From the NCBI RefSeq assembly GCF_001426345.1, contig NZ_LMEM01000009.1:326540-390539 (forward strand): a stretch of DNA of 64,000 nt, given 5' to 3'. Shown here in pieces: positions 1 to 64,000 of this stretch. The DNA comes from Devosia sp. Root436 (lineage in GTDB: Bacteria > Pseudomonadota > Alphaproteobacteria > Rhizobiales > Devosiaceae). The position numbers were made by a program, and so were the translations under genes. The stretch's first letter is position 1. Each line of letters opens with the position of its first letter. Under the pieces are notes generated by a model. The model was not told where the DNA came from. It made no database searches and saw only the letters and a list, made by a program, of their open reading frames with translations.

Positions 1-266
1 ACCCCCTTGGCCCGCAACTCGGCGATGAAGCCGTCGAAGTCGTCGACACAGATGGCAAAGTGCGTCTGCTTCTTGAGGCGCGTGTCACCGAAATCGTCCT
101 CGGTGATGTGGAGTGCAGTGACGTCGCCTATTCCGAACCAGCGGATATTGGGCCTCTCGGTACCGTTATGGATCGGCACGAAGCCCAGCACCTCGGTATA
201 GAATTTCGAGCTGGCTTCAAGGTTACGAACCAGCAGAGAGACGTGGTCGAGTGTCATGTTCGGCAT
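1..266 (-). CDS. VOC/glyoxalase-fold protein (3' end missing)
   Basis: The visible 88 residues begin MPNMTLDHVSLLVRNLEAS and run off the left edge of the window. The opening pattern (hydrophobic strand, DHVSLLV, then a helix and FYTEVLGF) is the first beta-alpha-beta unit of the vicinal-oxygen-chelate fold shared by glyoxalase I, extradiol dioxygenases and fosfomycin-resistance proteins. His8 is in the usual position of the first metal ligand. A second module (HFAICVDDFDGFIAEL) follows. The substrate cannot be told from this fragment. ATG codons at 266 and 257 are both possible starts; the longer is given. Confidence 0.75.
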   Translation of the reverse strand, partial: MPNMTLDHVSLLVRNLEASSKFYTEVLGFVPIHNGTERPNIRWFGIGDVTALHITEDDFGDTRLKKQTHFAICVDDFDGFIAELRAKG

Positions 267-407
267 GCAGTCCTCCGTTGCCAGAACGTGGCACGAATTT
301 GCTGGGCGTGGAAGCAGTGGTCGCTTGGGCCAAAATTGGACATAACTTACTGGCCGCTGCGATGACTGCAATAGGGTCGGGCACCTGCCATTGAGTACTG
401 CTCCCTC

Positions 408-2033
408 TTACACCTCCGGCCCCTCCCGCAGCGGCGTATCATCCCGCAGCGGCACGGTTTGCCGTTCGATCATCCGCCGCACCTTCGGCAGTCCCTCGCC
501 CCGATGCAGCGCCCGGATCAGGTCGGTATTCTGCGAGTCCGCCTTGGTCCGCCGCAGATTGTGCCGCAGATAATCGATCCAGGTCGGCACATGGTAGCTC
601 TCCGTCCAGGTCTGGGGATGTTCCAGATCCCGCAGTACCGCCCATTGCCGCGCCCCGTCGCGGATGCGGATATGGCGCCGTTCCGCCATCAGCGCCAGGA
701 AGCGCGGAATGTCCTCCTGGTCGATCTGGTAGTCGATCATCACCATGATCGGCCCGCTGCGCGGCCGGAGATCGAGCCGCAGGATCGGTTCGTTGAACGT
801 ATCGAGTGGGTTGAGGTCGAGCGCATTGAATTGCGGCAGCGGCAGCCGGAACCCCATCAGCCCGCAGGCCAGCAACACCCAGCCGGCAATGGCCAGCGTC
901 CAGTCCGGCCCCACCGCATCGGCCGAAAGACCCCAGATCCAGCTGCCCGCGGCCATGCCGCCGAAAGTCGCCGTCTGGTAGAGCGACAGCGCCCGTCCCA
1001 CCACCCAGCGCGGCGACGACAGCTGGATCGATACATTGAACAGCGACAGCGCCAGCACCCAGCAGGCCCCGGCCGGCAAGAGCGCGAAATGGCTCAGCAC
1101 CGGGTCGCGGCTGAACCCCAGCACCGCGCAGCTTACCGCAAAGCCCACGCAAGCCGCCCGCACGATCACCTCATTGCTGAGCCGCTCGCGCACCCGTCCA
1201 TTGAGGAAGCCCCCGCCAATGGCGCCCAGCCCGAAACTGCCCAGCAGCGTGCCATAGACCAGCGCCCCGCCGCCCACATATTCGCTCGCCACCGATGGCA
1301 GCAGCGCCAGCACGGAAATGGCGCCGAACCCGAACAGGAAGCCCCGCGCCAGCACCGTGGTCAGGTTGGGCGACAGCGACACATAGCGGATGCCGGCCCA
1401 CATGGCGCTGGCGAAATTCTCGCGCGGCAGCCGGTTGGCCACCCGCTCCGGCTTCCACCGCCCCAGCGCCACCAGCAGCGGCACATAGGACACCGCATTG
1501 ACCATGAAGGCCGCCGCCGCCCCGGCCAGCGCCACGATCAGCCCGCCCACGGCCGGGCCGACGCTGCGCATCATGTTGAAGCCCATGGAATTTAGCGTCA
1601 CCGCCGCGGCCAGGTCCTGCCGCGGTACGATATCGCCCATCGAGGCCTGCCAGGACGGATTGAACAAAGCCGTGCCGCAGCCGATGAGAAAGGTGAAACC
1701 GAGCAGCAGCCATGGGCTGAGCATGCCCATAAAGGCCAGCACCGCCAGCGCCACCGACACCACCATCATCCCGCCCTGCGCGATCAGCATGATGGTGCGC
1801 CGGTCGAAATTGTCGGCCAGCGCGCCCGAGGCCAGCGAGAACACCATGATGGGCAGCGTCGTCGACGCCTGCACCAGCGCGATCATGTTATGCGAGTCCG
1901 TCAGCGTGGTCATCATCCAGCCGGCGCCCACCGACTGCACCAGCCCGCCCAGGTTGGACACCAGCGTTGCCAGCCACAGCAGCCGGAAGGTCTCATACCG
2001 GAATGGCGCCAGCACCGACGCTCGTTCACCCAT
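408..2033 (-). CDS. MFS exporter, MFS_3 type with C-terminal cytoplasmic domain
   Basis: A 541-residue membrane transporter of the major facilitator superfamily, closest in layout to the EntS/MFS_3 (PF05977) group of drug and siderophore exporters. The N-terminal half carries the cytoplasmic loop 2-3 signature as SGALADNFDRRT, and about 12 hydrophobic segments are spread over residues 20-410. The last 110 residues are soluble and match the ABM-like tail typical of this group (DYQIDQEDIPRFLALM, then HVPTWIDYLRHNLR). The open frame extends upstream, but the residues before MGERASVL are Arg/Gly-rich and unlike protein, so ATG 2033 is chosen. The gene is divergent from the SulP gene. The exported substrate is unknown. 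Confidence 0.85.
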   Translation of the reverse strand: MGERASVLAPFRYETFRLLWLATLVSNLGGLVQSVGAGWMMTTLTDSHNMIALVQASTTLPIMVFSLASGALADNFDRRTIMLIAQGGMMVVSVALAVLAFMGMLSPWLLLGFTFLIGCGTALFNPSWQASMGDIVPRQDLAAAVTLNSMGFNMMRSVGPAVGGLIVALAGAAAAFMVNAVSYVPLLVALGRWKPERVANRLPRENFASAMWAGIRYVSLSPNLTTVLARGFLFGFGAISVLALLPSVASEYVGGGALVYGTLLGSFGLGAIGGGFLNGRVRERLSNEVIVRAACVGFAVSCAVLGFSRDPVLSHFALLPAGACWVLALSLFNVSIQLSSPRWVVGRALSLYQTATFGGMAAGSWIWGLSADAVGPDWTLAIAGWVLLACGLMGFRLPLPQFNALDLNPLDTFNEPILRLDLRPRSGPIMVMIDYQIDQEDIPRFLALMAERRHIRIRDGARQWAVLRDLEHPQTWTESYHVPTWIDYLRHNLRRTKADSQNTDLIRALHRGEGLPKVRRMIERQTVPLRDDTPLREGPEV

Positions 2034-2339
2034 CACGCTTTCCTCTCGTCCACTCTGTCTAGGTGCCCACCCAAAACTTGGCAACCATCCACGGGGCAAA
2101 TCGCACACTGGCTTGTGAGACTCGGTCCAGCAGCGGAGGTCACCCTCCCCAACGCGCCAAGCAGGACTTTGCCCTTGCCTGTCCTTCCTCGATCTGGCAT
2201 CAGCACCACCATTCATCCTGGACCCGGTGCAATTCCGGGTGGCTCTTCCGGCCGCCGATCCGCCGGACACTCAAGCAAAGCTGAAATTGGTGTGTCCGGC
2301 TCGCCCTTGCGAACCGACCCGATGGCTCTGTGTGTGCCC
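2034..2339. other. Divergent intergenic region between MFS and SulP genes
   Basis: About 306 bp without a convincing gene; the open frame on the plus strand here is a non-coding extension of the SulP gene. It should hold the promoters of both divergent genes. A 9-bp inverted repeat (GCCGGACAC at 2262-2270, GTGTCCGGC at 2292-2300) lies 40 bp before the SulP start. Confidence 0.5.
2262..2300. repeat. 9-bp inverted repeat upstream of SulP gene
   Basis: Perfect arms GCCGGACAC and GTGTCCGGC are separated by 21 nt. It could be a leader hairpin or a site for a dimeric regulator. The sequence does not decide which. Confidence 0.5.
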
Positions 2340-3824
2340 ATGTCTTTTGTTGAACGTCTTCGCCTCGACTGGCTCTCCAATATCCGCGCCGACATCCTGT
2401 CCGGCATTGTCGTGGCCCTTGCCCTGATCCCCGAGGCCATCGGTTTCTCGATTATTGCTGGGGTAGACCCCAAGGTCGGCCTCTATGCTTCGGTGGTCAT
2501 TGCCATCGTCATTTCCTTCGCCGGCGGCCGCCCCGCCATGATTTCCGCCGCCACCGCCGCGACCGCCGTGCTGTTCGGCGCGCTCGTCCGCGAGCATGGC
2601 CTGCAATATCTCCTTGCCGCCACCATTCTGGCCGGAATCATCCAGATCGTCGCCGGCTGGCTGCGCGTGGGCTATCTCATGCGCTTCGTCTCCCGCTCGG
2701 TGATGACCGGCTTCGTCAATGCCTTGGCCATCCTGATTTTCATGGCCCAGTTGCCCGAACTCATCGACGTCACCTGGCAAACCTATGCGATGATCGCGGT
2801 CGGCCTCGCCATCATCTACCTCGTCCCGCGCCTCACCCGTCTCGTGCCCTCCCCCCTCGTCTGCATCCTGGTGCTGACCGCCATCGCCCTGGCCTTCGGT
2901 ATCGATGTGCGCACCGTGGCCGACCTGGGCGAATTGCCCGATGCCCTGCCCGTCCTGCTCCTGCCCGATGTGCCGCTCAATCTCGATACGCTCTGGATCA
3001 TCCTGCCCACCGCGATCGGCGTGGCGGCGGTCGGCCTGCTCGAAAGCCTGCTCACCGCCTCCATCGTCGACCAGATGACCGATACCCGCAGCGACAAGAA
3101 CCGCGAGAGCATCGGCCAGGGCATCGCCAATATCGCCAGCGGCCTGTTTGGCGGCATGGCCGGCTGCGCCATGATCGGCCAGTCCGGCATCAATGTGAAA
3201 TCAGGCGGCCGCACGCGGCTCTCCACCTTCACCGCCGGCGCGTTCCTGCTGTTCCTGCTGCTGGTGCTCGGCGACTGGGTGGGTTTCATTCCCATGCCGG
3301 CTCTGGTCGCCATCATGCTCATGGTGTCGATCGGCACCTTCAACTGGTCGTCCCTTATCGACCTCGCCCATCACCCCCGCCGCTCCAGCGTCGTCATGCT
3401 GGCCACCGTCCTCGTCGTCGTCGGCACGCATAATCTGGCGCTGGGCGTCGGTGTCGGCGTATTGCTTTCGGGCATTTTCTTCGCCTGGAAGGTCGCGCAG
3501 ATTTTCCGCGTCACCTCCAGCCTCTCCGCCGATGGCAGGCAGCGCACCTACCGCGTCGAAGGCCAGCTTTTCTTCGCCTCCGCCGACAACTTCCTCGATG
3601 CCTTCGACCTGTCCGAGCCTCTCGATCGCATGCGCCTCGACCTCACCGCCGCCCATATCTGGGACCTCACCGGCGTCAATGCGGTGGACAAGGTCGTCCT
3701 CAAATTCCGCCGCGCCGGTGTCGAAGTGGACGTCCTCGGCCTCAACGACGCCAGCACCACCATCATGGACAAACTCGCCATGCACGACCGCCCCAACGCC
3801 ATGGCAAAAGTCCTGGGCCACTAG
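2340..3824 (+). CDS. SulP-family anion transporter with STAS domain
   Basis: A 494-residue inner-membrane protein of the SulP/SLC26 family (sulfate, bicarbonate or dicarboxylate uptake). The N-terminal sulfate-transporter motif is visible as [21 protein letters not shown] near residue 20, followed by 10-12 hydrophobic segments to about residue 390. A C-terminal STAS domain follows, with the segment [19 protein letters not shown] in the position of the anti-sigma-antagonist-like phosphosite loop. ATG 2322, six codons upstream, is also possible, and neither start has a clear ribosome binding site. No carbonic anhydrase or sulfate assimilation gene is adjacent, so the ion cannot be named. Confidence 0.88.
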
Positions 3825-3850
3825 GACCGCGCTGACGCCGTGCTGGGCCG

Positions 3851-3898
3851 CTTTTCTCCCCTCGTGGGAGAAGGTGCCCGAAGGGCGGATGAGGGGGC
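3851..3898. repeat. Palindromic intergenic repeat (CTCCC..GGGAG type)
   Basis: Downstream of the SulP gene lies a hairpin-forming run with CTCCC-tcgt-GGGAG and then GCCCgaaGGGC. It belongs in style with the element at 7295-7425 and resembles the REP-like elements common in Hyphomicrobiales. It may also act as a bidirectional terminator, since it sits between convergent genes. Confidence 0.55.
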
Positions 3899-3945
3899 CA
3901 GAGCCATCATCTACACTGAAGCATGGATGGCGCCAGCCGTTCCCC

Positions 3946-5307
3946 TCACACCACCACGTCCTCGTCACTCCCCAAAATCCCCGCCAGCACCCCCAGCCCG
4001 CGCTCCAGCATCGCCCGCCCCGGCGGCGCCATGATGCAGAGCCGCACGCCGGCTACCGGCGCCGCGCCCACCTGTGCCGCCGAAGGCGGCGTGATCCGCA
4101 CCCCGGCTTCGCTGGCCCGCCGCGCAAACTGTTCCGCCTTGAGCGGGTCCATCGCCAGCCACAGATGCGGCGCCCCGTCCGGCATCGGCACCGTGCCGAT
4201 TCCCAATATCCGCCGCGCCAGTTCCACCCGCGCAAAGCTCTCTTCCCGCAGGGCCGCGGCCACCTCTTCGCCCATGCCGATTTCGAGCATCGCCGTCGCC
4301 AGTTCCGCCACATAGGGCGGCAGCCCCCAGCTCTCTGCCCGCAGCCGCTTGCGCATAGCCGCCATCAGCGCCGGCGGCGGCGCCACTATCCCCAGCCGCA
4401 CCAGCGGCGTCAGGCTCTTGGAGAGGCTGGTGACATAGATCACCTGCCCCGGCAGCAATTCCCGATAGGTCAGCCTCCCCTTGGCCGCGTAGATCCCATA
4501 GATATCGTCCTCGACGATGACGGCCCCATGCGCCCCAGCCACGCGCGCGATCTCCCGCCGCCGCTGCGGCCCGGTCTCGAAGCCCAATGGGTTCTGGCAC
4601 ACCGGCGTCGCATAGATGATCCGCGCGCCCGTCGCCGTCAGCGCTGCGTCCAGCGCCTCGGGCAGCATGCCCTCCCCATCATGGCGCACCGGCATCATGG
4701 TCATGCCCAGATTGGCCGCCGCCGCCAGCGCACCGGGAAAGGTCGCGCTTTCCGTGAGGATCAGGTGCGACGTCTCGCGCAGGCTGGCAAAAGCCAGGTG
4801 CAGCCCCTGCTGCGCCCCATTGCACAGCATGATCTCGTCACCCCCCAGAGGCGTGCGCGTCGCGCTCAGCCAGCGCGCCACCACGCCGCGCTGCCTTTCC
4901 GTTCCACCAAGATCGACATAGCCGCCGTTGGCCAGCGCCAGCGCATGGCGATTGGCCAGCGCGCTCGCCTCCTCCATGCGCCGGAGCGCGATCAGCGGCG
5001 GCGGCGCATTGATGGTGAGGTCGATCACCCCGCCATCGTCGCCCGCCACAGCCCGCTCCAGCACGAAGGTTCCGCGCCCGATTTCGCCGCGCACCACGCC
5101 GCGCGCGCTCAGCGCGTCGATGGCCCGCGTGACGCTGCCGATGGAGACGGAAAACTGCTGCGCCAGTTGTCGATGCGTCGGCAGCTTCTCGCCGGGGCGA
5201 TAGCGCCCCTCGGCAATGGCCGCCTCCACTGCATTCGCCAACCGCTCATGCAGCGGCTGGTCACCCTCGGCCAGGGCAAAGATTGTATTGGGCATTGTAT
5301 CATTCAT
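3946..5307 (-). CDS. MocR-type regulator (GntR HTH fused to aminotransferase domain)
   Basis: A 453-residue chimeric regulator. Residues 15-80 form a GntR winged helix (HERLANAVEAAIAEG, then GEKLPTHRQLAQQFSVS), and the rest is a fold-type-I aminotransferase domain. The PLP-lysine segment is seen as VTSLSKSLTPLVRLG. MocR proteins (PdxR, GabR, TauR) use PLP or an amino compound as effector and control nearby transporter or enzyme genes. A rhodanese gene lies 96 bp upstream on the same strand, and an aminotransferase gene is divergent beyond that. ATG 5295 (MPNTIFALAEG) is an alternative start; TTGTAT repeats overlap the start region. The effector is unknown. Confidence 0.88.
   Translation of the reverse strand: MNDTMPNTIFALAEGDQPLHERLANAVEAAIAEGRYRPGEKLPTHRQLAQQFSVSIGSVTRAIDALSARGVVRGEIGRGTFVLERAVAGDDGGVIDLTINAPPPLIALRRMEEASALANRHALALANGGYVDLGGTERQRGVVARWLSATRTPLGGDEIMLCNGAQQGLHLAFASLRETSHLILTESATFPGALAAAANLGMTMMPVRHDGEGMLPEALDAALTATGARIIYATPVCQNPLGFETGPQRRREIARVAGAHGAVIVEDDIYGIYAAKGRLTYRELLPGQVIYVTSLSKSLTPLVRLGIVAPPPALMAAMRKRLRAESWGLPPYVAELATAMLEIGMGEEVAAALREESFARVELARRILGIGTVPMPDGAPHLWLAMDPLKAEQFARRASEAGVRITPPSAAQVGAAPVAGVRLCIMAPPGRAMLERGLGVLAGILGSDEDVVV
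5282..5300. promoter_or_regulatory. ATTGTAT direct repeats at the MocR gene start (candidate operator)
   Basis: ATTGTAT occurs at 5282-5288 and again at 5294-5300, 12 bp apart, overlapping the first codons of the MocR-type gene. The same TTGTATC core occurs in the promoter of the aminotransferase gene near 6040. MocR regulators commonly bind spaced direct repeats and autoregulate, so this is a candidate operator. That assignment is inference. Confidence 0.4.
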
Positions 5308-5403
5308 TGAGTCGATACTATTCCACCTTCACCAATGCCTTGTCCACGTTGACCGGATGTCACGCCTTTCGGCTCTCGCGTAACTCTAAATGCTAACAGT
5401 GTG

Positions 5404-5820
5404 CTAGCCAATTCGGGCCAGTTGCGGACCGGTTTCAAAGTCCAGCCCCTCGTCGGCCCAGCCGGCAATGCCGCCAATCATCAGCTTCACCTTGCGCCCC
5501 AGCCGCGCCAGTTTCAACGCCGCCTGGTCTGCCCCGTTGCAATGGGGTCCCGCGCAATAGACCACGAACAGCGCATCGTCGCGCCATTCCGCCATCCGCT
5601 CCGCCGTGATCTGCCGATGCGGCAGGTGGATCGCACCGGGCAAATGCCGCCGCGCATAGGCCTCAGGCGATCCGACCACATGCAGCAGCACGAAATCCAC
5701 ATCGCCTTCCCTGATGGACGCCGCCACGTCGGCGCAGTCGGTTTCCAGCGCCAGCCGCTGGCTGAAATGCGCCACTGCCACATCGGGCGGCGCCACCGCA
5801 TAGTCGCTGACAAGGCTCAT
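5404..5820 (-). CDS. Rhodanese-like domain protein
   Basis: A 138-residue single-domain protein of the rhodanese fold, which transfers sulfane sulfur through a persulfide on an active-site cysteine. The motif HLPGAIHLPHRQI matches the conserved second strand region. The active-site loop reads VVYCAGPHCNGAD, with the catalytic cysteine expected directly after the tyrosine. The end (KLMIGGIAGWADEG) matches the family's C-terminal signature. It lies 96 bp upstream of the MocR gene on the same strand and may be cotranscribed with it. The acceptor is not evident. Confidence 0.85.
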   Translation of the reverse strand: MSLVSDYAVAPPDVAVAHFSQRLALETDCADVAASIREGDVDFVLLHVVGSPEAYARRHLPGAIHLPHRQITAERMAEWRDDALFVVYCAGPHCNGADQAALKLARLGRKVKLMIGGIAGWADEGLDFETGPQLARIG

Positions 5821-6016
5821 CGCATCCCTTCCTTCCCGGCGGCCCGATCGCGCCTTCTTTATCCCCAGGCCACCCCGACCGGCCCATAATCCCGCTCAAG
5901 CAGCCCGCATCCACGCGCCTGCCGGAAATTTCCGAAGAACTTATCCCCGGCGCGACATCCACCGCGCCATTGCCCGGCCCCTTATCCTGCACGTCCCGCC
6001 AACAAGGTCAATGCTA

Positions 6017-6072
6017 TTGACATAACAATATAGCGGTGTTTGTATCAATCGTATTGTTGCATGGTGATACAA
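6017..6072 (+). promoter_or_regulatory. Promoter and inverted repeat before the aminotransferase gene
   Basis: TTGACA at 6017-6022 is a consensus -35. A weak -10, TTGTAT at 6040-6045, follows after 17 bp. Overlapping it is an inverted repeat, TTGTATC (6040-6046) and GATACAA (6066-6072). The same heptamer core is found at the start of the MocR gene, which suggests that regulator acts here. Confidence 0.5.
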
Positions 6073-7272
6073 ATGACGCTACCGGAATTCCACCTCTCGT
6101 CCCGTGCCCAGTCCATGAAGGCCTCCGAAATCCGCGAGCTGCTCAAGCTCGTCGGCAGGCCCTCGATGATCTCCTTTGCCGGCGGCATTCCCGATCCGGC
6201 CCTGCTCAGCGTCGGCCTGTTCCAGGAGGCATGGCGGCAGGTCTTTGCCGGCCCCTCCATCGCCCGCGAGGCGCTGCAATATTCCACCACCGAGGGCTAT
6301 CTGCCGCTCCGCCAGTGGATCGTCGCGCATATGCGGCAGCGCGGTGTGCCGGCTGATGTAGACAACGTACTCATCACCTCCGGCTCCCAGCAGGCGCTTG
6401 ATCTCATTGGCAAATTGCTGCTCGATCCGGGCAGCACCGTGCTGTCGGCCCGCCCCACCTATCTCGGCGCGCTGCAGTCATTCTCGGCCTGTGAGCCGCA
6501 GTTTTCCGGCCTGGACACACCCCAGCCCACCGGCTCGGGGGCGCCACGACTAATCTATCTGGTGCCCGATTTCGCCAATCCCGATGGCGCCACCATGAGC
6601 CGCGCCGCCCGCCACCAGGCGCTCGACCAGGCCCGCGCCCTCAATACCGTCATCGTCGAGGATGCCGCCTATTCCGCCCTGCGCTACGATGGCGAAGAGC
6701 TGCCGCCCATCGCCGCCCTCGACGCCGCCTCAGGCAGCATCGAATCGACCCGCACCCTTTATTGCGGCACCTTTTCCAAGACCCTGTCGCCGGGCCTGCG
6801 CGTCGGCTGGGTCTGCGGCCCTGCTGCACTGATCCGCAAGCTCACCCTGCTCAAGCAAGGTGCCGACCTGCATACCGCCACCATCAATCAGATGGTCATC
6901 CACCACGTCGCCAGCGCGGACTACGATGCCCAGGTCGCCCGCGCCCGCGCGCTCTATCGTGTCAGGCGCGACGCCATGCTGGCAGCGCTCGAGCACCATG
7001 CCCCAGCGGGCCTGCACTGGAAAAAGCCCGAAGGCGGCATGTTCGTCTGGCTCACCCTGCCAGACCATCTCGACGCCGGACTGCTGCTGCAACAGGCTAT
7101 GCGCCAGGACATCGCCTTCGTCCCCGGCGCCGCCTTCCACTCGGACGGCTCCTGCCGCAACACCATGCGGCTCAGCTTCTCGCTCTGCGACGAAGCCCAG
7201 ATCGAAGTGGGCATCTTCAAGCTCTGCAGCCTCATCGGCCAGCAGAGCATGGCGCGGGCGGTGGGGGTGTAG
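6061..7272 (+). CDS. PLP-dependent aminotransferase, class I/II (LysN/KAT-like)
   Basis: A 403-residue fold-type-I aminotransferase without a DNA-binding domain. It shows the substrate-side motif ISFAGGIPDPALLS, the YSTTEGYLPLRQWI segment typical of 2-aminoadipate/kynurenine-type enzymes, and the PLP lysine in YCGTFSKTLSPGLRVGW. The domain resembles the one inside the MocR regulator nearby, which is common for genes controlled by such regulators. Two starts are possible (ATG 6061 and ATG 6073), neither with a Shine-Dalgarno sequence, so the message may be nearly leaderless. The donor amino acid cannot be assigned. Confidence 0.87.
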   Translation: MVIQMTLPEFHLSSRAQSMKASEIRELLKLVGRPSMISFAGGIPDPALLSVGLFQEAWRQVFAGPSIAREALQYSTTEGYLPLRQWIVAHMRQRGVPADVDNVLITSGSQQALDLIGKLLLDPGSTVLSARPTYLGALQSFSACEPQFSGLDTPQPTGSGAPRLIYLVPDFANPDGATMSRAARHQALDQARALNTVIVEDAAYSALRYDGEELPPIAALDAASGSIESTRTLYCGTFSKTLSPGLRVGWVCGPAALIRKLTLLKQGADLHTATINQMVIHHVASADYDAQVARARALYRVRRDAMLAALEHHAPAGLHWKKPEGGMFVWLTLPDHLDAGLLLQQAMRQDIAFVPGAAFHSDGSCRNTMRLSFSLCDEAQIEVGIFKLCSLIGQQSMARAVGV

Positions 7273-7294
7273 CTCTGACCTATCAGTCGGGTCA

Positions 7295-7425
7295 CCCTCC
7301 CCCTTGCGGGGAGGGTAGCGTCGCTCGGCCCAACGGGCCGTAGCAGAGCTGGGGTGGGGGTGCGAGAGCCCTGATATCGGGGCTAAACGTCCCCCACCCT
7401 TGATCCCTCTCCGCAAGGGGGAGGG
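7295..7425. repeat. Long inverted-repeat intergenic element
   Basis: Arms CCCTCCCCCTTGCGGGGAGGG (left, 7295-7315) and its near-exact inverse (right, 7405-7425, one mismatch) flank an inner GGGGTGGGGG and CCCCCACCC pair. It lies between convergent genes and looks like a two-armed REP/BIME-type element. It would form a strong hairpin if transcribed. Confidence 0.75.
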
Positions 7426-7450
7426 TATCGACTGCAACCGCTCCGGCCCC

Positions 7451-8890
7451 TTAACCCGCCGCCGTATAGGCCGTCTTCACCACCGTAAAGAACTCGGCCG
7501 CATATTTGCCCTGCTCGCGCGCACCATAGCTCGAGCCCTTGCGCCCGCCGAACGGCACGTGGAAATCCACCCCCGCCGTCGGCACGTTGACCATCACCAT
7601 GCCGGCCTCGGCATTGCGCTTGAAATGCGTCGCATACTTGAGCGAGGTAGTGACGATACCGGCCGAAAGCCCGAATTCGGTGTCGTTCGCCGTCGCCAGC
7701 GCCTCGTCATAATCCTTGACCCGGATGACCGATGCCACCGGCCCGAAGATTTCCTCGCGCGAAATCCGCATCGAATTGGTCGCCTCGGTGAACAGCGTCG
7801 GCTGGAGGAAATAGCCTTCGGTCCCCGCCTTCACCAGTTCGCCGCCCGCCGCCAGCTTCGCCCCTTCGGCCTTGCCGATGGCGATATAGTCGGTGTCCTG
7901 CTTGAGCTGGCTCGGATCCACCACCGGCCCGATTTCGGTGTCCTTGGCCAGCGCATCGCCTACCCGCAAGTTGCGCGTCCGCTCGGCCAGCGCCTCGACG
8001 AAGCTGTCATGGATGCCTTCGGTCACGATCACCCGCGACGATGCCGTGCAACGCTGCCCGGTCGAGAAGAAGGCCGACTGCGCCACGCTTTCCACCGCGA
8101 CCTTGAGGTCGGCATCATCAAGCACCACGGTCGGATTCTTGCCGCCCATTTCGAGCTGGAACTTGCGGTTATGCTCGATAGACGCCGCTGCCACGCGCTT
8201 GCCCGTTCCCACCGAGCCGGTGAACGAAATGGCGTTGACGTCCTTGCTGTCGAGCATGGTCTGCCCCACCACCGAGCCACGGCCCATCACCAGGTTCAGC
8301 ACGCCCTTGGGCAGGCCATTGCGATGGAGGATATCGACGATGGCCCATGTCGAGCCCGGCACCAGGTCGGCCGGCTTGATGACGACCGTATTGCCATAGG
8401 CCAGGGCCGGCGCGATCTTCCAGGTCGGGATGGCGATGGGGAAATTCCACGGCGTGATGATGCCGACCACCCCGATCGGCTCACGGGTGATTTCGACACC
8501 CACGCCGGGCCGCACGGACGGCAGCACCTCACCGGCCAGCCGCAGCACTTCACCGGCAAAGAAATCGAAGATTTGCGCCGCGCGGGTCACTTCGCCAATG
8601 CCCTCGGGCAGCGTCTTGCCCTCTTCGCGGCTCAGCAGCTCGCCCAGCTCGGCCTTGCGCGCCAGGATTTCCTGGCTGGTCTTGGAGAGAATGGCATGGC
8701 GTTCAAGAATGCCCGAACGCGACCAGGCCGGGAAAGCCGCCTTGGCCGCCGCGATGGCCTGCTTGGTTTCTTCGGCAGTCGCGCGGGCGTAAACCCCCAC
8801 GACCTCAGCGGTGTTGGACGGGTTGATATTCTCCGCCCCGTCCGAGCCAACCCATTCCCCGTTGATGAGGTTCTTGTGCAGTTCAGCCAT
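7451..8890 (-). CDS. Aldehyde dehydrogenase, probable alpha-ketoglutarate semialdehyde dehydrogenase
   Basis: A 479-residue NAD(P)-dependent aldehyde dehydrogenase with all family landmarks: TPWNFPIAIPTWKIAPAL, the Rossmann segment FTGSVGTGKRVA, the general base in LEMGGKNP, the catalytic cysteine in FFSTGQRCTASSR and the EEIFGPV motif. The sequence style matches the YcbD/GucD group that oxidises 2-oxoglutarate semialdehyde to 2-oxoglutarate at the end of glucarate and non-phosphorylating pentose pathways. The gene 90 bp upstream encodes an FAH-family protein like XylX, which would make that semialdehyde. The pathway assignment is inference; membership of the ALDH family is certain. Confidence 0.88.
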   Translation of the reverse strand: MAELHKNLINGEWVGSDGAENINPSNTAEVVGVYARATAEETKQAIAAAKAAFPAWSRSGILERHAILSKTSQEILARKAELGELLSREEGKTLPEGIGEVTRAAQIFDFFAGEVLRLAGEVLPSVRPGVGVEITREPIGVVGIITPWNFPIAIPTWKIAPALAYGNTVVIKPADLVPGSTWAIVDILHRNGLPKGVLNLVMGRGSVVGQTMLDSKDVNAISFTGSVGTGKRVAAASIEHNRKFQLEMGGKNPTVVLDDADLKVAVESVAQSAFFSTGQRCTASSRVIVTEGIHDSFVEALAERTRNLRVGDALAKDTEIGPVVDPSQLKQDTDYIAIGKAEGAKLAAGGELVKAGTEGYFLQPTLFTEATNSMRISREEIFGPVASVIRVKDYDEALATANDTEFGLSAGIVTTSLKYATHFKRNAEAGMVMVNVPTAGVDFHVPFGGRKGSSYGAREQGKYAAEFFTVVKTAYTAAG

Positions 8891-8961
8891 TTTCTTTGCC
8901 TTTCGGGGTGTCTCAAGAAGGATGAGAGGTTCGGCTCGACTTCGTTTCGTTCACGACGTCA

Positions 8962-8979
8962 TTCCCGCGAAAGCGGGAA
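8962..8979. repeat. Short palindrome TTCCCGC-GAAA-GCGGGAA
   Basis: A 7-bp perfect stem with a GAAA tetraloop lies in the 90-bp gap between the FAH gene and the aldehyde dehydrogenase gene. The same arms occur at 45757-45774 with a different loop. It is one of several interspersed palindromes in the window. Confidence 0.6.
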
Positions 8980-8980
8980 C

Positions 8981-10132
8981 CTAAAGAAGGTCGGCCTGGG
9001 CCAGGTCACGCAGCAACTGGCTGGCGCCATAGGTCCAGGGCGGACATTGGGTGGAGAGGTTCACCCTGTTAGATAGGGTACCCAGCTCGGATGTCGAGAT
9101 CGCGACCACATCGCTCAGCTTGTGGGTAAAGCCCTTGCCGGCACCGCCGCGGTCCTGCACCGGCGCGAACATGGTGCCGAGATAGAGTACCAGGCCATCG
9201 GGGTATTGGTGATGCCCGCCGATCGTCGCCGCCACCAGCGATTCCGGCGTGCGTGAGATCTGGCTCATCGACGAATGGCCCTCCAGCACGAAGCCATCCT
9301 CGCCCTTCACCAGCAGCGAAAGTTCGGATTGCTTGACCGTCTCCAGCGTGAAATCGCCATCGAACAGGCGGAGGAACGGCCCCAGCGAGGCCGAGGCGTT
9401 GTTGTCCTTGGCCTTGCCCAGCAGCAAAGCCGAGCGGCCTTCGACGTCGCGCAGGTTGACGTCATTGCCCAGCGTCGCGCCGATAATGTCGCCCTTGCTG
9501 GTCACCAGCAGCGCCACTTCCGGCTCGGGATTGTTCCAGCTCGACACCGGATGCAGCCCTACTTCGGCGCCATAGCCCACCGAACTCATCGGCTGGCCCT
9601 TGGTGAAGATTTCCGCATCCGGGCCGATGCCGACTTCCAGATACTGGCTCCACACGCCACGCTCGATCAGCGCCGCCTTGACCTTCATCGCCGTGTCCGA
9701 GCCCGGCACCAATGCGCTGAGATCGGTCCCGATCAGCCCCAGAATTTCCCCGCGCAACGAATCCGCCCGAGACTTATCCCCACGGGCCTGTTCTTCGATT
9801 ACCCTCTCCAGCAGCGAAACCACGAAAGTAACGCCCGAGGCCTTGATGGCCTGCAGATCGATGGGAGAAAGCAGGCTCGGCAGGTTGGCATCGCCCTGCC
9901 CGGCCACGGAATTGGCCAGGATTGTATCGGCGGTGCCGAGCGATTGTCCTGCAGCAGTCCGCACATGTTCAGCCGCGCGACCGCTCTCGGCAATATCGCG
10001 CACCGTGGCAAAGCCCCTGGCGGTGATGTCGACAAGCTCATCGTTACGCACCGTAACGATACGTGGATGCGAATGTCCCGGAACGCGGGCCCGCCCCAGC
10101 AGCGTGCCGTCGGGATAATGCCTGTCGCCCAT
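8981..10132 (-). CDS. FAH-family protein, probable 2-keto-3-deoxypentonate dehydratase (XylX-like)
   Basis: A 383-residue protein of the fumarylacetoacetate hydrolase superfamily. Motifs include SPIDLQAIKASGVTFVVSLL, the metal-site region PEPEVALLV (Glu ligands) and GNDVNLRDVEGRSALLLGKAKD, which follow the family pattern. The length and the KASGVTF segment fit the XylX-type dehydratases that turn 2-keto-3-deoxy-D-xylonate or L-arabonate into 2-oxoglutarate semialdehyde in the Weimberg pathway. The next gene downstream encodes a semialdehyde dehydrogenase, which supports this. No pentose dehydrogenase, lactonase or pentonate dehydratase lies in the window. Confidence 0.82.
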   Translation of the reverse strand: MGDRHYPDGTLLGRARVPGHSHPRIVTVRNDELVDITARGFATVRDIAESGRAAEHVRTAAGQSLGTADTILANSVAGQGDANLPSLLSPIDLQAIKASGVTFVVSLLERVIEEQARGDKSRADSLRGEILGLIGTDLSALVPGSDTAMKVKAALIERGVWSQYLEVGIGPDAEIFTKGQPMSSVGYGAEVGLHPVSSWNNPEPEVALLVTSKGDIIGATLGNDVNLRDVEGRSALLLGKAKDNNASASLGPFLRLFDGDFTLETVKQSELSLLVKGEDGFVLEGHSSMSQISRTPESLVAATIGGHHQYPDGLVLYLGTMFAPVQDRGGAGKGFTHKLSDVVAISTSELGTLSNRVNLSTQCPPWTYGASQLLRDLAQADLL

Positions 10133-10234
10133 GTCGTGCCCCTGAAATGTCAGCGCAGTCAGTACCGCACCGCGGCCCCGGCGTGCAACCGCAGAAAATC
10201 ATACTTTTGTCGATGAACCGATCTCCACACCTCC

Positions 10235-10251
10235 GTTCAACTCCGGTTCAG
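10235..10251 (+). promoter_or_regulatory. GTTCA direct repeat, 11-bp period (candidate response-regulator box)
   Basis: GTTCA at 10235-10239 and 10246-10250, in the context CTCCGTTCA-N6-GTTCAG, 65 bp before the SIMPL gene start. An element with the same spacing and flanks lies before the OmpA-family gene at 12595. An 11-bp period fits one helical turn and is typical of sites bound by OmpR/PhoB-type response regulators. The regulator is unknown. Confidence 0.45.
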
Positions 10252-10315
10252 CTATGCCGCAATACTGACGCAATGGATGGGGAGTAGTCCTCTCGATACC
10301 TTATTGGAGTGTCCC

Positions 10316-11032
10316 ATGCGTCTTGCTGCCCTCGTTCCCTTCGCCCTGATCGCCGGTCTTTCGCTGCCGGCCTATGCCGGCACCATCACCATCGAGGGGC
10401 ACGGCGAAGTCATGGCGGCGCCCGATATGGCGCAGATCAGTTCCGGCGTCACCACGCAGGGCGCCACCGCCCGCGAAGCGCTCGACGCCAACACCAGGGC
10501 CATGGCCGAGCTGATTGCCGAGCTCAAGGCAGACGGCATCGAGGCCCGCGATATCCAGACCTCCGGCTTCTCGGTCAATCCGAACTACGTCTATACCGAC
10601 GAGCGCGATGCCAACGGCTATTCCCTGCCGCCCAAGATCAATGGCTACCAGGTCAGCAACACCGTGACCGTCACCGTGCGCCAGCTCGACAAGCTGGGCA
10701 CCATTCTCGACAAGTCGGTGACCGTCGGCGCCAATACCATCAACGGCGTCAGCTTCTCGGTGGCCGATCCGTCCGAGCTCTACAACGAGGCGCGCAAGGC
10801 CGCCTTCGCCGATGCCCGCGCCAAGGCCGAGCTCTATGCCACCGCCGCCGGCGGCGCGCTGGACGAAATCGTGTCGATTTCCGAAACGCAGGGCTTCAAC
10901 AATCCGCAGCCCTACCCCATGTATGCGCGGGCCGACATGGCCGCCAGTGCGCCCGTGCCGGTCGAGGCGGGCGAGCTGGCCTTCGCCATCAACGTCAACG
11001 TCCAGTGGGAGCTGGATGCCGGCGCCAAATAG
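10316..11032 (+). CDS. Periplasmic SIMPL (DUF541) domain protein
   Basis: A 238-residue secreted protein. A signal peptide is clear (MRLAALVPFALIAGLSLPAYA, cut near residue 21). The mature part has the SIMPL/DUF541 pattern: ITIEGHGEVMAAPDMAQISSG at the start, then the repeated helix-strand unit with GYQVSNTVTVTVR and AFADARAKAELYA. Family members such as E. coli YggE are linked to oxidative-stress phenotypes and some form large rings; the biochemical role is not established. ATG 10316 is preceded by TGGAG at 10305-10309. A GTTCA direct repeat lies upstream. Confidence 0.87.
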   Translation: MRLAALVPFALIAGLSLPAYAGTITIEGHGEVMAAPDMAQISSGVTTQGATAREALDANTRAMAELIAELKADGIEARDIQTSGFSVNPNYVYTDERDANGYSLPPKINGYQVSNTVTVTVRQLDKLGTILDKSVTVGANTINGVSFSVADPSELYNEARKAAFADARAKAELYATAAGGALDEIVSISETQGFNNPQPYPMYARADMAASAPVPVEAGELAFAINVNVQWELDAGAK

Positions 11033-11156
11033 GCGCCTGTCAATTCCCATACCCCTTTCGAGGGGGCTTGGGCGGTGGGGACGATCGGAAATACCGTAGT
11101 CACCCGTCCCCACCAACCTGATCCGGCAAGGCCCTCGCGCAAGCGGGGGCTTTGCT

Positions 11157-11990
11157 TTATCCCGTGATCACTTCCCACAGCATGTTGAGCCCCACCACGA
11201 CCAAAAAGATCGCGAACACATATTTGAGCGTCTTCTGCTCCAGCCGGTGCGCCAAAGCCGCTCCGATCGGTGCACACACGGCGGCCAGCACCGCGACCAG
11301 CACCAGCGCCACCAGGTTGATATAGCCCAGGCTGAGCGGCGGCAGGCCCGCTGCGCCCCAGCCCGAAATGATGAAACCCAGTGTCCCGGACACCGCAATG
11401 GCCACGCCGATCCCCGCCGACGTGCCCACCGCCGCATGCATGGTGGCGCCGAACGCCACCAGCGTCGGCACGGTCAGCGAACCACCGCCAATGCCCATCA
11501 GCGACGAAATATAGCCCACCACGAAGGCCGAAGCCCGATGCGTCGGAGCCGAGCCGTTCAGATGCCCCATCAGCCTGGTCTGAAAGGCGAAGATAATGTT
11601 GGCCGCGATCACGAAGGCCATCACCGCGAAGACGATGCGCAGCACGTCGCCTGAGAACAGCCCCGCCATCAGCCCGCCGATAAACGTACCGGCGACGATG
11701 AAGGGGGCCCATAGCCGCAACACCTTGAGGTCCAGCGCACCGCGCTTGTAATGCGCCCGCGCGCTCATAATGCCGGTGGGAATGATGATGGCGAGCGAGG
11801 TGCCCACCGCCACATGCTGCACCACGTCGGTATCATAGCCCAGCAGCAGCAGCGCATTGCTCAGTGCCGGCACGATGATCGCCCCACCACCGATGCCCAG
11901 CAGGCCCGCGGCGACGCCAGATACCACCCCGGTCACCATCAGCCCAAGCACGAAGGGCCAGTAACCGGCCAGCGTCGCCCAATCCATCAA
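11157..11990 (-). CDS. TSUP (TauE/SafE) family membrane transporter
   Basis: A 277-residue inner-membrane protein with 8 or so hydrophobic segments and two copies of the family glycine signature (GLLGIGGGAIIVPAL near residue 30 and SLMGIGGGSLTVPTL near residue 165), reflecting its internal duplication. TSUP proteins move small organic or inorganic sulfur anions such as sulfite, sulfoacetate or taurine-derived compounds. The start ATGA overlaps the stop of the upstream YjbQ gene by 4 bp, so the two are translationally coupled. The substrate is unknown. Confidence 0.87.
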   Translation of the reverse strand: MMDWATLAGYWPFVLGLMVTGVVSGVAAGLLGIGGGAIIVPALSNALLLLGYDTDVVQHVAVGTSLAIIIPTGIMSARAHYKRGALDLKVLRLWAPFIVAGTFIGGLMAGLFSGDVLRIVFAVMAFVIAANIIFAFQTRLMGHLNGSAPTHRASAFVVGYISSLMGIGGGSLTVPTLVAFGATMHAAVGTSAGIGVAIAVSGTLGFIISGWGAAGLPPLSLGYINLVALVLVAVLAAVCAPIGAALAHRLEQKTLKYVFAIFLVVVGLNMLWEVITG

Positions 11991-12409
11991 CGGTCTCCAA
12001 TCAGATGCAGCACCACGTCGCGCCGATGCGGGCGGCGACGATGCTCGAATAGATAAATTCCCTGCCAGGTGCCGAATACCGGCTCGCCCTCGAGCACCGG
12101 TATGCCGATGGTCGTTTGCGTCAGTGCCGCCTTGATATGGGCCGGCATGTCGTCCGGTCCTTCTGTGGTATGGACCAGCCAGTCCATGCCCTCCGGCACG
12201 AGGCGCGCAAAGAAACCGTCGAGGTCCGTCTTGACGTCGGCATCGGCGTTTTCCTGGATCAGCAGCGAGCAGGATGTGTGGCGCACATAGGCCGTCAGCA
12301 GCCCCGTAGCGATATCGGCCGCGGCAACGAACTGCCGCACGGCCGGGGTGAACTCGTAGAGGCCCTGCCCCTGCGTCGGAATTGTGAGCGTATCGACCGA
12401 CTGCTGCAT
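11987..12409 (-). CDS. YjbQ/UPF0047 family protein
   Basis: A 140-residue protein of the UPF0047/YjbQ family, small barrel proteins for which weak thiamine-phosphate-synthase activity has been reported. The signatures HTSCSLLIQENADADVKTDL and GTWQGIYLFEHRRRPHRRDV include the conserved histidines and the C-terminal E-x-R-x3-R motif. Residues before MQQSVDTL in the open frame look non-coding, so ATG 12409 is chosen. It overlaps the TSUP transporter gene by 4 bp. The physiological role is uncertain. Confidence 0.85.
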   Translation of the reverse strand: MQQSVDTLTIPTQGQGLYEFTPAVRQFVAAADIATGLLTAYVRHTSCSLLIQENADADVKTDLDGFFARLVPEGMDWLVHTTEGPDDMPAHIKAALTQTTIGIPVLEGEPVFGTWQGIYLFEHRRRPHRRDVVLHLIGDR

Positions 12410-12594
12410 GGCCTCCGGCCTATCATGTTCCCTCCGTCCCGGCAAAGCGCATCGCGGCCCAATCCGTCCACTCCGCCGCAATGGCGCCACGTTCGGCCGG
12501 CCACGCTCCTCCCGCCCGCACCGGGAACCATCGCTCAACCCAGGCGTTGCGGGCCTTGCGGGGAGAAAGCATGGCCCAAACTGTCCGACGCTCC

Positions 12595-12611
12595 GTTCAG
12601 TTTGCGTTCAG
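12595..12611 (+). promoter_or_regulatory. GTTCA direct repeat upstream of OmpA-family gene
   Basis: GTTCA at 12595-12599 and 12606-12610, 11 bp apart, in the context CTCCGTTCA-N6-GTTCAG, 53 bp before the start. This is the same arrangement as at 10235-10251 before another exported protein, suggesting one response regulator controls both. Confidence 0.45.
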
Positions 12612-12663
12612 ACTGGCCTCGTGATGCTTGGCTCAAGCGTCAACCGACATAAAGGAAAGAACA

Positions 12664-14892
12664 ATGCGCCTTAGAAATTGGCTCCTCACCGGCACCAGCA
12701 TCGGTCTGATGGCCCTGTTGCCGCTGACCGTGCGCGCGCAGGACGGCGATCTCGTCGCTGCCTACCAGGCCTATGCAGCCGCTCAGGCATCCGGTGACGC
12801 CGCCGCGCTCGAGGCCGCACAGGCCAGCCTGACCGAACTGTGCATCGTGGCTGGCTATGCCAGCATCGACGAATGCATCGCCGCTATTTCCGCACCGGCT
12901 GCCGAGCCCGCACCCGCCGAAGAACCCGCACCCGAAGCCGCGCCGGCCGAGGAAGCGCCTGTTGCCGAGGAAGCGCCCGCCGAGCCCGCGCCTGTCGAGG
13001 CCGAACCGGCACCGGCTCCCGAGCCGGAAGTCGCCGTTGAACCCGAGCCGACGCCCGAACCGGAACCTGCCCCTGAGCCCGCTCCGGAGCCGACCCCGGT
13101 TGAAGAGCCTGCCCCTGCACCCGAGCAGCCTGCCGAACAGCCTGCTCCCGTGGCCGAAGAACCCGCCCCTGTCGCCGAAGAGCCCGCTCCGGCGGCCGAA
13201 GAAGCGCCTGTGGTCGAGGAGGCGCCGGTTGAAGAACCTGCCCCCGAGGCTCCGGCTGCCACGGTCGACATTTCTGCGGACCTGCAGGTCCAGATCGATC
13301 TCTACAACGCTGCCATCGCCGACCTGATGGCCGGTGGTGACGCCGCTGCGGCCCAGGCCCAGATGGCCGATGCCCAGGCCCAGATTGCCGCGCTTTGCGC
13401 TGGGGCCGGCTTTGCCGATATCGACTCCTGCCTTGCCCAGTATGGCTTGAGCTTGCCCGTGGTTCCCACGCTGCCTGCTGCGGCCGAACAGCCTGCTGCC
13501 GAGCAGCCGGCCGCTGAAGAGCCTATCACTGAAGAGCCGGCTCCGGCTGAGCCAGCCCCGGCCACCGATCCTGCGGCACCGGCCGACCCGGCTGCCATGC
13601 CCACCGAGCCCGTACCTGAAGGCACGGCCGGCGAAGCGGCACCTCTGACCGACTCGGGCAAGGAAGCCACGTCTGCCCAACCGGCCGCCACGGGCGAGGC
13701 CGCACCTGCCGCTGATGCAGAAGCCCCGGCCGAAATGGAAGCCGAGGTCGTCACGGTTGAAACGCTGCCCGAAAGCGATGCTGCGGCGCAGTCCGAGGCC
13801 ATCGAGGCATTTGCGGCAGCACCGGCCGCCGCTGCCGAAGAAGGCACCGAGGTAACCGCCACTGAAAATACCACGGTTACCCAGACGGTCGTAAATAACT
13901 ACATCAACAACATAACGAACAACACGACCAACAATACAACCAACACCACGGTCAACGGCGACGTCACGAACAACACTCAGACCAATATTGGCCAGCAGAA
14001 CAACGTGACGGTCGTAGAGCAGTCGCCTGTAACGTCCGCCAGCACCGGCGACCTCATCACCCAGGTCATCCTGCAGGTCGGTACGCAGCTCGTGGTGAAT
14101 TCGATCGGCCAGGACACCGATCGCTTCTACAATCCGCAGGAAGACGAGATCTTCTACGAGAACCTGAGCAATGGCCGCGTACGCGAGGTCATCACGCGCC
14201 CGGACGGTACCCGGATCGTGACCGTTCGCAATCGCAACGGTGACGTCCTTCGTCGTTCGCGCTTCACGCCCGACGGTCAGGAATACGTGCTCGCCAACTT
14301 CGACGAGCAGTATTACGACAATCTCATCGAATGGCGTGATCCGGGCCAGGATTTGCCGCCACTGCGTCTCGACATCCCGGTCCAGGACTATGTGCTGGAT
14401 GCCCGGAATGCCGATCAGGACGAGCTGGAAATCTTCTTTGCCCAGCCGCCGGTCGAGCAGGTTGCCCGCCTCTACTCCATCGATGAGGTCAAGCGCTCTG
14501 CCCGTATTCGTGACAGCGTGCGTCGGCTGGAAGTCGGTGGCCTGACCTTCGATACCGGCGAAGCCACCATCGGCCGGGACCAGGTCGGCAATCTGTCGGC
14601 CGTCGCCAACGCCATGCTGGCCTTGCTGGAGCGTGACCCCCGCGAAACCTTCCTCATCGAAGGCCATACCGACGCCGTGGGTTCGGAAATCTCCAACCTC
14701 GGCCTGTCGGACCAGCGCGCCGCCACGGTGGCCCGCATCCTGACCGACTTCTATGGCGTCCCGCCGGAAAACCTGGCCACCCAGGGCTATGGCGAGCGCT
14801 ACCTCAAGGTCCGCACCGAAGCGGCCGAACGTGAAAACCGTCGCGTCACTATCCGCCGCATCACGCCGCTGATCACCGTCGCGGCCCACTGA
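12664..14892 (+). CDS. Large OmpA-family envelope protein with Pro/Ala/Glu-rich and Asn/Thr-rich segments
   Basis: A 742-residue exported protein. Signal peptide: MRLRNWLLTGTSIGLMALL, cut after VRAQ near residue 25. Residues 80-200 are a proline, alanine and glutamate-rich low-complexity region (many EPAPE units), followed by a short Cys-containing helical repeat (residues about 48-75 and again 215-265), a second Pro/Ala/Glu region, and an Asn/Thr-rich stretch near residues 410-450. A proline-poor domain with DGTRIVTVRNRNGD follows. Residues 620-735 are an OmpA peptidoglycan-binding domain, with the key pattern IEGHTDAVGSEISNLGLSDQR. It likely links outer envelope structures to peptidoglycan. 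RBS AAAGGAAAG precedes ATG 12664, and a terminator follows the gene. Confidence 0.85.
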   Translation: MRLRNWLLTGTSIGLMALLPLTVRAQDGDLVAAYQAYAAAQASGDAAALEAAQASLTELCIVAGYASIDECIAAISAPAAEPAPAEEPAPEAAPAEEAPVAEEAPAEPAPVEAEPAPAPEPEVAVEPEPTPEPEPAPEPAPEPTPVEEPAPAPEQPAEQPAPVAEEPAPVAEEPAPAAEEAPVVEEAPVEEPAPEAPAATVDISADLQVQIDLYNAAIADLMAGGDAAAAQAQMADAQAQIAALCAGAGFADIDSCLAQYGLSLPVVPTLPAAAEQPAAEQPAAEEPITEEPAPAEPAPATDPAAPADPAAMPTEPVPEGTAGEAAPLTDSGKEATSAQPAATGEAAPAADAEAPAEMEAEVVTVETLPESDAAAQSEAIEAFAAAPAAAAEEGTEVTATENTTVTQTVVNNYINNITNNTTNNTTNTTVNGDVTNNTQTNIGQQNNVTVVEQSPVTSASTGDLITQVILQVGTQLVVNSIGQDTDRFYNPQEDEIFYENLSNGRVREVITRPDGTRIVTVRNRNGDVLRRSRFTPDGQEYVLANFDEQYYDNLIEWRDPGQDLPPLRLDIPVQDYVLDARNADQDELEIFFAQPPVEQVARLYSIDEVKRSARIRDSVRRLEVGGLTFDTGEATIGRDQVGNLSAVANAMLALLERDPRETFLIEGHTDAVGSEISNLGLSDQRAATVARILTDFYGVPPENLATQGYGERYLKVRTEAAERENRRVTIRRITPLITVAAH

Positions 14893-14913
14893 TCGCTGCC
14901 AAACAGCACTTTG

Positions 14914-14946
14914 AAAGGCCGGGCCTAGCGCCCGGCCTTTTGCTTT
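14914..14946 (+). terminator. Rho-independent terminator after OmpA-family gene
   Basis: A perfect 10-bp stem, AAAGGCCGGG with CCCGGCCTTT, encloses a 7-nt loop and is followed by TGCTTTT, 21 bp after the stop codon. Confidence 0.85.
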
Positions 14947-15012
14947 TGCATCGGTGCCTTGCCAGATGGCCAGAAATTGCTATCTCAGCAGCACTGAGTG
15001 CTGGAGCATCCC

Positions 15013-15528
15013 ATGAAGCGGCTGGAAATCTTCGTCGAGAGCGTCATCCTGGCGTCTCGCTGGCTGCTGGTGGCGTTCTATATCGGCCTGAGTCTGGCGC
15101 TTGCATTTTATGCCGTCAGCTTCGGTTTCAAGCTTTGGGATTTCGCCAGCCATATGATCGGCATGGACGAGACCGAGACTATCCTCAAGATCCTGGGCCT
15201 GATTGACGCAGCGCTGATCGCCAGCCTCGTCGTCATGGTCATCATCTCGGGCTACGAGAACTTCGTCTCGCGCTTTGACAATGAGGACGACGTGCATTGG
15301 CTCGGCCAGATCGATGCCGGTTCGCTCAAGATCAAGGTGGCATCGACCATCGTGGCCATCTCCTCGATCCACCTGCTGCAGATATTCCTCAACGTACCGC
15401 AATACACAGACAACCAGATCATGTGGTACACGATCCTGCACCTCACCTTCATCGTATCGGCGCTATTCCTGGCCCTGATCGACCGGATTTCGAAGAAGCC
15501 GGGCAAGGCAAAAAGGCCTGATATCTGA
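15013..15528 (+). CDS. YqhA/UPF0114 family membrane protein
   Basis: A 171-residue inner-membrane protein of the UPF0114 (TIGR00645) family. It has about four hydrophobic segments (residues 10-35, 50-75, 105-125, 137-157) and the conserved central loop ENFVSRFDNEDD followed by GSLKIKVASTIVAISSIHLL. Family function is not established. ATG 15013 is preceded by CTGGAG; a GTG at 14998 would add five residues. It appears monocistronic. Confidence 0.87.
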   Translation: MKRLEIFVESVILASRWLLVAFYIGLSLALAFYAVSFGFKLWDFASHMIGMDETETILKILGLIDAALIASLVVMVIISGYENFVSRFDNEDDVHWLGQIDAGSLKIKVASTIVAISSIHLLQIFLNVPQYTDNQIMWYTILHLTFIVSALFLALIDRISKKPGKAKRPDI

Positions 15529-15708
15529 AATTTTTTGTCGCAGTGCCTGTTCAGCCCCTTCTGGAAGGCCGATTCCGGACTGACAATCCATTGAATCAAA
15601 AGCGCTATTTTCGCCGCAACAAACTGCGCATAGCGTGATCACGCTTTCGGGAACGAAAACAAAAAGCCTGCGTTTCTTTGCCATACGGTGAAACAAAGGA
15701 GCGAACTC

Positions 15709-16110
15709 ATGGCTATCCCTGAACGCGATACCGTTTATACCAACGACGGCAACCGGACGGTCTATACCCGCGAAAGCAGCGGTACCGGCTGGTTCGTCGG
15801 CATCATCGTCGCCCTGGCCCTCCTGGCCATCGGCTACCTGGTGTTCTCCGCCAATTCGGGCCCGTCAACCACGGTTGACGTGAACGGCGCCCCCATGACG
15901 ACCGAAGCCCCGGCCGATCCGGCTCTGGCTCCGGCTCCGATGACGGAAGCCCCCGCGGCTCCCGCGACTGACGCCGCCCCGATGACCGAGGCTCCGGCCG
16001 CTCCGGCGACTGATGCGGCCCCTGCGACTGACGCGGCTCCCGCTACGGAAGCCCCTGCTGTCGAGGCTCCGGCCACCGACGCTGCTCCGGCTGCCGAGCC
16101 TGCCGTCTAA
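15709..16110 (+). CDS. Small single-pass membrane protein with Ala/Pro/Thr-rich tail
   Basis: A 133-residue protein of unrecognised family. Residues 1-27 are polar, residues 28-48 form one transmembrane helix (WFVGIIVALALLAIGYLVF), and the rest is a repeated low-complexity tail built from units such as TEAPAAPATDAAP. The topology is probably a cytoplasmic N-terminus and an extracytoplasmic tail. RBS AAAGGAG precedes ATG 15709, and a strong terminator follows. The tail composition recalls the linker regions of the OmpA-family protein two genes upstream. Its function is unknown. Confidence 0.75.
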   Translation: MAIPERDTVYTNDGNRTVYTRESSGTGWFVGIIVALALLAIGYLVFSANSGPSTTVDVNGAPMTTEAPADPALAPAPMTEAPAAPATDAAPMTEAPAAPATDAAPATDAAPATEAPAVEAPATDAAPAAEPAV

Positions 16111-16170
16111 CAACGGCATCCAACCTACCTTCCGGATACCATCGGCCCTCCCTCCGACGGTATCAAAGGA

Positions 16171-16200
16171 GACCCCGGCTACCCCGCCGGGGTCTTGCTT
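16171..16200 (+). terminator. Rho-independent terminator
   Basis: A 9-bp stem, GACCCCGGC with GCCGGGGTC, a 6-nt loop and a trailing TTGCTTTT lie 60 bp after the small membrane protein gene. Confidence 0.8.
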
Positions 16201-16287
16201 TTCGGCGCGTCACTACGCCCTGCCCGGCTACCTTGCGCTGGCCCCTCTGCGTCCCCATGTGCGGAAACAACAATGAAGGGAGAACCC

Positions 16288-16971
16288 ATGTTCAACATCG
16301 ACCAGATCGTCAAAGCTCTCCAGACCGACCCCAATGCCCAGCGCACAGCCATGACCGGTGCGGCGGGCCTCGCTGCCGGCATGCTGCTAAGCGGGGGCGG
16401 CCTGGGCAAGCTTGCCGGCAATGCCGCCAAGCTCGGTGCCGTCGCTGCCGTGGGCGGCCTCGCCTATAATGCCTGGCAGAACTACCAGAAAAACCAGCAG
16501 GGCGCCCAGGCACCCGCGCAGGATGCGTTCATTCCGCCCGCCGGTGATGCCGAGGCACATGAGGAACTGGGTAAGACCCTCGTCCGCGCCATGATATCAG
16601 CCGCCAAGGCCGACGGCCGCATCGACGCCGACGAGAAGGAAGCCATCTTCAGCAAGCTCGAGACCATGAACCTTTCCTCCGAGGAAAAGGCCTGGGTGTT
16701 CGACGAACTGTCGAGTCCGCTCGATATCAATGCCGTGGCCGCCCGTGCCGATACACCCGAGCATGCCACCGAGATTTACGCCGCCTCGCTGGTGGCAATC
16801 ACCGCCGACACCGCTTCCGAGCGCGCCTATCTCGACGCGCTGGCCTCCAAGCTCCGACTGGCCCCGGCCCTGGTTGCCGAGATCCACAAGGCGGCCGGTG
16901 AAAAGGCGCCCGAGCCCGCGGCAGCACCCGCCGCGCCCTTCGCCTACACCCCGTCCGCCAGCAACGTCTGA
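16288..16971 (+). CDS. DUF533/TerB-like protein
   Basis: A 227-residue protein of the DUF533 family. Residues 25-65 are glycine and alanine-rich and hydrophobic (AGLAAGMLLSGGGLGKLAG), a possible membrane-associated segment. Residues 95-205 form a helical TerB-like domain with MISAAKADGRIDADEKEAIF, an acidic loop pattern that in TerB proteins binds metal. The C-terminus is Pro/Ala-rich. RBS AAGGGAG lies just before ATG 16288. E. coli YebE belongs here; the role of the family is not known, though stress links are often suggested. Confidence 0.82.
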   Translation: MFNIDQIVKALQTDPNAQRTAMTGAAGLAAGMLLSGGGLGKLAGNAAKLGAVAAVGGLAYNAWQNYQKNQQGAQAPAQDAFIPPAGDAEAHEELGKTLVRAMISAAKADGRIDADEKEAIFSKLETMNLSSEEKAWVFDELSSPLDINAVAARADTPEHATEIYAASLVAITADTASERAYLDALASKLRLAPALVAEIHKAAGEKAPEPAAAPAAPFAYTPSASNV

Positions 16972-16980
16972 TCGGGCAAG

Positions 16981-17000
16981 CCGCGCGCTTCGGCGCGCGG
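16981..17000 (+). terminator. Hairpin with TTCG loop after DUF533 gene
   Basis: An 8-bp stem, CCGCGCGC with GCGCGCGG, is closed by a TTCG tetraloop 9 bp after the stop. There is no T-run, so termination may be weak. Confidence 0.6.
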
Positions 17001-17070
17001 TTACATCCCTGTGCGTTCTTGATCGCATCTGCCGGTCGAGCCATCTGTGACCCAACCAGGAGTCACCCAG

Positions 17071-18126
17071 ATGGAACTCGGACTTTATTCGTTCGCCGAA
17101 AACACCCCCGATCCGCTCAACGGCAACGCGCTGCAAGGCCCAGCCGAGCGGCTCAATGACCTGCTCGAGGAAATCGAGCTGGCCGACCAGCTCGGCCTGG
17201 CCTTCTATGGCCTGGGCGAACACCACCGGCCCGACTTCGTCGCCTCGGCGCCCGTGACCATACTCGCCGCTGCCGCCGCCCGCACGAAATCGATCCGCCT
17301 TTCCACGGCCGTTACCGTGCTGAGCTCGGAAGACCCGATCCGCGTTTGGCAGCAATTCTCGACCCTCGACCTGCTGAGCCATGGTCGCGCTGAAATCATG
17401 GCGGGCCGTGGCTCCTTCGTCGAAAGCTTTCCGCTCTTCGGGCTGGACCTCAACGACTATGACAGCCTCTTCGAGGAAAAGCTCGAACTGCTGCTCAAGA
17501 TTCGTGAAGGCGGCAAGGTCGCCTGGCCGGGCAGCGCCCACACCGGGCCCATCCCCGGCATCGAGATTTACCCCAAGCCGGTGCAGGACCCGCTGCCCAT
17601 CTGGATAGCCGTAGGCGGCACGCCCAATTCGGTGGCCCGCGCCGCCTATTACGGCCTGCCCCTGATGATCGCCATCATCGGCGGCCAGCCGCAGCAATTT
17701 GCGCCGCTAGTGCAGTTCTATCGCGACACGGCGGAAAAGGTGGGCCGCGATCCGCAAGCGCTGCCGGTCGGCATTTCTTCACACGGCTTCATCGCCGCCG
17801 ACAGCCAGGATGCGCGCGACATCGCCTTTCCCGCTCACAGCGCCGCCATGAGCCGCATCGGCAAGGAACGCGGCTGGCCGCCCACCACGCGCGCGCAGTT
17901 CGACGCTGGCGCCACCCCGCAAGGCGCCTATTTCATGGGATCGCCGCAGGAGGTCATCGACAAGATCCTGATGCAGCACGAATGGTTCAGGCACGACCGC
18001 TTCGGCCTGCAACTGAGCGTCGGCACCCTGCCCCACGACAAGGTCATGAAGGCCATCGAGCTTTATGGAACGGTGGTGAAGCCGGCGGTGGACAAGGCGC
18101 TGAGCATTACTTTCCCGAACGCTTGA
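17071..18126 (+). CDS. LLM-class flavin-dependent oxidoreductase
   Basis: A 351-residue TIM-barrel protein of the luciferase-like monooxygenase family. The start ([15 protein letters not shown]), the [15 protein letters not shown] segment near residue 48 and the flavin-side strand [20 protein letters not shown] fit the subgroup that includes N5,N10-methylenetetrahydromethanopterin reductase-like and alkanal monooxygenase-like enzymes. It needs reduced FMN or F420; the substrate is unknown. ATG 17071 is preceded by CCAGGAG; a GTG at 17047 is possible but lacks a site. Its end overlaps the convergent small gene by 20 bp. Confidence 0.85.
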
Positions 18127-18328
18127 TCGTCTTGATCGCCAGCGGCGGCAGGCCGGACTTTTCCGAAATGGCGCGATCCTGCTCCATGATGGCTTCGCGG
18201 GCCGGTTCGTCGCCATCGAGCCCCCCGAGCAGGCTCGCATCCACCTTGCGATTGGAACGCTGGCTGCCGTCCTCATAGATTATGTCGAACATCACGAATT
18301 CACTGCGTGCCGTGGGTTTCTTTGCCAT
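18107..18328 (-). CDS. Small conserved-looking hypothetical protein
   Basis: A 73-residue charged soluble protein ([20 protein letters not shown] at the start) of no family I can name. It has a good ribosome binding site (AGGAGAG) before ATG 18328 and is the last gene of the minus-strand series that begins with dnaG. Its 3' end overlaps the convergent LLM gene by 20 bp. The residues upstream in the open frame look non-coding. Confidence 0.7.
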
Positions 18329-18410
18329 TGGTACTCTCCTGTGCGGCAGCCCGGCTCGCAGGACGCATGGTCCGCGAGATCGGGCAAGTGCCAAAATCGG
18401 GTTGGTCGAG

Positions 18411-18704
18411 CTAGCGGAAGATGCCTTCGCCCTGCTCGTCGATGATCTGCCGCCCCTTGGCAAGCGCCAGGGCAACCAGGTCGTCGCGTGAACTCATGCG
18501 GTCGGCGCGAATGAAGCGGTAGGTCTTGAGCGCGCCGCCAACATCTTTCTCGATCGTCCCGGCCAGTTGCAGCTCGCTGCCGGCCTTCATCTCGATCGCC
18601 TTGATGAGGAAGCCCTTGTAGGCCTCCTCGCCCAGCGCCTTGTCGCCTACCGGCTCGGCACTCGACGAACCGCCACCACCGAACAAATTCTTCCAGAACG
18701 ACAT
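18411..18704 (-). CDS. HlyU-family protein
   Basis: A 97-residue protein of the HlyU family (PF10115). It begins MSFWKNLFGGGGSSS and has the typical GFLIKAIEMKAGSELQLAG and TYRFIRADRMSSRDDLV segments. The family name comes from a Vibrio haemolysin regulator, but that HlyU is an ArsR-type protein and not clearly the same; the role here is unknown. It lies 12 bp downstream of the DUF2442 gene, probably in one transcript. Confidence 0.8.
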   Translation of the reverse strand: MSFWKNLFGGGGSSSAEPVGDKALGEEAYKGFLIKAIEMKAGSELQLAGTIEKDVGGALKTYRFIRADRMSSRDDLVALALAKGRQIIDEQGEGIFR

Positions 18705-18716
18705 GGCCCGGTCTCC

Positions 18717-19067
18717 CTAGTTTTGTCCCGTTCCGCGCAGGCGGCGGACCGGCAGCGGCAATTGCAGTTCGCCGCGTTTTTCCATTTCCTCGCGCAGCCA
18801 ATCCGGCGAGATGTCGAAGTGGTTCGGCCAGGTCGGCACGCCATTCTTCAATTCGACCGTGCCAAAGAACCGCCGATCCCGCAACGGCTCCGTACCCTCG
18901 CCCCGCTCCCCGATCATGCCAGCGGCATCGAACGTGCCGGACGATCCATCGGAAAACGTCACCACCAACCTGAACGGCACGATGGCGCGGATGGCGGTGA
19001 GCTTGAGGCGGGAAGCAATTCGTCCGGTTATTTGCCCACTCCCGCCTTGGACAGAACCTCCCGCCAC
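18717..19067 (-). CDS. DUF2442 domain protein
   Basis: About 116 residues, with a DUF2442-like core: VVTFSDGSSGTFDAAGM, then EPLRDRRFFGTVEL and WPNHFDISPDWL. DUF2442 proteins are small and often accompany toxin-antitoxin or regulatory genes, but no function is proven. There is no ATG in the frame before the domain. GTG 19067 or TTG 19070 would start it inside the end of the LRR gene, overlapping by about 40 bp. The start is therefore uncertain. Confidence 0.65.
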   Translation of the reverse strand: MAGGSVQGGSGQITGRIASRLKLTAIRAIVPFRLVVTFSDGSSGTFDAAGMIGERGEGTEPLRDRRFFGTVELKNGVPTWPNHFDISPDWLREEMEKRGELQLPLPVRRLRGTGQN

Positions 19068-20176
19068 CAATTTGCAAGCAAAAGCAGTATGGAGGCAAAA
19101 ACGGCGATCCCAAAGAGCCAGGTATTATTGCTGTCCCAGGCTGCCTTCATGACAAAGCCCATCCCGCCTATCAGGGCCGGAATGGCAACGGCTGCTGCCG
19201 CGCTCAGCATCAACCGTTGATTTTCCTGGGTCGCGACAAAACTGGCTCCCAACAAATCGCGCCAGCCATGCTGCCAGCTGTAGGACCATCCCGTCATGGC
19301 CTTCAAAGCCTCTTCGGTCACTTGGCCATCACCCTGCGAAGCTATACGGGCGATCATCCGGTCGCCAACCTTGTCGTTGACTTGCAGGCCCAGAAATTCT
19401 GGGCTTGCCTTGGCAAATTCCTCCAAGCGATTTCCTTTGGCCACCGGCCCGAGCGACCGAAGCGCTGGCGTATCTCCGGCGTCAATGCCCGCTAACTGGC
19501 TGGCGTGTCTAATGCCATCAATGGAGCGTAACGACGAGCATTTCGACACGCCTACGAACATGATCTGGTCGGCACCAGAGAGAAAGTCGAGATTGCTCAA
19601 ATTGGTTTCCGTGGCCTTGAACACGCGCAGCTTGGTGAGATTTCGCAGCGGAGCCATGTCCGGCAACTGCGAACAATACGAGAGATCGAGATATTCGAGA
19701 TTGGTCAGCTTCGCTATTGCCTGGACTGCCTCGTCGTCCAAGCTTCCATTGCTGAGGTCGAGAAAACGAAGACTGCGCATGCCGGCAACGGTGCGGGCAA
19801 TATTAGGTCGCGACCGCTTGGACATGGCTAGGTAGGATAAGCTGAGCACATTGATGCTCTCTTCAACTACTCCATCGCAGCCCGATATATCGAGAATATC
19901 GAGCGACCGCAGGCTGGCCAGCTCCGAAAGGCCCTCAGTGAGTTGCGGATTCTGGCTGATCTTCAACTCGACCAGCTTCGGAAATTTATCGATCCCTACG
20001 ATAGAGTGGAGCATGCAGCGTCGCGCACTGATACGACGCAGCGTCGGCCGCAGCTTCTGCATGGCCCCGGTTGGCAGCGTGTCCAGCCCGAGGCCGGTTA
20101 GACGTAGCACTGCACCACCTGTCCTTACGGCCTCCGCAATACGTGACGCGACTTGCTCGGTAAGTTCGGCGTTCAT
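19028..20176 (-). CDS. Leucine-rich-repeat protein with C-terminal membrane anchor
   Basis: A 382-residue protein. Residues about 30-250 hold 8-9 irregular leucine-rich repeats (LVELKISQNPQLTEGL, LDILDISGCDGV, LRFLDLSNGSLDD, LEYLDLSYCSQLPD and others, each with the LxxLxLxxC/N pattern). Two hydrophobic segments near residues 318-343 and 350-369 should anchor it in the membrane. Its ATGA start overlaps the stop of the DUF89 gene by 4 bp, so the two products are probably made together. Bacterial LRR proteins usually bind other proteins. No catalytic motif is visible, and the partner is presumed, not shown, to be the DUF89 phosphatase. Confidence 0.8.
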   Translation of the reverse strand: MNAELTEQVASRIAEAVRTGGAVLRLTGLGLDTLPTGAMQKLRPTLRRISARRCMLHSIVGIDKFPKLVELKISQNPQLTEGLSELASLRSLDILDISGCDGVVEESINVLSLSYLAMSKRSRPNIARTVAGMRSLRFLDLSNGSLDDEAVQAIAKLTNLEYLDLSYCSQLPDMAPLRNLTKLRVFKATETNLSNLDFLSGADQIMFVGVSKCSSLRSIDGIRHASQLAGIDAGDTPALRSLGPVAKGNRLEEFAKASPEFLGLQVNDKVGDRMIARIASQGDGQVTEEALKAMTGWSYSWQHGWRDLLGASFVATQENQRLMLSAAAAVAIPALIGGMGFVMKAAWDSNNTWLFGIAVFASILLLLANWWREVLSKAGVGK

Positions 20177-21476
20177 CCGAAAACCCTCTGCGCCAGGTAG
20201 GCATACCCCTCTTTGGTCACGTTTCGCCGTCGCGGTAGCAGGTCGCGTAGCTCTTCTAGAGTGCGGGGCAGTGTATAACCCGGTACCCCGATCAAGCATT
20301 CGGACTTAATCGCGCGTAGACAGAAAACCTGCGAGGACCCGACAACGCTGGCTGGCAAAGGCTGTGAAGGGGTCCACAGCCTATCTCCCACCAGCTTGCG
20401 ATAATTCAGGTCACCTTTGATGATGATGACCGAATTGGGCGCGAACAAATCCTGATGCGCGCTCATCTCCGGCAGGTGACCCACTAGCCTGATCGTGGTC
20501 GAAAAATCAAAAGGCATATCAAGAAAGGGCGAGCTACGCACGTTGAACCGTTGGTCGTGTAGCAGCATCGACAGGCTGCCAACGGCGTCATGTGCCTTGG
20601 TCATCACATCTCTGAGAGACAGCCAGTCAGAATAGGTCACATCCGAAACGAAAACAGGCAGGTTCTTGACCCAGACCGTGATCGTCTCAAAATGCCCGGC
20701 ATCGTAGATGGCCTTGCAGAGTACTAGGTCATCCAGAAATTCGAGCGAGAAGTTGTCAGCCACGATGTTGATATGGCGCGGCGCCCCACCCAACAGGATT
20801 GAAACCAAATCGCGGGTGTGGTCAATCACCAGGGGACCCAACGAAACGTCTCCGGTGCCTTGACGGGATCGCGGCGAGACAGTCTGGCTGCTGTCCGTCC
20901 GGTTTTCGTATAGGCACATATCGACCGCGTGCGTGAGCATGGCACGCTTGTCTCGCTTCTCAGCGATCTGTTTCAGTCGTTTCTGGAGATGTCCCCAAGC
21001 CGCCGGCGCCTGCACCGGGCCAACTCGCTTTTCTTCGGAAAACGGATCGAGATCGGTCGGATAGCGCCAAGTCGAGCTGTCCACTTTCTCCAACTGAAAG
21101 AACAGCCCGGTACATTCGAGCACGCGAAGGTAGAAATAATACTCAAGTTCGAGAAAGGGCGCCGACCGCCAGTCGCCGACGCGCCGTGCCAACTCCTCCC
21201 AAATGCCCTTGGGAAAGAAAGGGTTTTGTTCCAGAGCGGAAACATGCCCGCGCGAGCTGAGCGAAAGTTGGAGATCCGACAGACGTGACCAACTCTTGGC
21301 GCCTGCGGCCCCGAGCATGACCCGCTCAATTAGCATCGGCAGGCGATCATCGAGTGTATATTCGGCGAATGGGGAGTTCGAAGGGGTCGCGAAAGGCGAT
21401 ACTGCGCCGGCCTGGAAATCCAGGACAGCCTTTGCAACGTCTGACAGACCAGCGCTACTCCCCCCGTTGACTGCCA

Positions 21477-21477
<1 letters not shown>
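20173..21477 (-). CDS. DUF89/ARMT1-like damage-control phosphatase
   Basis: A 434-residue protein whose C-terminal half matches the DUF89/ARMT1 family of metal-dependent phosphatases. It shows NIVADNFSLEFLDDLVLCKA (D241, N242), VKNLPVFVSDVTYSDW (D279) and IIIKGDLNYRKLVGDRLW (residues 351-368). From memory, the metal ligands of human ARMT1 are D253, N254 and D291, with the same 38-residue spacing. Eukaryotic members hydrolyse sugar phosphates such as fructose-1-phosphate, and a carboxyl methyltransferase activity has been claimed. Residues 1-200 are helical, as in ARMT1. ATG 21477 shares its A with the rpoD stop codon (TGATG), which suggests coupled translation. The substrate is unknown. Confidence 0.85.
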
Positions 21478-23546
<2,069 letters not shown>

Positions 23547-23734
23547 CTGGTACTCCGTCGGAACCCGTGAGCGCCCGGGTCCGGGTAAGGCTTAAGTGGT
23601 GACACCTCAAGGCAAGGTAAAGGCTCGGTCACTGAGGCGTTAACGCCCTTGGTGCGACCGAAGTTCGCCTCGGATGACTTCACATATCGCCATATGCAAA
23701 ATCGCGCGTACTCGCGGGCTTCCAGAGGCATCCT

Positions 23735-25669
23735 CTAAAAGCTGCGTGTCGCGCGTCCCGATAACGAACCAAATCCTTCGATCAATGCCTCTGTGCCATC
23801 GACAGTGGTAATCTGGTTCTTGATGTCCCGCAGCCTTTCAAAGGTTTCTTCGCTCGGGTCTTCGCCCAGCGCCGCTTCGGCTGCCTTGAGTTCTCTATTT
23901 AGCTGAACTTTCTTGTTATGCAAGGCCAGCGCGTGACTCAATCCGGTCTGAGCGTCGACCAGGGCGATCTCCGAGGCCGTCTGCCATACGCCCTGGCGGG
24001 CCAGCACATCGCTCATCTTGTCCAGTGCGGGCCCATGTCCGCGCACCCCCAGCGCCGCCTTGAGGTCATCGGCCGAGATGTCGTGGTGGCGCACTACGAG
24101 GCTCAGGATTTCGCTCATCACTTTTTGCGCGGTCGTCGTTTCGAAATCGAGCGCCGCCAGCGCCTCGAACTTGTCCTCGACCAGCGCCGGATGGTTGACG
24201 AGGCTCAATATGATCGCCGCCTCGCGCGGTGTCGCCTCGACCACCGAACCCGGCTTGAGCAGCCGCGAATTGCGCAGTGTGTCCGATACGACCAGCCGCG
24301 GCGTGCCGCCCTTCGGATAGCCGTAGGCGCCGCTCTGGCCATAGCGCTGCTGCCCGCTGCGCGGCTCGAAGCGGTTCTGCCGTATCGGCGCAAAGAAGGC
24401 CCGCAGCTTCTCGTCGAACGCCTGCGCATAGTGGAACCGCACCGAGCCGTCCTGGATGGAATTGGCTCGCTCGCGCAGCCGCGCCTGCAGGGCAGCGCGG
24501 GCCTCCGGCGTTTCTGGCACCAGCCCGCCCGTCTCCATGCTCCAGATCACGTCCGACAGCGAGCGCGCGCGGTCGAGCACATCGGCAAAGGCGCCCCGGC
24601 CCTGTGCCTTGATCAGGTCGTCGGGGTCCTGCCCCTCCGGCAGGGTGGCGATGCGCACGGTAAAGCCAGGCTTGAGATGGGGCATGACCAGGTCCGCCGC
24701 CCGCTCGGCCGCCTTGAGGCCTGCCTTGTCGCCGTCAAAGCACAGCACTGGGTCCGGGGTCATCTGCCACAGCATCTGCAGATGCTCCTCGGTCAGCGCC
24801 GTGCCCAGCGGCGCCACGGTGCCCTCAAAACCCGCCGTCACTGCCGCGATCACGTCGAGATAGCCTTCCACCACGACGACGGTGCTGCCTTCCCGAGCCG
24901 CCTGCCTTGCGGTCTGCCCATTATAGAGCGTCCGCCGCTTGCTGAAGAGCTCGGTCTCCGGCGAATTGAGATACTTGGCCGGCACATCGGCGGACATGGC
25001 CCGGCCGCCAAAGGCGATGACCCGCCCGCGAAAATCCATGATCGGAAACATCACGCGGTTGCGGAACCGGTCATAGGTCAGCGGATCGTCCTCGCGGGTC
25101 GCCACCAGCCCGGTATCGATCATATCCTGCGCCGAGACACCATTGCTCGCCAGATGCTCCTTGAGCCCATTGCGGCTATCCGGCGCAAAGCCGATGCGGA
25201 AACGGGTCTGGCTCTGAGCCGAAACGCCGCGCTCCAAGAGGTACCCGCGCGCCCGCGCTCCGATATTGTGGCTCAGCGCCGCCTCGAAATATTTCGTCGC
25301 CAGTTCCATGACGTCGATCAGGCTCTTGCGCTCGGCCTCGCGCTTCTCCTGGCGCTCGTCGCGCGCCGGCATCGGCACGCCCGCCATTCCGGCGAGCTTT
25401 TCCACCGCCTCGGGAAAACTCATCCCGGCCTTTTCGGTGAGGAACCGAAAGTGGTCGCCCGAAACGCCGCAGCCGAAGCAATGATAGATGCCGCGCCGGT
25501 CATCGGCATGAAAGCTCGGGCTTTTCTCGCCATGGAACGGGCAGCAGGCCCACATGTCGCCCTTGCCCGGCTGGCTCTTGCGCTTGTCCCAGATGACATG
25601 CTCGCCCACCACCTGCGTAATCGGCAGGCGCTGACGGATTTCGTCGAGGAACTGATCGGAAAAGCGCAT
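23735..25669 (-). CDS. dnaG: DNA primase
   Basis: A 644-residue primase that makes RNA primers at the replication fork. The N-terminal CHC2 zinc finger is seen as CCPFHGEKSPSF and IYHCFGCGVSGD (residues 41-72). The catalytic Toprim domain (about 255-335) has VVVVEGYLDVIAA and CFDGDKAGLKAAERA. The C-terminal helicase-binding region is helical. It is the first gene of the minus-strand series ending at 18107. The spacing to rpoD leaves room for an internal promoter. Confidence 0.97.
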   Translation of the reverse strand: MRFSDQFLDEIRQRLPITQVVGEHVIWDKRKSQPGKGDMWACCPFHGEKSPSFHADDRRGIYHCFGCGVSGDHFRFLTEKAGMSFPEAVEKLAGMAGVPMPARDERQEKREAERKSLIDVMELATKYFEAALSHNIGARARGYLLERGVSAQSQTRFRIGFAPDSRNGLKEHLASNGVSAQDMIDTGLVATREDDPLTYDRFRNRVMFPIMDFRGRVIAFGGRAMSADVPAKYLNSPETELFSKRRTLYNGQTARQAAREGSTVVVVEGYLDVIAAVTAGFEGTVAPLGTALTEEHLQMLWQMTPDPVLCFDGDKAGLKAAERAADLVMPHLKPGFTVRIATLPEGQDPDDLIKAQGRGAFADVLDRARSLSDVIWSMETGGLVPETPEARAALQARLRERANSIQDGSVRFHYAQAFDEKLRAFFAPIRQNRFEPRSGQQRYGQSGAYGYPKGGTPRLVVSDTLRNSRLLKPGSVVEATPREAAIILSLVNHPALVEDKFEALAALDFETTTAQKVMSEILSLVVRHHDISADDLKAALGVRGHGPALDKMSDVLARQGVWQTASEIALVDAQTGLSHALALHNKKVQLNRELKAAEAALGEDPSEETFERLRDIKNQITTVDGTEALIEGFGSLSGRATRSF

Positions 25670-25776
25670 GCCCCCTAAGTAAGCGCTGCCCGCCCCGGAG
25701 TCACCCTGCCGCCGCCGACTTATCCCCGTCCCCGAATATTGGTGGAGAACGAAGCGGGGTCAGAAGAACGGACGTG

Positions 25777-26070
25777 ATGGGCGACTATGGCGCGGATGCG
25801 CTTTCCGGCGAGATGAAGCGGGCGATAGCGATCCTGCGGGCCGCGGCGATTGAAACCCGCCTGACCCTGGCCATGAACCGGCTTCGGTCTGCCCTCAAGG
25901 CGGGCTACGATCCCAATCAGCCGCGCGAGCCGGCGGGACGGCCGACGGGCGGGCAGTGGACACGCCTCGACGTCGCGCAAAGCGGGCAGCAAAGCCATCC
26001 AGGTTTCTACTATTTCGATCTAAGGGCAATCGAGTCGCGGCGGTCTCACGCCTGGACATGGGTGAGTTGA
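25777..26070 (+). CDS. Small GGQWT-motif protein, possibly a remnant
   Basis: A 97-residue protein. Residues 10-45 are a basic amphipathic helix, residues 46-62 carry YDPNQPREPAGRPTGGQWT, and only about 35 low-information residues follow. The same helix-plus-motif layout is found at 45023-45373 in an otherwise unrelated protein, where a Cys-rich domain follows the motif. Here the C-terminal domain looks lost or degenerate. It overlaps the next gene by 13 bp. The ribosome binding site is weak. The function is unknown; the motif may be a delivery or processing junction. Confidence 0.55.
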   Translation: MGDYGADALSGEMKRAIAILRAAAIETRLTLAMNRLRSALKAGYDPNQPREPAGRPTGGQWTRLDVAQSGQQSHPGFYYFDLRAIESRRSHAWTWVS

Positions 26071-26276
26071 TCGACAACGCTCTGCAATATCTGACAGACC
26101 CGATAGATCGCGCAACGCTGCACGATTTTCTTACCCTGGTGCTGGAAAGCGGCGCCAGCGACGACAAGCTGGCGGACCTTTGGAGCGGCCGCTCGCTCCT
26201 AGTCTACAACAAGGAAGCCTATCGCGGCCTGCTCACCCATACGCGCGACAGACTGGCCACCAGCCTCCTTCGATAG
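26058..26276 (+). CDS. Small helical protein, possible partner of the GGQWT protein
   Basis: A 72-residue acidic, probably all-helical protein (MGELIDNALQYLTDPIDRAT at the start). It resembles small immunity or antitoxin-type proteins in size and charge, but I cannot name a family. The start ATG 26058 lies inside the end of the GGQWT gene, giving tight coupling. It ends 25 bp before the convergent HdeD gene. The role is inferred from position only. Confidence 0.55.
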   Translation: MGELIDNALQYLTDPIDRATLHDFLTLVLESGASDDKLADLWSGRSLLVYNKEAYRGLLTHTRDRLATSLLR

Positions 26277-26301
26277 CGGCGGCAATAAACATGAACCGCT
26301 G

Positions 26302-26865
26302 CTAAGCCGCCTTGCTACGCTGATAGAGCCGCCAGGCCCAGCCGAACAGGCCGAAGGCAAAGATCACCAGCAGCACGCCACCGACGATGACGCCCAGCGA
26401 GGCGCTGAGCAGCGGGAAGAACAGGAAGACCAGCCCGAGCAGGATATAGGACACGCCCGACAGCACCACCGGCCAGATGCGGGCATAATGCTCGCGCTCC
26501 CGCGTGATCACCACGATCTGCATGATGCCGACAATCAAGGCCGCGATGCCCACCAGGCTCGCCATGAAGGTCACGGTGAGGATCGTCGCCAGCAGCGGGC
26601 TGATCAGGATCAGGATGCCCAGGATCAGCGACAGCGCGTTCGCCACCACGTCGAACCAGTAATTGCCACTCTTGCCGCCGCCGAAGGTCAGGCTCCACAG
26701 GCCCAGCGCCCCATCGATCACCAGCAGGATGCCACCGGCCAGCACCAGCACCGTCAGCGCCTGGGTCGGCCAGATGATGGCGTAGAGCCCCGCCAGCAGC
26801 ATCAATGCGCCACGCAAGGCCGTCGCCAGAGCAAACCGCCTCTTCGTTTCAGCCGAAACCGTCAT
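26302..26865 (-). CDS. HdeD/DUF308 family membrane protein
   Basis: A 187-residue inner-membrane protein with six hydrophobic segments arranged as three DUF308 hairpins (LRGALMLLAGLYAIIWPTQAL, then ALSLILGILILISPLLATIL, then SYILLGLVFLFFPLLSASLG). E. coli HdeD supports acid resistance at high cell density; the mechanism is not known. ATG 26865 is preceded by GGAGG with a 5-nt gap, which favours it over ATG 26877. Confidence 0.85.
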   Translation of the reverse strand: MTVSAETKRRFALATALRGALMLLAGLYAIIWPTQALTVLVLAGGILLVIDGALGLWSLTFGGGKSGNYWFDVVANALSLILGILILISPLLATILTVTFMASLVGIAALIVGIMQIVVITREREHYARIWPVVLSGVSYILLGLVFLFFPLLSASLGVIVGGVLLVIFAFGLFGWAWRLYQRSKAA

Positions 26866-27107
26866 CCTCGCCTCCATTGCGGACTCGCCACCTTGTCCCT
26901 GCAACAGTTTAACGCAGCCAGCCACGGTGCCAAGCCGCATAGCGGCGCACCGCTTCTGCCATACCAGAAGCGGTCGAGTGACCCCGCCAAATGCTTGTCG
27001 AAACTAACGATTTGGTGACCAAGTCCGGTCTCTATGGCCACGCACCAATTTTTCTTTCTGTATGCCGCACCATATTGGCGGACAGCAAGCGCGCGCGGAA
27101 CCCTTCG

Positions 27108-28253
27108 ATGATCGACAACGCCACATTGATGATAGCCATCGCGTTCTCGAGCGGCGCGCTGATGCTGACATTGGTGCTGAGCTGGCTGAACGCCCGCCGC
27201 GATGGCTACCTCATCTCCTGGGCTATCGGCCTGGCCTTCGTCGTCTTTGCCCTGGCCGCGCTGGGGCTGCGCAATGGCCGCTATGATCTTTGGGTACAGC
27301 TTGGCCCGTTCGTGGCGCTGATTTCGGGCATGGCGCTCATCCATGTCGGCACCTGCCAGTTCCGCACCGGCAGCGTAAGCCGGTTGACGGCGGCCCTGCT
27401 CTGGGTGGCGACCATGCTGGCAACCAGCCTGCCCTTCCTGTTCGGCCTGTCCGGCATCGGCACGATTGCGCTCAATCTCTCCTGCGCGACCTATATGATC
27501 CTTGCGGGATACCAGTATTGGGCCGGCCGCGCCGAGGCGCCCCTGCCGCTGGTTTCGGGGGCGTTCCTGTTCGTGCTGACCGGCGTGTCGTTCCTCGCCT
27601 GCGCCGCGCTGCTGGCGGTCGAGGGCCGCCTGGTGCTGACCACGCCGCCGAACAACTGGGCCGAGCAGTTCAACTCCATCATGGCCATTGTCGGCCTGAC
27701 CGGCATCGGCGCCCTGTCGCTGACGCTCAACCAGTCCCGCGCCACCAGGCGCCACCGGTTGGAGGCCCAAACCGACTCGCTGACCGGCCTGCTCAACCGC
27801 CGCGCCTTGTTCGACCGCTTCGGCAAGGCCGAACTGCCGGTCGGCACGGCCGTCCTGATGTTCGATATCGACCATTTCAAGCAGATCAACGACCGCCAGG
27901 GCCATGCGGCCGGCGACGCCGTGATCCAGCATTTTGCCCATATCCTGCGGCAGAACCTGCGGGACGACGATTGCATGGCCCGCATCGGCGGCGAGGAGTT
28001 CTGCGCAGTGCTGCAGCCCATGGCGGTGGACCGCGCAAAGGCCATCGCCGAGCGCATCCGCGCCGATTTCGAACAGGCCACGATACGGCTGGTTTCCGAG
28101 AGCGTCCGCGCCACCGTCAGCGTCGGCGTAGCAACCGGCGGTGTCGATGAATCCTTCTCGTCGGTTCTGAACCGCGCCGATGCCGCGCTCTACCGGGCCA
28201 AGGACAGCGGCCGCAACCGCGTTACCGCGGCCCCGCTGCGACTCATCGCCTAG
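27108..28253 (+). CDS. Membrane-bound diguanylate cyclase (GGDEF domain)
   Basis: A 381-residue protein that should make cyclic di-GMP. Residues 5-195 contain about six transmembrane helices, a probable sensor module. The GGDEF domain (about 215-370) begins at TDSLTGLLNRRALFDRF. It holds the metal-binding FDIDHFKQIND, and its active-site motif reads RIGGEEFC, a functional variant. The inhibitory I-site RxxD is present five residues before it (RDDD), so product feedback is expected. Its end overlaps the convergent YqeY gene by 4 bp. The signal sensed is unknown. Confidence 0.9.
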   Translation: MIDNATLMIAIAFSSGALMLTLVLSWLNARRDGYLISWAIGLAFVVFALAALGLRNGRYDLWVQLGPFVALISGMALIHVGTCQFRTGSVSRLTAALLWVATMLATSLPFLFGLSGIGTIALNLSCATYMILAGYQYWAGRAEAPLPLVSGAFLFVLTGVSFLACAALLAVEGRLVLTTPPNNWAEQFNSIMAIVGLTGIGALSLTLNQSRATRRHRLEAQTDSLTGLLNRRALFDRFGKAELPVGTAVLMFDIDHFKQINDRQGHAAGDAVIQHFAHILRQNLRDDDCMARIGGEEFCAVLQPMAVDRAKAIAERIRADFEQATIRLVSESVRATVSVGVATGGVDESFSSVLNRADAALYRAKDSGRNRVTAAPLRLIA

Positions 28254-28702
28254 CCGGCCAGCGCCGCCCGCACCTTGCCGCTCGCCTTGCCGAAGTCGAT
28301 CCGGCCCGGATAGTCGAGCTTGAGCTGGGCGATCACCTTGCCCATGTCCTTGGCGCCTTCCGCCCCGGTCGCCACGATCGCCGCCTTGATGGCCGCCTCG
28401 ACCTCGTCCTCGGTCAGCCCCTTGGGCAGGAACTCGTTGAGGATGTCGATCTCTTCCTTTTCCACCGTGGCGAGGTCGGCGCGGCCGGCCTGCGCAAAGA
28501 TGGCAAAGCTCTCTTCGCGCTGCTTGACCATCTTCTGCACGATGGCGAGGATTTCCTCGTTGGTCGCCGGCCCGCGATTCTCGGTGCGGATGGCGATATC
28601 CTTGTCCTTGATCGCGGCGGTGATGGCCCGCAGCGTCGCCGTACGCCTGATGTCGCGGGCCTTGAGCGCCGTTTTGAGCCCCTCGCTGAACTGTTCGCGC
28701 AT
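28250..28702 (-). CDS. GatB/YqeY domain protein
   Basis: A 150-residue helical protein of the YqeY family, related to the tail domain of the amidotransferase subunit GatB that binds tRNA. Landmarks are LKARDIRRTATLRAITAAIKD, EEIDILNEFLPKGLTEDEV and the C-terminal DMGKVIAQLKLDYPGRIDFGK. Its role is unproven; it may bind tRNA or assist amidotransferases. It is divergent from carA, a frequent neighbour. ATG 28702 starts the recognised domain; upstream residues look non-coding. Confidence 0.88.
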   Translation of the reverse strand: MREQFSEGLKTALKARDIRRTATLRAITAAIKDKDIAIRTENRGPATNEEILAIVQKMVKQREESFAIFAQAGRADLATVEKEEIDILNEFLPKGLTEDEVEAAIKAAIVATGAEGAKDMGKVIAQLKLDYPGRIDFGKASGKVRAALAG

Positions 28703-28838
28703 GGGTTTTCGTCCTCTTGGCTTTCCGATTTGTTGGCCCCATATAGGCACAATAAGGCGGCCGCGCCACTTGCGCTGCTGCTTGCGGGCTTCTAATACGA
28801 GGCCTCAACCGACATCGAGATGAACCTGGAGGCCCACC

Positions 28839-30044
28839 GTGACCGGCTGGCAGCAATCCCCCGCGACCGCCCTTCTGATCCTTGCAGATGGTACGCGCCT
28901 GGAAGGCCGCGGCATCGGAGCGGTCGGCCACGCGGCCGGCGAAGTGTGCTTCAACACCGCCATGACCGGCTATCAGGAGGTGCTCACCGACCCCTCCTAT
29001 GCGGGCCAGATCGTCACCTTCACCTTCCCCCATATCGGCAATGTCGGCACCAATGACGAGGATATCGAGACGGTCAACATGGCCGCGCTTTCCGGTGTCC
29101 GGGGCGTCGTGCTCAAGGCCGACATCACCAATCCGTCCAACTATCGCGCCGCCGAAAAGCTCGATGCCTGGCTCAAGAAGCGCAACATCGTCGGCATTGC
29201 CGGCATCGATACCCGCGCCCTGACCGCCCAGATCCGCGAACATGGCATGCCCAACGGCGTGATCGCGCACGAACCAACCGGCCTGTTCGACGAAGCCTCG
29301 ATCGCTGCCGAGCTCAAGGCCTTTCCGGGCCTTGAAGGCCTCGACCTCGCCAAGGAAGTCACCACCGCCCAGACCTATCACTGGGACCAGACCGGCTGGG
29401 AGTGGAACAAGGGCTATGGCAAGCTCGAGAATGCCGACTTTCACATTGTCGCCATCGACTATGGCGCCAAGCGCAATATCCTGCGCTGCCTCGCCGACCA
29501 GGGCGCCAAGGTAACGGTCGTGCCGGCAACGGCCACGGCCGCCGATGTGCTGTCGCACAATCCCGACGGTATTTTCCTCTCCAACGGCCCCGGCGATCCG
29601 GCCGCGACCGGCAAATATGCCGTGCCCACCATCCAGAAGCTGATGGAAACCGGCAAGCCGGTCTTCGGCATCTGCCTTGGCCACCAGTTGCTCGGCCTTG
29701 CCCTGGGCGGCACCACGTCCAAGATGCACCAGGGCCATCACGGCGCCAATCACCCGGTCAAGGACCTGACCACCGGCAAGGTGGAGATCACCTCGATGAA
29801 CCATGGCTTTGCCGTGGACAAGGCGAGCCTGCCCGCCGGCGTCACCGAGACCCATATCTCGCTGTTCGACCAGTCCAATGCCGGTCTCAGCGTCGATGGC
29901 AAGCCGATCTTCTCGGTGCAGTATCACCCCGAGGCCAGCCCCGGCCCGCGCGACAGCCATTATCTGTTCACGCGATTCCTCAACCACGTCCGCAAGCAGA
30001 AGGGCATGGCAGAGCTGCCCGAACACCCCGTCGCCGCAGCATGA
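28839..30044 (+). CDS. carA: Carbamoyl-phosphate synthase small subunit
   Basis: A 401-residue glutamine amidotransferase subunit that hydrolyses glutamine and channels ammonia to CarB for arginine and pyrimidine synthesis. The N-terminal CPSase domain has GAVGHAAGEVCFNTAMTGYQ-type sequence. The class I amidotransferase domain shows the nucleophile in VFGICLGHQLLGLALGG and the catalytic HPE in QYHPEASPGPRDS. The start is GTG 28839, with GGAGG 8 bases upstream. The partner carB is about 16 kb downstream on the same strand, a split often seen in alphaproteobacteria. Confidence 0.96.
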   Translation: MTGWQQSPATALLILADGTRLEGRGIGAVGHAAGEVCFNTAMTGYQEVLTDPSYAGQIVTFTFPHIGNVGTNDEDIETVNMAALSGVRGVVLKADITNPSNYRAAEKLDAWLKKRNIVGIAGIDTRALTAQIREHGMPNGVIAHEPTGLFDEASIAAELKAFPGLEGLDLAKEVTTAQTYHWDQTGWEWNKGYGKLENADFHIVAIDYGAKRNILRCLADQGAKVTVVPATATAADVLSHNPDGIFLSNGPGDPAATGKYAVPTIQKLMETGKPVFGICLGHQLLGLALGGTTSKMHQGHHGANHPVKDLTTGKVEITSMNHGFAVDKASLPAGVTETHISLFDQSNAGLSVDGKPIFSVQYHPEASPGPRDSHYLFTRFLNHVRKQKGMAELPEHPVAAA

Positions 30045-30082
30045 GCTCCCTTCGGGGGAGGTGAAGAGGGCCTGACCCAACC

Positions 30083-31015
30083 TCACACATTCCCCGAGAA
30101 CGTGTCGCAATCGCCCGGATTGCCCGAGGTGTAGCCGCGCTCGAACCAGGTCTTGCGCTGCGCCGACGTGCCGTGGTTGAAGGTCTTGGGCACGGCGAAG
30201 CCCTGCATGCGCTTCTGCAGGGTGTCGTCGCCGATCTGGTTGGCGGCGTTCAGCGCTTCCTCGATATCGCCATTGTCGAGCAGGTCTTCCTGCCCGGCAT
30301 AATTGGCCCAGACGCCGGCATAGCAATCGGCCTGCAGCTCGACCCGCACCGAATAGGCATTGGCCTGTTCCTGGCTCATCGACTGCCGGCGCTGGTTGAA
30401 CTCGGGCAGCACGCCGGTAATGTTCTGGATGTGGTGGCCCACTTCATGCGCCAGCACATAGGCCTGGGCGAAATCGCCCGGCGCGCCGAACTGCTCACGC
30501 AACTGATCGTAAAAAGCGAGGTCGATATAGACCTTCTGATCGCCGGGACAATAGAACGGTCCGGTGCTGGAATCGGCGGCGCCGCAGGCGGTGTTCACCG
30601 AATTGGAGAACAGCACCACGGTCGGCTCGGGATAGTCCTGGTCGGAGGCCTGGAACACTTCGGTCCACAAATCCTCGGTTTCCTTGACCACCACGCCGAC
30701 GAAATCGCGCAGCTCGGCCTGTTCGCCGCTGGTGGGAAGCTGGCTCGATGAACTCGCCGATGGACTGCTGCCGGTACTCGATCCGCCAGTGAGAATATCG
30801 ATGGGGTTGGTGCCGGTAACGGCCCAGATGATGCCCAGCACCACCACAATGCCGATCAGGCCGCCAATGCCGCCGCGCGACCCGCCGCCCGAGGGAATAC
30901 GGATGCCACCGCCGCCCCGGCCGAACGGGCTTCCGCCCAGCCCGCCCAGACCGCCACCGGTCTGACCGCGCCGATCCTCGATGTTGGAACTCTGCTCGCG
31001 CCCACGCCACTTCAT
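30083..31015 (-). CDS. Putative neutral zinc metallopeptidase (YpfJ-like)
   Basis: A 310-residue protein of the YpfJ/KPN_00229 zinc peptidase family. The N-terminus is Gly/Arg-rich with one transmembrane helix near residues 50-65 (GGLIGIVVVLGIIWAV). The catalytic domain shows the zinc motif AHEVGHHIQNITG, the upstream FYCPGDQKVYIDLAFYDQL and downstream LQADCYAGVWANY (third ligand region). It should be anchored with the domain outside the cytoplasm. The substrate is unknown. It is divergent from the cpdB-like gene. Confidence 0.88.
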   Translation of the reverse strand: MKWRGREQSSNIEDRRGQTGGGLGGLGGSPFGRGGGGIRIPSGGGSRGGIGGLIGIVVVLGIIWAVTGTNPIDILTGGSSTGSSPSASSSSQLPTSGEQAELRDFVGVVVKETEDLWTEVFQASDQDYPEPTVVLFSNSVNTACGAADSSTGPFYCPGDQKVYIDLAFYDQLREQFGAPGDFAQAYVLAHEVGHHIQNITGVLPEFNQRRQSMSQEQANAYSVRVELQADCYAGVWANYAGQEDLLDNGDIEEALNAANQIGDDTLQKRMQGFAVPKTFNHGTSAQRKTWFERGYTSGNPGDCDTFSGNV

Positions 31016-31127
31016 GGTGATTTTCTCCGATGGATACCCCAGCCTAGCAACAAGCCGGGCCGATGCAATCGGTTCCGATAGCCATGCGAAAGCGCCGCCT
31101 GCGATGCGGTTGTCATGGATGGGCGGA

Positions 31128-31187
31128 CCCCGAGACGGCTGACGCCCCTGAGTAATTTAAGAGTGAGACGGAAACCGTCTCGGGGTG
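31128..31187. repeat. Inverted repeat with two mutually exclusive hairpins
   Basis: ACCCCGAGACGG at 31128-31139 is the exact inverse of CCGTCTCGGGGT at 31176-31187. Inside, GAGACGG at 31166-31172 can instead pair with CCGTCTC at 31176-31182 across an AAA loop. The right arm can therefore form either stem. A T-run (GGTTTTT) follows, as in an attenuator or terminator. Confidence 0.6.
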
Positions 31188-31361
31188 CCGGTTTTTGGAG
31201 CAGTAGACGGTGATCGCGCGTCCCAAACGCTCGAAGGGAGCGGCCGCTACTCGAACCTGCGCGGCAGCGAAGCCGGTTCTGGCGAGGGGGATAAGATGGA
31301 TAAGTTTGCGCTTGGTGAATACCCCGATCCACCTTGCGGCCATGGCGCGATCTCGAGATGG

Positions 31362-31382
31362 ATCCCGGCTCAAGGCCGGGAT
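31362..31382. repeat. ATCCCGGC..GCCGGGAT palindrome
   Basis: An 8-bp perfect stem with loop TCAAG, followed by GACACC. The same arms occur at 45823-45842 and a longer relative at 60016-60049. It is one interspersed palindrome family in this genome segment. Confidence 0.65.
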
Positions 31383-31423
31383 GACACCGAGGGTGGGGTG
31401 GCGAGGTGCCACTTTCACCGATC

Positions 31424-31452
31424 GTCATCCCTGGGCCTGACCCGAAGATGAC
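31424..31452. repeat. GTCATCCCTGGGCCTGACCC-type palindrome
   Basis: GTCATCCC and GATGAC-like ends flank GGGCCTGACCC. It is related to elements at 49390-49460 and 63741-63825. Confidence 0.55.
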
Positions 31453-31477
31453 ATCGGGGTGGGCGGGTTCATGCCCA

Positions 31478-31506
31478 CTGACAACGAGTTGTCATCCAAC
31501 TGTCAT
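31478..31506 (+). promoter_or_regulatory. Pho-box-like triple direct repeat
   Basis: CTGACAA (31478), TTGTCAT (31489) and CTGTCAT (31500) start exactly 11 bp apart, and the last is followed by AAAT. This matches the PhoB site consensus (CTGTCAT repeats at 11 bp). It lies 180 bp before a secreted nucleotide phosphodiesterase gene and its RNase T2 neighbour, both sensible phosphate-starvation genes. Confidence 0.65.
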
Positions 31507-31686
31507 AAATTGACCACTCGGTCAAAATTCCATAGCTTCATACCGCCGCCGTCATTCCACCGTCACCTATCGGCGGCAAGAGCATGCGCGCGCTTTAGGC
31601 GCGTCACGCGGGGCCAGGGGCCCAATCTCCGGGAGCGCGGCGCCCCCGGGACCAGTTCAGCCAATGAACGCTTCAGGGAGACACAC

Positions 31687-33663
31687 ATGAATTTCCTGCC
31701 AAAGATTTCTCGACGGACTTTCCTCGCGGGCTCCGCGAGCGTGGGGGCCATGGCCGCCATGCACCCTTTCGCCGCGCTGGCCCAGGCCAACCAAGCGCAT
31801 CTGCGCATCATGGAAACGACCGACCTGCACGTCGCCGTCTTCCCCTATGACTATTATGCCGACGCCCCCAACGAGACGATGGGTCTGGCGCGCACCGCCT
31901 CGATCATCGAAGCCATCCGCGCCGAGGCCGGCAATTCGATGCTGATCGACAATGGCGACATCATCCAGGGCAACCCGATGGGCGACTACATCGCCTATGA
32001 AAAGGGCCTGGAAGACAATATCCACCCCATCATCGCCGCCATGAATACGCTGGGCTACGAGGCCGCGACGCTGGGCAATCACGAATTCAACTATGGCCTC
32101 GATTATCTCGACACGGCGCTGTCAGGCGCCACCTTCCCCTTCGTTTCGGCCAACCTGGTGCGCGGCGAACTGGCGGCCGACCCGCTCAGCGACGACACCT
32201 ATATCGAGCCCTACCTGATTGTCGAAAAGCAACTGGCGGATGGCTCGGGCGGAACCAGAACGATCAAGATCGGCCTGATCGGCTTCCTGCCACCGCAGAT
32301 CATGACCTGGGACGCGACGCATCTCGTCGGCAAGGTCAACACCCGCGACATCGTCGAGACCGCCAAGGCCTATGTGCCGAAGATGAAGGAAGAAGGCGCC
32401 GAACTGATCGTCGCCCTCTCCCATTCCGGCATCGCCGCCGACCAGACCACGGGCGCCGAAAATGCCTCGCTGCAACTTGCGGCGGTGGAGGGCATTGACG
32501 TGGTCCTGACCGGCCACCTGCACCTGGTCTTCCCCGGCCCGGACTTCGAGGGCGTCGAAGGCGCCGATACCGCCGCCGGTACGCTGAGCGGCAAGCCTGC
32601 CGTGATGGCCGGTTTCTGGGGCTCGCATATGGGCCTCATCGACCTGCTGCTGGAGCAGGATGCCGACGGCAAGTGGACCGTGGTGTCGCATACATCCGAA
32701 GCCCGCCCGATCTTCGAGCGCGTCGACGGCAAGGTGAACGCCCTGGTCGGGAACGAGGCCGAAGTGGCCGAGGCTGCGCAGGCCGACCATGACGAGACGC
32801 TGGAATATGTGCGCCGCGCCGTGGGCGAAACCTCGGCCCCGCTGCATTCCTACTTCGCGCTCGTCGCCGACGATCCGTCGGTGCAGATCGTGAGCCAGGC
32901 GCAGACCTGGTACATCGCCCAGATGATGAAGGGCACCGAATGGGAAAGCCTGCCGATCCTCTCGGCGGCAGCGCCCTTCAAGGCCGGCGGTCGCGGCGGC
33001 CCGGACTATTATACCGATGTGCCGGTGGGCCCGGTCGCGATCAAGAACGTGGCCGATCTCTACCTCTACCCCAACACGATCCAGGCCCTGGTCGTGACCG
33101 GCGCCGAGGTCAAGGACTGGCTGGAGCGCTCGGCCGGCATCTTCAACCAGGTCGAGAAGGGCGCCCAGGATGCGCCGCTGATCAACCTGGACTTCCCGTC
33201 CTACAATTTCGACGTGATCGACGGGGTCACCTACAGAATAGACCTCACCCAGCCGTCGAAATATTCCAGCGATGGCAAGGAGACCATCAACCCGGACGCC
33301 AATCGCATCGTGGATCTGCAGTTCAACGGCGCCCCGATCGACCCGGCGGCCAAATTCGTCATCGCCTCCAACAACTACCGCGCCGGTGGCGGCGGTTCGT
33401 TCCCCGGCACCGGCGCCGACCACATCATCTTCAAGGGTCCCGACACCAATCGCGACCTGATCGTGCGGTTCATCGTCGAGAACGGCACCATCAACCCGTC
33501 GGCCGACAGCAACTGGTCGCTGGCTCCGATCGGCGATACCACGGTGATCTTTGCCACCGGCCCCAAGGCGGCCGAGCACGTGGCCGACGTGACCGCCGTC
33601 TCGATCGAAGCCACCGGCGAAACCGACGCCGACGGCTTCGGCCTCTATCGCATCACGCTCTGA
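31687..33663 (+). CDS. Exported 2',3'-cyclic-nucleotide phosphodiesterase/5'-nucleotidase
   Basis: A 658-residue periplasmic enzyme of the CpdB/UshA family. The Tat signal SRRTFLAG at residues 8-15 is followed by a hydrophobic stretch and a cleavage region AALAQA. The metallophosphatase domain has [44 protein letters not shown] and [13 protein letters not shown] (dinuclear metal ligands). The C-terminal 5'-nucleotidase domain contains [14 protein letters not shown]. It hydrolyses 2',3'-cyclic nucleotides and 3'-nucleotides to nucleosides and phosphate. RBS AGGGAG precedes ATG 31687. The RNase T2 gene follows, and a Pho-box-like site lies upstream. Confidence 0.92.
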
Positions 33664-33683
33664 GCGCAGTGCTGGCAATCTGG

Positions 33684-33716
33684 CGGGGGAGCCGTTACGG
33701 CTCCCCCGTTGCTTTT
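33684..33716 (+). terminator. Rho-independent terminator between phosphodiesterase and RNase T2 genes
   Basis: A 9-10 bp stem, CGGGGGAGCC with GGCTCCCCCG, a 5-nt loop GTTAC and a trailing TTGCTTTTT lie 20 bp after the stop. Read-through would be needed for cotranscription of the RNase T2 gene. Confidence 0.85.
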
Positions 33717-33728
33717 TGAGGGATGACC

Positions 33729-34706
33729 ATGCGGCACATACTGGCGGGCCTCTTGCTGCTGATGCTGGCTCTGCCAGCGCGCGCCGAAGTGCCGCTCAGT
33801 GGCACCTTTACCGCTACTGCGGCCTGTCCCGCCTACCAGTCCATCAACCGCCAGACCAATCCGGGCGCGGTGACGACCGAGCCCGGCACGGGTTATGAAC
33901 TCCTGGCGGGCAACAAGGTCGCGCCCAGCCATTACTGGATCACCATACCCGGCGCCGAGCCGGAGCGGCGCTGGGTCGCCGTCGATTGCGGCACCACCGA
34001 TGGCCAAGACCGGATCGCCGCGCCGGCGGCTGCGCCGGCGCCTGCCTATCGGGGCACGCAATATATCCTCGCCGTCAACTGGCAGCCGGCCTTTTGCGAG
34101 ACCGCGCCGGGCAAGCCGGAATGCCGCAACCAGCGATCCGACAGTTTCGAGGCGACCAACTTCACCCTGCATGGCCTGTGGCCGCAGCCGCGCGACAATG
34201 ACTATTGCAACGTGCCGGCCCGCCAGCGCCTGGCCAGCGAGGACGGCGACTGGCACGACCTGCCGGAACTGCGCCTGAGCCCCGGCCTGCGGCGCGATCT
34301 CGACCAAGCCATGCCCGGCACGCAATCGGGGCTGGACCGGCACGAATGGACCAAGCACGGCACCTGCTACGGCACCCCGGCGGAGGAATATTATGCCGAT
34401 GCGCTGGACCTGATGCTGGCGCTCAACACCTCTGATGTGGCCGAACTGTTTGCCGGCAATATCGGCCGCAGGATTACCCTGGCCCAGCTGCGGCAGGCCT
34501 TTGACGACGCCTTCGGACCGGGCGCGGGCGAGCGCGTGACGATGGACTGTGCCCCCGATGGCAACCGCACCATCATCACCGAACTGACGATCGGCCTCAC
34601 CGGCGACATTACCGGCCCCGAGGATTTCGCCACCCTGATCGCCGCCGCCAGCCCGACCGCGGGCGGCTGCAAATCCGGCATGGTCGATCCGGCAGGGCTG
34701 CGCTGA
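33729..34706 (+). CDS. Secreted ribonuclease T2 family enzyme
   Basis: A 325-residue exported RNase. Signal peptide MRHILAGLLLLMLALPARA is followed by a ~90-residue N-terminal segment and then the T2 domain, with both catalytic segments intact: FTLHGLWPQ (CAS I) and HEWTKHGTC (CAS II). It cleaves RNA to 2',3'-cyclic nucleotides, the substrates of the phosphodiesterase encoded just upstream. The pair would let the cell harvest phosphate and nucleosides from external RNA. GAGGG lies 6 bases before ATG 33729, which favours it over ATG 33723. Confidence 0.93.
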   Translation: MRHILAGLLLLMLALPARAEVPLSGTFTATAACPAYQSINRQTNPGAVTTEPGTGYELLAGNKVAPSHYWITIPGAEPERRWVAVDCGTTDGQDRIAAPAAAPAPAYRGTQYILAVNWQPAFCETAPGKPECRNQRSDSFEATNFTLHGLWPQPRDNDYCNVPARQRLASEDGDWHDLPELRLSPGLRRDLDQAMPGTQSGLDRHEWTKHGTCYGTPAEEYYADALDLMLALNTSDVAELFAGNIGRRITLAQLRQAFDDAFGPGAGERVTMDCAPDGNRTIITELTIGLTGDITGPEDFATLIAAASPTAGGCKSGMVDPAGLR

Positions 34707-34796
34707 AGGCGGAATGACCGAAATCTTAACGCTGCCGATTCACGGGCGGGAAAGGCCTGCGGCATAGGCTCACCCGGTTTCCGCCGGAGCGACGCC

Positions 34797-35531
34797 ATGA
34801 CCGTCCCTGCCCTCGCCATTGCCAGCCTGGCCAAGAGTTTCGACCGGCCGGTGGTGGCCGATTTCGATCTCACCATCAGGGCCGGCGAGTTCTACGCCCT
34901 GCTCGGCCCCAATGGCGCCGGCAAGACCACCATATTGCGCATGGTGGCGGGACTGTTGCAGCCCGATGCGGGCGACATCGCCATCTTCGGCATCGATGCG
35001 CGGCGCGACCCCGTCGCCGCCAAGCGCGTGACCGCCTGGGTATCGGATGAACCCATGGTCTATGACCGGCTGACGCCGCTGGAATATCTCGAATTCGTCG
35101 CCGGCCTCTGGCAGATCGACGCCTCCACGGCCGAGGCCAAGGCCAATGAACTGATCGACTGGCTGGGCCTCAGGCCGCATGCCAACGAGCTGTGCGGCGG
35201 CTTCTCCAAGGGCATGCTGCAGAAAGTGGCTTTGGCCGGCGCCCTGGTGCATGACCCACGCCTCATCATCCTCGACGAACCGCTGACCGGGCTCGACGCC
35301 GGCTCGGCACGGCAGGTCAAGGATGTGCTGCTGGGCAAGGTGCGCGATGGCGTCACGGTCATCATGACCACCCATATTCTCGAAGTCGCCGAGCGCATGG
35401 CCGAGCGCATCGGCGTCATCAACCAGGGGCGGCTGATCGCCGAGGGCACGCTGGCCGATTTGCGCACCCGCATGGGACGGGAATCCAGCCTCGAAGACAT
35501 CTTCCTCGACCTGGTGGCAGACGCCGCATGA
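34797..35531 (+). CDS. ABC transporter ATP-binding protein
   Basis: A 244-residue ATPase subunit. Walker A is GPNGAGKTT (about residue 40), the signature region reads CGGFSKGMLQK, Walker B is LIILDEPLTGLD and the switch histidine lies in MTTHILEVAE. The type resembles exporter ATPases of the ABC-2 or CcmA group. Its ATGA stop/start overlaps the permease gene by 4 bp. Substrate unknown. Confidence 0.92.
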   Translation: MTVPALAIASLAKSFDRPVVADFDLTIRAGEFYALLGPNGAGKTTILRMVAGLLQPDAGDIAIFGIDARRDPVAAKRVTAWVSDEPMVYDRLTPLEYLEFVAGLWQIDASTAEAKANELIDWLGLRPHANELCGGFSKGMLQKVALAGALVHDPRLIILDEPLTGLDAGSARQVKDVLLGKVRDGVTVIMTTHILEVAERMAERIGVINQGRLIAEGTLADLRTRMGRESSLEDIFLDLVADAA

Positions 35532-37060
35532 GCGCAGCGCCCGCCTCGCTGGCCTGGTTTGCCCGTCACGAGCTGACCCTGGCCTGGCGCGAATTCGCCG
35601 CCATGATGACCGCCGGCCGGCGTGCCCGTGGCATCGGGCTGGCCATCTTCCTCGCCGGGGTCGCGGCCCTGCTGCATCTGATGGCCTTCGGTCTCGTGGC
35701 GCCCTGGGTGGCGCATGGCATCGTGCCGGACAAGGCAACGCTGGTGCTGCTGAGCGGCAGCGGGTTGCTGTTCTGGACGGTGATGCTGTCGCAGGCGCTG
35801 GAATCGGTAACGCGGGTCTATTACGCCCGTTCCGATCTCGACCTGATCCTCTCCTCGCCCGCTTCGTCGCGCCGGCTATTCGCTATCCGCACCGGTGCGG
35901 TGGCCCTGTCGACCATGGCGCTGACGGGCCTGCTGGCCAGTCCGCTGATCAACATGCTGGCCATTGTCGACGGGCCGCAATGGCTCGCGGCTTATGGCGT
36001 CGTGGTGGCGCTCGGCGCCCTGTCCACAGCCATTGCGCTGACCATCACCATCGCACTGTTCCGTCTTGTCGGCCCCAAGCGCACGCGGCTGATCGCGCAG
36101 ATCGTCGCCGGCATTGTCGGCGCCGGTTTCGTCATCGGCATCCAGGCGGCGGCGATCCTGCATTACGGCAACATGAACCGCTTTGCCCTGTTCCAGTCGG
36201 CCGACCTGGTGGCCGCCGCGCCCGATATCGGCAGCCTGCTCTGGCTGCCGGCCCGCGCCGTTATGGGCGACGGCATGGCTTCGGCGGCGATGCTCGCCAT
36301 CGGTCTCGGCGCGCTGGCGCTGGCCATTGCCGTCTCAGCATCGAGCTATGGGCAGCTGGCTATCTCGGCAGCCGGGCTCAACCACATTGCCAGCCGGCGC
36401 CGGCCATCGGCCCGCGCCTTCCGCCCGGCCTCGCAGCGCCAGATGCTGCGGCTCAAGGAATGGCGGCTGCTGCAGCGCGATCCCTGGCTGCTGTCGCAGA
36501 CGCTGATGCAGATGCTCTACCTGGTGCCGCCGGCTTTGCTGCTGTGGATGAATTTCGGCCACGATGCCGGGGCGTTCGTCGTGGTGGTGCCGGTGCTGGT
36601 GATGGCGTCTGGCCAGCTTGCCGGCGGCCTCGCCTGGCTGGCTATTTCGGGCGAGGACGCCCATGACCTGGTGGTCACCGCGCCAGTTTCACCGCGCACC
36701 GTGCTCATCGCCAAGATCGAGGCGGTGCTCACCGTTATCGCCGTCGTGCTGGCGCCGCTGCTGGTGCTGATGGCGATCTCGTCGCCGCGCATGGCGCTGA
36801 TCACCGCCATCTGCGCCGCCCTGTCCGCCGGATCGGCAACCGCCATCCAGCTGTGGTTCCGCGTCGTCGCCAAGCGCTCGATGTTCCGCCGCCGCCAGGT
36901 GGCCTCGCGCGCCGCAACATTGAGCGAGGCCTTTGCCTCGATCATGTGGGCCGGCACCGGGGCCCTGCTGGCGGCCGGATCATGGCTGGCCATCGGGCCA
37001 GCCATGGTGGCGATCGTGGTGGTCGGACTGGCCCGGCTGATCAGCCCGCGCCACCGCTAG
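35528..37060 (+). CDS. ABC transporter permease
   Basis: A 510-residue membrane protein with about 10-12 hydrophobic segments, the partner of the ATPase before it (4-bp overlap). The central cytoplasmic region includes RLKEWRLLQRDPWLLSQ, a segment common in this group of exporter permeases. No close substrate clue exists. Its end overlaps the stop of the convergent MFS gene by 4 bp. Confidence 0.85.
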   Translation: MSAAPASLAWFARHELTLAWREFAAMMTAGRRARGIGLAIFLAGVAALLHLMAFGLVAPWVAHGIVPDKATLVLLSGSGLLFWTVMLSQALESVTRVYYARSDLDLILSSPASSRRLFAIRTGAVALSTMALTGLLASPLINMLAIVDGPQWLAAYGVVVALGALSTAIALTITIALFRLVGPKRTRLIAQIVAGIVGAGFVIGIQAAAILHYGNMNRFALFQSADLVAAAPDIGSLLWLPARAVMGDGMASAAMLAIGLGALALAIAVSASSYGQLAISAAGLNHIASRRRPSARAFRPASQRQMLRLKEWRLLQRDPWLLSQTLMQMLYLVPPALLLWMNFGHDAGAFVVVVPVLVMASGQLAGGLAWLAISGEDAHDLVVTAPVSPRTVLIAKIEAVLTVIAVVLAPLLVLMAISSPRMALITAICAALSAGSATAIQLWFRVVAKRSMFRRRQVASRAATLSEAFASIMWAGTGALLAAGSWLAIGPAMVAIVVVGLARLISPRHR

Positions 37061-38238
37061 CCCATCCGGGCCATGCTCGGCTCCGGCTGGCGCAGCACGG
37101 CCGAGAGGCCGATGCCCAGCAGCGACAAGGCCGGGAACAATGCGCCGACCCAGCCGAGATCGCTGGGCGTACCATATTGCAGCACCAGCCCCGCGATCAG
37201 CGAGCCGCCCGCAATGCCGAGATAGAGAGCCGAGGCATTGAGCGACAGCACCAGCGGGGCGTTGCCCGGCGAAAGGCTCAGCAGATAGCTCGACTGGGCC
37301 GGCGGAAAGGCCCAGCCGGTGGCGCCCCACAGGACGATCAAGGCGAAGAAGCCGGGCGCCATGAGGCCTGCCGGCAAATGTGCCGCCAGCGAGATCGCCA
37401 CCAGCATGATGCCATTGAGCACGATGGCGCCGATGACGGTGGAGCGCGCGCCGATGCGGTCGGCCAGTTGGCCACCCGCGGCATTGCCGAAGGCGGCGCC
37501 GATGCCGAAGGCCAGCAGCACTGCCGGCACCAGTTCGCGCGGCAGGCCGATGGACCCGGTTGTGACCACCGCCAGATAGATGATGACGGTGAAGGCCCCG
37601 GCCAGGTTGAGCAGCGTCGTCAGCAGCGCGCCGGGCACGCCCGGCAGAGCCACCGCCGCGATGCGCTGGCGCAGCGTCAGCGACGAGCCGCGCAGGCCCG
37701 ACGGCAACATGATCCAGATCGACGCCGCGGCAATGACGCCGAAGCCGGCGACCATGAAATAGCTGCCGCGCCAGCTCACCAGCCCGGCCACCAATGCGCC
37801 CAGCGGCGCGCCGAAGGCCACGGCCATGGTGGTGCCGCCGACGATGACGGAGATGGCGCGGGCGCGATGATCGACCGAGGAAATGGCGACGCCGGTGGCC
37901 TGTGCGGTTGCCGTATAGAGGCCGGCCGAGAAGGCCATCAGGATTCGCGCAGCCATCAGGTCGGCATAGCCTTGCGAGAAGCCGGCCCAGACCGCGCCCG
38001 CGGCAAACAGCAGGGCGGTGATGGTCAGGATACGGCGCCGGTCGGCCGTGCCGGTAAGCGCGGCGAGAATCGGCGAACCGAAGGCATTGGCCAGCGCGAA
38101 GGCGATGACGAGATAGCCGGCCTGGGTGAGCGTGACGCCAGTCGAAGCGGCAATGTCAGGCAGCAGGCTCGAAATGGCGAAGCTTTCGACGCCGATGGCG
38201 AAAGTGCCCACCGCCAGCCAGAGGAGACGGATATCCAT
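37057..38238 (-). CDS. MFS transporter, DHA1 type
   Basis: A 393-residue, 12-helix major facilitator protein. It has the DHA1 signature AFALANAFGSPILAALTGTADRR (loop 2-3, residues 47-69) and the motif C-like GAPLGALVAG in helix 5, typical of drug or sugar efflux pumps such as YdhP, AraJ and NepI. An ArsR-family regulator is divergent from it, and TTGAAC sites lie between the two genes, so ligand-induced efflux is likely. The substrate is unknown. Confidence 0.86.
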   Translation of the reverse strand: MDIRLLWLAVGTFAIGVESFAISSLLPDIAASTGVTLTQAGYLVIAFALANAFGSPILAALTGTADRRRILTITALLFAAGAVWAGFSQGYADLMAARILMAFSAGLYTATAQATGVAISSVDHRARAISVIVGGTTMAVAFGAPLGALVAGLVSWRGSYFMVAGFGVIAAASIWIMLPSGLRGSSLTLRQRIAAVALPGVPGALLTTLLNLAGAFTVIIYLAVVTTGSIGLPRELVPAVLLAFGIGAAFGNAAGGQLADRIGARSTVIGAIVLNGIMLVAISLAAHLPAGLMAPGFFALIVLWGATGWAFPPAQSSYLLSLSPGNAPLVLSLNASALYLGIAGGSLIAGLVLQYGTPSDLGWVGALFPALSLLGIGLSAVLRQPEPSMARMG

Positions 38239-38251
38239 GGGAATGGTCCTT

Positions 38252-38322
38252 GTTCAAAATTCATTGAACAATTGAACCTCGCACGCGGATGTGTCAATGC
38301 GCTAGTCCAACACTTATTGAAC
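38252..38322. promoter_or_regulatory. TTGAAC operator cluster between MFS and ArsR genes
   Basis: GTTCAA (38252-38257), N6, TTGAAC (38264-38269) form an inverted repeat. Further TTGAAC copies lie at 38272-38277 and 38317-38322. They occupy the 113-bp divergent gap between the MFS gene and its ArsR-family regulator, the usual place for an autoregulatory operator. Confidence 0.6.
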
Positions 38323-38351
38323 TAACCGGCCAAAACGGCTAGATATCAGCC

Positions 38352-38714
38352 ATGTCCCTGCCGCATCCCGACGCCGACCAGATCGCCCTGCCCAATGTGC
38401 TCGCCGCCCTTGGCGACGAAACGCGGCTGGCCATTATCGGCTGCCTGGCCCGATGCGATGCGATGAACGGGCTGGTCTGCGGCCAGTTGGGGGGCCTCAC
38501 CTCCAAGACCAACCTTACCTATCATGTGGCCAAGCTCCGCGAAGCCGGCGTCGTCAATGTGCGACCCGAGGGCACCAAGCGCCGCGTCACCCTGCGCCGC
38601 GACGATCTGGACGCCCGCTTTCCCGGTTTTCTCGATACGGTGATCGCCAGCGCCATCGACCTGCCACTGGTTGACATCACACTCCGGCAATTGCACGAGG
38701 CCGTGCAGGCCTGA
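38352..38714 (+). CDS. ArsR-family winged-helix regulator
   Basis: A 120-residue DNA-binding repressor. The winged helix spans residues 12-85: LPNVLAALGDETRLAIIGCL, then TSKTNLTYHVAKLREAGVVNV (recognition helix) and the wing GTKRRVTLRRDDL. Cysteines are present near residue 36-45 but no clear CxC metal site is seen, so it may sense an organic ligand. It is divergent from the DHA1 exporter and probably represses it and itself. The GNAT gene follows after 14 bp. Confidence 0.85.
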   Translation: MSLPHPDADQIALPNVLAALGDETRLAIIGCLARCDAMNGLVCGQLGGLTSKTNLTYHVAKLREAGVVNVRPEGTKRRVTLRRDDLDARFPGFLDTVIASAIDLPLVDITLRQLHEAVQA

Positions 38715-38728
38715 CCAGGAGGCCGATC

Positions 38729-39196
38729 ATGACGGAACTGACTTTCCGGGACGCGGTTCCCGCCGACATCGCCACGATTGTCGGTCTCAGCTACGCCGGC
38801 GATGCGCGCGGCAAGGATACGCCGCCGCTCGATCCGGCGACCCTGACCGACCCGCGCTACCGCGCAGCTTTCGACGAGATCGCCGCCGATCCCAACCATC
38901 GCCTCATCGTGGCCGAGCGCAATGGCGAGATTGTCGGTACTATCCAGATCAGCTTCATCCCCGGCATGCCCAATTTCGGCATGAAGCGGGGCCTGCTGGA
39001 AAACGTGCATATCCGTGCCGACCAGCGCGGCAGCGGCCTCGGCACCGAAATGGTGACCTGGGCCATCGAGCGCTGCCGCGAGGCCGGGTGCGGGCTGGTG
39101 CAACTGACGTCGAACAAGCTCCGCCTCGATGCGCATCGCTTCTACGAGAAGCTGGGCTTCACCAAGAGCCACGACGGCTTCAAGCTGCGGCTCTAG
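38729..39196 (+). CDS. GNAT-family N-acetyltransferase
   Basis: A 155-residue acetyl-CoA-dependent acetyltransferase. The fold is visible from TFRDAVPADIATIVGLS at the start to the acetyl-CoA loop ADQRGSGLGTEMVTWAI (Q/R-x-x-G-x-G/A, near residue 95) and the end KLRLDAHRFYEKLGFTKSHDGFKL. It sits 14 bp after the ArsR gene and may be cotranscribed. The acceptor is unknown. Confidence 0.88.
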   Translation: MTELTFRDAVPADIATIVGLSYAGDARGKDTPPLDPATLTDPRYRAAFDEIAADPNHRLIVAERNGEIVGTIQISFIPGMPNFGMKRGLLENVHIRADQRGSGLGTEMVTWAIERCREAGCGLVQLTSNKLRLDAHRFYEKLGFTKSHDGFKLRL

Positions 39197-39199
39197 CGT

Positions 39200-40036
39200 T
39201 CACCACAGGCTGTTATTGGTCGCCGGATCGCTGCCCGTCTTGCCGTCGGGGCGGTCGAGACCGGCGATGGTGGCCATGTCATCGCCATCCAACTCGAAGC
39301 CGAAGACGTCAAGATTGGCCTTGATGCGATCGGCGTGGACGGATTTGGGGATGACGATCAGCCCCTGCTGCAAGTGCCAGCGAATGATGACCTGCGCCGG
39401 CATCTTGCCATGCTTGCTCGCAATTCTGGCAATGGTGTCGTTGTCGAGCACTGCGCCGCTGCCCAGCGGGCTGTAGCTCTCGATGGCAATGTCGTGTCGG
39501 GCATGGAATTCCCGCACGTCGCGCTGCTGGAATTCGGGGTGAACTTCGATCTGGTTGACGGCCGGCGGCACACCGCTGTCGCCGATGATGCGTTCGATAT
39601 GCTCGGGCAGAAAATTGGAGACGCCGATGGAGCGGATGCGCCCATCTCGCTGCAACTGCACGAAAGCCTTCCAGGTATCCGAATACCGATCATGCGCCGG
39701 CACCGGCCAGTGGATGAGGAACAGGTCGAGATAATCGAGGCCCAGCCGCTCGAGCGAGCCCATGAAGGACTTGAGCGTCGCATCATAGCCCTGATCGCCC
39801 GTACGAAGCTTGGAGGTGATGAACAGGTCTTCGCGCGGCACCTCGCTGGCGGCAATGGCCTTGCCGACGCCCGCTTCATTGTCGTAGCCCTGCGCCGTGT
39901 CGATGGCCCGGTAACCAGCTTCGATGGCGGTCGCCACCACCTTTGTTACCTTGTCATTATCCACCTGCCACACGCCAAAGCCGAGCTGGGGAATGGTCTT
40001 GCCGTCATTGAGTGCAATGTCTGGAATAGTGGCCAT
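39200..40036 (-). CDS. Aldo/keto reductase
   Basis: A 278-residue NADPH-dependent carbonyl reductase of the AKR5-like group (2,5-diketo-gluconate reductase type). The catalytic tetrad is visible: Asp in AIDTAQGYDNE, Tyr in QGYDNE, Lys in ITSKLRTGDQG and His in LFLIHWPVPAHD. The C-terminal nucleotide site reads VIPKSVHADRIKANLDVF. It converges on the GNAT gene with a 3-bp gap. Physiological substrate unknown. Confidence 0.9.
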   Translation of the reverse strand: MATIPDIALNDGKTIPQLGFGVWQVDNDKVTKVVATAIEAGYRAIDTAQGYDNEAGVGKAIAASEVPREDLFITSKLRTGDQGYDATLKSFMGSLERLGLDYLDLFLIHWPVPAHDRYSDTWKAFVQLQRDGRIRSIGVSNFLPEHIERIIGDSGVPPAVNQIEVHPEFQQRDVREFHARHDIAIESYSPLGSGAVLDNDTIARIASKHGKMPAQVIIRWHLQQGLIVIPKSVHADRIKANLDVFGFELDGDDMATIAGLDRPDGKTGSDPATNNSLW

Positions 40037-40066
40037 CTCGATATCCTGTCAGGTGAAGGGCGGCAG

Positions 40067-40240
40067 CTAAACCAGTATGGCGATGCCCATGAAGGCGAGG
40101 ATGAGGAGCAATGCGATGCCGATAAGCATGATGGCGAAAATGATCTTGGCCAGCGTGGCGGCACCAGCAGCGATGCCGGTAAAGCCCAGACCACCGGCCA
40201 CCAGGGCGACGATTACGAGTATGATGAGCAGTTGAAGCAT
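40067..40240 (-). CDS. DUF1328 small membrane protein
   Basis: A 57-residue, almost wholly hydrophobic protein with two transmembrane helices (LQLLIILVIVALVAGGLGFTG and IIFAIMLIGIALLLILAF). It matches the DUF1328/YtjA family of small membrane proteins found in many proteobacteria; function unknown. It follows no operon partner and lies 30 bp upstream-side of the aldo/keto reductase start. Confidence 0.82.
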   Translation of the reverse strand: MLQLLIILVIVALVAGGLGFTGIAAGAATLAKIIFAIMLIGIALLLILAFMGIAILV

Positions 40241-40333
40241 GACTTGACCCTGGCCGCGTGATTTTGCTTCCCTAACGCATGGCGGCATGGCCCGTTCCCG
40301 TCGCCGATTGATCCATTCGCCCCGGAGGCCGCA

Positions 40334-40639
40334 ATGGCCGACACCAATATCAAGAACCGTACCGAAACCGTGCTGAAGCCAGCGCGACCGCCGCTGCACA
40401 AGGTTATCCTGCTCAATGACGACTTCACCCCGCGCGAATTCGTGGTGCGGTTGCTCAAGGCCGAATTCCGCGTGCCCGAGGCGCAGGCCGGCATCATCAT
40501 GCTGACCGCACATACCAAGGGCGCCTGTGTCGTGGCGGTGTTCACCAGGGAGGTGGCCGAGGAAAAGGCCACGCGCGCCACCGACTCCGCCCGCCAGCAC
40601 GGCTATCCGCTGCTGTTCAGCACCGAGCCGGAGGAATAG
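40334..40639 (+). CDS. clpS: ATP-dependent Clp protease adaptor ClpS
   Basis: A 101-residue adaptor that brings N-degron substrates to the ClpAP protease. The core is typical: HKVILLNDDFTPREFVVRLLK, then the MLTAHTKGACVVAVFTREVAEEKA helix and the hydrophobic pocket residues. It is short at the N-terminus and not followed by clpA, which suggests the ClpS2-type paralogue common in alphaproteobacteria. Confidence 0.88.
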   Translation: MADTNIKNRTETVLKPARPPLHKVILLNDDFTPREFVVRLLKAEFRVPEAQAGIIMLTAHTKGACVVAVFTREVAEEKATRATDSARQHGYPLLFSTEPEE

Positions 40640-40641
40640 GC

Positions 40642-40914
40642 TCAGGCCGTGCCGAAGCGCAGCTTCGACCGCTCCCGGTGCTTGGCGGCTTCGACCTCCC
40701 GATCCTTGGGCGGCGCATTGGTTTCCATCGACTTGAGCAGCTTGCGCACGACCTTTTCGATATCCTCCACCGCCTCGTGAAACGCGGCTTCGTTGACCTT
40801 GGATGGCGCGCTGTAGCCGGAAATCTTGCGCACGAATTGCAAGGCCGCGTCGTGCATCTCGTTGCGCGTGGCGGGCGGCTCGAAATTGAACAATGGCTTG
40901 ATGTTGCGGCACAT
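40642..40914 (-). CDS. DUF2277 protein
   Basis: A 90-residue protein of the DUF2277 family, beginning MCRNIKPLFNFEPPATRNEM, with a C-terminal basic helix. The family is small, widespread and uncharacterised. It lies 62 bp downstream of the GST gene and could be the last gene of the YCII-GST transcript. Confidence 0.82.
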   Translation of the reverse strand: MCRNIKPLFNFEPPATRNEMHDAALQFVRKISGYSAPSKVNEAAFHEAVEDIEKVVRKLLKSMETNAPPKDREVEAAKHRERSKLRFGTA

Positions 40915-40976
40915 GGGGCTTTACTCCGGACTTCGGCGGGAAAGCTACACCCGGTCGATGTTTCCCGCCAAGCCGG

Positions 40977-41591
40977 TCAGTCGATGCCGGCGAAAGGGTC
41001 GCGCCAAGCATCGATGGCATTGAGCCGGTCGTGCCACGCCACGATATTGCGATAGCCTTCCAGCGGGATGCGGCCCGGCTCGGCAAAGGGGAGCGCCGAG
41101 GCCACGCGGAAATCGGCATAGGTCAGGCGATTGCCAACCAGCCACGGGCGGCCGGCCAGCGTCTGGTCGAGAATGGCGGCGAAGCGGTGAAAGTCCTGCT
41201 CTATGCCTGCGACCACAACCGGGTCGGGCGGCCCCATCCAGGACAGGGCGGTGAAATTGTGCCAGACCAGGCCTGCCCCGGCGACAGTGAAGTGATGCGC
41301 GCTCCAGCTCACCCACATCTGGATGTCTTCGGCATGCGCGTCGGGCCAGAAATCGCCACCCGCCAGCCGTGACAGCCGCAGCGCGATGGAATCCGCCTCC
41401 CAGCGCGGCTTGCCGTCTTCCACCAGCAGCGGCGCCAGCGAATTGGGATTGAGCGCCAGGAAGGCGTCACGGTCAGCACCCATCGGCTCATAACGGATGA
41501 ACTCGACCGGCGAAGCCAGATGCCGCGCCACGGCCACCGCGACGCGCGGGTTGATATTGTGCGTGTAGTAGAGCTTGCGGTCGACCATCAC
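40977..41591 (-). CDS. Glutathione S-transferase family protein
   Basis: A 204-residue GST-fold protein. The thioredoxin-like N-domain (LYYTHNINPRVAVAVARHL, then LNPNSLAPLLVEDGKPRWEADSIALRL with the cis-Pro and ES/D-type glutathione contacts) is followed by a helical domain ending WLVGNRLTYADFRVASALPF. The start overlaps the stop of the YCII gene by 4 bp. An ECF-type promoter motif lies upstream of that gene. Substrate unknown. Confidence 0.87.
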   Translation of the reverse strand: MMVDRKLYYTHNINPRVAVAVARHLASPVEFIRYEPMGADRDAFLALNPNSLAPLLVEDGKPRWEADSIALRLSRLAGGDFWPDAHAEDIQMWVSWSAHHFTVAGAGLVWHNFTALSWMGPPDPVVVAGIEQDFHRFAAILDQTLAGRPWLVGNRLTYADFRVASALPFAEPGRIPLEGYRNIVAWHDRLNAIDAWRDPFAGID

Positions 41592-41971
41592 GACCTCCGC
41601 GCGAAAAAGGCCGAACGGTCGAGGCCGGTCCTGCTGTGCCGTTCATCGGCCAGAGGCCGGATTTCCAGCGTCACCAGGCCCTCCAGCGGGCCGGGTGCGG
41701 CGATGGCCACCGCCTCCTCGATGCTGCCGGCCTCGATGAGCATGAAGCCGGCGACGAATTCCTTGGTTTCGGCATAGGGGCCGTCGGTGCGGCCCGATGG
41801 CCGGATCACCACCGCGGTTTCAGGCCCCTGCAGCGGGCTGGCGGCGATGAGCTTGCCCGACGCAAACAGCGCGTGATCCTCTTCGATGCAGGCATCCTTG
41901 ATGGCGATATGCTCGGCCTTGGTCAGCGTATCGGGGCCGGCGCCGGCATAGACGATGCAGAGATATTTCAT
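41588..41971 (-). CDS. YCII-related (DGPF-type) protein
   Basis: A 127-residue ferredoxin-like-fold protein of the YCII family. It begins MKYLCIVYAGAGPDTLT and carries the DGPF-type motif as DGPYAETKEFVAGFMLIEA. Such proteins are regularly controlled by ECF sigma factors of the ECF42 and ECF41 groups. GGAGG lies 8 bases before ATG 41971. It is coupled to the GST gene. Three related genes and an ECF42-type sigma gene lie 20 kb away. Its activity is unknown. Confidence 0.88.
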   Translation of the reverse strand: MKYLCIVYAGAGPDTLTKAEHIAIKDACIEEDHALFASGKLIAASPLQGPETAVVIRPSGRTDGPYAETKEFVAGFMLIEAGSIEEAVAIAAPGPLEGLVTLEIRPLADERHSRTGLDRSAFFARRS

Positions 41972-41998
41972 TCGATTGTCCTCCATCTGATGCAGCTA

Positions 41999-42025
41999 GT
42001 CGGTGGCGGCGGCCCCGGATCGACA
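41999..42025 (-). promoter_or_regulatory. Candidate ECF42-type promoter of YCII-GST operon
   Basis: On the minus strand, TGTCGA (42025-42020) is followed after 17 bp by CGAC (42002-41999), 27 bp before the YCII start. The GTCGA-N17-CGAC spacing is the same as in two motifs next to the sigma-factor operon at 61178 and 61700. Confidence 0.55.
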
Positions 42026-42108
42026 TGATGGAATGAAATTTTCTGCCTGTCTTGCCCATCGCCTCGCGAACGCCGACACTGACACATCGAACTTGTGATG
42101 GTGCTGGA

Positions 42109-43038
42109 ATGGCTTACGGCGTGCATGCCTATGCGGACGACCCCCGCAATGGGGATATCCTGATCGCGGTGAACGACACGCTGAAGCCACGCAAGGAGGC
42201 CGTGGTCTCGGTCTTCGATTCCGGTTTCGTATTGGGCGACGGCGTGTGGGAGGGCCTGCGGCTGCACAAAGGCGGCATCCCCTTCCTGTGGGCGCATCTG
42301 GAACGGCTCTATGAGGGCGCCAAGACGCTGGATTTTTCCGTTGGACTTACACCCGATGCGCTGGTCAAGCGCATCTTTGACTGTCTCGCCGCCAACGGCA
42401 TGAGCGATGGCGTCCATATCCGCCTGATGGTGACGCGCGGCATCAAGGCCACGCCCTACCAGGACCCGCGGGCGACGATCGGGGACGCGACCATCGTCAT
42501 CATCCCCGAATACAAGACGCCCTCGGACAAGCCCGACGGCATCAGCCTCTTCACCTCGACCATCCGCCGCACCGCGCCTGACATGCAGGACCAGAAGCTG
42601 AACAGCCATTCCAAGCTCAACTGCATCCAGGCCTGTATCCAGGCGGCCAAGGCCGGCGCCGACGAAGCGCTGATGCTCGATCCGCAGGGGTTCGTCGCCA
42701 CCTGCAACTCGACGCACTTCTTCATCGTGCGGCGCGGCGAACTCTGGACCTCGACCGGCGACTACTGCCTGGGCGGCATTACGCGCGGGAACATTATCCG
42801 CGTGGCCGAGGAAGCCGGCATTACCGTGCGGCAGAAGAATTTTTCGCTGACCGATGTCTATGGCGCCGACGAGGCTTTCGTCACCGGCACCTTCGCCGGC
42901 CTGACATCCGTGCGGGAAGTCGATGGCCGCCGCATGGGCCATCCGCTGACCGGGCCGGGGCCGATACCGGGCGAGATGACGCTGCGGCTGCAGGCGCTCT
43001 ATCGCGCGCTGATCGAACGGGAGACCTGGCGGCCATGA
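42109..43038 (+). CDS. Class IV aminotransferase (branched-chain/D-amino-acid type)
   Basis: A 309-residue fold-type-IV PLP enzyme. It has SVFDSGFVLGDGVWEGLRLH (the common start motif), the PLP lysine in KLNSHSKLNCIQACIQAAKA, and EALMLDPQGFVATCNSTHFF with the phosphate-binding residues, followed by GITRGNIIRVAEEAGI. It is related to branched-chain and D-alanine aminotransferases and aminodeoxychorismate lyase. A sulfotransferase-like gene overlaps its end by 4 bp. The substrate is uncertain. Confidence 0.87.
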   Translation: MAYGVHAYADDPRNGDILIAVNDTLKPRKEAVVSVFDSGFVLGDGVWEGLRLHKGGIPFLWAHLERLYEGAKTLDFSVGLTPDALVKRIFDCLAANGMSDGVHIRLMVTRGIKATPYQDPRATIGDATIVIIPEYKTPSDKPDGISLFTSTIRRTAPDMQDQKLNSHSKLNCIQACIQAAKAGADEALMLDPQGFVATCNSTHFFIVRRGELWTSTGDYCLGGITRGNIIRVAEEAGITVRQKNFSLTDVYGADEAFVTGTFAGLTSVREVDGRRMGHPLTGPGPIPGEMTLRLQALYRALIERETWRP

Positions 43039-43757
43039 CGCGCCGCATTGCCATGTGGTCGGGGCCGCGCAACCTCTCCACCGCCATGATGCGCGCTTTC
43101 TCGTCGCGGTCGGACTGTGCCGTGAGCGACGAGCCCTTCTATGCCGCCTATCTGGCGGCCACGGGCATCGTCCATCCGATGAATGACGAAGTGCTGGCGA
43201 GCCAGCCCCAGGATCCGCACCGCGTCGCTGCCGACATGCTGGGGCCAGTGCCCGGTGGCAAACCGGTCTGGTACCAGAAGCATATGGCGCACCACATGGT
43301 CGATGGCTTTCCGCTCGACTGGATGGACGGGGTGACCAATGTGTTCCTGCTGCGGCGGCCGGAACGGGTGCTCGCCTCCTATGCGCAGAAGCGCGAGGAT
43401 GTGAGCCTGCGCGATATCGGCTTTGCCGAGCAGGCGGCGCTGTTCGATCGCGTGGCGGACCGGCTGGGCAAGGCGCCGCCGGTGGTGGATTCCGAGGATG
43501 TGCGGCGCGATCCGCGCGGGACGCTATCGGCTTTGTGCGCGGCAATCGATCTGCCGTTTGACGAGGCGATGTTGGCTTGGCCGAAAGGCCAGCACAAGGA
43601 TGACGGCGTCTGGGCACCGCATTGGTATGGGGCGATCTTCGACAGTACAGGCTTCACGCCGCCGGATGAGAAGGTGGTGGAACTGCCGGGGCAGTTGCGT
43701 GATATCGCTGATGAGGCGCGGGTGTTTTATGAGCGGATGGCGGCGTTTAAGGGGTGA
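43035..43757 (+). CDS. Sulfotransferase-like P-loop protein
   Basis: A 240-residue soluble protein with a sulfotransferase fold. The 5'-phosphosulfate loop is MWSGPRNLSTAMMRAFSSR at residues 7-25, and the 3'-phosphate segment is VFLLRRPERVLASYAQKRED near residue 105. No membrane anchor is present. It overlaps the class IV aminotransferase gene by 4 bp, so the two enzymes probably act on related substrates. A sulfated amino or hydroxy acid product is possible, but not shown. Confidence 0.8.
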   Translation: MTRRIAMWSGPRNLSTAMMRAFSSRSDCAVSDEPFYAAYLAATGIVHPMNDEVLASQPQDPHRVAADMLGPVPGGKPVWYQKHMAHHMVDGFPLDWMDGVTNVFLLRRPERVLASYAQKREDVSLRDIGFAEQAALFDRVADRLGKAPPVVDSEDVRRDPRGTLSALCAAIDLPFDEAMLAWPKGQHKDDGVWAPHWYGAIFDSTGFTPPDEKVVELPGQLRDIADEARVFYERMAAFKG

Positions 43758-43856
43758 GCCTACCAGCGCCGGTCCCAAATTCGGCCTGACCCGAGGGTGA
43801 TGGCCAGTGGACAACCAACCCTTCCCCACGCCCGCAAAACCTTCTACCTCTCGCCC

Positions 43857-44960
43857 ATGAGCACCCCCTTCGAAATCTACCTCGTCGCCACGCCCGGCCT
43901 CGAAGCGCCACTTTGCGACGAGGCCCGCGCGGCCGGCTTTGATGCGCGCGTGACCGATGGCGGCGTGGCCTTCATGGGCAGCTGGCCCGATGTGTGGCGG
44001 GCCAATCTCGCCCTGCGCGGGGCGACGCGCGTGCTGGCGCGGGTGGCCAGCTTCCGCGCCATGCATCTGGCGCAGTTGGACAAACGCGCGCGCAAGGTGG
44101 AATGGGCCAGCCTGCTGCGGCCGGACGTGACGGTGACGGTGGAGGCCAGTTGCAAGCGCTCGCGCATCTATCATGCCGGGGCGGCCAGCCAGCGCGTGGC
44201 CAAGGCCATATCGGAGGAGTTGGGCGCGCCTGTCGCCGAGGATGCGGCTTTGCGCGTCATGGTGCGGATCGAAGATGACCTCGTCACCATCAGCCTCGAT
44301 ACAACTGGGGAATCGCTGCACAAGCGCGGCTTCAAGGAGGGCGTGGCCAAGGCGCCGATGCGCGAGACCATGGCGGCGATGTTCCTCCGCCAATGCGGCT
44401 ATGACGGCACCCAGACGGTGCTCGATCCGATGTGCGGCTCGGGCACATTCGTCATCGAAGCCGCCGAAATCGCGCTGGGGCTCAAGCCCGGACGGTCGCG
44501 GGCTTTCGCCTTCGAACACCTGCCCAGCTTCAACCGCAAGGCGTGGGACGCGATGCGCGCCCCGGCCCCGCTGCGCGAAACCACCCTGCGCTTCTACGGC
44601 TCCGACCGCGACCCCGGCGCCATCCGCATGGCACGTGAGAATGCCGAGCGAGCCGGCGTGTCCCATGTGATGCAATTCGAGCAGCAGAGCATCGAAACCC
44701 TGTCACCCCCCAATGGCCCGGCCGGCCTCATCATCATCAACCCGCCCTATGGCACCCGCATCGGCAACAAGGCGCCGCTGCTGGGGCTGTATCGGACCAT
44801 GGGTAGTGTGATCCGCGCGAAATTTGCCGGCTGGCATGTGGGGATCGTCACGACGGACAAAGATTTGGCGAAGGCCACGGGGCTGGGGCTGGAACTGGTG
44901 GAGCCGACCGTGCTGCATGGGGGGCTGCGGGTGGGGCTGTGGCGGAGAAAACAGCCATAA
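43857..44960 (+). CDS. THUMP-domain RNA methyltransferase (RlmL N-terminal type)
   Basis: A 367-residue SAM-dependent methyltransferase. Residues 1-165 are a THUMP-containing RNA-binding part (EIYLVATPGLEAPLCDEARA to VTISLDTTGESLHKRGFKEG). Residues 175-367 are the Rossmann methyltransferase with VLDPMCGSGTFVIEAA (SAM loop) and IIINPPYGTRI (the N-P-P-Y catalytic motif of N2-guanine and N6-adenine enzymes). It resembles the first domain of E. coli RlmL, which makes m2G2445 in 23S rRNA; the target here is inferred. Confidence 0.9.
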   Translation: MSTPFEIYLVATPGLEAPLCDEARAAGFDARVTDGGVAFMGSWPDVWRANLALRGATRVLARVASFRAMHLAQLDKRARKVEWASLLRPDVTVTVEASCKRSRIYHAGAASQRVAKAISEELGAPVAEDAALRVMVRIEDDLVTISLDTTGESLHKRGFKEGVAKAPMRETMAAMFLRQCGYDGTQTVLDPMCGSGTFVIEAAEIALGLKPGRSRAFAFEHLPSFNRKAWDAMRAPAPLRETTLRFYGSDRDPGAIRMARENAERAGVSHVMQFEQQSIETLSPPNGPAGLIIINPPYGTRIGNKAPLLGLYRTMGSVIRAKFAGWHVGIVTTDKDLAKATGLGLELVEPTVLHGGLRVGLWRRKQP

Positions 44961-45022
44961 ACTTATCCCCATGCTTTGCTGTTCGGCGAAAATGATCCTT
45001 CAACGCGGTGAGATCATGAAGC

Positions 45023-45373
45023 ATGATACCAAAATACAATGAGCTCTTAGAGGCAAAGAGCACCTTACTTGACCTCAAGATGCACGTTATTGCAGCTCAG
45101 ATACAATCTGTGCTGCGCAAATATCGACCGGGTCAGCCCAGGGTGCCGGCAGGACAACCCACAGGAGGTCAATGGACGGATGACATTTCTGCCGATGATC
45201 GTATCCACGTTGCCGGCAAATATGATCCCGCTAGAGCCGAAATATGCGACGCGCAGCTCCTGCTCGACGAGGAGCTTTGTAGGATGGCCAAGAGCGCTCT
45301 GTGCTGGTCGCTCTCAATGGACAGGCATGCTGCTTGTATGAAGAACAATTTCATCCCGAAGTTGCGATTTTGA
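45023..45373 (+). CDS. GGQWT-motif protein with C-terminal cysteine-rich domain
   Basis: A 116-residue protein. Residues 8-33 form an amphipathic helix, residues 34-52 hold YRPGQPRVPAGQPTGGQWT, and residues 68-116 carry four cysteines (AEICDAQ, EELCRMAKS, LCWSLS, AACMKNN) in a spacing that suggests two disulfides. Such a modular layout (delivery-like segment, motif, compact effector-like tail) would fit a small secreted toxin, but nothing proves this. GC is about 45% over the first 120 bases, well below the neighbours, indicating recent transfer. A small gene follows after 9 bp. The family is not known to me. Confidence 0.65.
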   Translation: MIPKYNELLEAKSTLLDLKMHVIAAQIQSVLRKYRPGQPRVPAGQPTGGQWTDDISADDRIHVAGKYDPARAEICDAQLLLDEELCRMAKSALCWSLSMDRHAACMKNNFIPKLRF

Positions 45374-45382
45374 GGTGACCTA

Positions 45383-45724
45383 ATGATCGTAGCTCAGCGC
45401 ATACTCATGCTTCGCCTCCAAGCAACGGAGATTGCCGTGCCGATTAGTCTGCACGCGCCCGTTGAAGGGGACCGCTGCTGGGAGTGCAGCTTTACCATTG
45501 GCTGGCCAGAAGGCGAGCGGGCCGCGATAGTGCGAGGCTTCGATGGCGTTCAGGCACTATATCTGGCGATGCAACGCATCTCCGTCGAGCTTTACGGCAG
45601 TGCCCACCATGCCGCCGGAAAACTGCGCTGGGGCAAGCCAGGGGATGGATATGGTTTCCCCATGGCAAAAGCCGGATACCAGGACCTTGTGGGTGAAGAC
45701 CGGATTGCGCAGGTGCCGGACTGA
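45383..45724 (+). CDS. Small protein paired with the GGQWT gene (immunity-like)
   Basis: A 113-residue soluble protein: MIVAQRILMLRLQATEIAVP, then DRCWECSFTIGWPEGE and DGVQALYLAMQRISVELYGS, ending in GYGFPMAKAG. I recall a DUF6968-like family with this W-x-C-x-[YF]-x-I-x-WP-x-G pattern, but cannot check it. It begins 9 bp after the GGQWT gene, the order expected for an immunity partner. Function unknown. Confidence 0.65.
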   Translation: MIVAQRILMLRLQATEIAVPISLHAPVEGDRCWECSFTIGWPEGERAAIVRGFDGVQALYLAMQRISVELYGSAHHAAGKLRWGKPGDGYGFPMAKAGYQDLVGEDRIAQVPD

Positions 45725-45756
45725 GGGCACTGTGGCTTCACGCGCCCCCCCCCATC

Positions 45757-45774
45757 TTCCCGCGCAGGCGGGAA
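45757..45774. repeat. TTCCCGC-GCAG-GCGGGAA palindrome
   Basis: A 7-bp stem and 4-nt loop, with the same arms as the element at 8962-8979. Confidence 0.6.
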
Positions 45775-45822
45775 TCCATTTTAAGTGCTTCGCCTGCCGC
45801 GGATGCGGAGATCTCATGATGG

Positions 45823-45842
45823 ATCCCGGCCTGCGCCGGGAT
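45823..45842. repeat. ATCCCGGC-CTGC-GCCGGGAT palindrome
   Basis: A perfect 8-bp stem and 4-nt loop, with the same arms as the element at 31362-31382. Confidence 0.65.
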
Positions 45843-45931
45843 GACATCGGTGAAAGTGGACAGTCGGGCAGTCGCACCCATTTGGGGTTGGCATTCCCCC
45901 CCATCTCCGCTAGACAGCCCACCTAACCACC

Positions 45932-46039
45932 ATGTCTGAACCTATCGCCGCGCCGCAGCGCTCAGTTGCCGCGTGGTTTGTCGCGGGACAGGTGCTGTCC
46001 GGGCGATTCTCCCTCGCCCCCTGCGTGAAAAACAGTTGA
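45932..46039 (+). CDS. Possible 35-codon leader ORF before carB
   Basis: ATG at 45932 opens MSEPIAAPQRSVAAWF and ends with TGA at 46037-46039, only 9 bases before the carB start. It has no clear ribosome binding site and no run of regulatory codons. It may be a leader peptide coupling to carB, or chance. Confidence 0.3.
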   Translation: MSEPIAAPQRSVAAWFVAGQVLSGRFSLAPCVKNS

Positions 46040-46048
46040 GCGAGCGCC

Positions 46049-49360
<3,312 letters not shown>

Positions 49361-49389
49361 AGGCTCCTGACCTCTCCTACCCCTGGATC

Positions 49390-49460
49390 GTCACCCTTGG
49401 GCGTGACCCGATGGCTCTTCACTTGCGGAGCCATCGTTAAGTACAGCGCCCGCGGGTGAC
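49390..49460. repeat. GTCACCC-type long palindromic element
   Basis: GTCACCC at the left end pairs with GGGTGAC at the right end, with GATGGCTC and GAGCCATC as an inner stem. It is related to 31424-31452 and 63741-63825. Confidence 0.55.
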
Positions 49461-49508
49461 GGCTGGTGGTGACGGGAAAGCCGGTGATCGGTGCGAGGGG
49501 GGTGTTGG

Positions 49509-49536
49509 TTGACACTCGGCGCCCCTCCCCTATAGT
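49509..49536 (+). promoter_or_regulatory. Near-consensus sigma-70 promoter
   Basis: TTGACA (49509-49514), 16 bp, TATAGT (49531-49536). It points at the short ORF at 49546 and the dioxygenase gene. Confidence 0.65.
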
Positions 49537-49545
49537 CCCATCACC

Positions 49546-49593
49546 ATGATGATGATCCAGTCTCACAAGTTCGCAGTGTTCCTCGGCGCCTGA
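49546..49593 (+). CDS. 15-codon putative leader peptide
   Basis: ATG at 49546 encodes MMMIQSHKFAVFLGA and then TGA. It starts about 9 bases after the -10 box, so the transcript would be nearly leaderless. GGCGCC-TGAT-GGCGCC forms a hairpin across its stop codon. A regulatory leader for the downstream dioxygenase gene is possible. Confidence 0.35.
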   Translation: MMMIQSHKFAVFLGA

Positions 49594-49664
49594 TGGCGCC
49601 CTGTTCGGGCACGAACTGAGCGGCAACCCGCTCGATCCGGCCGCAATTGCGGCCTTGCGAACTC

Positions 49665-50474
49665 ATGGACTTTTCAATGCCTGATACTTCTCACGCGCTC
49701 TCGGCAGCGCAGCTTGACGCCTTCATTACCGACGGCTTCGTCCGCATCGACAATGCCTTCTCCACCGAACTGGCCGGGCAGGGCCGCGCCATCCTGTGGC
49801 GCGATACCGGCTGCGATCCCGACGATCCCGCGACCTGGACCAAGCCGGTCATCCGGTTGGGCGGTTATTCGGACCAGCCGTTCCGCGAGGCGGCCAATAC
49901 GCCAACCCTGCTCGCGGCCTATGACCAGTTGGTCGGCAAGGACCGGTGGGTGCCGCCGCAGGGGCTGGGCACCTTCCCGGTGCGCTTTCCGTCGAAAGCC
50001 GAACCCGGCGACGATGGTTGGCATATCGACGGGAGCTTTGCCGGCGACGACTTCAAGGACTTCCTCGATATCAGGGCCAATGTCGTCTCCAAGGGACGCG
50101 CCCTGCTGATGCTGTTCTTGTTCTCCGATGTCGGGGAAGACGACGCGCCGACGCGCATTCGGGTGGGCTCGCATCTCGATGTCGCCCGCTATCTCGCCCC
50201 GGCCGGCGACGATGGCCGCTCGCTGCGCGACATGATCGCCGACCGGCCGGACTGGTTCGATACCGGCAAGGAAGCCCTGACGACCGGGCCGGCCGGTACA
50301 GTCTATCTCTGCCATCCGTTCCTGGTGCATGCCGCCCAGAAGCATCGTGGCAGCCGGGTCAAGTTCATGGCCCAGCCGCCACTGATGCCCAGGGGGCTGC
50401 TCGAACTCGACCGCGCCGATGGCGATTATTCGCCGGTGGAGCAGGCGATCCGGGCAGCGCTGGACGGTCAATAG
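49665..50474 (+). CDS. Phytanoyl-CoA dioxygenase (PhyH) family protein
   Basis: A 269-residue non-haem iron, 2-oxoglutarate-dependent oxygenase. The 2-His-1-carboxylate facial triad is visible as H-x-D in DDGWHIDGSFAGDD and the distal His in CHPFLVHAAQKHRG, and the Arg in SRVKFMAQPP binds 2-oxoglutarate. Starts at 49665 and 49677 are both possible and lack a clear ribosome binding site. Bacterial members hydroxylate diverse small molecules; the substrate is unknown. Confidence 0.85.
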   Translation: MDFSMPDTSHALSAAQLDAFITDGFVRIDNAFSTELAGQGRAILWRDTGCDPDDPATWTKPVIRLGGYSDQPFREAANTPTLLAAYDQLVGKDRWVPPQGLGTFPVRFPSKAEPGDDGWHIDGSFAGDDFKDFLDIRANVVSKGRALLMLFLFSDVGEDDAPTRIRVGSHLDVARYLAPAGDDGRSLRDMIADRPDWFDTGKEALTTGPAGTVYLCHPFLVHAAQKHRGSRVKFMAQPPLMPRGLLELDRADGDYSPVEQAIRAALDGQ

Positions 50475-50566
50475 GATGCCAGGCGGGCGGGGCTTGCCCC
50501 GCCCGCTTGACCCTGACCGGCGCAAGGCCGAATACTCGGCAGGCGGCGGCAATCCGGAGACGCATC

Positions 50567-51085
50567 ATGCGCCTGGTTCTGACTATGCCTTTTCTCGCGC
50601 TGTCCATGGCAGGGCCGTGCTTCGCGCAGAGCGATGACTTCAACCCCTATCAGGCCGTACTCGATGCGATGCCGTTGAGCCAGGCTCAGCCGCTGATCGA
50701 AGCAGCCCTTGGCCCGGTCGAGGACACGACCGGCCGACTCCACAAGGATTTCGTCGGCCCGGGGGTTAAAATACTTTCCGTCCGGGATGCGAGCGACAAC
50801 CTTTCCATCTTCCTCTTCTGCGACGACAGGCTGGCGGCCGTGTCCGCCGTCGTCACCACGACGGTCGCGGCTGGGGTACTGGCGCCGTTGAGCCTGCCCA
50901 GCGGTCCCGCGCTCGTGGTCAATCCCAGCGAGCAGGGCGTCATGATCTCGGCCGAGGAGCCGGACGTCAACTTCGCCTATTGGGGCGTGGGCACCGAGAC
51001 CAGCTATGTCTCGCTCAGCTACCCATGGACGGTGTTCGTCAACATGGATTTCGAGGGCCGCTGCCAGGACGTCGCTCCCGACTAG
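50567..51085 (+). CDS. Exported hypothetical protein
   Basis: A 172-residue protein with signal peptide MRLVLTMPFLALSMAGPCFA and a mature part with no family I recognise. Central hydrophobic strands (LSIFLFCDDRLAAVSAVVTTT) and aromatic C-terminal segments suggest a beta-rich periplasmic domain; two cysteines could form a disulfide. CCGGAGA precedes ATG 50567. Its end overlaps the convergent threonine aldolase gene by 4 bp. Confidence 0.7.
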   Translation: MRLVLTMPFLALSMAGPCFAQSDDFNPYQAVLDAMPLSQAQPLIEAALGPVEDTTGRLHKDFVGPGVKILSVRDASDNLSIFLFCDDRLAAVSAVVTTTVAAGVLAPLSLPSGPALVVNPSEQGVMISAEEPDVNFAYWGVGTETSYVSLSYPWTVFVNMDFEGRCQDVAPD

Positions 51086-52104
51086 CGCGCACGGAAGAAC
51101 GCCGCCACTTCGGCCAGTGCGCCATCGACCATCTCGTCATCCACATCGAGATGGGTCACCCAGCGCTGCTGGCCGTAGCGGCCGGTAATGCCGACGCCGC
51201 GTGACTGGAGAAACTCGGTCAGGCGATCCCCGATGCGCTCCTCAACATCGACGAAGATGATATTGGTATCGGGCATGGTGACGTGGAGCGAGGGGAAGGC
51301 GGCGAGACCATCGGCCAGCCTTTTGGCGCGGCGATGATCGTCGGCCAGCCGGGCCACATTATTGTCGAGCGCATAGAGGCCGGCCGCCGCCAATATGCCG
51401 GACTGGCGCAGCCCGCCACCCAGCATCTTGCGATTGCGGCGTGCCGTGTCGATCAGGTCCTGCCTTCCGACAAGTACCGAGCCGACCGGGGCCCCCAGCC
51501 CCTTGGAAAGGCAGATTGAAACGCTGTCGAAGGGCGCCGTGAAGCTCTTGATGTCCGTGCCCAGCGCCACGACGGCATTGAAGGCGCGGGCCCCGTCGAG
51601 GTGCAGACCCAGGCCGTGGCGGGTGGCGATCTCGGCCACTTGCGCCATGTAACTCACCGGCAGCACCTTGCCGCCAAAGGTGTTTTCGAGCGCGATGACC
51701 CGCGTGGTGGCGAAATGGCTGTCGCCGGCCTTGATCGCGCCTTCGATCTCGCCGAGATCCATGGTGCCGTCGGGCCGATGAGCAATGGGCTGCGGCTGGA
51801 TCGAGCCAAGGACCGCGGCGCCGCCCGCCTCGTATTTGTAGCAATGGGCATTCTGTCCGGCGATGAATTCGTCGCCGCGCCCGCAATGGCTCATCAGGGC
51901 CAGCAGGTTCGATTGCGTGCCGGACGAGACGAAGAGCGCCGCATCCTTGCCGAGCATGGCGGCCATCCGCTGTTCGAGCAGGTTGACTGTCGGATCGTCG
52001 CCGAACACATCATCGCCCACCTCGGCCGCCGCCATGGCAGCCCGCATTGCGGCGGAAGGTTTCGTCACGGTGTCGGAGCGGAAGTCGTAACGGATGGTGT
52101 TCAT
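51082..52104 (-). CDS. ltaE: Low-specificity L-threonine aldolase
   Basis: A 340-residue PLP enzyme that cleaves threonine or allo-threonine to glycine and acetaldehyde. Motifs: DFRSDTVTKPSAAMRAAM at the start, FVSSGTQSNLLALMSHCGRG (cofactor phosphate), LHLDGARAFNAVV and the PLP lysine in SICLSKGLGAPVGSVLVG. Length fits the family. It is monocistronic as far as seen. Confidence 0.92.
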   Translation of the reverse strand: MNTIRYDFRSDTVTKPSAAMRAAMAAAEVGDDVFGDDPTVNLLEQRMAAMLGKDAALFVSSGTQSNLLALMSHCGRGDEFIAGQNAHCYKYEAGGAAVLGSIQPQPIAHRPDGTMDLGEIEGAIKAGDSHFATTRVIALENTFGGKVLPVSYMAQVAEIATRHGLGLHLDGARAFNAVVALGTDIKSFTAPFDSVSICLSKGLGAPVGSVLVGRQDLIDTARRNRKMLGGGLRQSGILAAAGLYALDNNVARLADDHRRAKRLADGLAAFPSLHVTMPDTNIIFVDVEERIGDRLTEFLQSRGVGITGRYGQQRWVTHLDVDDEMVDGALAEVAAFFRAR

Positions 52105-52241
52105 GGCGGACTCGGCTGTTGCTCGGTGATGCCTATCACGTTTTGTCGTGTTGGCATGTCCTTGGCAATCACAAGGGCTTCGGCATGCGCCGGATCACCT
52201 CGCCCCTGAGGGGAGAGGGAGCCATGGCCCGTGATATGGCT

Positions 52242-53252
52242 TCAGGCGGCGACGTCCCCGCCATCCTGGCCGTCATTGGCGGCGCTCAGGTCCAGCGGCG
52301 GGCGGCGGGCCACGATGAGGATGCCCGATATCGGGGCACCCCGGTCGAACCGCAGCACTGCCATCTCGAACCGAAGCACTTCGAGCCCCGCCACCACCAG
52401 CGCATCCCGCGTGGCATCCACGCCATGGGCGTAGCGCAGCGACGGCCGCAGGAACAGCGGCTCGGGCCCGTCATGGGCTTCGAGGGAAAAGGCGACGAGC
52501 CCGCCCGGACGCAGGGCCGGCGCCAGCGCGGCCAGGACCGGTGGCAGGGCCCCGCAATAGATGAACACGTCGGCGGCGGTGATCAGGTCGGCGTCGGCGC
52601 GGCGGGCAATAAGCGCCGCCACCAGTTCGGCCTTCTGCAGGCTGTCATAGATGCCCTTGCGGGCCGTCTCGGCGATCATGGCCGCCGAGACGTCGATGCC
52701 TTCGAGGAAAGCGGCCTTGGCCCGCAAACGCTGCCCCATGAGCCCGGTGCCGCACCCAAGGTCCAGCGCCCGCGCGAAGCTGTCTATGCCCAGCCGGGCC
52801 ATTTCAGCATTGACCAGGTCGTCGAGCATTTCGGGCACGCGATAGCCAAGCTTGTCCATCAGCGAGCGCTCGAACTGAGGCGCATACTGGTCGAACAGCG
52901 CCTCGACATAGCTCACCGCCGTACCGTCGGCGGCCTGGCTGGCGCCATGCGCGGCGAGCTTGAGGCCGGCGCCGAACACGCCCTCGTCGTCCAGCGCCTC
53001 AAGATGCCGCCAGGCCGAGATGGCGCCCGAAACATCGCCAGCCTTTTCGCAATAGAGACCGAGCATATCCCAGCCCGCCGCCCAGTCGGGAACGATATCG
53101 AGCGCCTGAACCAGCAGGTCGGCGGCGGCGGCATGGTCGCCCCCGTCGGCCAGCATCCTCGCATAGCCGGCACGGCGATCGGCGATGACATCGCCGGAAG
53201 AATGAAACGCCTTGGTCAAGACGAAGTGATCTCTGGAGGTTACCGCGCTCAC
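52242..53252 (-). CDS. TPR-methyltransferase fusion protein
   Basis: About 336 residues. The N-terminal 90 residues hold TPR-like helices ([40 protein letters not shown]), and the rest is a class I SAM methyltransferase with [15 protein letters not shown] (SAM loop), [15 protein letters not shown] and [13 protein letters not shown]. This type is usually annotated as a predicted methyltransferase with TPR repeats; the substrate is unknown. The start is uncertain: GTG 53252 or TTG 53219, no ATG and no clear ribosome binding site. Confidence 0.8.
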
Positions 53253-53748
53253 TGGCCCGGCGCGCGGGGGTTTGACGCAAATCCGGCCGGAAAGCAAGCG
53301 GCACCGCGCGGTGCAAAAACCGGCTGCGACGATAGTGCCGGTTTGCATCAGTGCTTTTTGGAGTATTGTGGCCCTGTCCGGTACGACGCTTTGGCGCCGT
53401 ATCGCGACACGACGCCACCGACACCGAGATGCTTTGCCTGTCTCGCCTGCCGGTTCCGCGTCAGCGCCGGGCTTTTGTAGTCCGGGGCAAATACTTGACG
53501 AAACTACGTTTTGCCCTGGCAGGAAGCACTTTCCCGCCGGGCGATTTGTCATGTGTAAACAGATATTGAACAGCCGTTTTTTTCAGGCTACGCTCCCCCG
53601 ATCGAATATTGCGGCCGACCGATCTGATCCTGCGAATTCCATTCGCCGCCTGCTGACGTCACTTTCCGATATTTCGATATCACTCCGTCCATGGCCAATA
53701 GTGGCCACGGACCGCCTACAGCAGCGACTGCACGAGGGAACGCGCATC
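53253..53748. other. Region upstream of the cold-shock gene
   Basis: About 496 bp without a credible gene, including the promoter side of the methyltransferase gene. The part next to the cold-shock gene is AT-richer than average and may be a long structured 5' leader, as is usual for cspA genes. No specific element was identified. Confidence 0.4.
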
Positions 53749-53958
53749 ATGGCAACTGGCACCGTAAAGTGGTTTAACGGCCAAAAGGGCTACGGCTTCA
53801 TTCAGCCCGACGAAGGCGGGGCGGACGTGTTCGTCCACATCTCCGCCGTTCAGCGTTCGGGCCTGAATGGTCTCGATGAGGGCCAGAAGGTTACCTACGA
53901 GATCGTCAAGGACAAGCGGACCGGCAAGTCGGCCGCCGACAACCTGACTGCCGCCTGA
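53749..53958 (+). CDS. Cold-shock protein, CspA family
   Basis: A 69-residue single OB-fold RNA/DNA chaperone. RNP1 (KGYGFIQ) and RNP2 (VFVHISA) are intact, and it starts [26 protein letters not shown] precedes ATG 53749. It is monocistronic with its own terminator and a long upstream region, consistent with post-transcriptional cold control. Confidence 0.95.
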
Positions 53959-53980
53959 GCCATCAGGCATAACAGACCGA

Positions 53981-54019
53981 AGGGGCGCGTCCGACTTGGA
54001 GGGACACGCCCCTTTTTTT
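53981..54019 (+). terminator. Rho-independent terminator after the cold-shock gene
   Basis: AGGGGCG-c-GTCC pairs with GGAC-a-CGCCCCT and is followed by TTTTTT, 22 bp after the stop. Confidence 0.85.
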
Positions 54020-54124
54020 GTTTTGCTGGTGCATGAGGGGACGCAATTGCTTGTTGCCGAGCCCATCCGGGTTTAATAATAGCCATCCGCTCGCGGCGGG
54101 CGGACAAAACCCGAGGCATCGTTC

Positions 54125-54634
54125 GTGAATGCAATGATCGAAGCACGATCCGCGGATGAGAGCGTGCTGGCGACGCTGTCGCGCGCCAAGGCCCTGATCG
54201 AAGGTCACGACTTCGACTCTGCCGTGCAGGTCTATTCCCAACTGCTGAAAGCCGAACTCGTTGCGCCTTTGCGCGGGGAAGTAATGACCAATCTGGGCGC
54301 GGCTTTGTGTCTGCTGGCCCGCCGCGAAACCGGCCCGCGGGCGCAGGCCCGGCTCGACCAGGCACATCACCTGCTGGTCAGCGCCCTCGCCTTTCGCTCG
54401 CGTACCACGGCGCCGGCGGCATGGGCGACCACCCGCGCCAACCTGGCCATGGTGCATCTGGCCCGCTACCAGGCCGGCGGCGACCGCGACGAATTGCTGT
54501 CGGGACACCTGGCGCTGGACGGTATCGAGCAGGCATTGCGCCATACCGACGAAACGGCATTGCGCGATTGGGTCGCCGCTATTCGCGACCAGTTGATCGA
54601 CTTGCGCGAGCGCCGCCACCGCAAGCGCGGTTAG
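54125..54634 (+). CDS. Hypothetical alpha-helical protein, TPR-like
   Basis: A 169-residue, all-helical protein. Helix pairs such as LIEGHDFDSAVQVYSQLLKA and TNLGAALCLLARRETG look like TPR units, so protein binding is likely, but no named family is recognised. GTG 54125 has GAGG 8 bases upstream and is preferred over ATG 54134. Its end overlaps the convergent proC gene by 4 bp. Confidence 0.65.
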   Translation: MNAMIEARSADESVLATLSRAKALIEGHDFDSAVQVYSQLLKAELVAPLRGEVMTNLGAALCLLARRETGPRAQARLDQAHHLLVSALAFRSRTTAPAAWATTRANLAMVHLARYQAGGDRDELLSGHLALDGIEQALRHTDETALRDWVAAIRDQLIDLRERRHRKRG

Positions 54635-55455
54635 CTGCGCCCCAGTTCCTCGCTGCGCCGCCTGGCGGCGTCCACGGTGCGGGCTATGAGATCAGTCAGC
54701 CCGTTGTCGGCCATCAGCACCGCAAGGCCCGCGGCCGTCGTGCCGTTGGGCGAGGTCACGTTCTGCCGCAGCACCGACGGCGCGGCGGGATCGGCTTCGA
54801 GCAGGGCCGCCGAGCCGATGACGGTCTGGCGCGCCAGTTGCCCGGCCACGGCATCGGGCAGGCCCTGGCGCCGCCCCGCTTCGGCCAAAGCCTCCACCAG
54901 ATGGAACACATAGGCCGGGCCGGAGCCTGAAACGGCAGTCACCGCATCAAGCTGGGCCTCATCATCGAACCAGACCACGGGACCGGCCGCCCGCAGCAGC
55001 GCCTCGGCAACCTCGCGATCCTCGTCGCCCACGGCGGGACCGGCCACCGCGCCGGTAATGCCCTTGCCGATCTGCGCCGGCGTATTGGGCATGGTGCGGA
55101 TGACGCGGCCCATGTCGAGCCCGCGCGACAACCTGTTGATATCGATGCCCGCGGCGATGGAAATGGCCAGCGTATGCGGCCCGATAATGGGCTGCAGCGA
55201 TTCCATGACCTTGTCGATGATCTGCGGCTTGATGGCCAGCACCAGCACATTGGGCAGGAGCCCGCTGGCATCGGAATTGAGCACCAGGCCGTAGTCCTCG
55301 GCCAGTTGTTTTGCCTCGGGGCCGGGACTGGGGTCGACCAGCACGAGATGGTTTGGCCTCAGGCCGGCATCGAGCCAGCCGCGGGCCAGCGCCAGACCCA
55401 TCTTGCCGGCGCCCACCAGCATGACCGGGCCGAGATGGCTGAGCGAGACGCTCAT
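54631..55455 (-). CDS. proC: Pyrroline-5-carboxylate reductase
   Basis: A 274-residue enzyme for the last step of proline synthesis. The Rossmann NADP site is VMLVGAGKMGLALARGWLDAG. Family signatures VIRTMPNTPAQIGKGITG and DAVTAVSGSGPAYVFHLVEAL (the P5C-binding region) are intact. The start ATGA overlaps the YbjN gene by 4 bp. Confidence 0.95.
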   Translation of the reverse strand: MSVSLSHLGPVMLVGAGKMGLALARGWLDAGLRPNHLVLVDPSPGPEAKQLAEDYGLVLNSDASGLLPNVLVLAIKPQIIDKVMESLQPIIGPHTLAISIAAGIDINRLSRGLDMGRVIRTMPNTPAQIGKGITGAVAGPAVGDEDREVAEALLRAAGPVVWFDDEAQLDAVTAVSGSGPAYVFHLVEALAEAGRRQGLPDAVAGQLARQTVIGSAALLEADPAAPSVLRQNVTSPNGTTAAGLAVLMADNGLTDLIARTVDAARRRSEELGRS

Positions 55456-55952
55456 GCTTCGCCTACCGTTTCAAACATGACGTGGCTCAGGGCATCGGCG
55501 GCGGTCTTGCCGGCCCAGACGACGAACTGGAAGGCCTGGTAGTAGAGATCGCAGCTGTCGGTGGCCGAGCGCAGCAAAGCCTCGCATTGCTGTGGCGACA
55601 CATCGGCGCCGCCGGTCAGCAGGTGCGAATTGCGGAACAGCACCACGCCTTCCTTGTTCCAGATATCGAAATGGCCGATCCAGAGCTGCTCATTAATCAA
55701 TGAAATCAACTGCTTGATCTCGCTGCGCCTTCCTTCGGGCACCTTGAGGTCGAAGGCGCAGGCGATATGCAGGCTTTCGAGGTCTTCCATCCAGTTGAAG
55801 GAGACGTGGTAATCCGACCAGCCGCCGCGCACGGAAATGGAGATTTCGTCGGCATCCTGCCGCTCGAAGGTCCAGTCGTTGATCGAGGCGATATGCTCGA
55901 TAATGTCCACCGGGTGGACATTGCGATCGGGCTCGACTTGCAGCAGTGACAT
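55452..55952 (-). CDS. YbjN domain protein
   Basis: A 166-residue protein of the YbjN/type III secretion chaperone-like fold: NDWTFERQDADEISISVRGG, LESLHIACAFDLKVPEGRRSE and LWIGHFDIWNKEGVVLFRN. YbjN proteins affect motility and stress in enterobacteria by an unknown mechanism. It is coupled to proC by a 4-bp overlap, an arrangement I associate with alphaproteobacteria. Confidence 0.87.
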   Translation of the reverse strand: MSLLQVEPDRNVHPVDIIEHIASINDWTFERQDADEISISVRGGWSDYHVSFNWMEDLESLHIACAFDLKVPEGRRSEIKQLISLINEQLWIGHFDIWNKEGVVLFRNSHLLTGGADVSPQQCEALLRSATDSCDLYYQAFQFVVWAGKTAADALSHVMFETVGEA

Positions 55953-56169
55953 CGACGGTTCCGTCCATTAACCGGCAGGTTTTGGATATTCAGAAACTGG
56001 GCCGCACGCACGAGGCTTACGAATCGTCCTGATGAAATGACCCTACACGCCCCTACTGATTCAGGGGACGGAACGCGGGCCTTGGACGGCATTCTCTTGT
56101 GGATGACGATGGGCGGCCTAAGGTTAACGGACTGTTAACGTTGAGGGCGCGTTCACAGGCAATTGCGCG

Positions 56170-56898
56170 TCAGAACAGACCGCTCGCATCGGCCCAACCC
56201 GTTGCCAGCGCTTGCTTCCAGGGAAGAAATCCATTGTCGACGGCCTGCTGCGCCGCGGCGTGATGATCGTATTGGACGACGCGCAGGCTCGTGCACCATT
56301 TGGCGTTCCGCCGCTCAATCACAGCATAGCGCGCATCGGGCGAGCCGTGGACAAGCTGCAGCCCCACCGCACCCGGATTGACGATCATCCGCCCGTCGCG
56401 CAGGCGCACCGAACGGGCGGCATGGGTATGGCCGCACAGCATGACGGGATAGTCGAGCCCTTCAGCGGCGGCGGTCACGGCGGCTTCGGACGGCAGCGTG
56501 GTCTTGCGGTCGTGATACCAGCCATCGAGCCAGGGCGCGTTGTCACTGGCCGGCGTGCCGTGGCAGAGGAAGACTTCGCCGTTGAAGACCGACGTGGCCG
56601 GCATGGCGGCGAGCCAGGCCCGGTGCGTATCGGTCATATGCGAGAGCGCAAAACGGTCGACGCTGTCGAGCTCACGGCCATCCCTCTGGCCGTCTGCCAG
56701 CCAGCGATCGTGATTGCCGCGGATCACCGGGCCATCGAGCGCCATGAGCCGATCGGCCGACCCGGCCGGATCGATGGGGCCGCTGACATGGTCGCCCAGG
56801 CATAAGGTGGCATCGACGCCCTGGCCGGCGATATCGGCCAAGACGGCATCGAGCGCCATGGCATTGCCATGCACGTCGGAAATGACGGCGATCTTCAA
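56170..56898 (-). CDS. Metallophosphoesterase
   Basis: A 242-residue calcineurin-like phosphoesterase. The dinuclear metal motifs are complete: AVISDVHGNAMALDAVL (D-x-H), CLGDHVSGP (G-D), IRGNHDRWLADG (G-N-H-D), LCHGTP and CGHTHAARSV (G-H-T-H), with NPGAVG after. The style is that of YfcE/diadenosine or cyclic-nucleotide phosphodiesterases, with no substrate clue. It lies 2 bp after the UbiK-type gene. Confidence 0.9.
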   Translation of the reverse strand: MKIAVISDVHGNAMALDAVLADIAGQGVDATLCLGDHVSGPIDPAGSADRLMALDGPVIRGNHDRWLADGQRDGRELDSVDRFALSHMTDTHRAWLAAMPATSVFNGEVFLCHGTPASDNAPWLDGWYHDRKTTLPSEAAVTAAAEGLDYPVMLCGHTHAARSVRLRDGRMIVNPGAVGLQLVHGSPDARYAVIERRNAKWCTSLRVVQYDHHAAAQQAVDNGFLPWKQALATGWADASGLF

Positions 56899-56900
56899 AA

Positions 56901-57155
56901 TCAGCTGGCTTTGGATTTGGCGCCCTTGAGCGCGGCGAGCTCCTTGCGCAGGGCGTCGATCTCCTCGCCCTGCACCTGCACCAGCTCGCGCAAAGCGTCG
57001 AAATCCTCGCGCTTGACCAGGTCCATGTCGACGACGAGGCGCTGGGCCTGGCCCTTAACCACGGTCTCGACTTCGCGGCGAACGCCATCGGCCACACCGG
57101 CCGCCTCGTTCATCAATCGGCCCAGATCGTCGAAGATCCTGTTGTTCTGGCTCAT
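56901..57155 (-). CDS. ubiK: UbiK/BMFP-type accessory factor
   Basis: An 84-residue protein with a long C-terminal coiled coil (FDALRELVQVQGEEIDALRK) and a basic first half. It matches the membrane fusogenic/UbiK family, which binds lipids and assists late steps of ubiquinone synthesis. It is followed after 2 bp by the metallophosphoesterase gene and is divergent from lgt. The gene name is by similarity of layout. Confidence 0.85.
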   Translation of the reverse strand: MSQNNRIFDDLGRLMNEAAGVADGVRREVETVVKGQAQRLVVDMDLVKREDFDALRELVQVQGEEIDALRKELAALKGAKSKAS

Positions 57156-57265
57156 CGCATACCTATTTGGTTCGGCCCCTTATCGTATTACTTAGGGCAC
57201 ACCCGCCGACTTGACCAGAGAGGCCGAAGCGGCAATGGTCCGGCCGATTGCCGCAGGAGCTGCTT

Positions 57266-58093
57266 TTGCCCTTCCCCAATATCGATCCCATCGCCTTTGC
57301 CATCGGGCCTTTCGCCGTGCGCTGGTATGCGCTTGGCTATCTGTTCGGCGTGGGGTTGGGGGCCGGTTATGGCTATCTGCTGCTGGCCAATACGCGGCTC
57401 TGGCACAAGGGCGAGCCGCCCTTCGCTGCCAAGGATATCTGGGATTTCGCCTTCTGGACCATGCTGGCCATCGTGGTCGGCGGGCGCGTGGGCTATGTGC
57501 TGTTCTATAACCTGCCCTATTACCTGGCCAACCCGGCCGAGATCATCAACACGCTCGATGGCGGCATGAGCTATCATGGCGGCATGCTGGGGCTGATGCT
57601 GGCGGTGATCCTGTTCACCTGGCGCAAGGGCAATGGCAACTGGCTGAGCGGCCTCGACCTGATCGCCTCCGTGGCCACCATCGGCATTTTTCTCGTCCGC
57701 ATCGCCAATTTCATCAATGCCGAGCTCTATGGCGCCCCGACCAGCCTGCCCTGGGGCGTGGTGTTTCCCACCGACCCCGAGCAATTGCCGCGCCATCCCA
57801 GCCAGCTTTATGAAGCGGCGCTGGAGGGGCTGCTGCTATTCCTCGTCATCCGCATCTTCACCCATGTCTTCTACAGCCTGCGCCGGCCGGGCATGGTCGC
57901 CGGCATATTCGGCATCGGCTATGGGCTGAGCCGGATTGCCGTCGAATTCGTGCGCCTGCCGGATGTACAGATCGGCTATCTCTATGGCGGGTGGCTGACC
58001 ATGGGCATGGTGCTGAGCATGCCGCTGGTGGTGGCCGGGCTGGCGCTGGTGGTGTGGGCAGCGACGCGGCGGGAGAGTTTGGTTCGTGGGTAA
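57266..58093 (+). CDS. lgt: Prolipoprotein diacylglyceryl transferase
   Basis: A 275-residue inner-membrane enzyme that attaches diacylglycerol to the lipobox cysteine of prolipoproteins. Seven hydrophobic segments and the key motifs are visible: MSYHGGMLGLM (catalytic His region), VRIANFINAELYGAPTSLPW, RHPSQLYEAALEG and the late GYGLSRIAVEFVRLPD. The start is most likely TTG 57266, with AGGAG 6 bases upstream; TTG 57248 is less likely. It is followed by midA and pgeF on the same strand. Confidence 0.93.
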   Translation: MPFPNIDPIAFAIGPFAVRWYALGYLFGVGLGAGYGYLLLANTRLWHKGEPPFAAKDIWDFAFWTMLAIVVGGRVGYVLFYNLPYYLANPAEIINTLDGGMSYHGGMLGLMLAVILFTWRKGNGNWLSGLDLIASVATIGIFLVRIANFINAELYGAPTSLPWGVVFPTDPEQLPRHPSQLYEAALEGLLLFLVIRIFTHVFYSLRRPGMVAGIFGIGYGLSRIAVEFVRLPDVQIGYLYGGWLTMGMVLSMPLVVAGLALVVWAATRRESLVRG

Positions 58094-58132
58094 GTGTGCT
58101 GTACCACCACGGCTGGATTGCGAGCATACAAA

Positions 58133-59212
58133 ATGACCACCGCCCCCACCCTGCCCGAGCTGATCGACATGCAGATCCGCAGCAGCGGGCCGATGTCTGT
58201 CGCCTCCTATATGGGCCTGTGCCTCACCCATCCGTCCAAGGGCTATTACAAGGGGGCCGATCCGCTGGGAGCCAAGGGCGATTTCGTCACGGCGCCGGAG
58301 ATCAGCCAGATGTTCGGCGAGCTGATCGGCTTCTTTTTCGTCAACCTGTGGCAGCAGATGGGGAGCCCCAAGGCCTTCACCCTGCTCGAACTCGGACCTG
58401 GCCGCGGCACGCTGATGGCCGACATGCTGCGCGTCGCCTGCCGCGCCGAGGGGTTTCGCGACGCGCTCGACCTGCGCCTGTTCGAGACCAATCCGGCGTT
58501 GATAGCGGAACAGAATGCCCGGCTCGAAGCCTATGAGCCCAAATGGATCGATGCCTTCGAAAAGGTCGGCGAGGGTCCGCTGCTTGTCGTGGCCAACGAA
58601 TTTTTCGACGCGCTGCCCATTCGCCAGTTCGTGCGCATGGACGATGGCTGGCACGAGCGCATGGTGGGGCTGAGCGATGGCCAGCGCAGCTTCGGGCTCA
58701 ACCCCACGCCGATCCCGGCCAGCGCCATGCCCGAGGCGGTAGCGGCGGCCGAAACCAACAGCGTCTTGGAGGTGGGCCTCGCCAATGGCGAGGTGATGAA
58801 ACGGCTGGCCGGCATTGTCTCCACACAAGGGGGCGCCATCCTGGTCGTGGATTATGGCTATGCGCGCACCCAGACCGGCGAGACCCTGCAGGGCGTGCGC
58901 CGGCATCACTATGCCGACGTGCTCGATGCACCGGGCGAGACCGACCTGTCGGCCCATGTCGATTTCGAGGCCCTGGGCAATGTGGCCGCCAATGCCGGAT
59001 TGACCGTGCAGCCGCTGGCGACACAGGGCCAGTTCCTGGCCCGGCTGGGCATCAATGAACGCGCCAGGGCGCTCAGCGCCGCCAACCCGGCTTCGGCCGG
59101 CGATATCGCGGCGGCCAAGGCGCGGCTGGTGGCCCCCGAGCAGATGGGCAACCTGTTCAAGGCCTTCTGCGCCGCCAGCCCGGGCCTCTCACCGGCAGGA
59201 TTTGAACCATGA
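58133..59212 (+). CDS. MidA/NDUFAF7-type SAM-dependent methyltransferase (DUF185)
   Basis: A 359-residue class I methyltransferase. Motifs: GDFVTAPEISQMFGELIGFF, TLLELGPGRGTLMADML (SAM loop), LVVANEFFDALPIRQFV and ILVVDYGYARTQTGETLQG. The mitochondrial homologue NDUFAF7 dimethylates an arginine of complex I subunit NDUFS2; a like role in bacteria is plausible. It sits between lgt and pgeF, and its end overlaps pgeF by 4 bp. Confidence 0.9.
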   Translation: MTTAPTLPELIDMQIRSSGPMSVASYMGLCLTHPSKGYYKGADPLGAKGDFVTAPEISQMFGELIGFFFVNLWQQMGSPKAFTLLELGPGRGTLMADMLRVACRAEGFRDALDLRLFETNPALIAEQNARLEAYEPKWIDAFEKVGEGPLLVVANEFFDALPIRQFVRMDDGWHERMVGLSDGQRSFGLNPTPIPASAMPEAVAAAETNSVLEVGLANGEVMKRLAGIVSTQGGAILVVDYGYARTQTGETLQGVRRHHYADVLDAPGETDLSAHVDFEALGNVAANAGLTVQPLATQGQFLARLGINERARALSAANPASAGDIAAAKARLVAPEQMGNLFKAFCAASPGLSPAGFEP

Positions 59213-59979
59213 CCGTCCATTACGAGCAAAGCGCCGCCCTGGCCGGCCTCGGCCCCGTCAGGCATGGCTTCTTCGGCCGCAAGGGCGGCGCGTCACTGGG
59301 TGATTTCGCCGAAAACAACATGTCTGTCGTGGTCGGTGACGAACCGCGCGCCGTCGATATCAACCGCAGCGCCGCCGCCGAAGCACTGGGCTTTTTCCGT
59401 CCGTCGCTTTACCTGCTCAAACAGGTCCATTCCAACCGGGTGCGGACCATCACGCAAAAACCCGACAATGACGAGCCCCACGAAGCCGATGCCATGGTGA
59501 CCAACCAACCCGGCATCGCCATGGGCATCCTCACCGCCGACTGCACGCCGATCCTGCTGGCCGACGACGAGGCACGCGTTATCGGCGCAGCCCATGCCGG
59601 CTGGCGCGGCGCGGTGGACGGGATCGTCGGCAATACAGTTGAGGCCATGGTGGCGCTGGGGGCGAATCCGGCCCACATCGTCGCCGCCATCGGGCCGACG
59701 ATTTCAGGCGAGAATTATGAAGTGGGTCCCCATTTCATGGACGATTTCGTCAAGCTGCGGCCCGATGGCTGGCGGCATTTTTCGACGCATAACAGCGCGC
59801 GGGCGCATTTCGACCTGCCCGGCTTCGTGGCCGCTGAACTGGCGCGGGCCGGCGTGACGCAGGTGGAACGGGTCGGGGACTGCACCTATGGCCAGCCCGA
59901 CCGCTATTTCTCGCACCGCTACGCCACCCACCAGGGCGGCAGGACGGGACGGCAGATCGCGATCATCGGGCTGGTTTAG
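59209..59979 (+). CDS. pgeF: Peptidoglycan editing factor PgeF / polyphenol oxidase family
   Basis: A 256-residue protein of the YlmD/YfiH (DUF152) laccase-domain family. The metal-binding residues are in LKQVHSNRVRTI, ADCTPILLADDEARVIGAAHAGW and the C-terminal SHRYATHQGGRTGRQ. E. coli PgeF removes wrong peptide stems in peptidoglycan precursors; related enzymes are purine-nucleoside phosphorylases. A GTGTCATCCC palindrome follows and may terminate transcription. Confidence 0.9.
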   Translation: MTVHYEQSAALAGLGPVRHGFFGRKGGASLGDFAENNMSVVVGDEPRAVDINRSAAAEALGFFRPSLYLLKQVHSNRVRTITQKPDNDEPHEADAMVTNQPGIAMGILTADCTPILLADDEARVIGAAHAGWRGAVDGIVGNTVEAMVALGANPAHIVAAIGPTISGENYEVGPHFMDDFVKLRPDGWRHFSTHNSARAHFDLPGFVAAELARAGVTQVERVGDCTYGQPDRYFSHRYATHQGGRTGRQIAIIGLV

Positions 59980-60015
59980 AGAGCGCCGTCCGACCCTTTA
60001 TTGTCAGCCCATTCG

Positions 60016-60049
60016 CGGTGTCATCCCGGCGCAGGCCGGGGTGACACCG
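60016..60049. repeat. 15-bp-arm palindrome between pgeF and prs
   Basis: CGGTGTCATCCCGGC and GCCGGGGTGACACCG pair with one G-T wobble around a GCAG loop. It is the longest member of the ATCCCGGC family here and could serve as a terminator. Confidence 0.7.
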
Positions 60050-60209
60050 TGAAGGGGGGCGACATCAAGCATCGTCACAGGCTTCGTTTACCCAAAATGC
60101 CCTGTCATCCATTTGTCTCGTTGCGCCGCTGGGAACGACTCGCTAAAGGTGCCCACGAAACTGGATGGTGCCCGGATATCGGGGACCGGTTGAGACAGGA
60201 TCGCGCCCC

Positions 60210-61142
<933 letters not shown>

Positions 61143-61177
61143 GCTGCCACGCCCTCGGGGCACTATTTCTCACCACC

Positions 61178-61208
61178 TGTCGAAATCGCCGCTCCTCGCG
61201 CGACATTG
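61178..61208 (+). promoter_or_regulatory. Candidate ECF42-type promoter (copy 1)
   Basis: TGTCGAAA (61178-61185), 15 bp, CGACATTG (61201-61208), 36 bp before the first YCII gene. The same two blocks at the same spacing recur at 61700-61729. Confidence 0.7.
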
Positions 61209-61244
61209 CCCTGAAGGGCTATGGTGCCCGCAAGGAGAGATGCG

Positions 61245-61604
61245 ATGAAATATCTGCTGATGCTCTATGCCGACGAAAAGGCCGGCGCCACGATTCCGCC
61301 CGAACAGATGGCCGGCTTCATGGACCAGATGGCCACCTATCAGCAAACCCTGGAAAAGGCCGGCGCCTTCGTCGATACCGCCGCGCTGCAGATGACCGGC
61401 GCCGCGAAAACCATTTCCAGCCCGGATGGCCAGTTGCAGGTGCATGACGGCCCCTATGCCGACACGCGCGAACAATTCGGCGGCTATTTCATCATCGAGG
61501 CGCCTGACATGGACGAGGCCATCCGACTGGCCGCGCTGTGCCCGGCTGCGACCTGGGGAAAGATCGAAATCCGCCCCTATCACCCCGGATATGCACCGGG
61601 CTGA
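61245..61604 (+). CDS. YCII-related (DGPF-type) protein 1
   Basis: A 119-residue YCII-family protein, beginning MKYLLMLYADEKAGAT and holding the motif HDGPYADTREQFGGYFIIEA. CAAGGAGAG precedes ATG 61245. It is the first of three paralogues ahead of an ECF sigma gene, with its own ECF-type promoter motif. The molecular activity of the family is unclear. Confidence 0.9.
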   Translation: MKYLLMLYADEKAGATIPPEQMAGFMDQMATYQQTLEKAGAFVDTAALQMTGAAKTISSPDGQLQVHDGPYADTREQFGGYFIIEAPDMDEAIRLAALCPAATWGKIEIRPYHPGYAPG

Positions 61605-61699
61605 AGATTTTTTCGCGCCATTCGGGCGTAGCCCTTATGGCCTTCTCGCCTAAAATCGCTCCACCGGAGCGATTTTCTGAAGAAAGTCGGCTCGAAGAG

Positions 61700-61729
61700 T
61701 CGAAAGCTGTCTGCCACCATCGACATTGT
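61700..61729 (+). promoter_or_regulatory. Candidate ECF42-type promoter (copy 2)
   Basis: GTCGAAA (61700-61706), 15 bp, CGACATTG (61722-61729), 44 bp before the second YCII gene. The blocks match copy 1 at 61179-61208 exactly; the spacers do not. Confidence 0.7.
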
Positions 61730-61773
61730 TGCATCGGAGCCTTCGCTTCGACGCAACAATTGGGAGACCAGAG

Positions 61774-62124
61774 ATGAAATTCATGCTGCTGATATATGGC
61801 GACGAAGCCGCCGCGACCGCCGCCACGCCGGCCGATACACGGGTCATGAGCCCGGACTACACCGCCTATAACGAGGCGCTGATCAAGGCCGGCGCCCTGC
61901 TGGCGGGAAACCGGCTGCGCCCCACCGCCGACGCCACCAGCGTTCGCGTGCGCAACGGCAAGACCGAGCTGCTCGACGGCCCCTATGCCGAGACCAAGGA
62001 GCAGTTTGGCGGCTATTACCTGATCGAGGCGCCGGACCTGGACACGGCCCGGGACTGGGCCAGCAAATGCCCGTCGGCGAAAACCGGCACCGTGGAAGTG
62101 CGGCCCGTCTGGCAGCTCGATTAA
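61774..62124 (+). CDS. YCII-related (DGPF-type) protein 2
   Basis: A 116-residue YCII-family protein (MKFMLLIYGDEAAATA, then LLDGPYAETKEQFGGYYLIEA). GGGAGACCAGAG precedes ATG 61774. It lies 170 bp after the first copy and has its own promoter motif. The third copy starts 11 bp after its stop, so these two and the sigma gene probably share a transcript. Confidence 0.9.
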   Translation: MKFMLLIYGDEAAATAATPADTRVMSPDYTAYNEALIKAGALLAGNRLRPTADATSVRVRNGKTELLDGPYAETKEQFGGYYLIEAPDLDTARDWASKCPSAKTGTVEVRPVWQLD

Positions 62125-62135
62125 GGAGAATACCC

Positions 62136-62486
62136 ATGCGCTACATGATGATCATCCACCACGACGCCGAAGCCATGGCCAAGGCGCCCCAGCAGGAATT
62201 GTGGGCCGAATATGCCGCCTTCAACCAGGCGCTGAACAAGGCCGGCGAAGGCTTTTCCGGCGGCCTGCGGCTGAGCCCGGGCAAGCAGGGCACCGTGGTT
62301 CGCAGCAGCGGCGGCAAGACCGACGTGCTCGACGGCCCCTATGCCGACACCCGCGAACAGCTGGCCGGCTATTTCTTCATCGACGTGCCCGATATCGAGC
62401 AGGCAGTGGAATGGGCCAATCGCTGCCCGAGCTCGAAATACGGCGCCATCGAAATCCGCCCCATCGTCGAGCAGACCGCATCCTGA
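62136..62486 (+). CDS. YCII-related (DGPF-type) protein 3
   Basis: A 116-residue YCII-family protein (MRYMMIIHHDAEAMAKAP, then LDGPYADTREQLAGYFFIDV). AAGGAG precedes ATG 62136. Its TGA stop overlaps the ATG of the sigma-factor gene (TGATG), giving translational coupling. It is the most diverged of the three copies (HH replaces the acidic pair after the first strand). Confidence 0.9.
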   Translation: MRYMMIIHHDAEAMAKAPQQELWAEYAAFNQALNKAGEGFSGGLRLSPGKQGTVVRSSGGKTDVLDGPYADTREQLAGYFFIDVPDIEQAVEWANRCPSSKYGAIEIRPIVEQTAS

Positions 62487-63721
62487 TGGATGACCTGGCG
62501 CGCCGGACGGCAGAGCGGGCGGCGCGCGACAGCTACGGGCGCCTGCTGGCCTTTCTCGCCGCCCGCACGCGGGACGTGGCGGGGGCAGAGGACGCGCTGG
62601 CGGAAGCCTTTGCCAGCGCGCTCAAATCCTGGCCGGAACAGGGTGTTCCTGCCAATCCCGATGCGTGGCTGCTGACCGTCGCCCGCCGCCGCCAGACCGA
62701 CGCTGTCCGGCGGCGGCAGACCCGCATGGCCGGGGAGGTTCATATCCAGCTCATGACCGAGGAACTCGAAGAGGCGGCCGCCAATCCGCAGACCATCCCC
62801 GACCGGCGCCTGGCGCTGATGTTTGCCTGCGCCCATCCCGAGATCGAAGCCGGCATGCGGGCGCCGCTGATCCTGCAGACCATATTGGGGCTGACGGCCA
62901 TCGACATCGCCGCCGCCTTCCTCATTCCGCCCGCCACGATGGGCCAGCGCCTGGTGCGGGCCAAGGCGCGCATCCGGGAACTCGGCGTGCCCTTCGCCAT
63001 CCCCGAGCGCGAGGAGCTGGCGGCCCGGCTCGATGCCGTGCTCGACGCCATCTATGCCGCCTATGCCAAGGGCTGGACCGAAATCGGCGACACGGCCGCC
63101 GAGCGGCTGGCCGACGAGGCCATCTGGCTGGGCCGGCTGGTGGTGAGCCTCCTGCCGGACGAACCGGAAGCCAAGGGCATGCTGGCCCTGATGCTCTATG
63201 CCGAAGCCCGAAGGGGCGCGCGGCGGGACGGCGCCGGCGCCTATGTGCCGCTGGAACGGCAGGACATCGAATTGTGGGACGAGCAGCAGATCATGGCTGC
63301 CGAAGCGCTGCTGCGCCAGGCCAACCAGGCCGGCCCCACCGGCCGCTACCAGATCGAAGCCGCCATCCAGTCGGCCCATGTGGCGCGGCGCGTGACGGGC
63401 CGGCCCAACTGGGACGCGGTGGTGGCGCTCTACGATGTGCTGCTGGGCCTGACCCAGTCGCCCGTCGCCCTGCTCAACCGCGCCGCCGCTTTGGCTGAAA
63501 TCGAGGGCGCGGAAGCGGCGTTGACGAGCCTCGACGCCATTGCCGGCGACAGACGCATGGCCGACTATCAGCCCTATTGGGCCGCCCGCGGGCACCTCTG
63601 CGCCCGCGCCGGGCGCAAGGAAGAAGCCTATGAGGCGCTGACCCTGGCCATCGGCCTATCCATCGACGAAGCCGTGCGGCACTATCTCATCGGGCAGCGG
63701 ACAGCGCTGCAGGACGGGTGA
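62486..63721 (+). CDS. ECF42-type sigma factor with C-terminal helical extension
   Basis: A 411-residue ECF sigma factor. Residues 10-80 form region 2 (SYGRLLAFLAARTRDVAGAEDALAEAF, then PDAWLLTVARRRQTDAVRRR). Residues 105-175 are region 4 (LILQTILGLTAIDIAAAFLI, then PPATMGQRLVRAKARIRE). The long C-terminal part (180-411) is helical with TPR-like units and carries LADEAIWLGRLVVSLLPDEPEAKGMLAL-type sequence, the DUF6596 pattern of the ECF42 group. No anti-sigma gene is adjacent, and regulation may be through the extension. It is translationally coupled to the third YCII gene. Confidence 0.92.
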   Translation: MDDLARRTAERAARDSYGRLLAFLAARTRDVAGAEDALAEAFASALKSWPEQGVPANPDAWLLTVARRRQTDAVRRRQTRMAGEVHIQLMTEELEEAAANPQTIPDRRLALMFACAHPEIEAGMRAPLILQTILGLTAIDIAAAFLIPPATMGQRLVRAKARIRELGVPFAIPEREELAARLDAVLDAIYAAYAKGWTEIGDTAAERLADEAIWLGRLVVSLLPDEPEAKGMLALMLYAEARRGARRDGAGAYVPLERQDIELWDEQQIMAAEALLRQANQAGPTGRYQIEAAIQSAHVARRVTGRPNWDAVVALYDVLLGLTQSPVALLNRAAALAEIEGAEAALTSLDAIAGDRRMADYQPYWAARGHLCARAGRKEEAYEALTLAIGLSIDEAVRHYLIGQRTALQDG

Positions 63722-63740
63722 TATTCCTTTCGCACCAGCC

Positions 63741-63825
63741 GTCACCCTCGGGCTTGACCCGAGGGCTCTGCACTTTCGGAGCGTGGAGCAAGTAAAGTGT
63801 CCTCGGGTCAAGCCCGAGGGATGAC
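63741..63825. repeat. Long two-armed palindromic element
   Basis: GTCACCCTCGGGCTTGACCC (from 63741) is the near-exact inverse of GGGTCAAGCCCGAGGGATGAC (ending 63825). An inner CACTTT/AAAGTG pair (63771-63776, 63794-63799) makes one continuous hairpin. Each arm is itself palindromic, as in bacterial BIMEs. It is related to 31424 and 49390. Confidence 0.75.
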
Positions 63826-63983
63826 GATCGGGTTTGAGATACGGCTCTAATCGCCCCGCAACCTCCCTTGCTCCCCGCCCCCCTTTCGGCTATAGCCCGC
63901 GCCATGAAGCGCTCGTCACCCCTGGAGGACGGGCGCGTATGCTGTTGTAGTGACGCATACACCAACCCAGAATGGATTTTTCC

Positions 63984-64000
63984 ATGGCTGCGACTGCAAA
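63984..64000 (+). CDS. Possible gene start at the window edge
   Basis: ATG 63984 opens MAATA and runs off the window; ATG 63972 in the same frame (MDFSMAATA) is an alternative. Nothing can be said about the product. Confidence 0.25.

What the first reader, a model, noticed from the sequence alone, without database searches (positions are those of the whole stretch)
19028..21480. ARMT1-like DUF89 phosphatase and LRR membrane protein coupled to rpoD
Seen: the DUF89-type gene starts at the stop of rpoD (TGATG), and an LRR protein with two C-terminal membrane helices starts 4 bp inside its end. D241, N242 and D279 plus the KGDLNYRKL segment keep the residue spacing I recall for the ARMT1 metal site (D253, N254, D291). 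Inference: a membrane-tethered metabolite-repair or protein-modifying unit is expressed with the main sigma factor. ARMT1-type proteins are mostly known from eukaryotes, and a bacterial pair of this kind has, to my knowledge, no assigned function.
Basis: partly seen in the sequence, partly recalled or inferred. Interest (0 to 1): 0.75.

Follow-up and report, generated by a model that had tools for sequence, protein, structure and literature searches.

The report
Acquired phosphatase–LRR membrane gene pair
Two genes of foreign make-up, one for a metal-dependent phosphatase related to human ARMT1 and one for a membrane-anchored leucine-rich-repeat protein, have been slotted exactly behind the main sigma-factor gene, at a spot where some related species carry toxin–antitoxin gene pairs, so the pair may be an unrecognised defence-type module rather than part of the cell's core machinery.

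Summary
20173–21477 (−) encodes a 434-residue ARMT1-like DUF89 protein (PF01937, 8.4e-35) with D241, N242, D279 and the KGDLNYRKL loop; 19028–20176 (−) encodes a 382-residue LRR protein with a C-terminal two-helix membrane hairpin; rpoD–DUF89 overlap by 1 nt, DUF89–LRR by 4 nt. The interpretation changes. The pair is no conserved rpoD partner: it is a roughly 2.46-kb insertion of foreign composition (GC3 0.66 against 0.81–0.84 in five flanking genes) where congeners mostly have a 16–21-bp spacer. None of 74 other congeners has it; one, G012, has a 32%-identical DUF89 elsewhere. The same rpoD tail holds other gene-sized inserts in 14 of 55 congeners, 12 of them HicBA or DUF4160–DUF2442 (dhiTA) toxin–antitoxin modules; the next two gaps hold none (0 of 55, 0 of 54). 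G012's DUF89 is also half of a two-gene insert, with an unrelated membrane protein. ARMT1-like genes are not rare in bacteria (244 matching stretches, 80 seen), but none of those 80 was found beside an LRR gene. Best reading: an acquired two-gene accessory cassette, catalytically intact by sequence, probably conflict-type. Function is inferred, not shown.

The parts
21477..23546 (-). rpoD, resident gene; its stop is TGA here, TAG or TAA in 54 of 57 congeners
   Evidence: 3 of 57 counted TGA: L091, L092 and L093; L093 looks like a frame artefact of the script
20173..21477 (-). DUF89 / ARMT1-like metal-dependent phosphatase, 434 aa; predicted nucleophile D241, metal-site N242 and D279, loop KGDLNYRKL 354-362; ATG overlaps the rpoD stop by 1 nt
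19028..20176 (-). LRR protein, 382 aa, no N-terminal hydrophobic segment found, two C-terminal membrane helices (about residues 317-349 and 352-377); ATGA overlap with DUF89
19015..21478 (.). approximate extent of the inserted cassette (about 2.46 kb): rpoD homology stops at 21479-21487 in 28 of 29 congener loci and resumes at 19007-19014 in 23 of the 26 that resume; low GC3
18717..19070 (-). resident DUF2442 gene; the ATG seen in congeners is lost at the insertion, in-frame GTG 19067 or TTG 19070 lie inside the LRR gene
18411..18704 (-). resident HlyU-family gene (PF10115)
18107..18328 (-). resident 73-aa gene, conserved third member downstream

Best explanation
A horizontally acquired two-gene cassette, a DUF89 phosphatase with a complete active site plus a membrane-anchored LRR protein, has been inserted cleanly between rpoD and DUF2442 and is probably expressed by read-through and stop/start coupling from the rpoD operon. 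Shown by sequence: insertion, foreign composition, gene overlap, intact active site, and a site that is a hot spot mostly for toxin-antitoxin modules. Inferred: it is a conflict-type (anti-phage or toxin-antitoxin-like) module. The LRR domain, facing the cytosol, senses a ligand or the DUF89 protein; the membrane hairpin is the growth-arresting or membrane-perturbing effector; the DUF89 enzyme, acting through a metal-bound aspartyl-phosphate, removes a phosphate from a small molecule and so either keeps the membrane partner off or supplies its signal. Constant expression behind the housekeeping sigma gene would suit a guard that must always be present. Which partner would be the toxic one is not known.
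For: Pair absent from 74 of 74 other congeners (G012 has a DUF89 but no P0002 match); empty site (spacer 16-21 bp in 31 of 55); both genes GC3 0.657/0.658 against 0.81-0.84 in rpoD, dnaG, DUF2442, HlyU and the 17047 gene. rpoD-DUF2442 gap holds 416-1928 bp in 14 of 55 congeners, against no gap of 400 bp or more in 55 and 54 at the next two gaps; the 14 are HicBA in 4 (one frameshifted), DUF4160-DUF2442 in 8 (one looks decayed), TetR-PspA in 2. DUF4160/DUF2442 is the experimentally tested dhiTA family (PMC8198452, passages read). The only other DUF89 in the genus (G012) is again half of a two-gene insert, with a small membrane protein found in no other congener. Background by a script's gene calls: of 130 close neighbours of 80 other bacterial DUF89 genes, 24 have a predicted TM helix, 1 has exactly two, 0 are LRR. 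Active site invariant over 31 sequences; fold match to 6umq TM 0.70/0.73. A Kovacikia plasmid DUF89 gene is followed after 16 bp by a YhcG/DUF1016 PDDEXK nuclease gene, one more two-gene neighbourhood with a possible conflict part.
Against: No PADLOC model hit for either protein. None of the 15 papers listed for DUF89 with defence terms holds the word DUF89. Only two DUF89-plus-membrane-gene inserts; the two membrane proteins are unrelated and the SLATT match of the G012 one is weak (SLATT_4 E 0.032, below cut-off; no Pfam hit). The LRR protein has no SLATT or other known effector domain. Hot-spot sharing is guilt by location, and the TetR-PspA inserts at the same place are not toxin-antitoxin modules. 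Characterised DUF89 proteins are metabolite-repair or pyrophosphatase-type enzymes. Two terminator-like matches on the genes' strand lie inside the insert (21121, 19278; whole scan 8 against 5.0 +- 2.5 expected), so read-through to the end is not certain.
Confidence: 0.42

Rival explanations
1. Metabolite damage control: an acquired ARMT1-type phosphatase that hydrolyses a glycating or misformed phosphometabolite such as fructose-1-phosphate, with the LRR protein tethering it to the membrane near a transporter or enzyme that makes the substrate.
For: Complete DUF89 active site and fold. Yeast Ymr027w and human ARMT1 are most active on fructose-1-phosphate (PMC8669784, passage read). At the 80 bacterial DUF89 loci read, no recurrent membrane or LRR partner was found.
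Against: Single-genome distribution, low GC3, insertion at a site that mostly takes toxin-antitoxin modules, and no sugar-phosphate or transport gene in the cassette. I know of no repair phosphatase that needs an LRR membrane partner (recalled).
Confidence: 0.32
2. Passenger DNA: the pair was captured by chance at a permissive site, is transcribed with rpoD and does nothing useful; it will decay like the broken toxin-antitoxin copies at the same site.
For: The pair was found in one genome only; decayed-looking modules occur at the site (L072 with HicA in two frames, L068, a HicB remnant in L053); no relative of the LRR protein beyond generic LRR similarity was found.
Against: Both frames are intact, overlap cleanly and keep the catalytic residues; a second DUF89-plus-membrane-gene insert is present elsewhere in the genus.
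Confidence: 0.16
3. One reading: a conserved membrane-tethered unit functionally tied to sigma-70 expression or activity.
For: TGATG and ATGA overlaps behind rpoD.
Against: No other congener shares it; the site takes unrelated cassettes.
Confidence: 0.05

Closest known systems
ARMT1 / DUF89 damage-control phosphatases (human ARMT1, yeast Ymr027w, fission yeast Duf89 and SPAC806.04c)
   Same: PF01937 domain, fold, Asp-Asn nucleophile/metal site, second metal Asp, KGDLNYRKL loop
   Different: Bacterial, on a very long branch (3.0 changes per column against a median end branch of 0.58), 16-21% identical to the 15 best matching structures, and paired with an LRR membrane gene
dhiTA (DUF4160-DUF2442) and HicBA toxin-antitoxin modules
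   Same: Two-gene inserts at the same rpoD tail in 12 of 55 congeners
   Different: No family in common; the DUF89-LRR insert is about three to six times longer and carries an enzyme and a membrane protein
SLATT-type 2TM pore-forming effectors of nucleotide-centred conflict systems
   Same: A two-helix membrane segment coupled to a soluble partner; [quoted passage not shown]
   Different: The LRR protein has no SLATT match; the G012 partner only a sub-threshold one
KKP kinase-kinase-phosphatase module of Pf prophages
   Same: A phosphatase acting inside an antiphage module (PMC11341870, only the start of the abstract seen in the listing)
   Different: Protein kinases with a phosphatase; no DUF89 or LRR membrane protein (recalled)

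Membership tests
DUF89 / ARMT1-like phosphatase (PF01937) | Profile match above the curated cut-off | tested here: met
   120.9 bits against 25, E 8.4e-35
DUF89 / ARMT1-like phosphatase (PF01937) | Residues equivalent to human D253, N254, D291 | tested here: met
DUF89 / ARMT1-like phosphatase (PF01937) | Fold of the ARMT1 subfamily | tested here: met
   AF2 model pLDDT 80.5, pTM 0.86; the 15 best Foldseek PDB rows are fission-yeast, budding-yeast and 6umq/6umr DUF89 proteins; rank 16 is At2g17340 (a DUF89 protein, recalled), 17-18 a Pyrococcus DUF89 protein
DUF89 / ARMT1-like phosphatase (PF01937) | Metal-dependent phosphatase activity | not testable with these tools
   needs enzyme assay
LRR protein | Several LRR units above cut-off | tested here: met
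   LRR_4 45.9 bits against 27, three stretches
Type II toxin-antitoxin module | Two overlapping genes, horizontally acquired | tested here: met
   ATGA overlap, low GC3, empty site; the genes are larger than typical toxin-antitoxin genes
Type II toxin-antitoxin module | Homology to a known toxin or antitoxin | tested here: not met
   no such family in the Pfam, NCBIfam or PADLOC results
Type II toxin-antitoxin module | One gene toxic, the other neutralising | not testable with these tools
   needs expression test
Known anti-phage defence system | Match to a PADLOC model | tested here: not met
   0 families for both proteins at E up to 1
SLATT effector | SLATT domain in the LRR protein | tested here: not met
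   no SLATT hit for P0002 or its C-terminus; a SLATT_3 match on the DUF89 protein (E 0.06 and 0.17, below cut-off) is taken as chance
SLATT effector | SLATT domain in the G012 partner gene | tested here: inconclusive
   SLATT_4 E 0.032, 14.1 bits against cut-off 55; no Pfam hit

The most novel reading that the evidence does not exclude
ARMT1/DUF89 aspartyl-phosphatases have been recruited in bacteria as the enzymatic half of small, mobile conflict modules whose other half is exchangeable (LRR-hairpin here, a SLATT-like membrane protein in G012, perhaps a YhcG nuclease in Kovacikia): the phosphatase controls its partner through a small phosphorylated molecule, and such modules live in housekeeping-operon tails such as rpoD's so that they are always expressed.
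Probability: 0.28. Interest if true: 0.78.

Novelty: new variant of a known kind. Interest (0 to 1): 0.5.

Why it matters
If the conflict reading is right, it gives the DUF89/ARMT1 family, whose physiological role is still open, a tractable bacterial system with a partner protein and a selectable phenotype, and it adds a phosphatase-LRR-membrane architecture to the catalogue of bacterial immunity parts. Independently, the rpoD tail is a short, precisely bounded insertion hot spot for small modules in this genus, a place to look for further unknown ones.

Tried and rejected
Close relatives by single-sequence scan of genome contigs: none. Plasmids: one distant DUF89 in Kovacikia; phages: none. 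Viral contigs: no DUF89 relative with A1, no P0002 pattern match. P0002 in 150 relatives: three genomes with weak matches, the best-matching frames read in L176-L178 being other LRR proteins without a C-terminal hairpin; the Niveispirillum plasmid match lies just before a COR-domain gene. P0002 C-terminal helices in 200 relatives: four weak hits (E 2.6e-4 to 7.3e-4), in frames that look by eye like solute-binding proteins, rejected as chance. The class-search hit in G142 (E 1.9e-4, 62 residues, three stops in frame) is rejected as chance. P0002 structure: AF2 without relatives pLDDT 47.2, not used for a fold search. The DUF89 tree puts P0001 and G012 together apart from 31 others, but the tool warns of long-branch meeting, so no common origin is claimed. 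Terminal repeats at the insert ends: no convincing pair. Promoter scan 2 found against 1.5 expected, terminators 8 against 5.0, not used as evidence for the reading. The idea that the rpoD link is regulatory was dropped after the congener survey.

Rows dropped before counts: of 60 other congeners, G041 had no match and G037 and G040 only partial matches; 57 were fetched; L066 and L070 end too soon, leaving 55. L093 gave an impossible gap of -300 (its rpoD match ends early); one search gives 24 for it, and it is counted among the short gaps. Of the GC3 yardsticks, the 1154-aa frame (0.59) was left out because it runs opposite what look by eye like real genes. Only the best 80 of 244 matching stretches could be read. 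Genus and host of the window were not identified; I name none.
Full report
Observation. On the minus strand rpoD ends at 21477 with TGA, and the A of that stop is the A of the ATG of a 434-codon gene ending at 20173. Its stop overlaps by four bases the ATG of a 382-codon gene ending at 19028. The first matches PF01937, the ARMT1-like damage-control phosphatase domain (E 8.4e-35, 120.9 bits, cut-off 25); the second matches LRR profiles (LRR_4, E 5.6e-12). A hydropathy script finds two helices at the C-terminus of the LRR protein and none elsewhere, so the LRR part should face the cytosol (inference). An AlphaFold model of the LRR protein alone is poor (pLDDT 47.2) but also shows two long helices at 317-349 and 352-377.

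Is it a complete DUF89 enzyme? By sequence the nearest solved structures are fission-yeast Duf89 (SPCC1393.13, 7t7n, 1.3e-17) and SPAC806.04c, then 6umq (6.1e-11; human ARMT1, recalled). In those alignments D241-N242 fall on a D-N pair and D279 falls on the position that is Ala in 6umr, titled D291A; D241 also falls on the residue that differs, Asp against Asn, between the fission-yeast chains 7t7n and 8tkz. In an alignment with 30 bacterial homologues, chosen at under 70% identity from the 80 loci, D241, N242, D250, S278, D279, K354, G355, D356, N358, Y359, R360, D365, R388 and K391 are among the invariant columns. The AF2 model (pLDDT 80.5, pTM 0.86) has yeast and 6umq/6umr DUF89 structures as its 15 best PDB rows, TM 0.69-0.73 for 6umq/6umr. 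PDB titles of SPAC806.04c covalently bound to BeF3 fit the aspartyl-phosphate mechanism published for fission-yeast Duf89 (recalled; a search for it found no paper in the library). So the enzyme is very probably active (inference). Yeast Ymr027w and human ARMT1 prefer fructose-1-phosphate (PMC8669784, passage read); fission-yeast Duf89 is called a phosphatase-pyrophosphatase (PMC11253589, passages read).

Distribution. ARMT1-like genes are common in some bacteria: a pattern scan of the GTDB species genomes confirmed 244 stretches; the best 80, all that could be read, are mostly Streptomyces, Kitasatospora and Nocardia, with four Chloroflexota, one cyanobacterium, one Nitrosomonas, one Spirochaetales, one Bacteroidetes MAG, one unclassified MAG and some other actinobacteria. 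In the window's own surroundings they are very rare. PF01937 is above cut-off in 2 of 75 genomes of the genus, the window's own and G012; the window protein finds only those two among 101 relatives, only itself plus one chance hit among 385 genomes of the class, and the profile A1 finds only itself among 398 of the phylum. These sets are samples and overlap partly. Whole P0002 has no orthologue among 150 relatives; three have weak LRR matches.

The pair is an insertion. In congeners rpoD is typically followed by a DUF2442 gene, then HlyU, then a 73-residue protein, with an rpoD-DUF2442 spacer of 16-21 bp in 31 of 55. In 28 of 29 congener loci rpoD homology with the window stops at 21479-21487 (21469 in one), and in 23 of the 26 where it resumes it does so at 19007-19014 (18845-18981 in three; three loci do not resume), so the insert is essentially the two genes. 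rpoD's stop is TGA here, TAG or TAA in 54 of 57 congeners, and the DUF2442 gene has lost the ATG seen in congeners, its in-frame starts now lying inside the LRR gene (GTG 19067, TTG 19070). Both inserted genes have GC3 of 0.657 and 0.658; rpoD, dnaG, DUF2442, HlyU and the gene at 17047 have 0.81-0.84. Together this points to lateral gain. There is no room between rpoD and DUF89 for a terminator, so read-through from rpoD is likely; two terminator-like matches on that strand lie inside the insert, in a scan whose total (8) is not far above chance (5.0 +- 2.5).

The site is a hot spot. Of 60 other congeners, 57 were fetched and 55 show both sides of the rpoD-DUF2442 gap. In 41 of 55 the gap is 150 bp or less, in 14 it is 416-1928 bp; the next two gaps, DUF2442-HlyU and HlyU-third gene, never reach 400 bp (0 of 55, 0 of 54). 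The inserts are HicB plus HicA in four (L038, L040, L045, L072; in L072 HicA lies in two frames), DUF4160 plus a second DUF2442 in eight (L051, L052, L053, L068, L071, L081, L090, L091; partial and off-frame in L068), and TetR with PspA in two (L050, L054). L053 also holds a HicB remnant behind its DUF4160-DUF2442 pair, as if modules had been added in turn. Pfam supports HicA in L038, L040 and L045, HicB-like in L045 and L072, DUF4160 in L051, L052, L053, L071, L081, L090 and L091, the second DUF2442 in the same seven, PspA in L050, and TetR in L050 and L054; the rest rests on tblastn or likeness. The resident DUF2442 is about 50-55% identical to the module's DUF2442 of L071 in most congeners, so it may itself descend from such a module. 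DUF4160/DUF2442 is the dhiTA family: growth inhibition by DhiT in E. coli and Dickeya, and promoter control in E. coli, are reported (PMC8198452, passages read); a Thermus plasmid pair was hypothesised to be a toxin-antitoxin system (PMC12724237, passage read). The DUF89-LRR pair is thus a fourth kind of cassette at a site that mostly takes toxin-antitoxin modules.

A second DUF89 cassette. G012's DUF89 (32% identical in alignment A1) lies elsewhere, before greA, and is divergent from a 212-residue membrane protein whose start it meets. Of 15 greA loci compared (14 congeners, one of the same order), four (L191, L197, L198, L201) match G012 on both sides, with 34, 275, 742 and 241 bp where G012 has 1.7-2.0 kb; the other 11 match on the greA side only, so the upstream neighbour varies. 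The membrane gene occurs in none of the other 74 congeners, and the only other DUF89 is the window's. GC3 is 0.584 (DUF89) and 0.667 (membrane gene) against 0.73-0.84 in four neighbours. The membrane protein has a sub-threshold SLATT_4 match (E 0.032), no Pfam match, and two or three predicted helices depending on the threshold. So both DUF89 genes of this genus sit in two-gene inserts whose other half is a membrane protein, but different ones. As background, among 130 genes that a script called within 400 bp of the other 80 bacterial DUF89 genes, 24 have a predicted membrane helix, one has exactly two, none matches an LRR motif, and tblastn finds neither partner protein in those loci. Two events are few, so this is suggestive only. 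The Kovacikia plasmid DUF89 gene is followed after 16 bp by a YhcG/DUF1016 PDDEXK nuclease gene (PF06250 3.3e-65); such nucleases are often met in conflict contexts (recalled).

Mechanism. I commit to a conflict-type cassette at 0.42. Shown by sequence: two overlapping foreign genes, complete catalytic site, membrane-anchored LRR partner, a site that mostly takes toxin-antitoxin modules. Inferred: that the LRR-hairpin protein is sensor and effector and the phosphatase its control or signal maker. The main rival is acquired metabolite repair (0.32), then passenger DNA (0.16). Against my reading: no PADLOC match, no paper with DUF89 in the listing, the pair in one genome only, no effector domain in the LRR protein, and location evidence that the TetR-PspA inserts dilute.

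Novelty. The enzyme is a divergent member of a known family; the DUF89-LRR-membrane pairing was found in no other genome searched here. Searches of the held library combining DUF89 with defence terms, ARMT1, DUF89, bacteria and LRR, or rpoD with toxin-antitoxin and hotspot listed nothing whose title or abstract start describes it; the listings were capped and subscription papers are not covered. I rate it a new variant of a known kind.

Noticed in passing
L038-L094 (rpoD tails of 57 congeners): The gap between rpoD and DUF2442 is an insertion hot spot: 14 of 55 congeners carry HicBA, DUF4160-DUF2442 or TetR-PspA there; no gene-sized insert in the next two gaps.
   Followed up: yes
L037 8567-10253 (G012): A second DUF89 gene, divergent from a 212-aa membrane protein with a weak SLATT_4 match, forms a separate two-gene insert before greA.
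   Followed up: partly
L006 5929-8206: Kovacikia minuta plasmid pA carries a DUF89 gene (PF01937 E 6.3e-71) followed after 16 bp by a YhcG/DUF1016 PDDEXK nuclease gene (PF06250 E 3.3e-65).
   Followed up: partly
window 46147-49323, 52246-53222, 53581-53966: The window also holds the stretch that borders G012's DUF89 insert (a large gene that looks like carB, a methyltransferase-like gene, a cold-shock-type gene; names by eye); homology ends at 53966.
   Followed up: partly
L053 about 1046-1195, L068, L072: Remnants at the rpoD tail: a HicB fragment behind a DUF4160-DUF2442 pair (L053), an off-frame second DUF2442 (L068), HicA split over two frames (L072).
   Followed up: no
window 15688-16110: Short + strand frame with one apparent membrane segment and a long Ala/Pro/Thr/Glu-rich repeat tail.
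   Followed up: no
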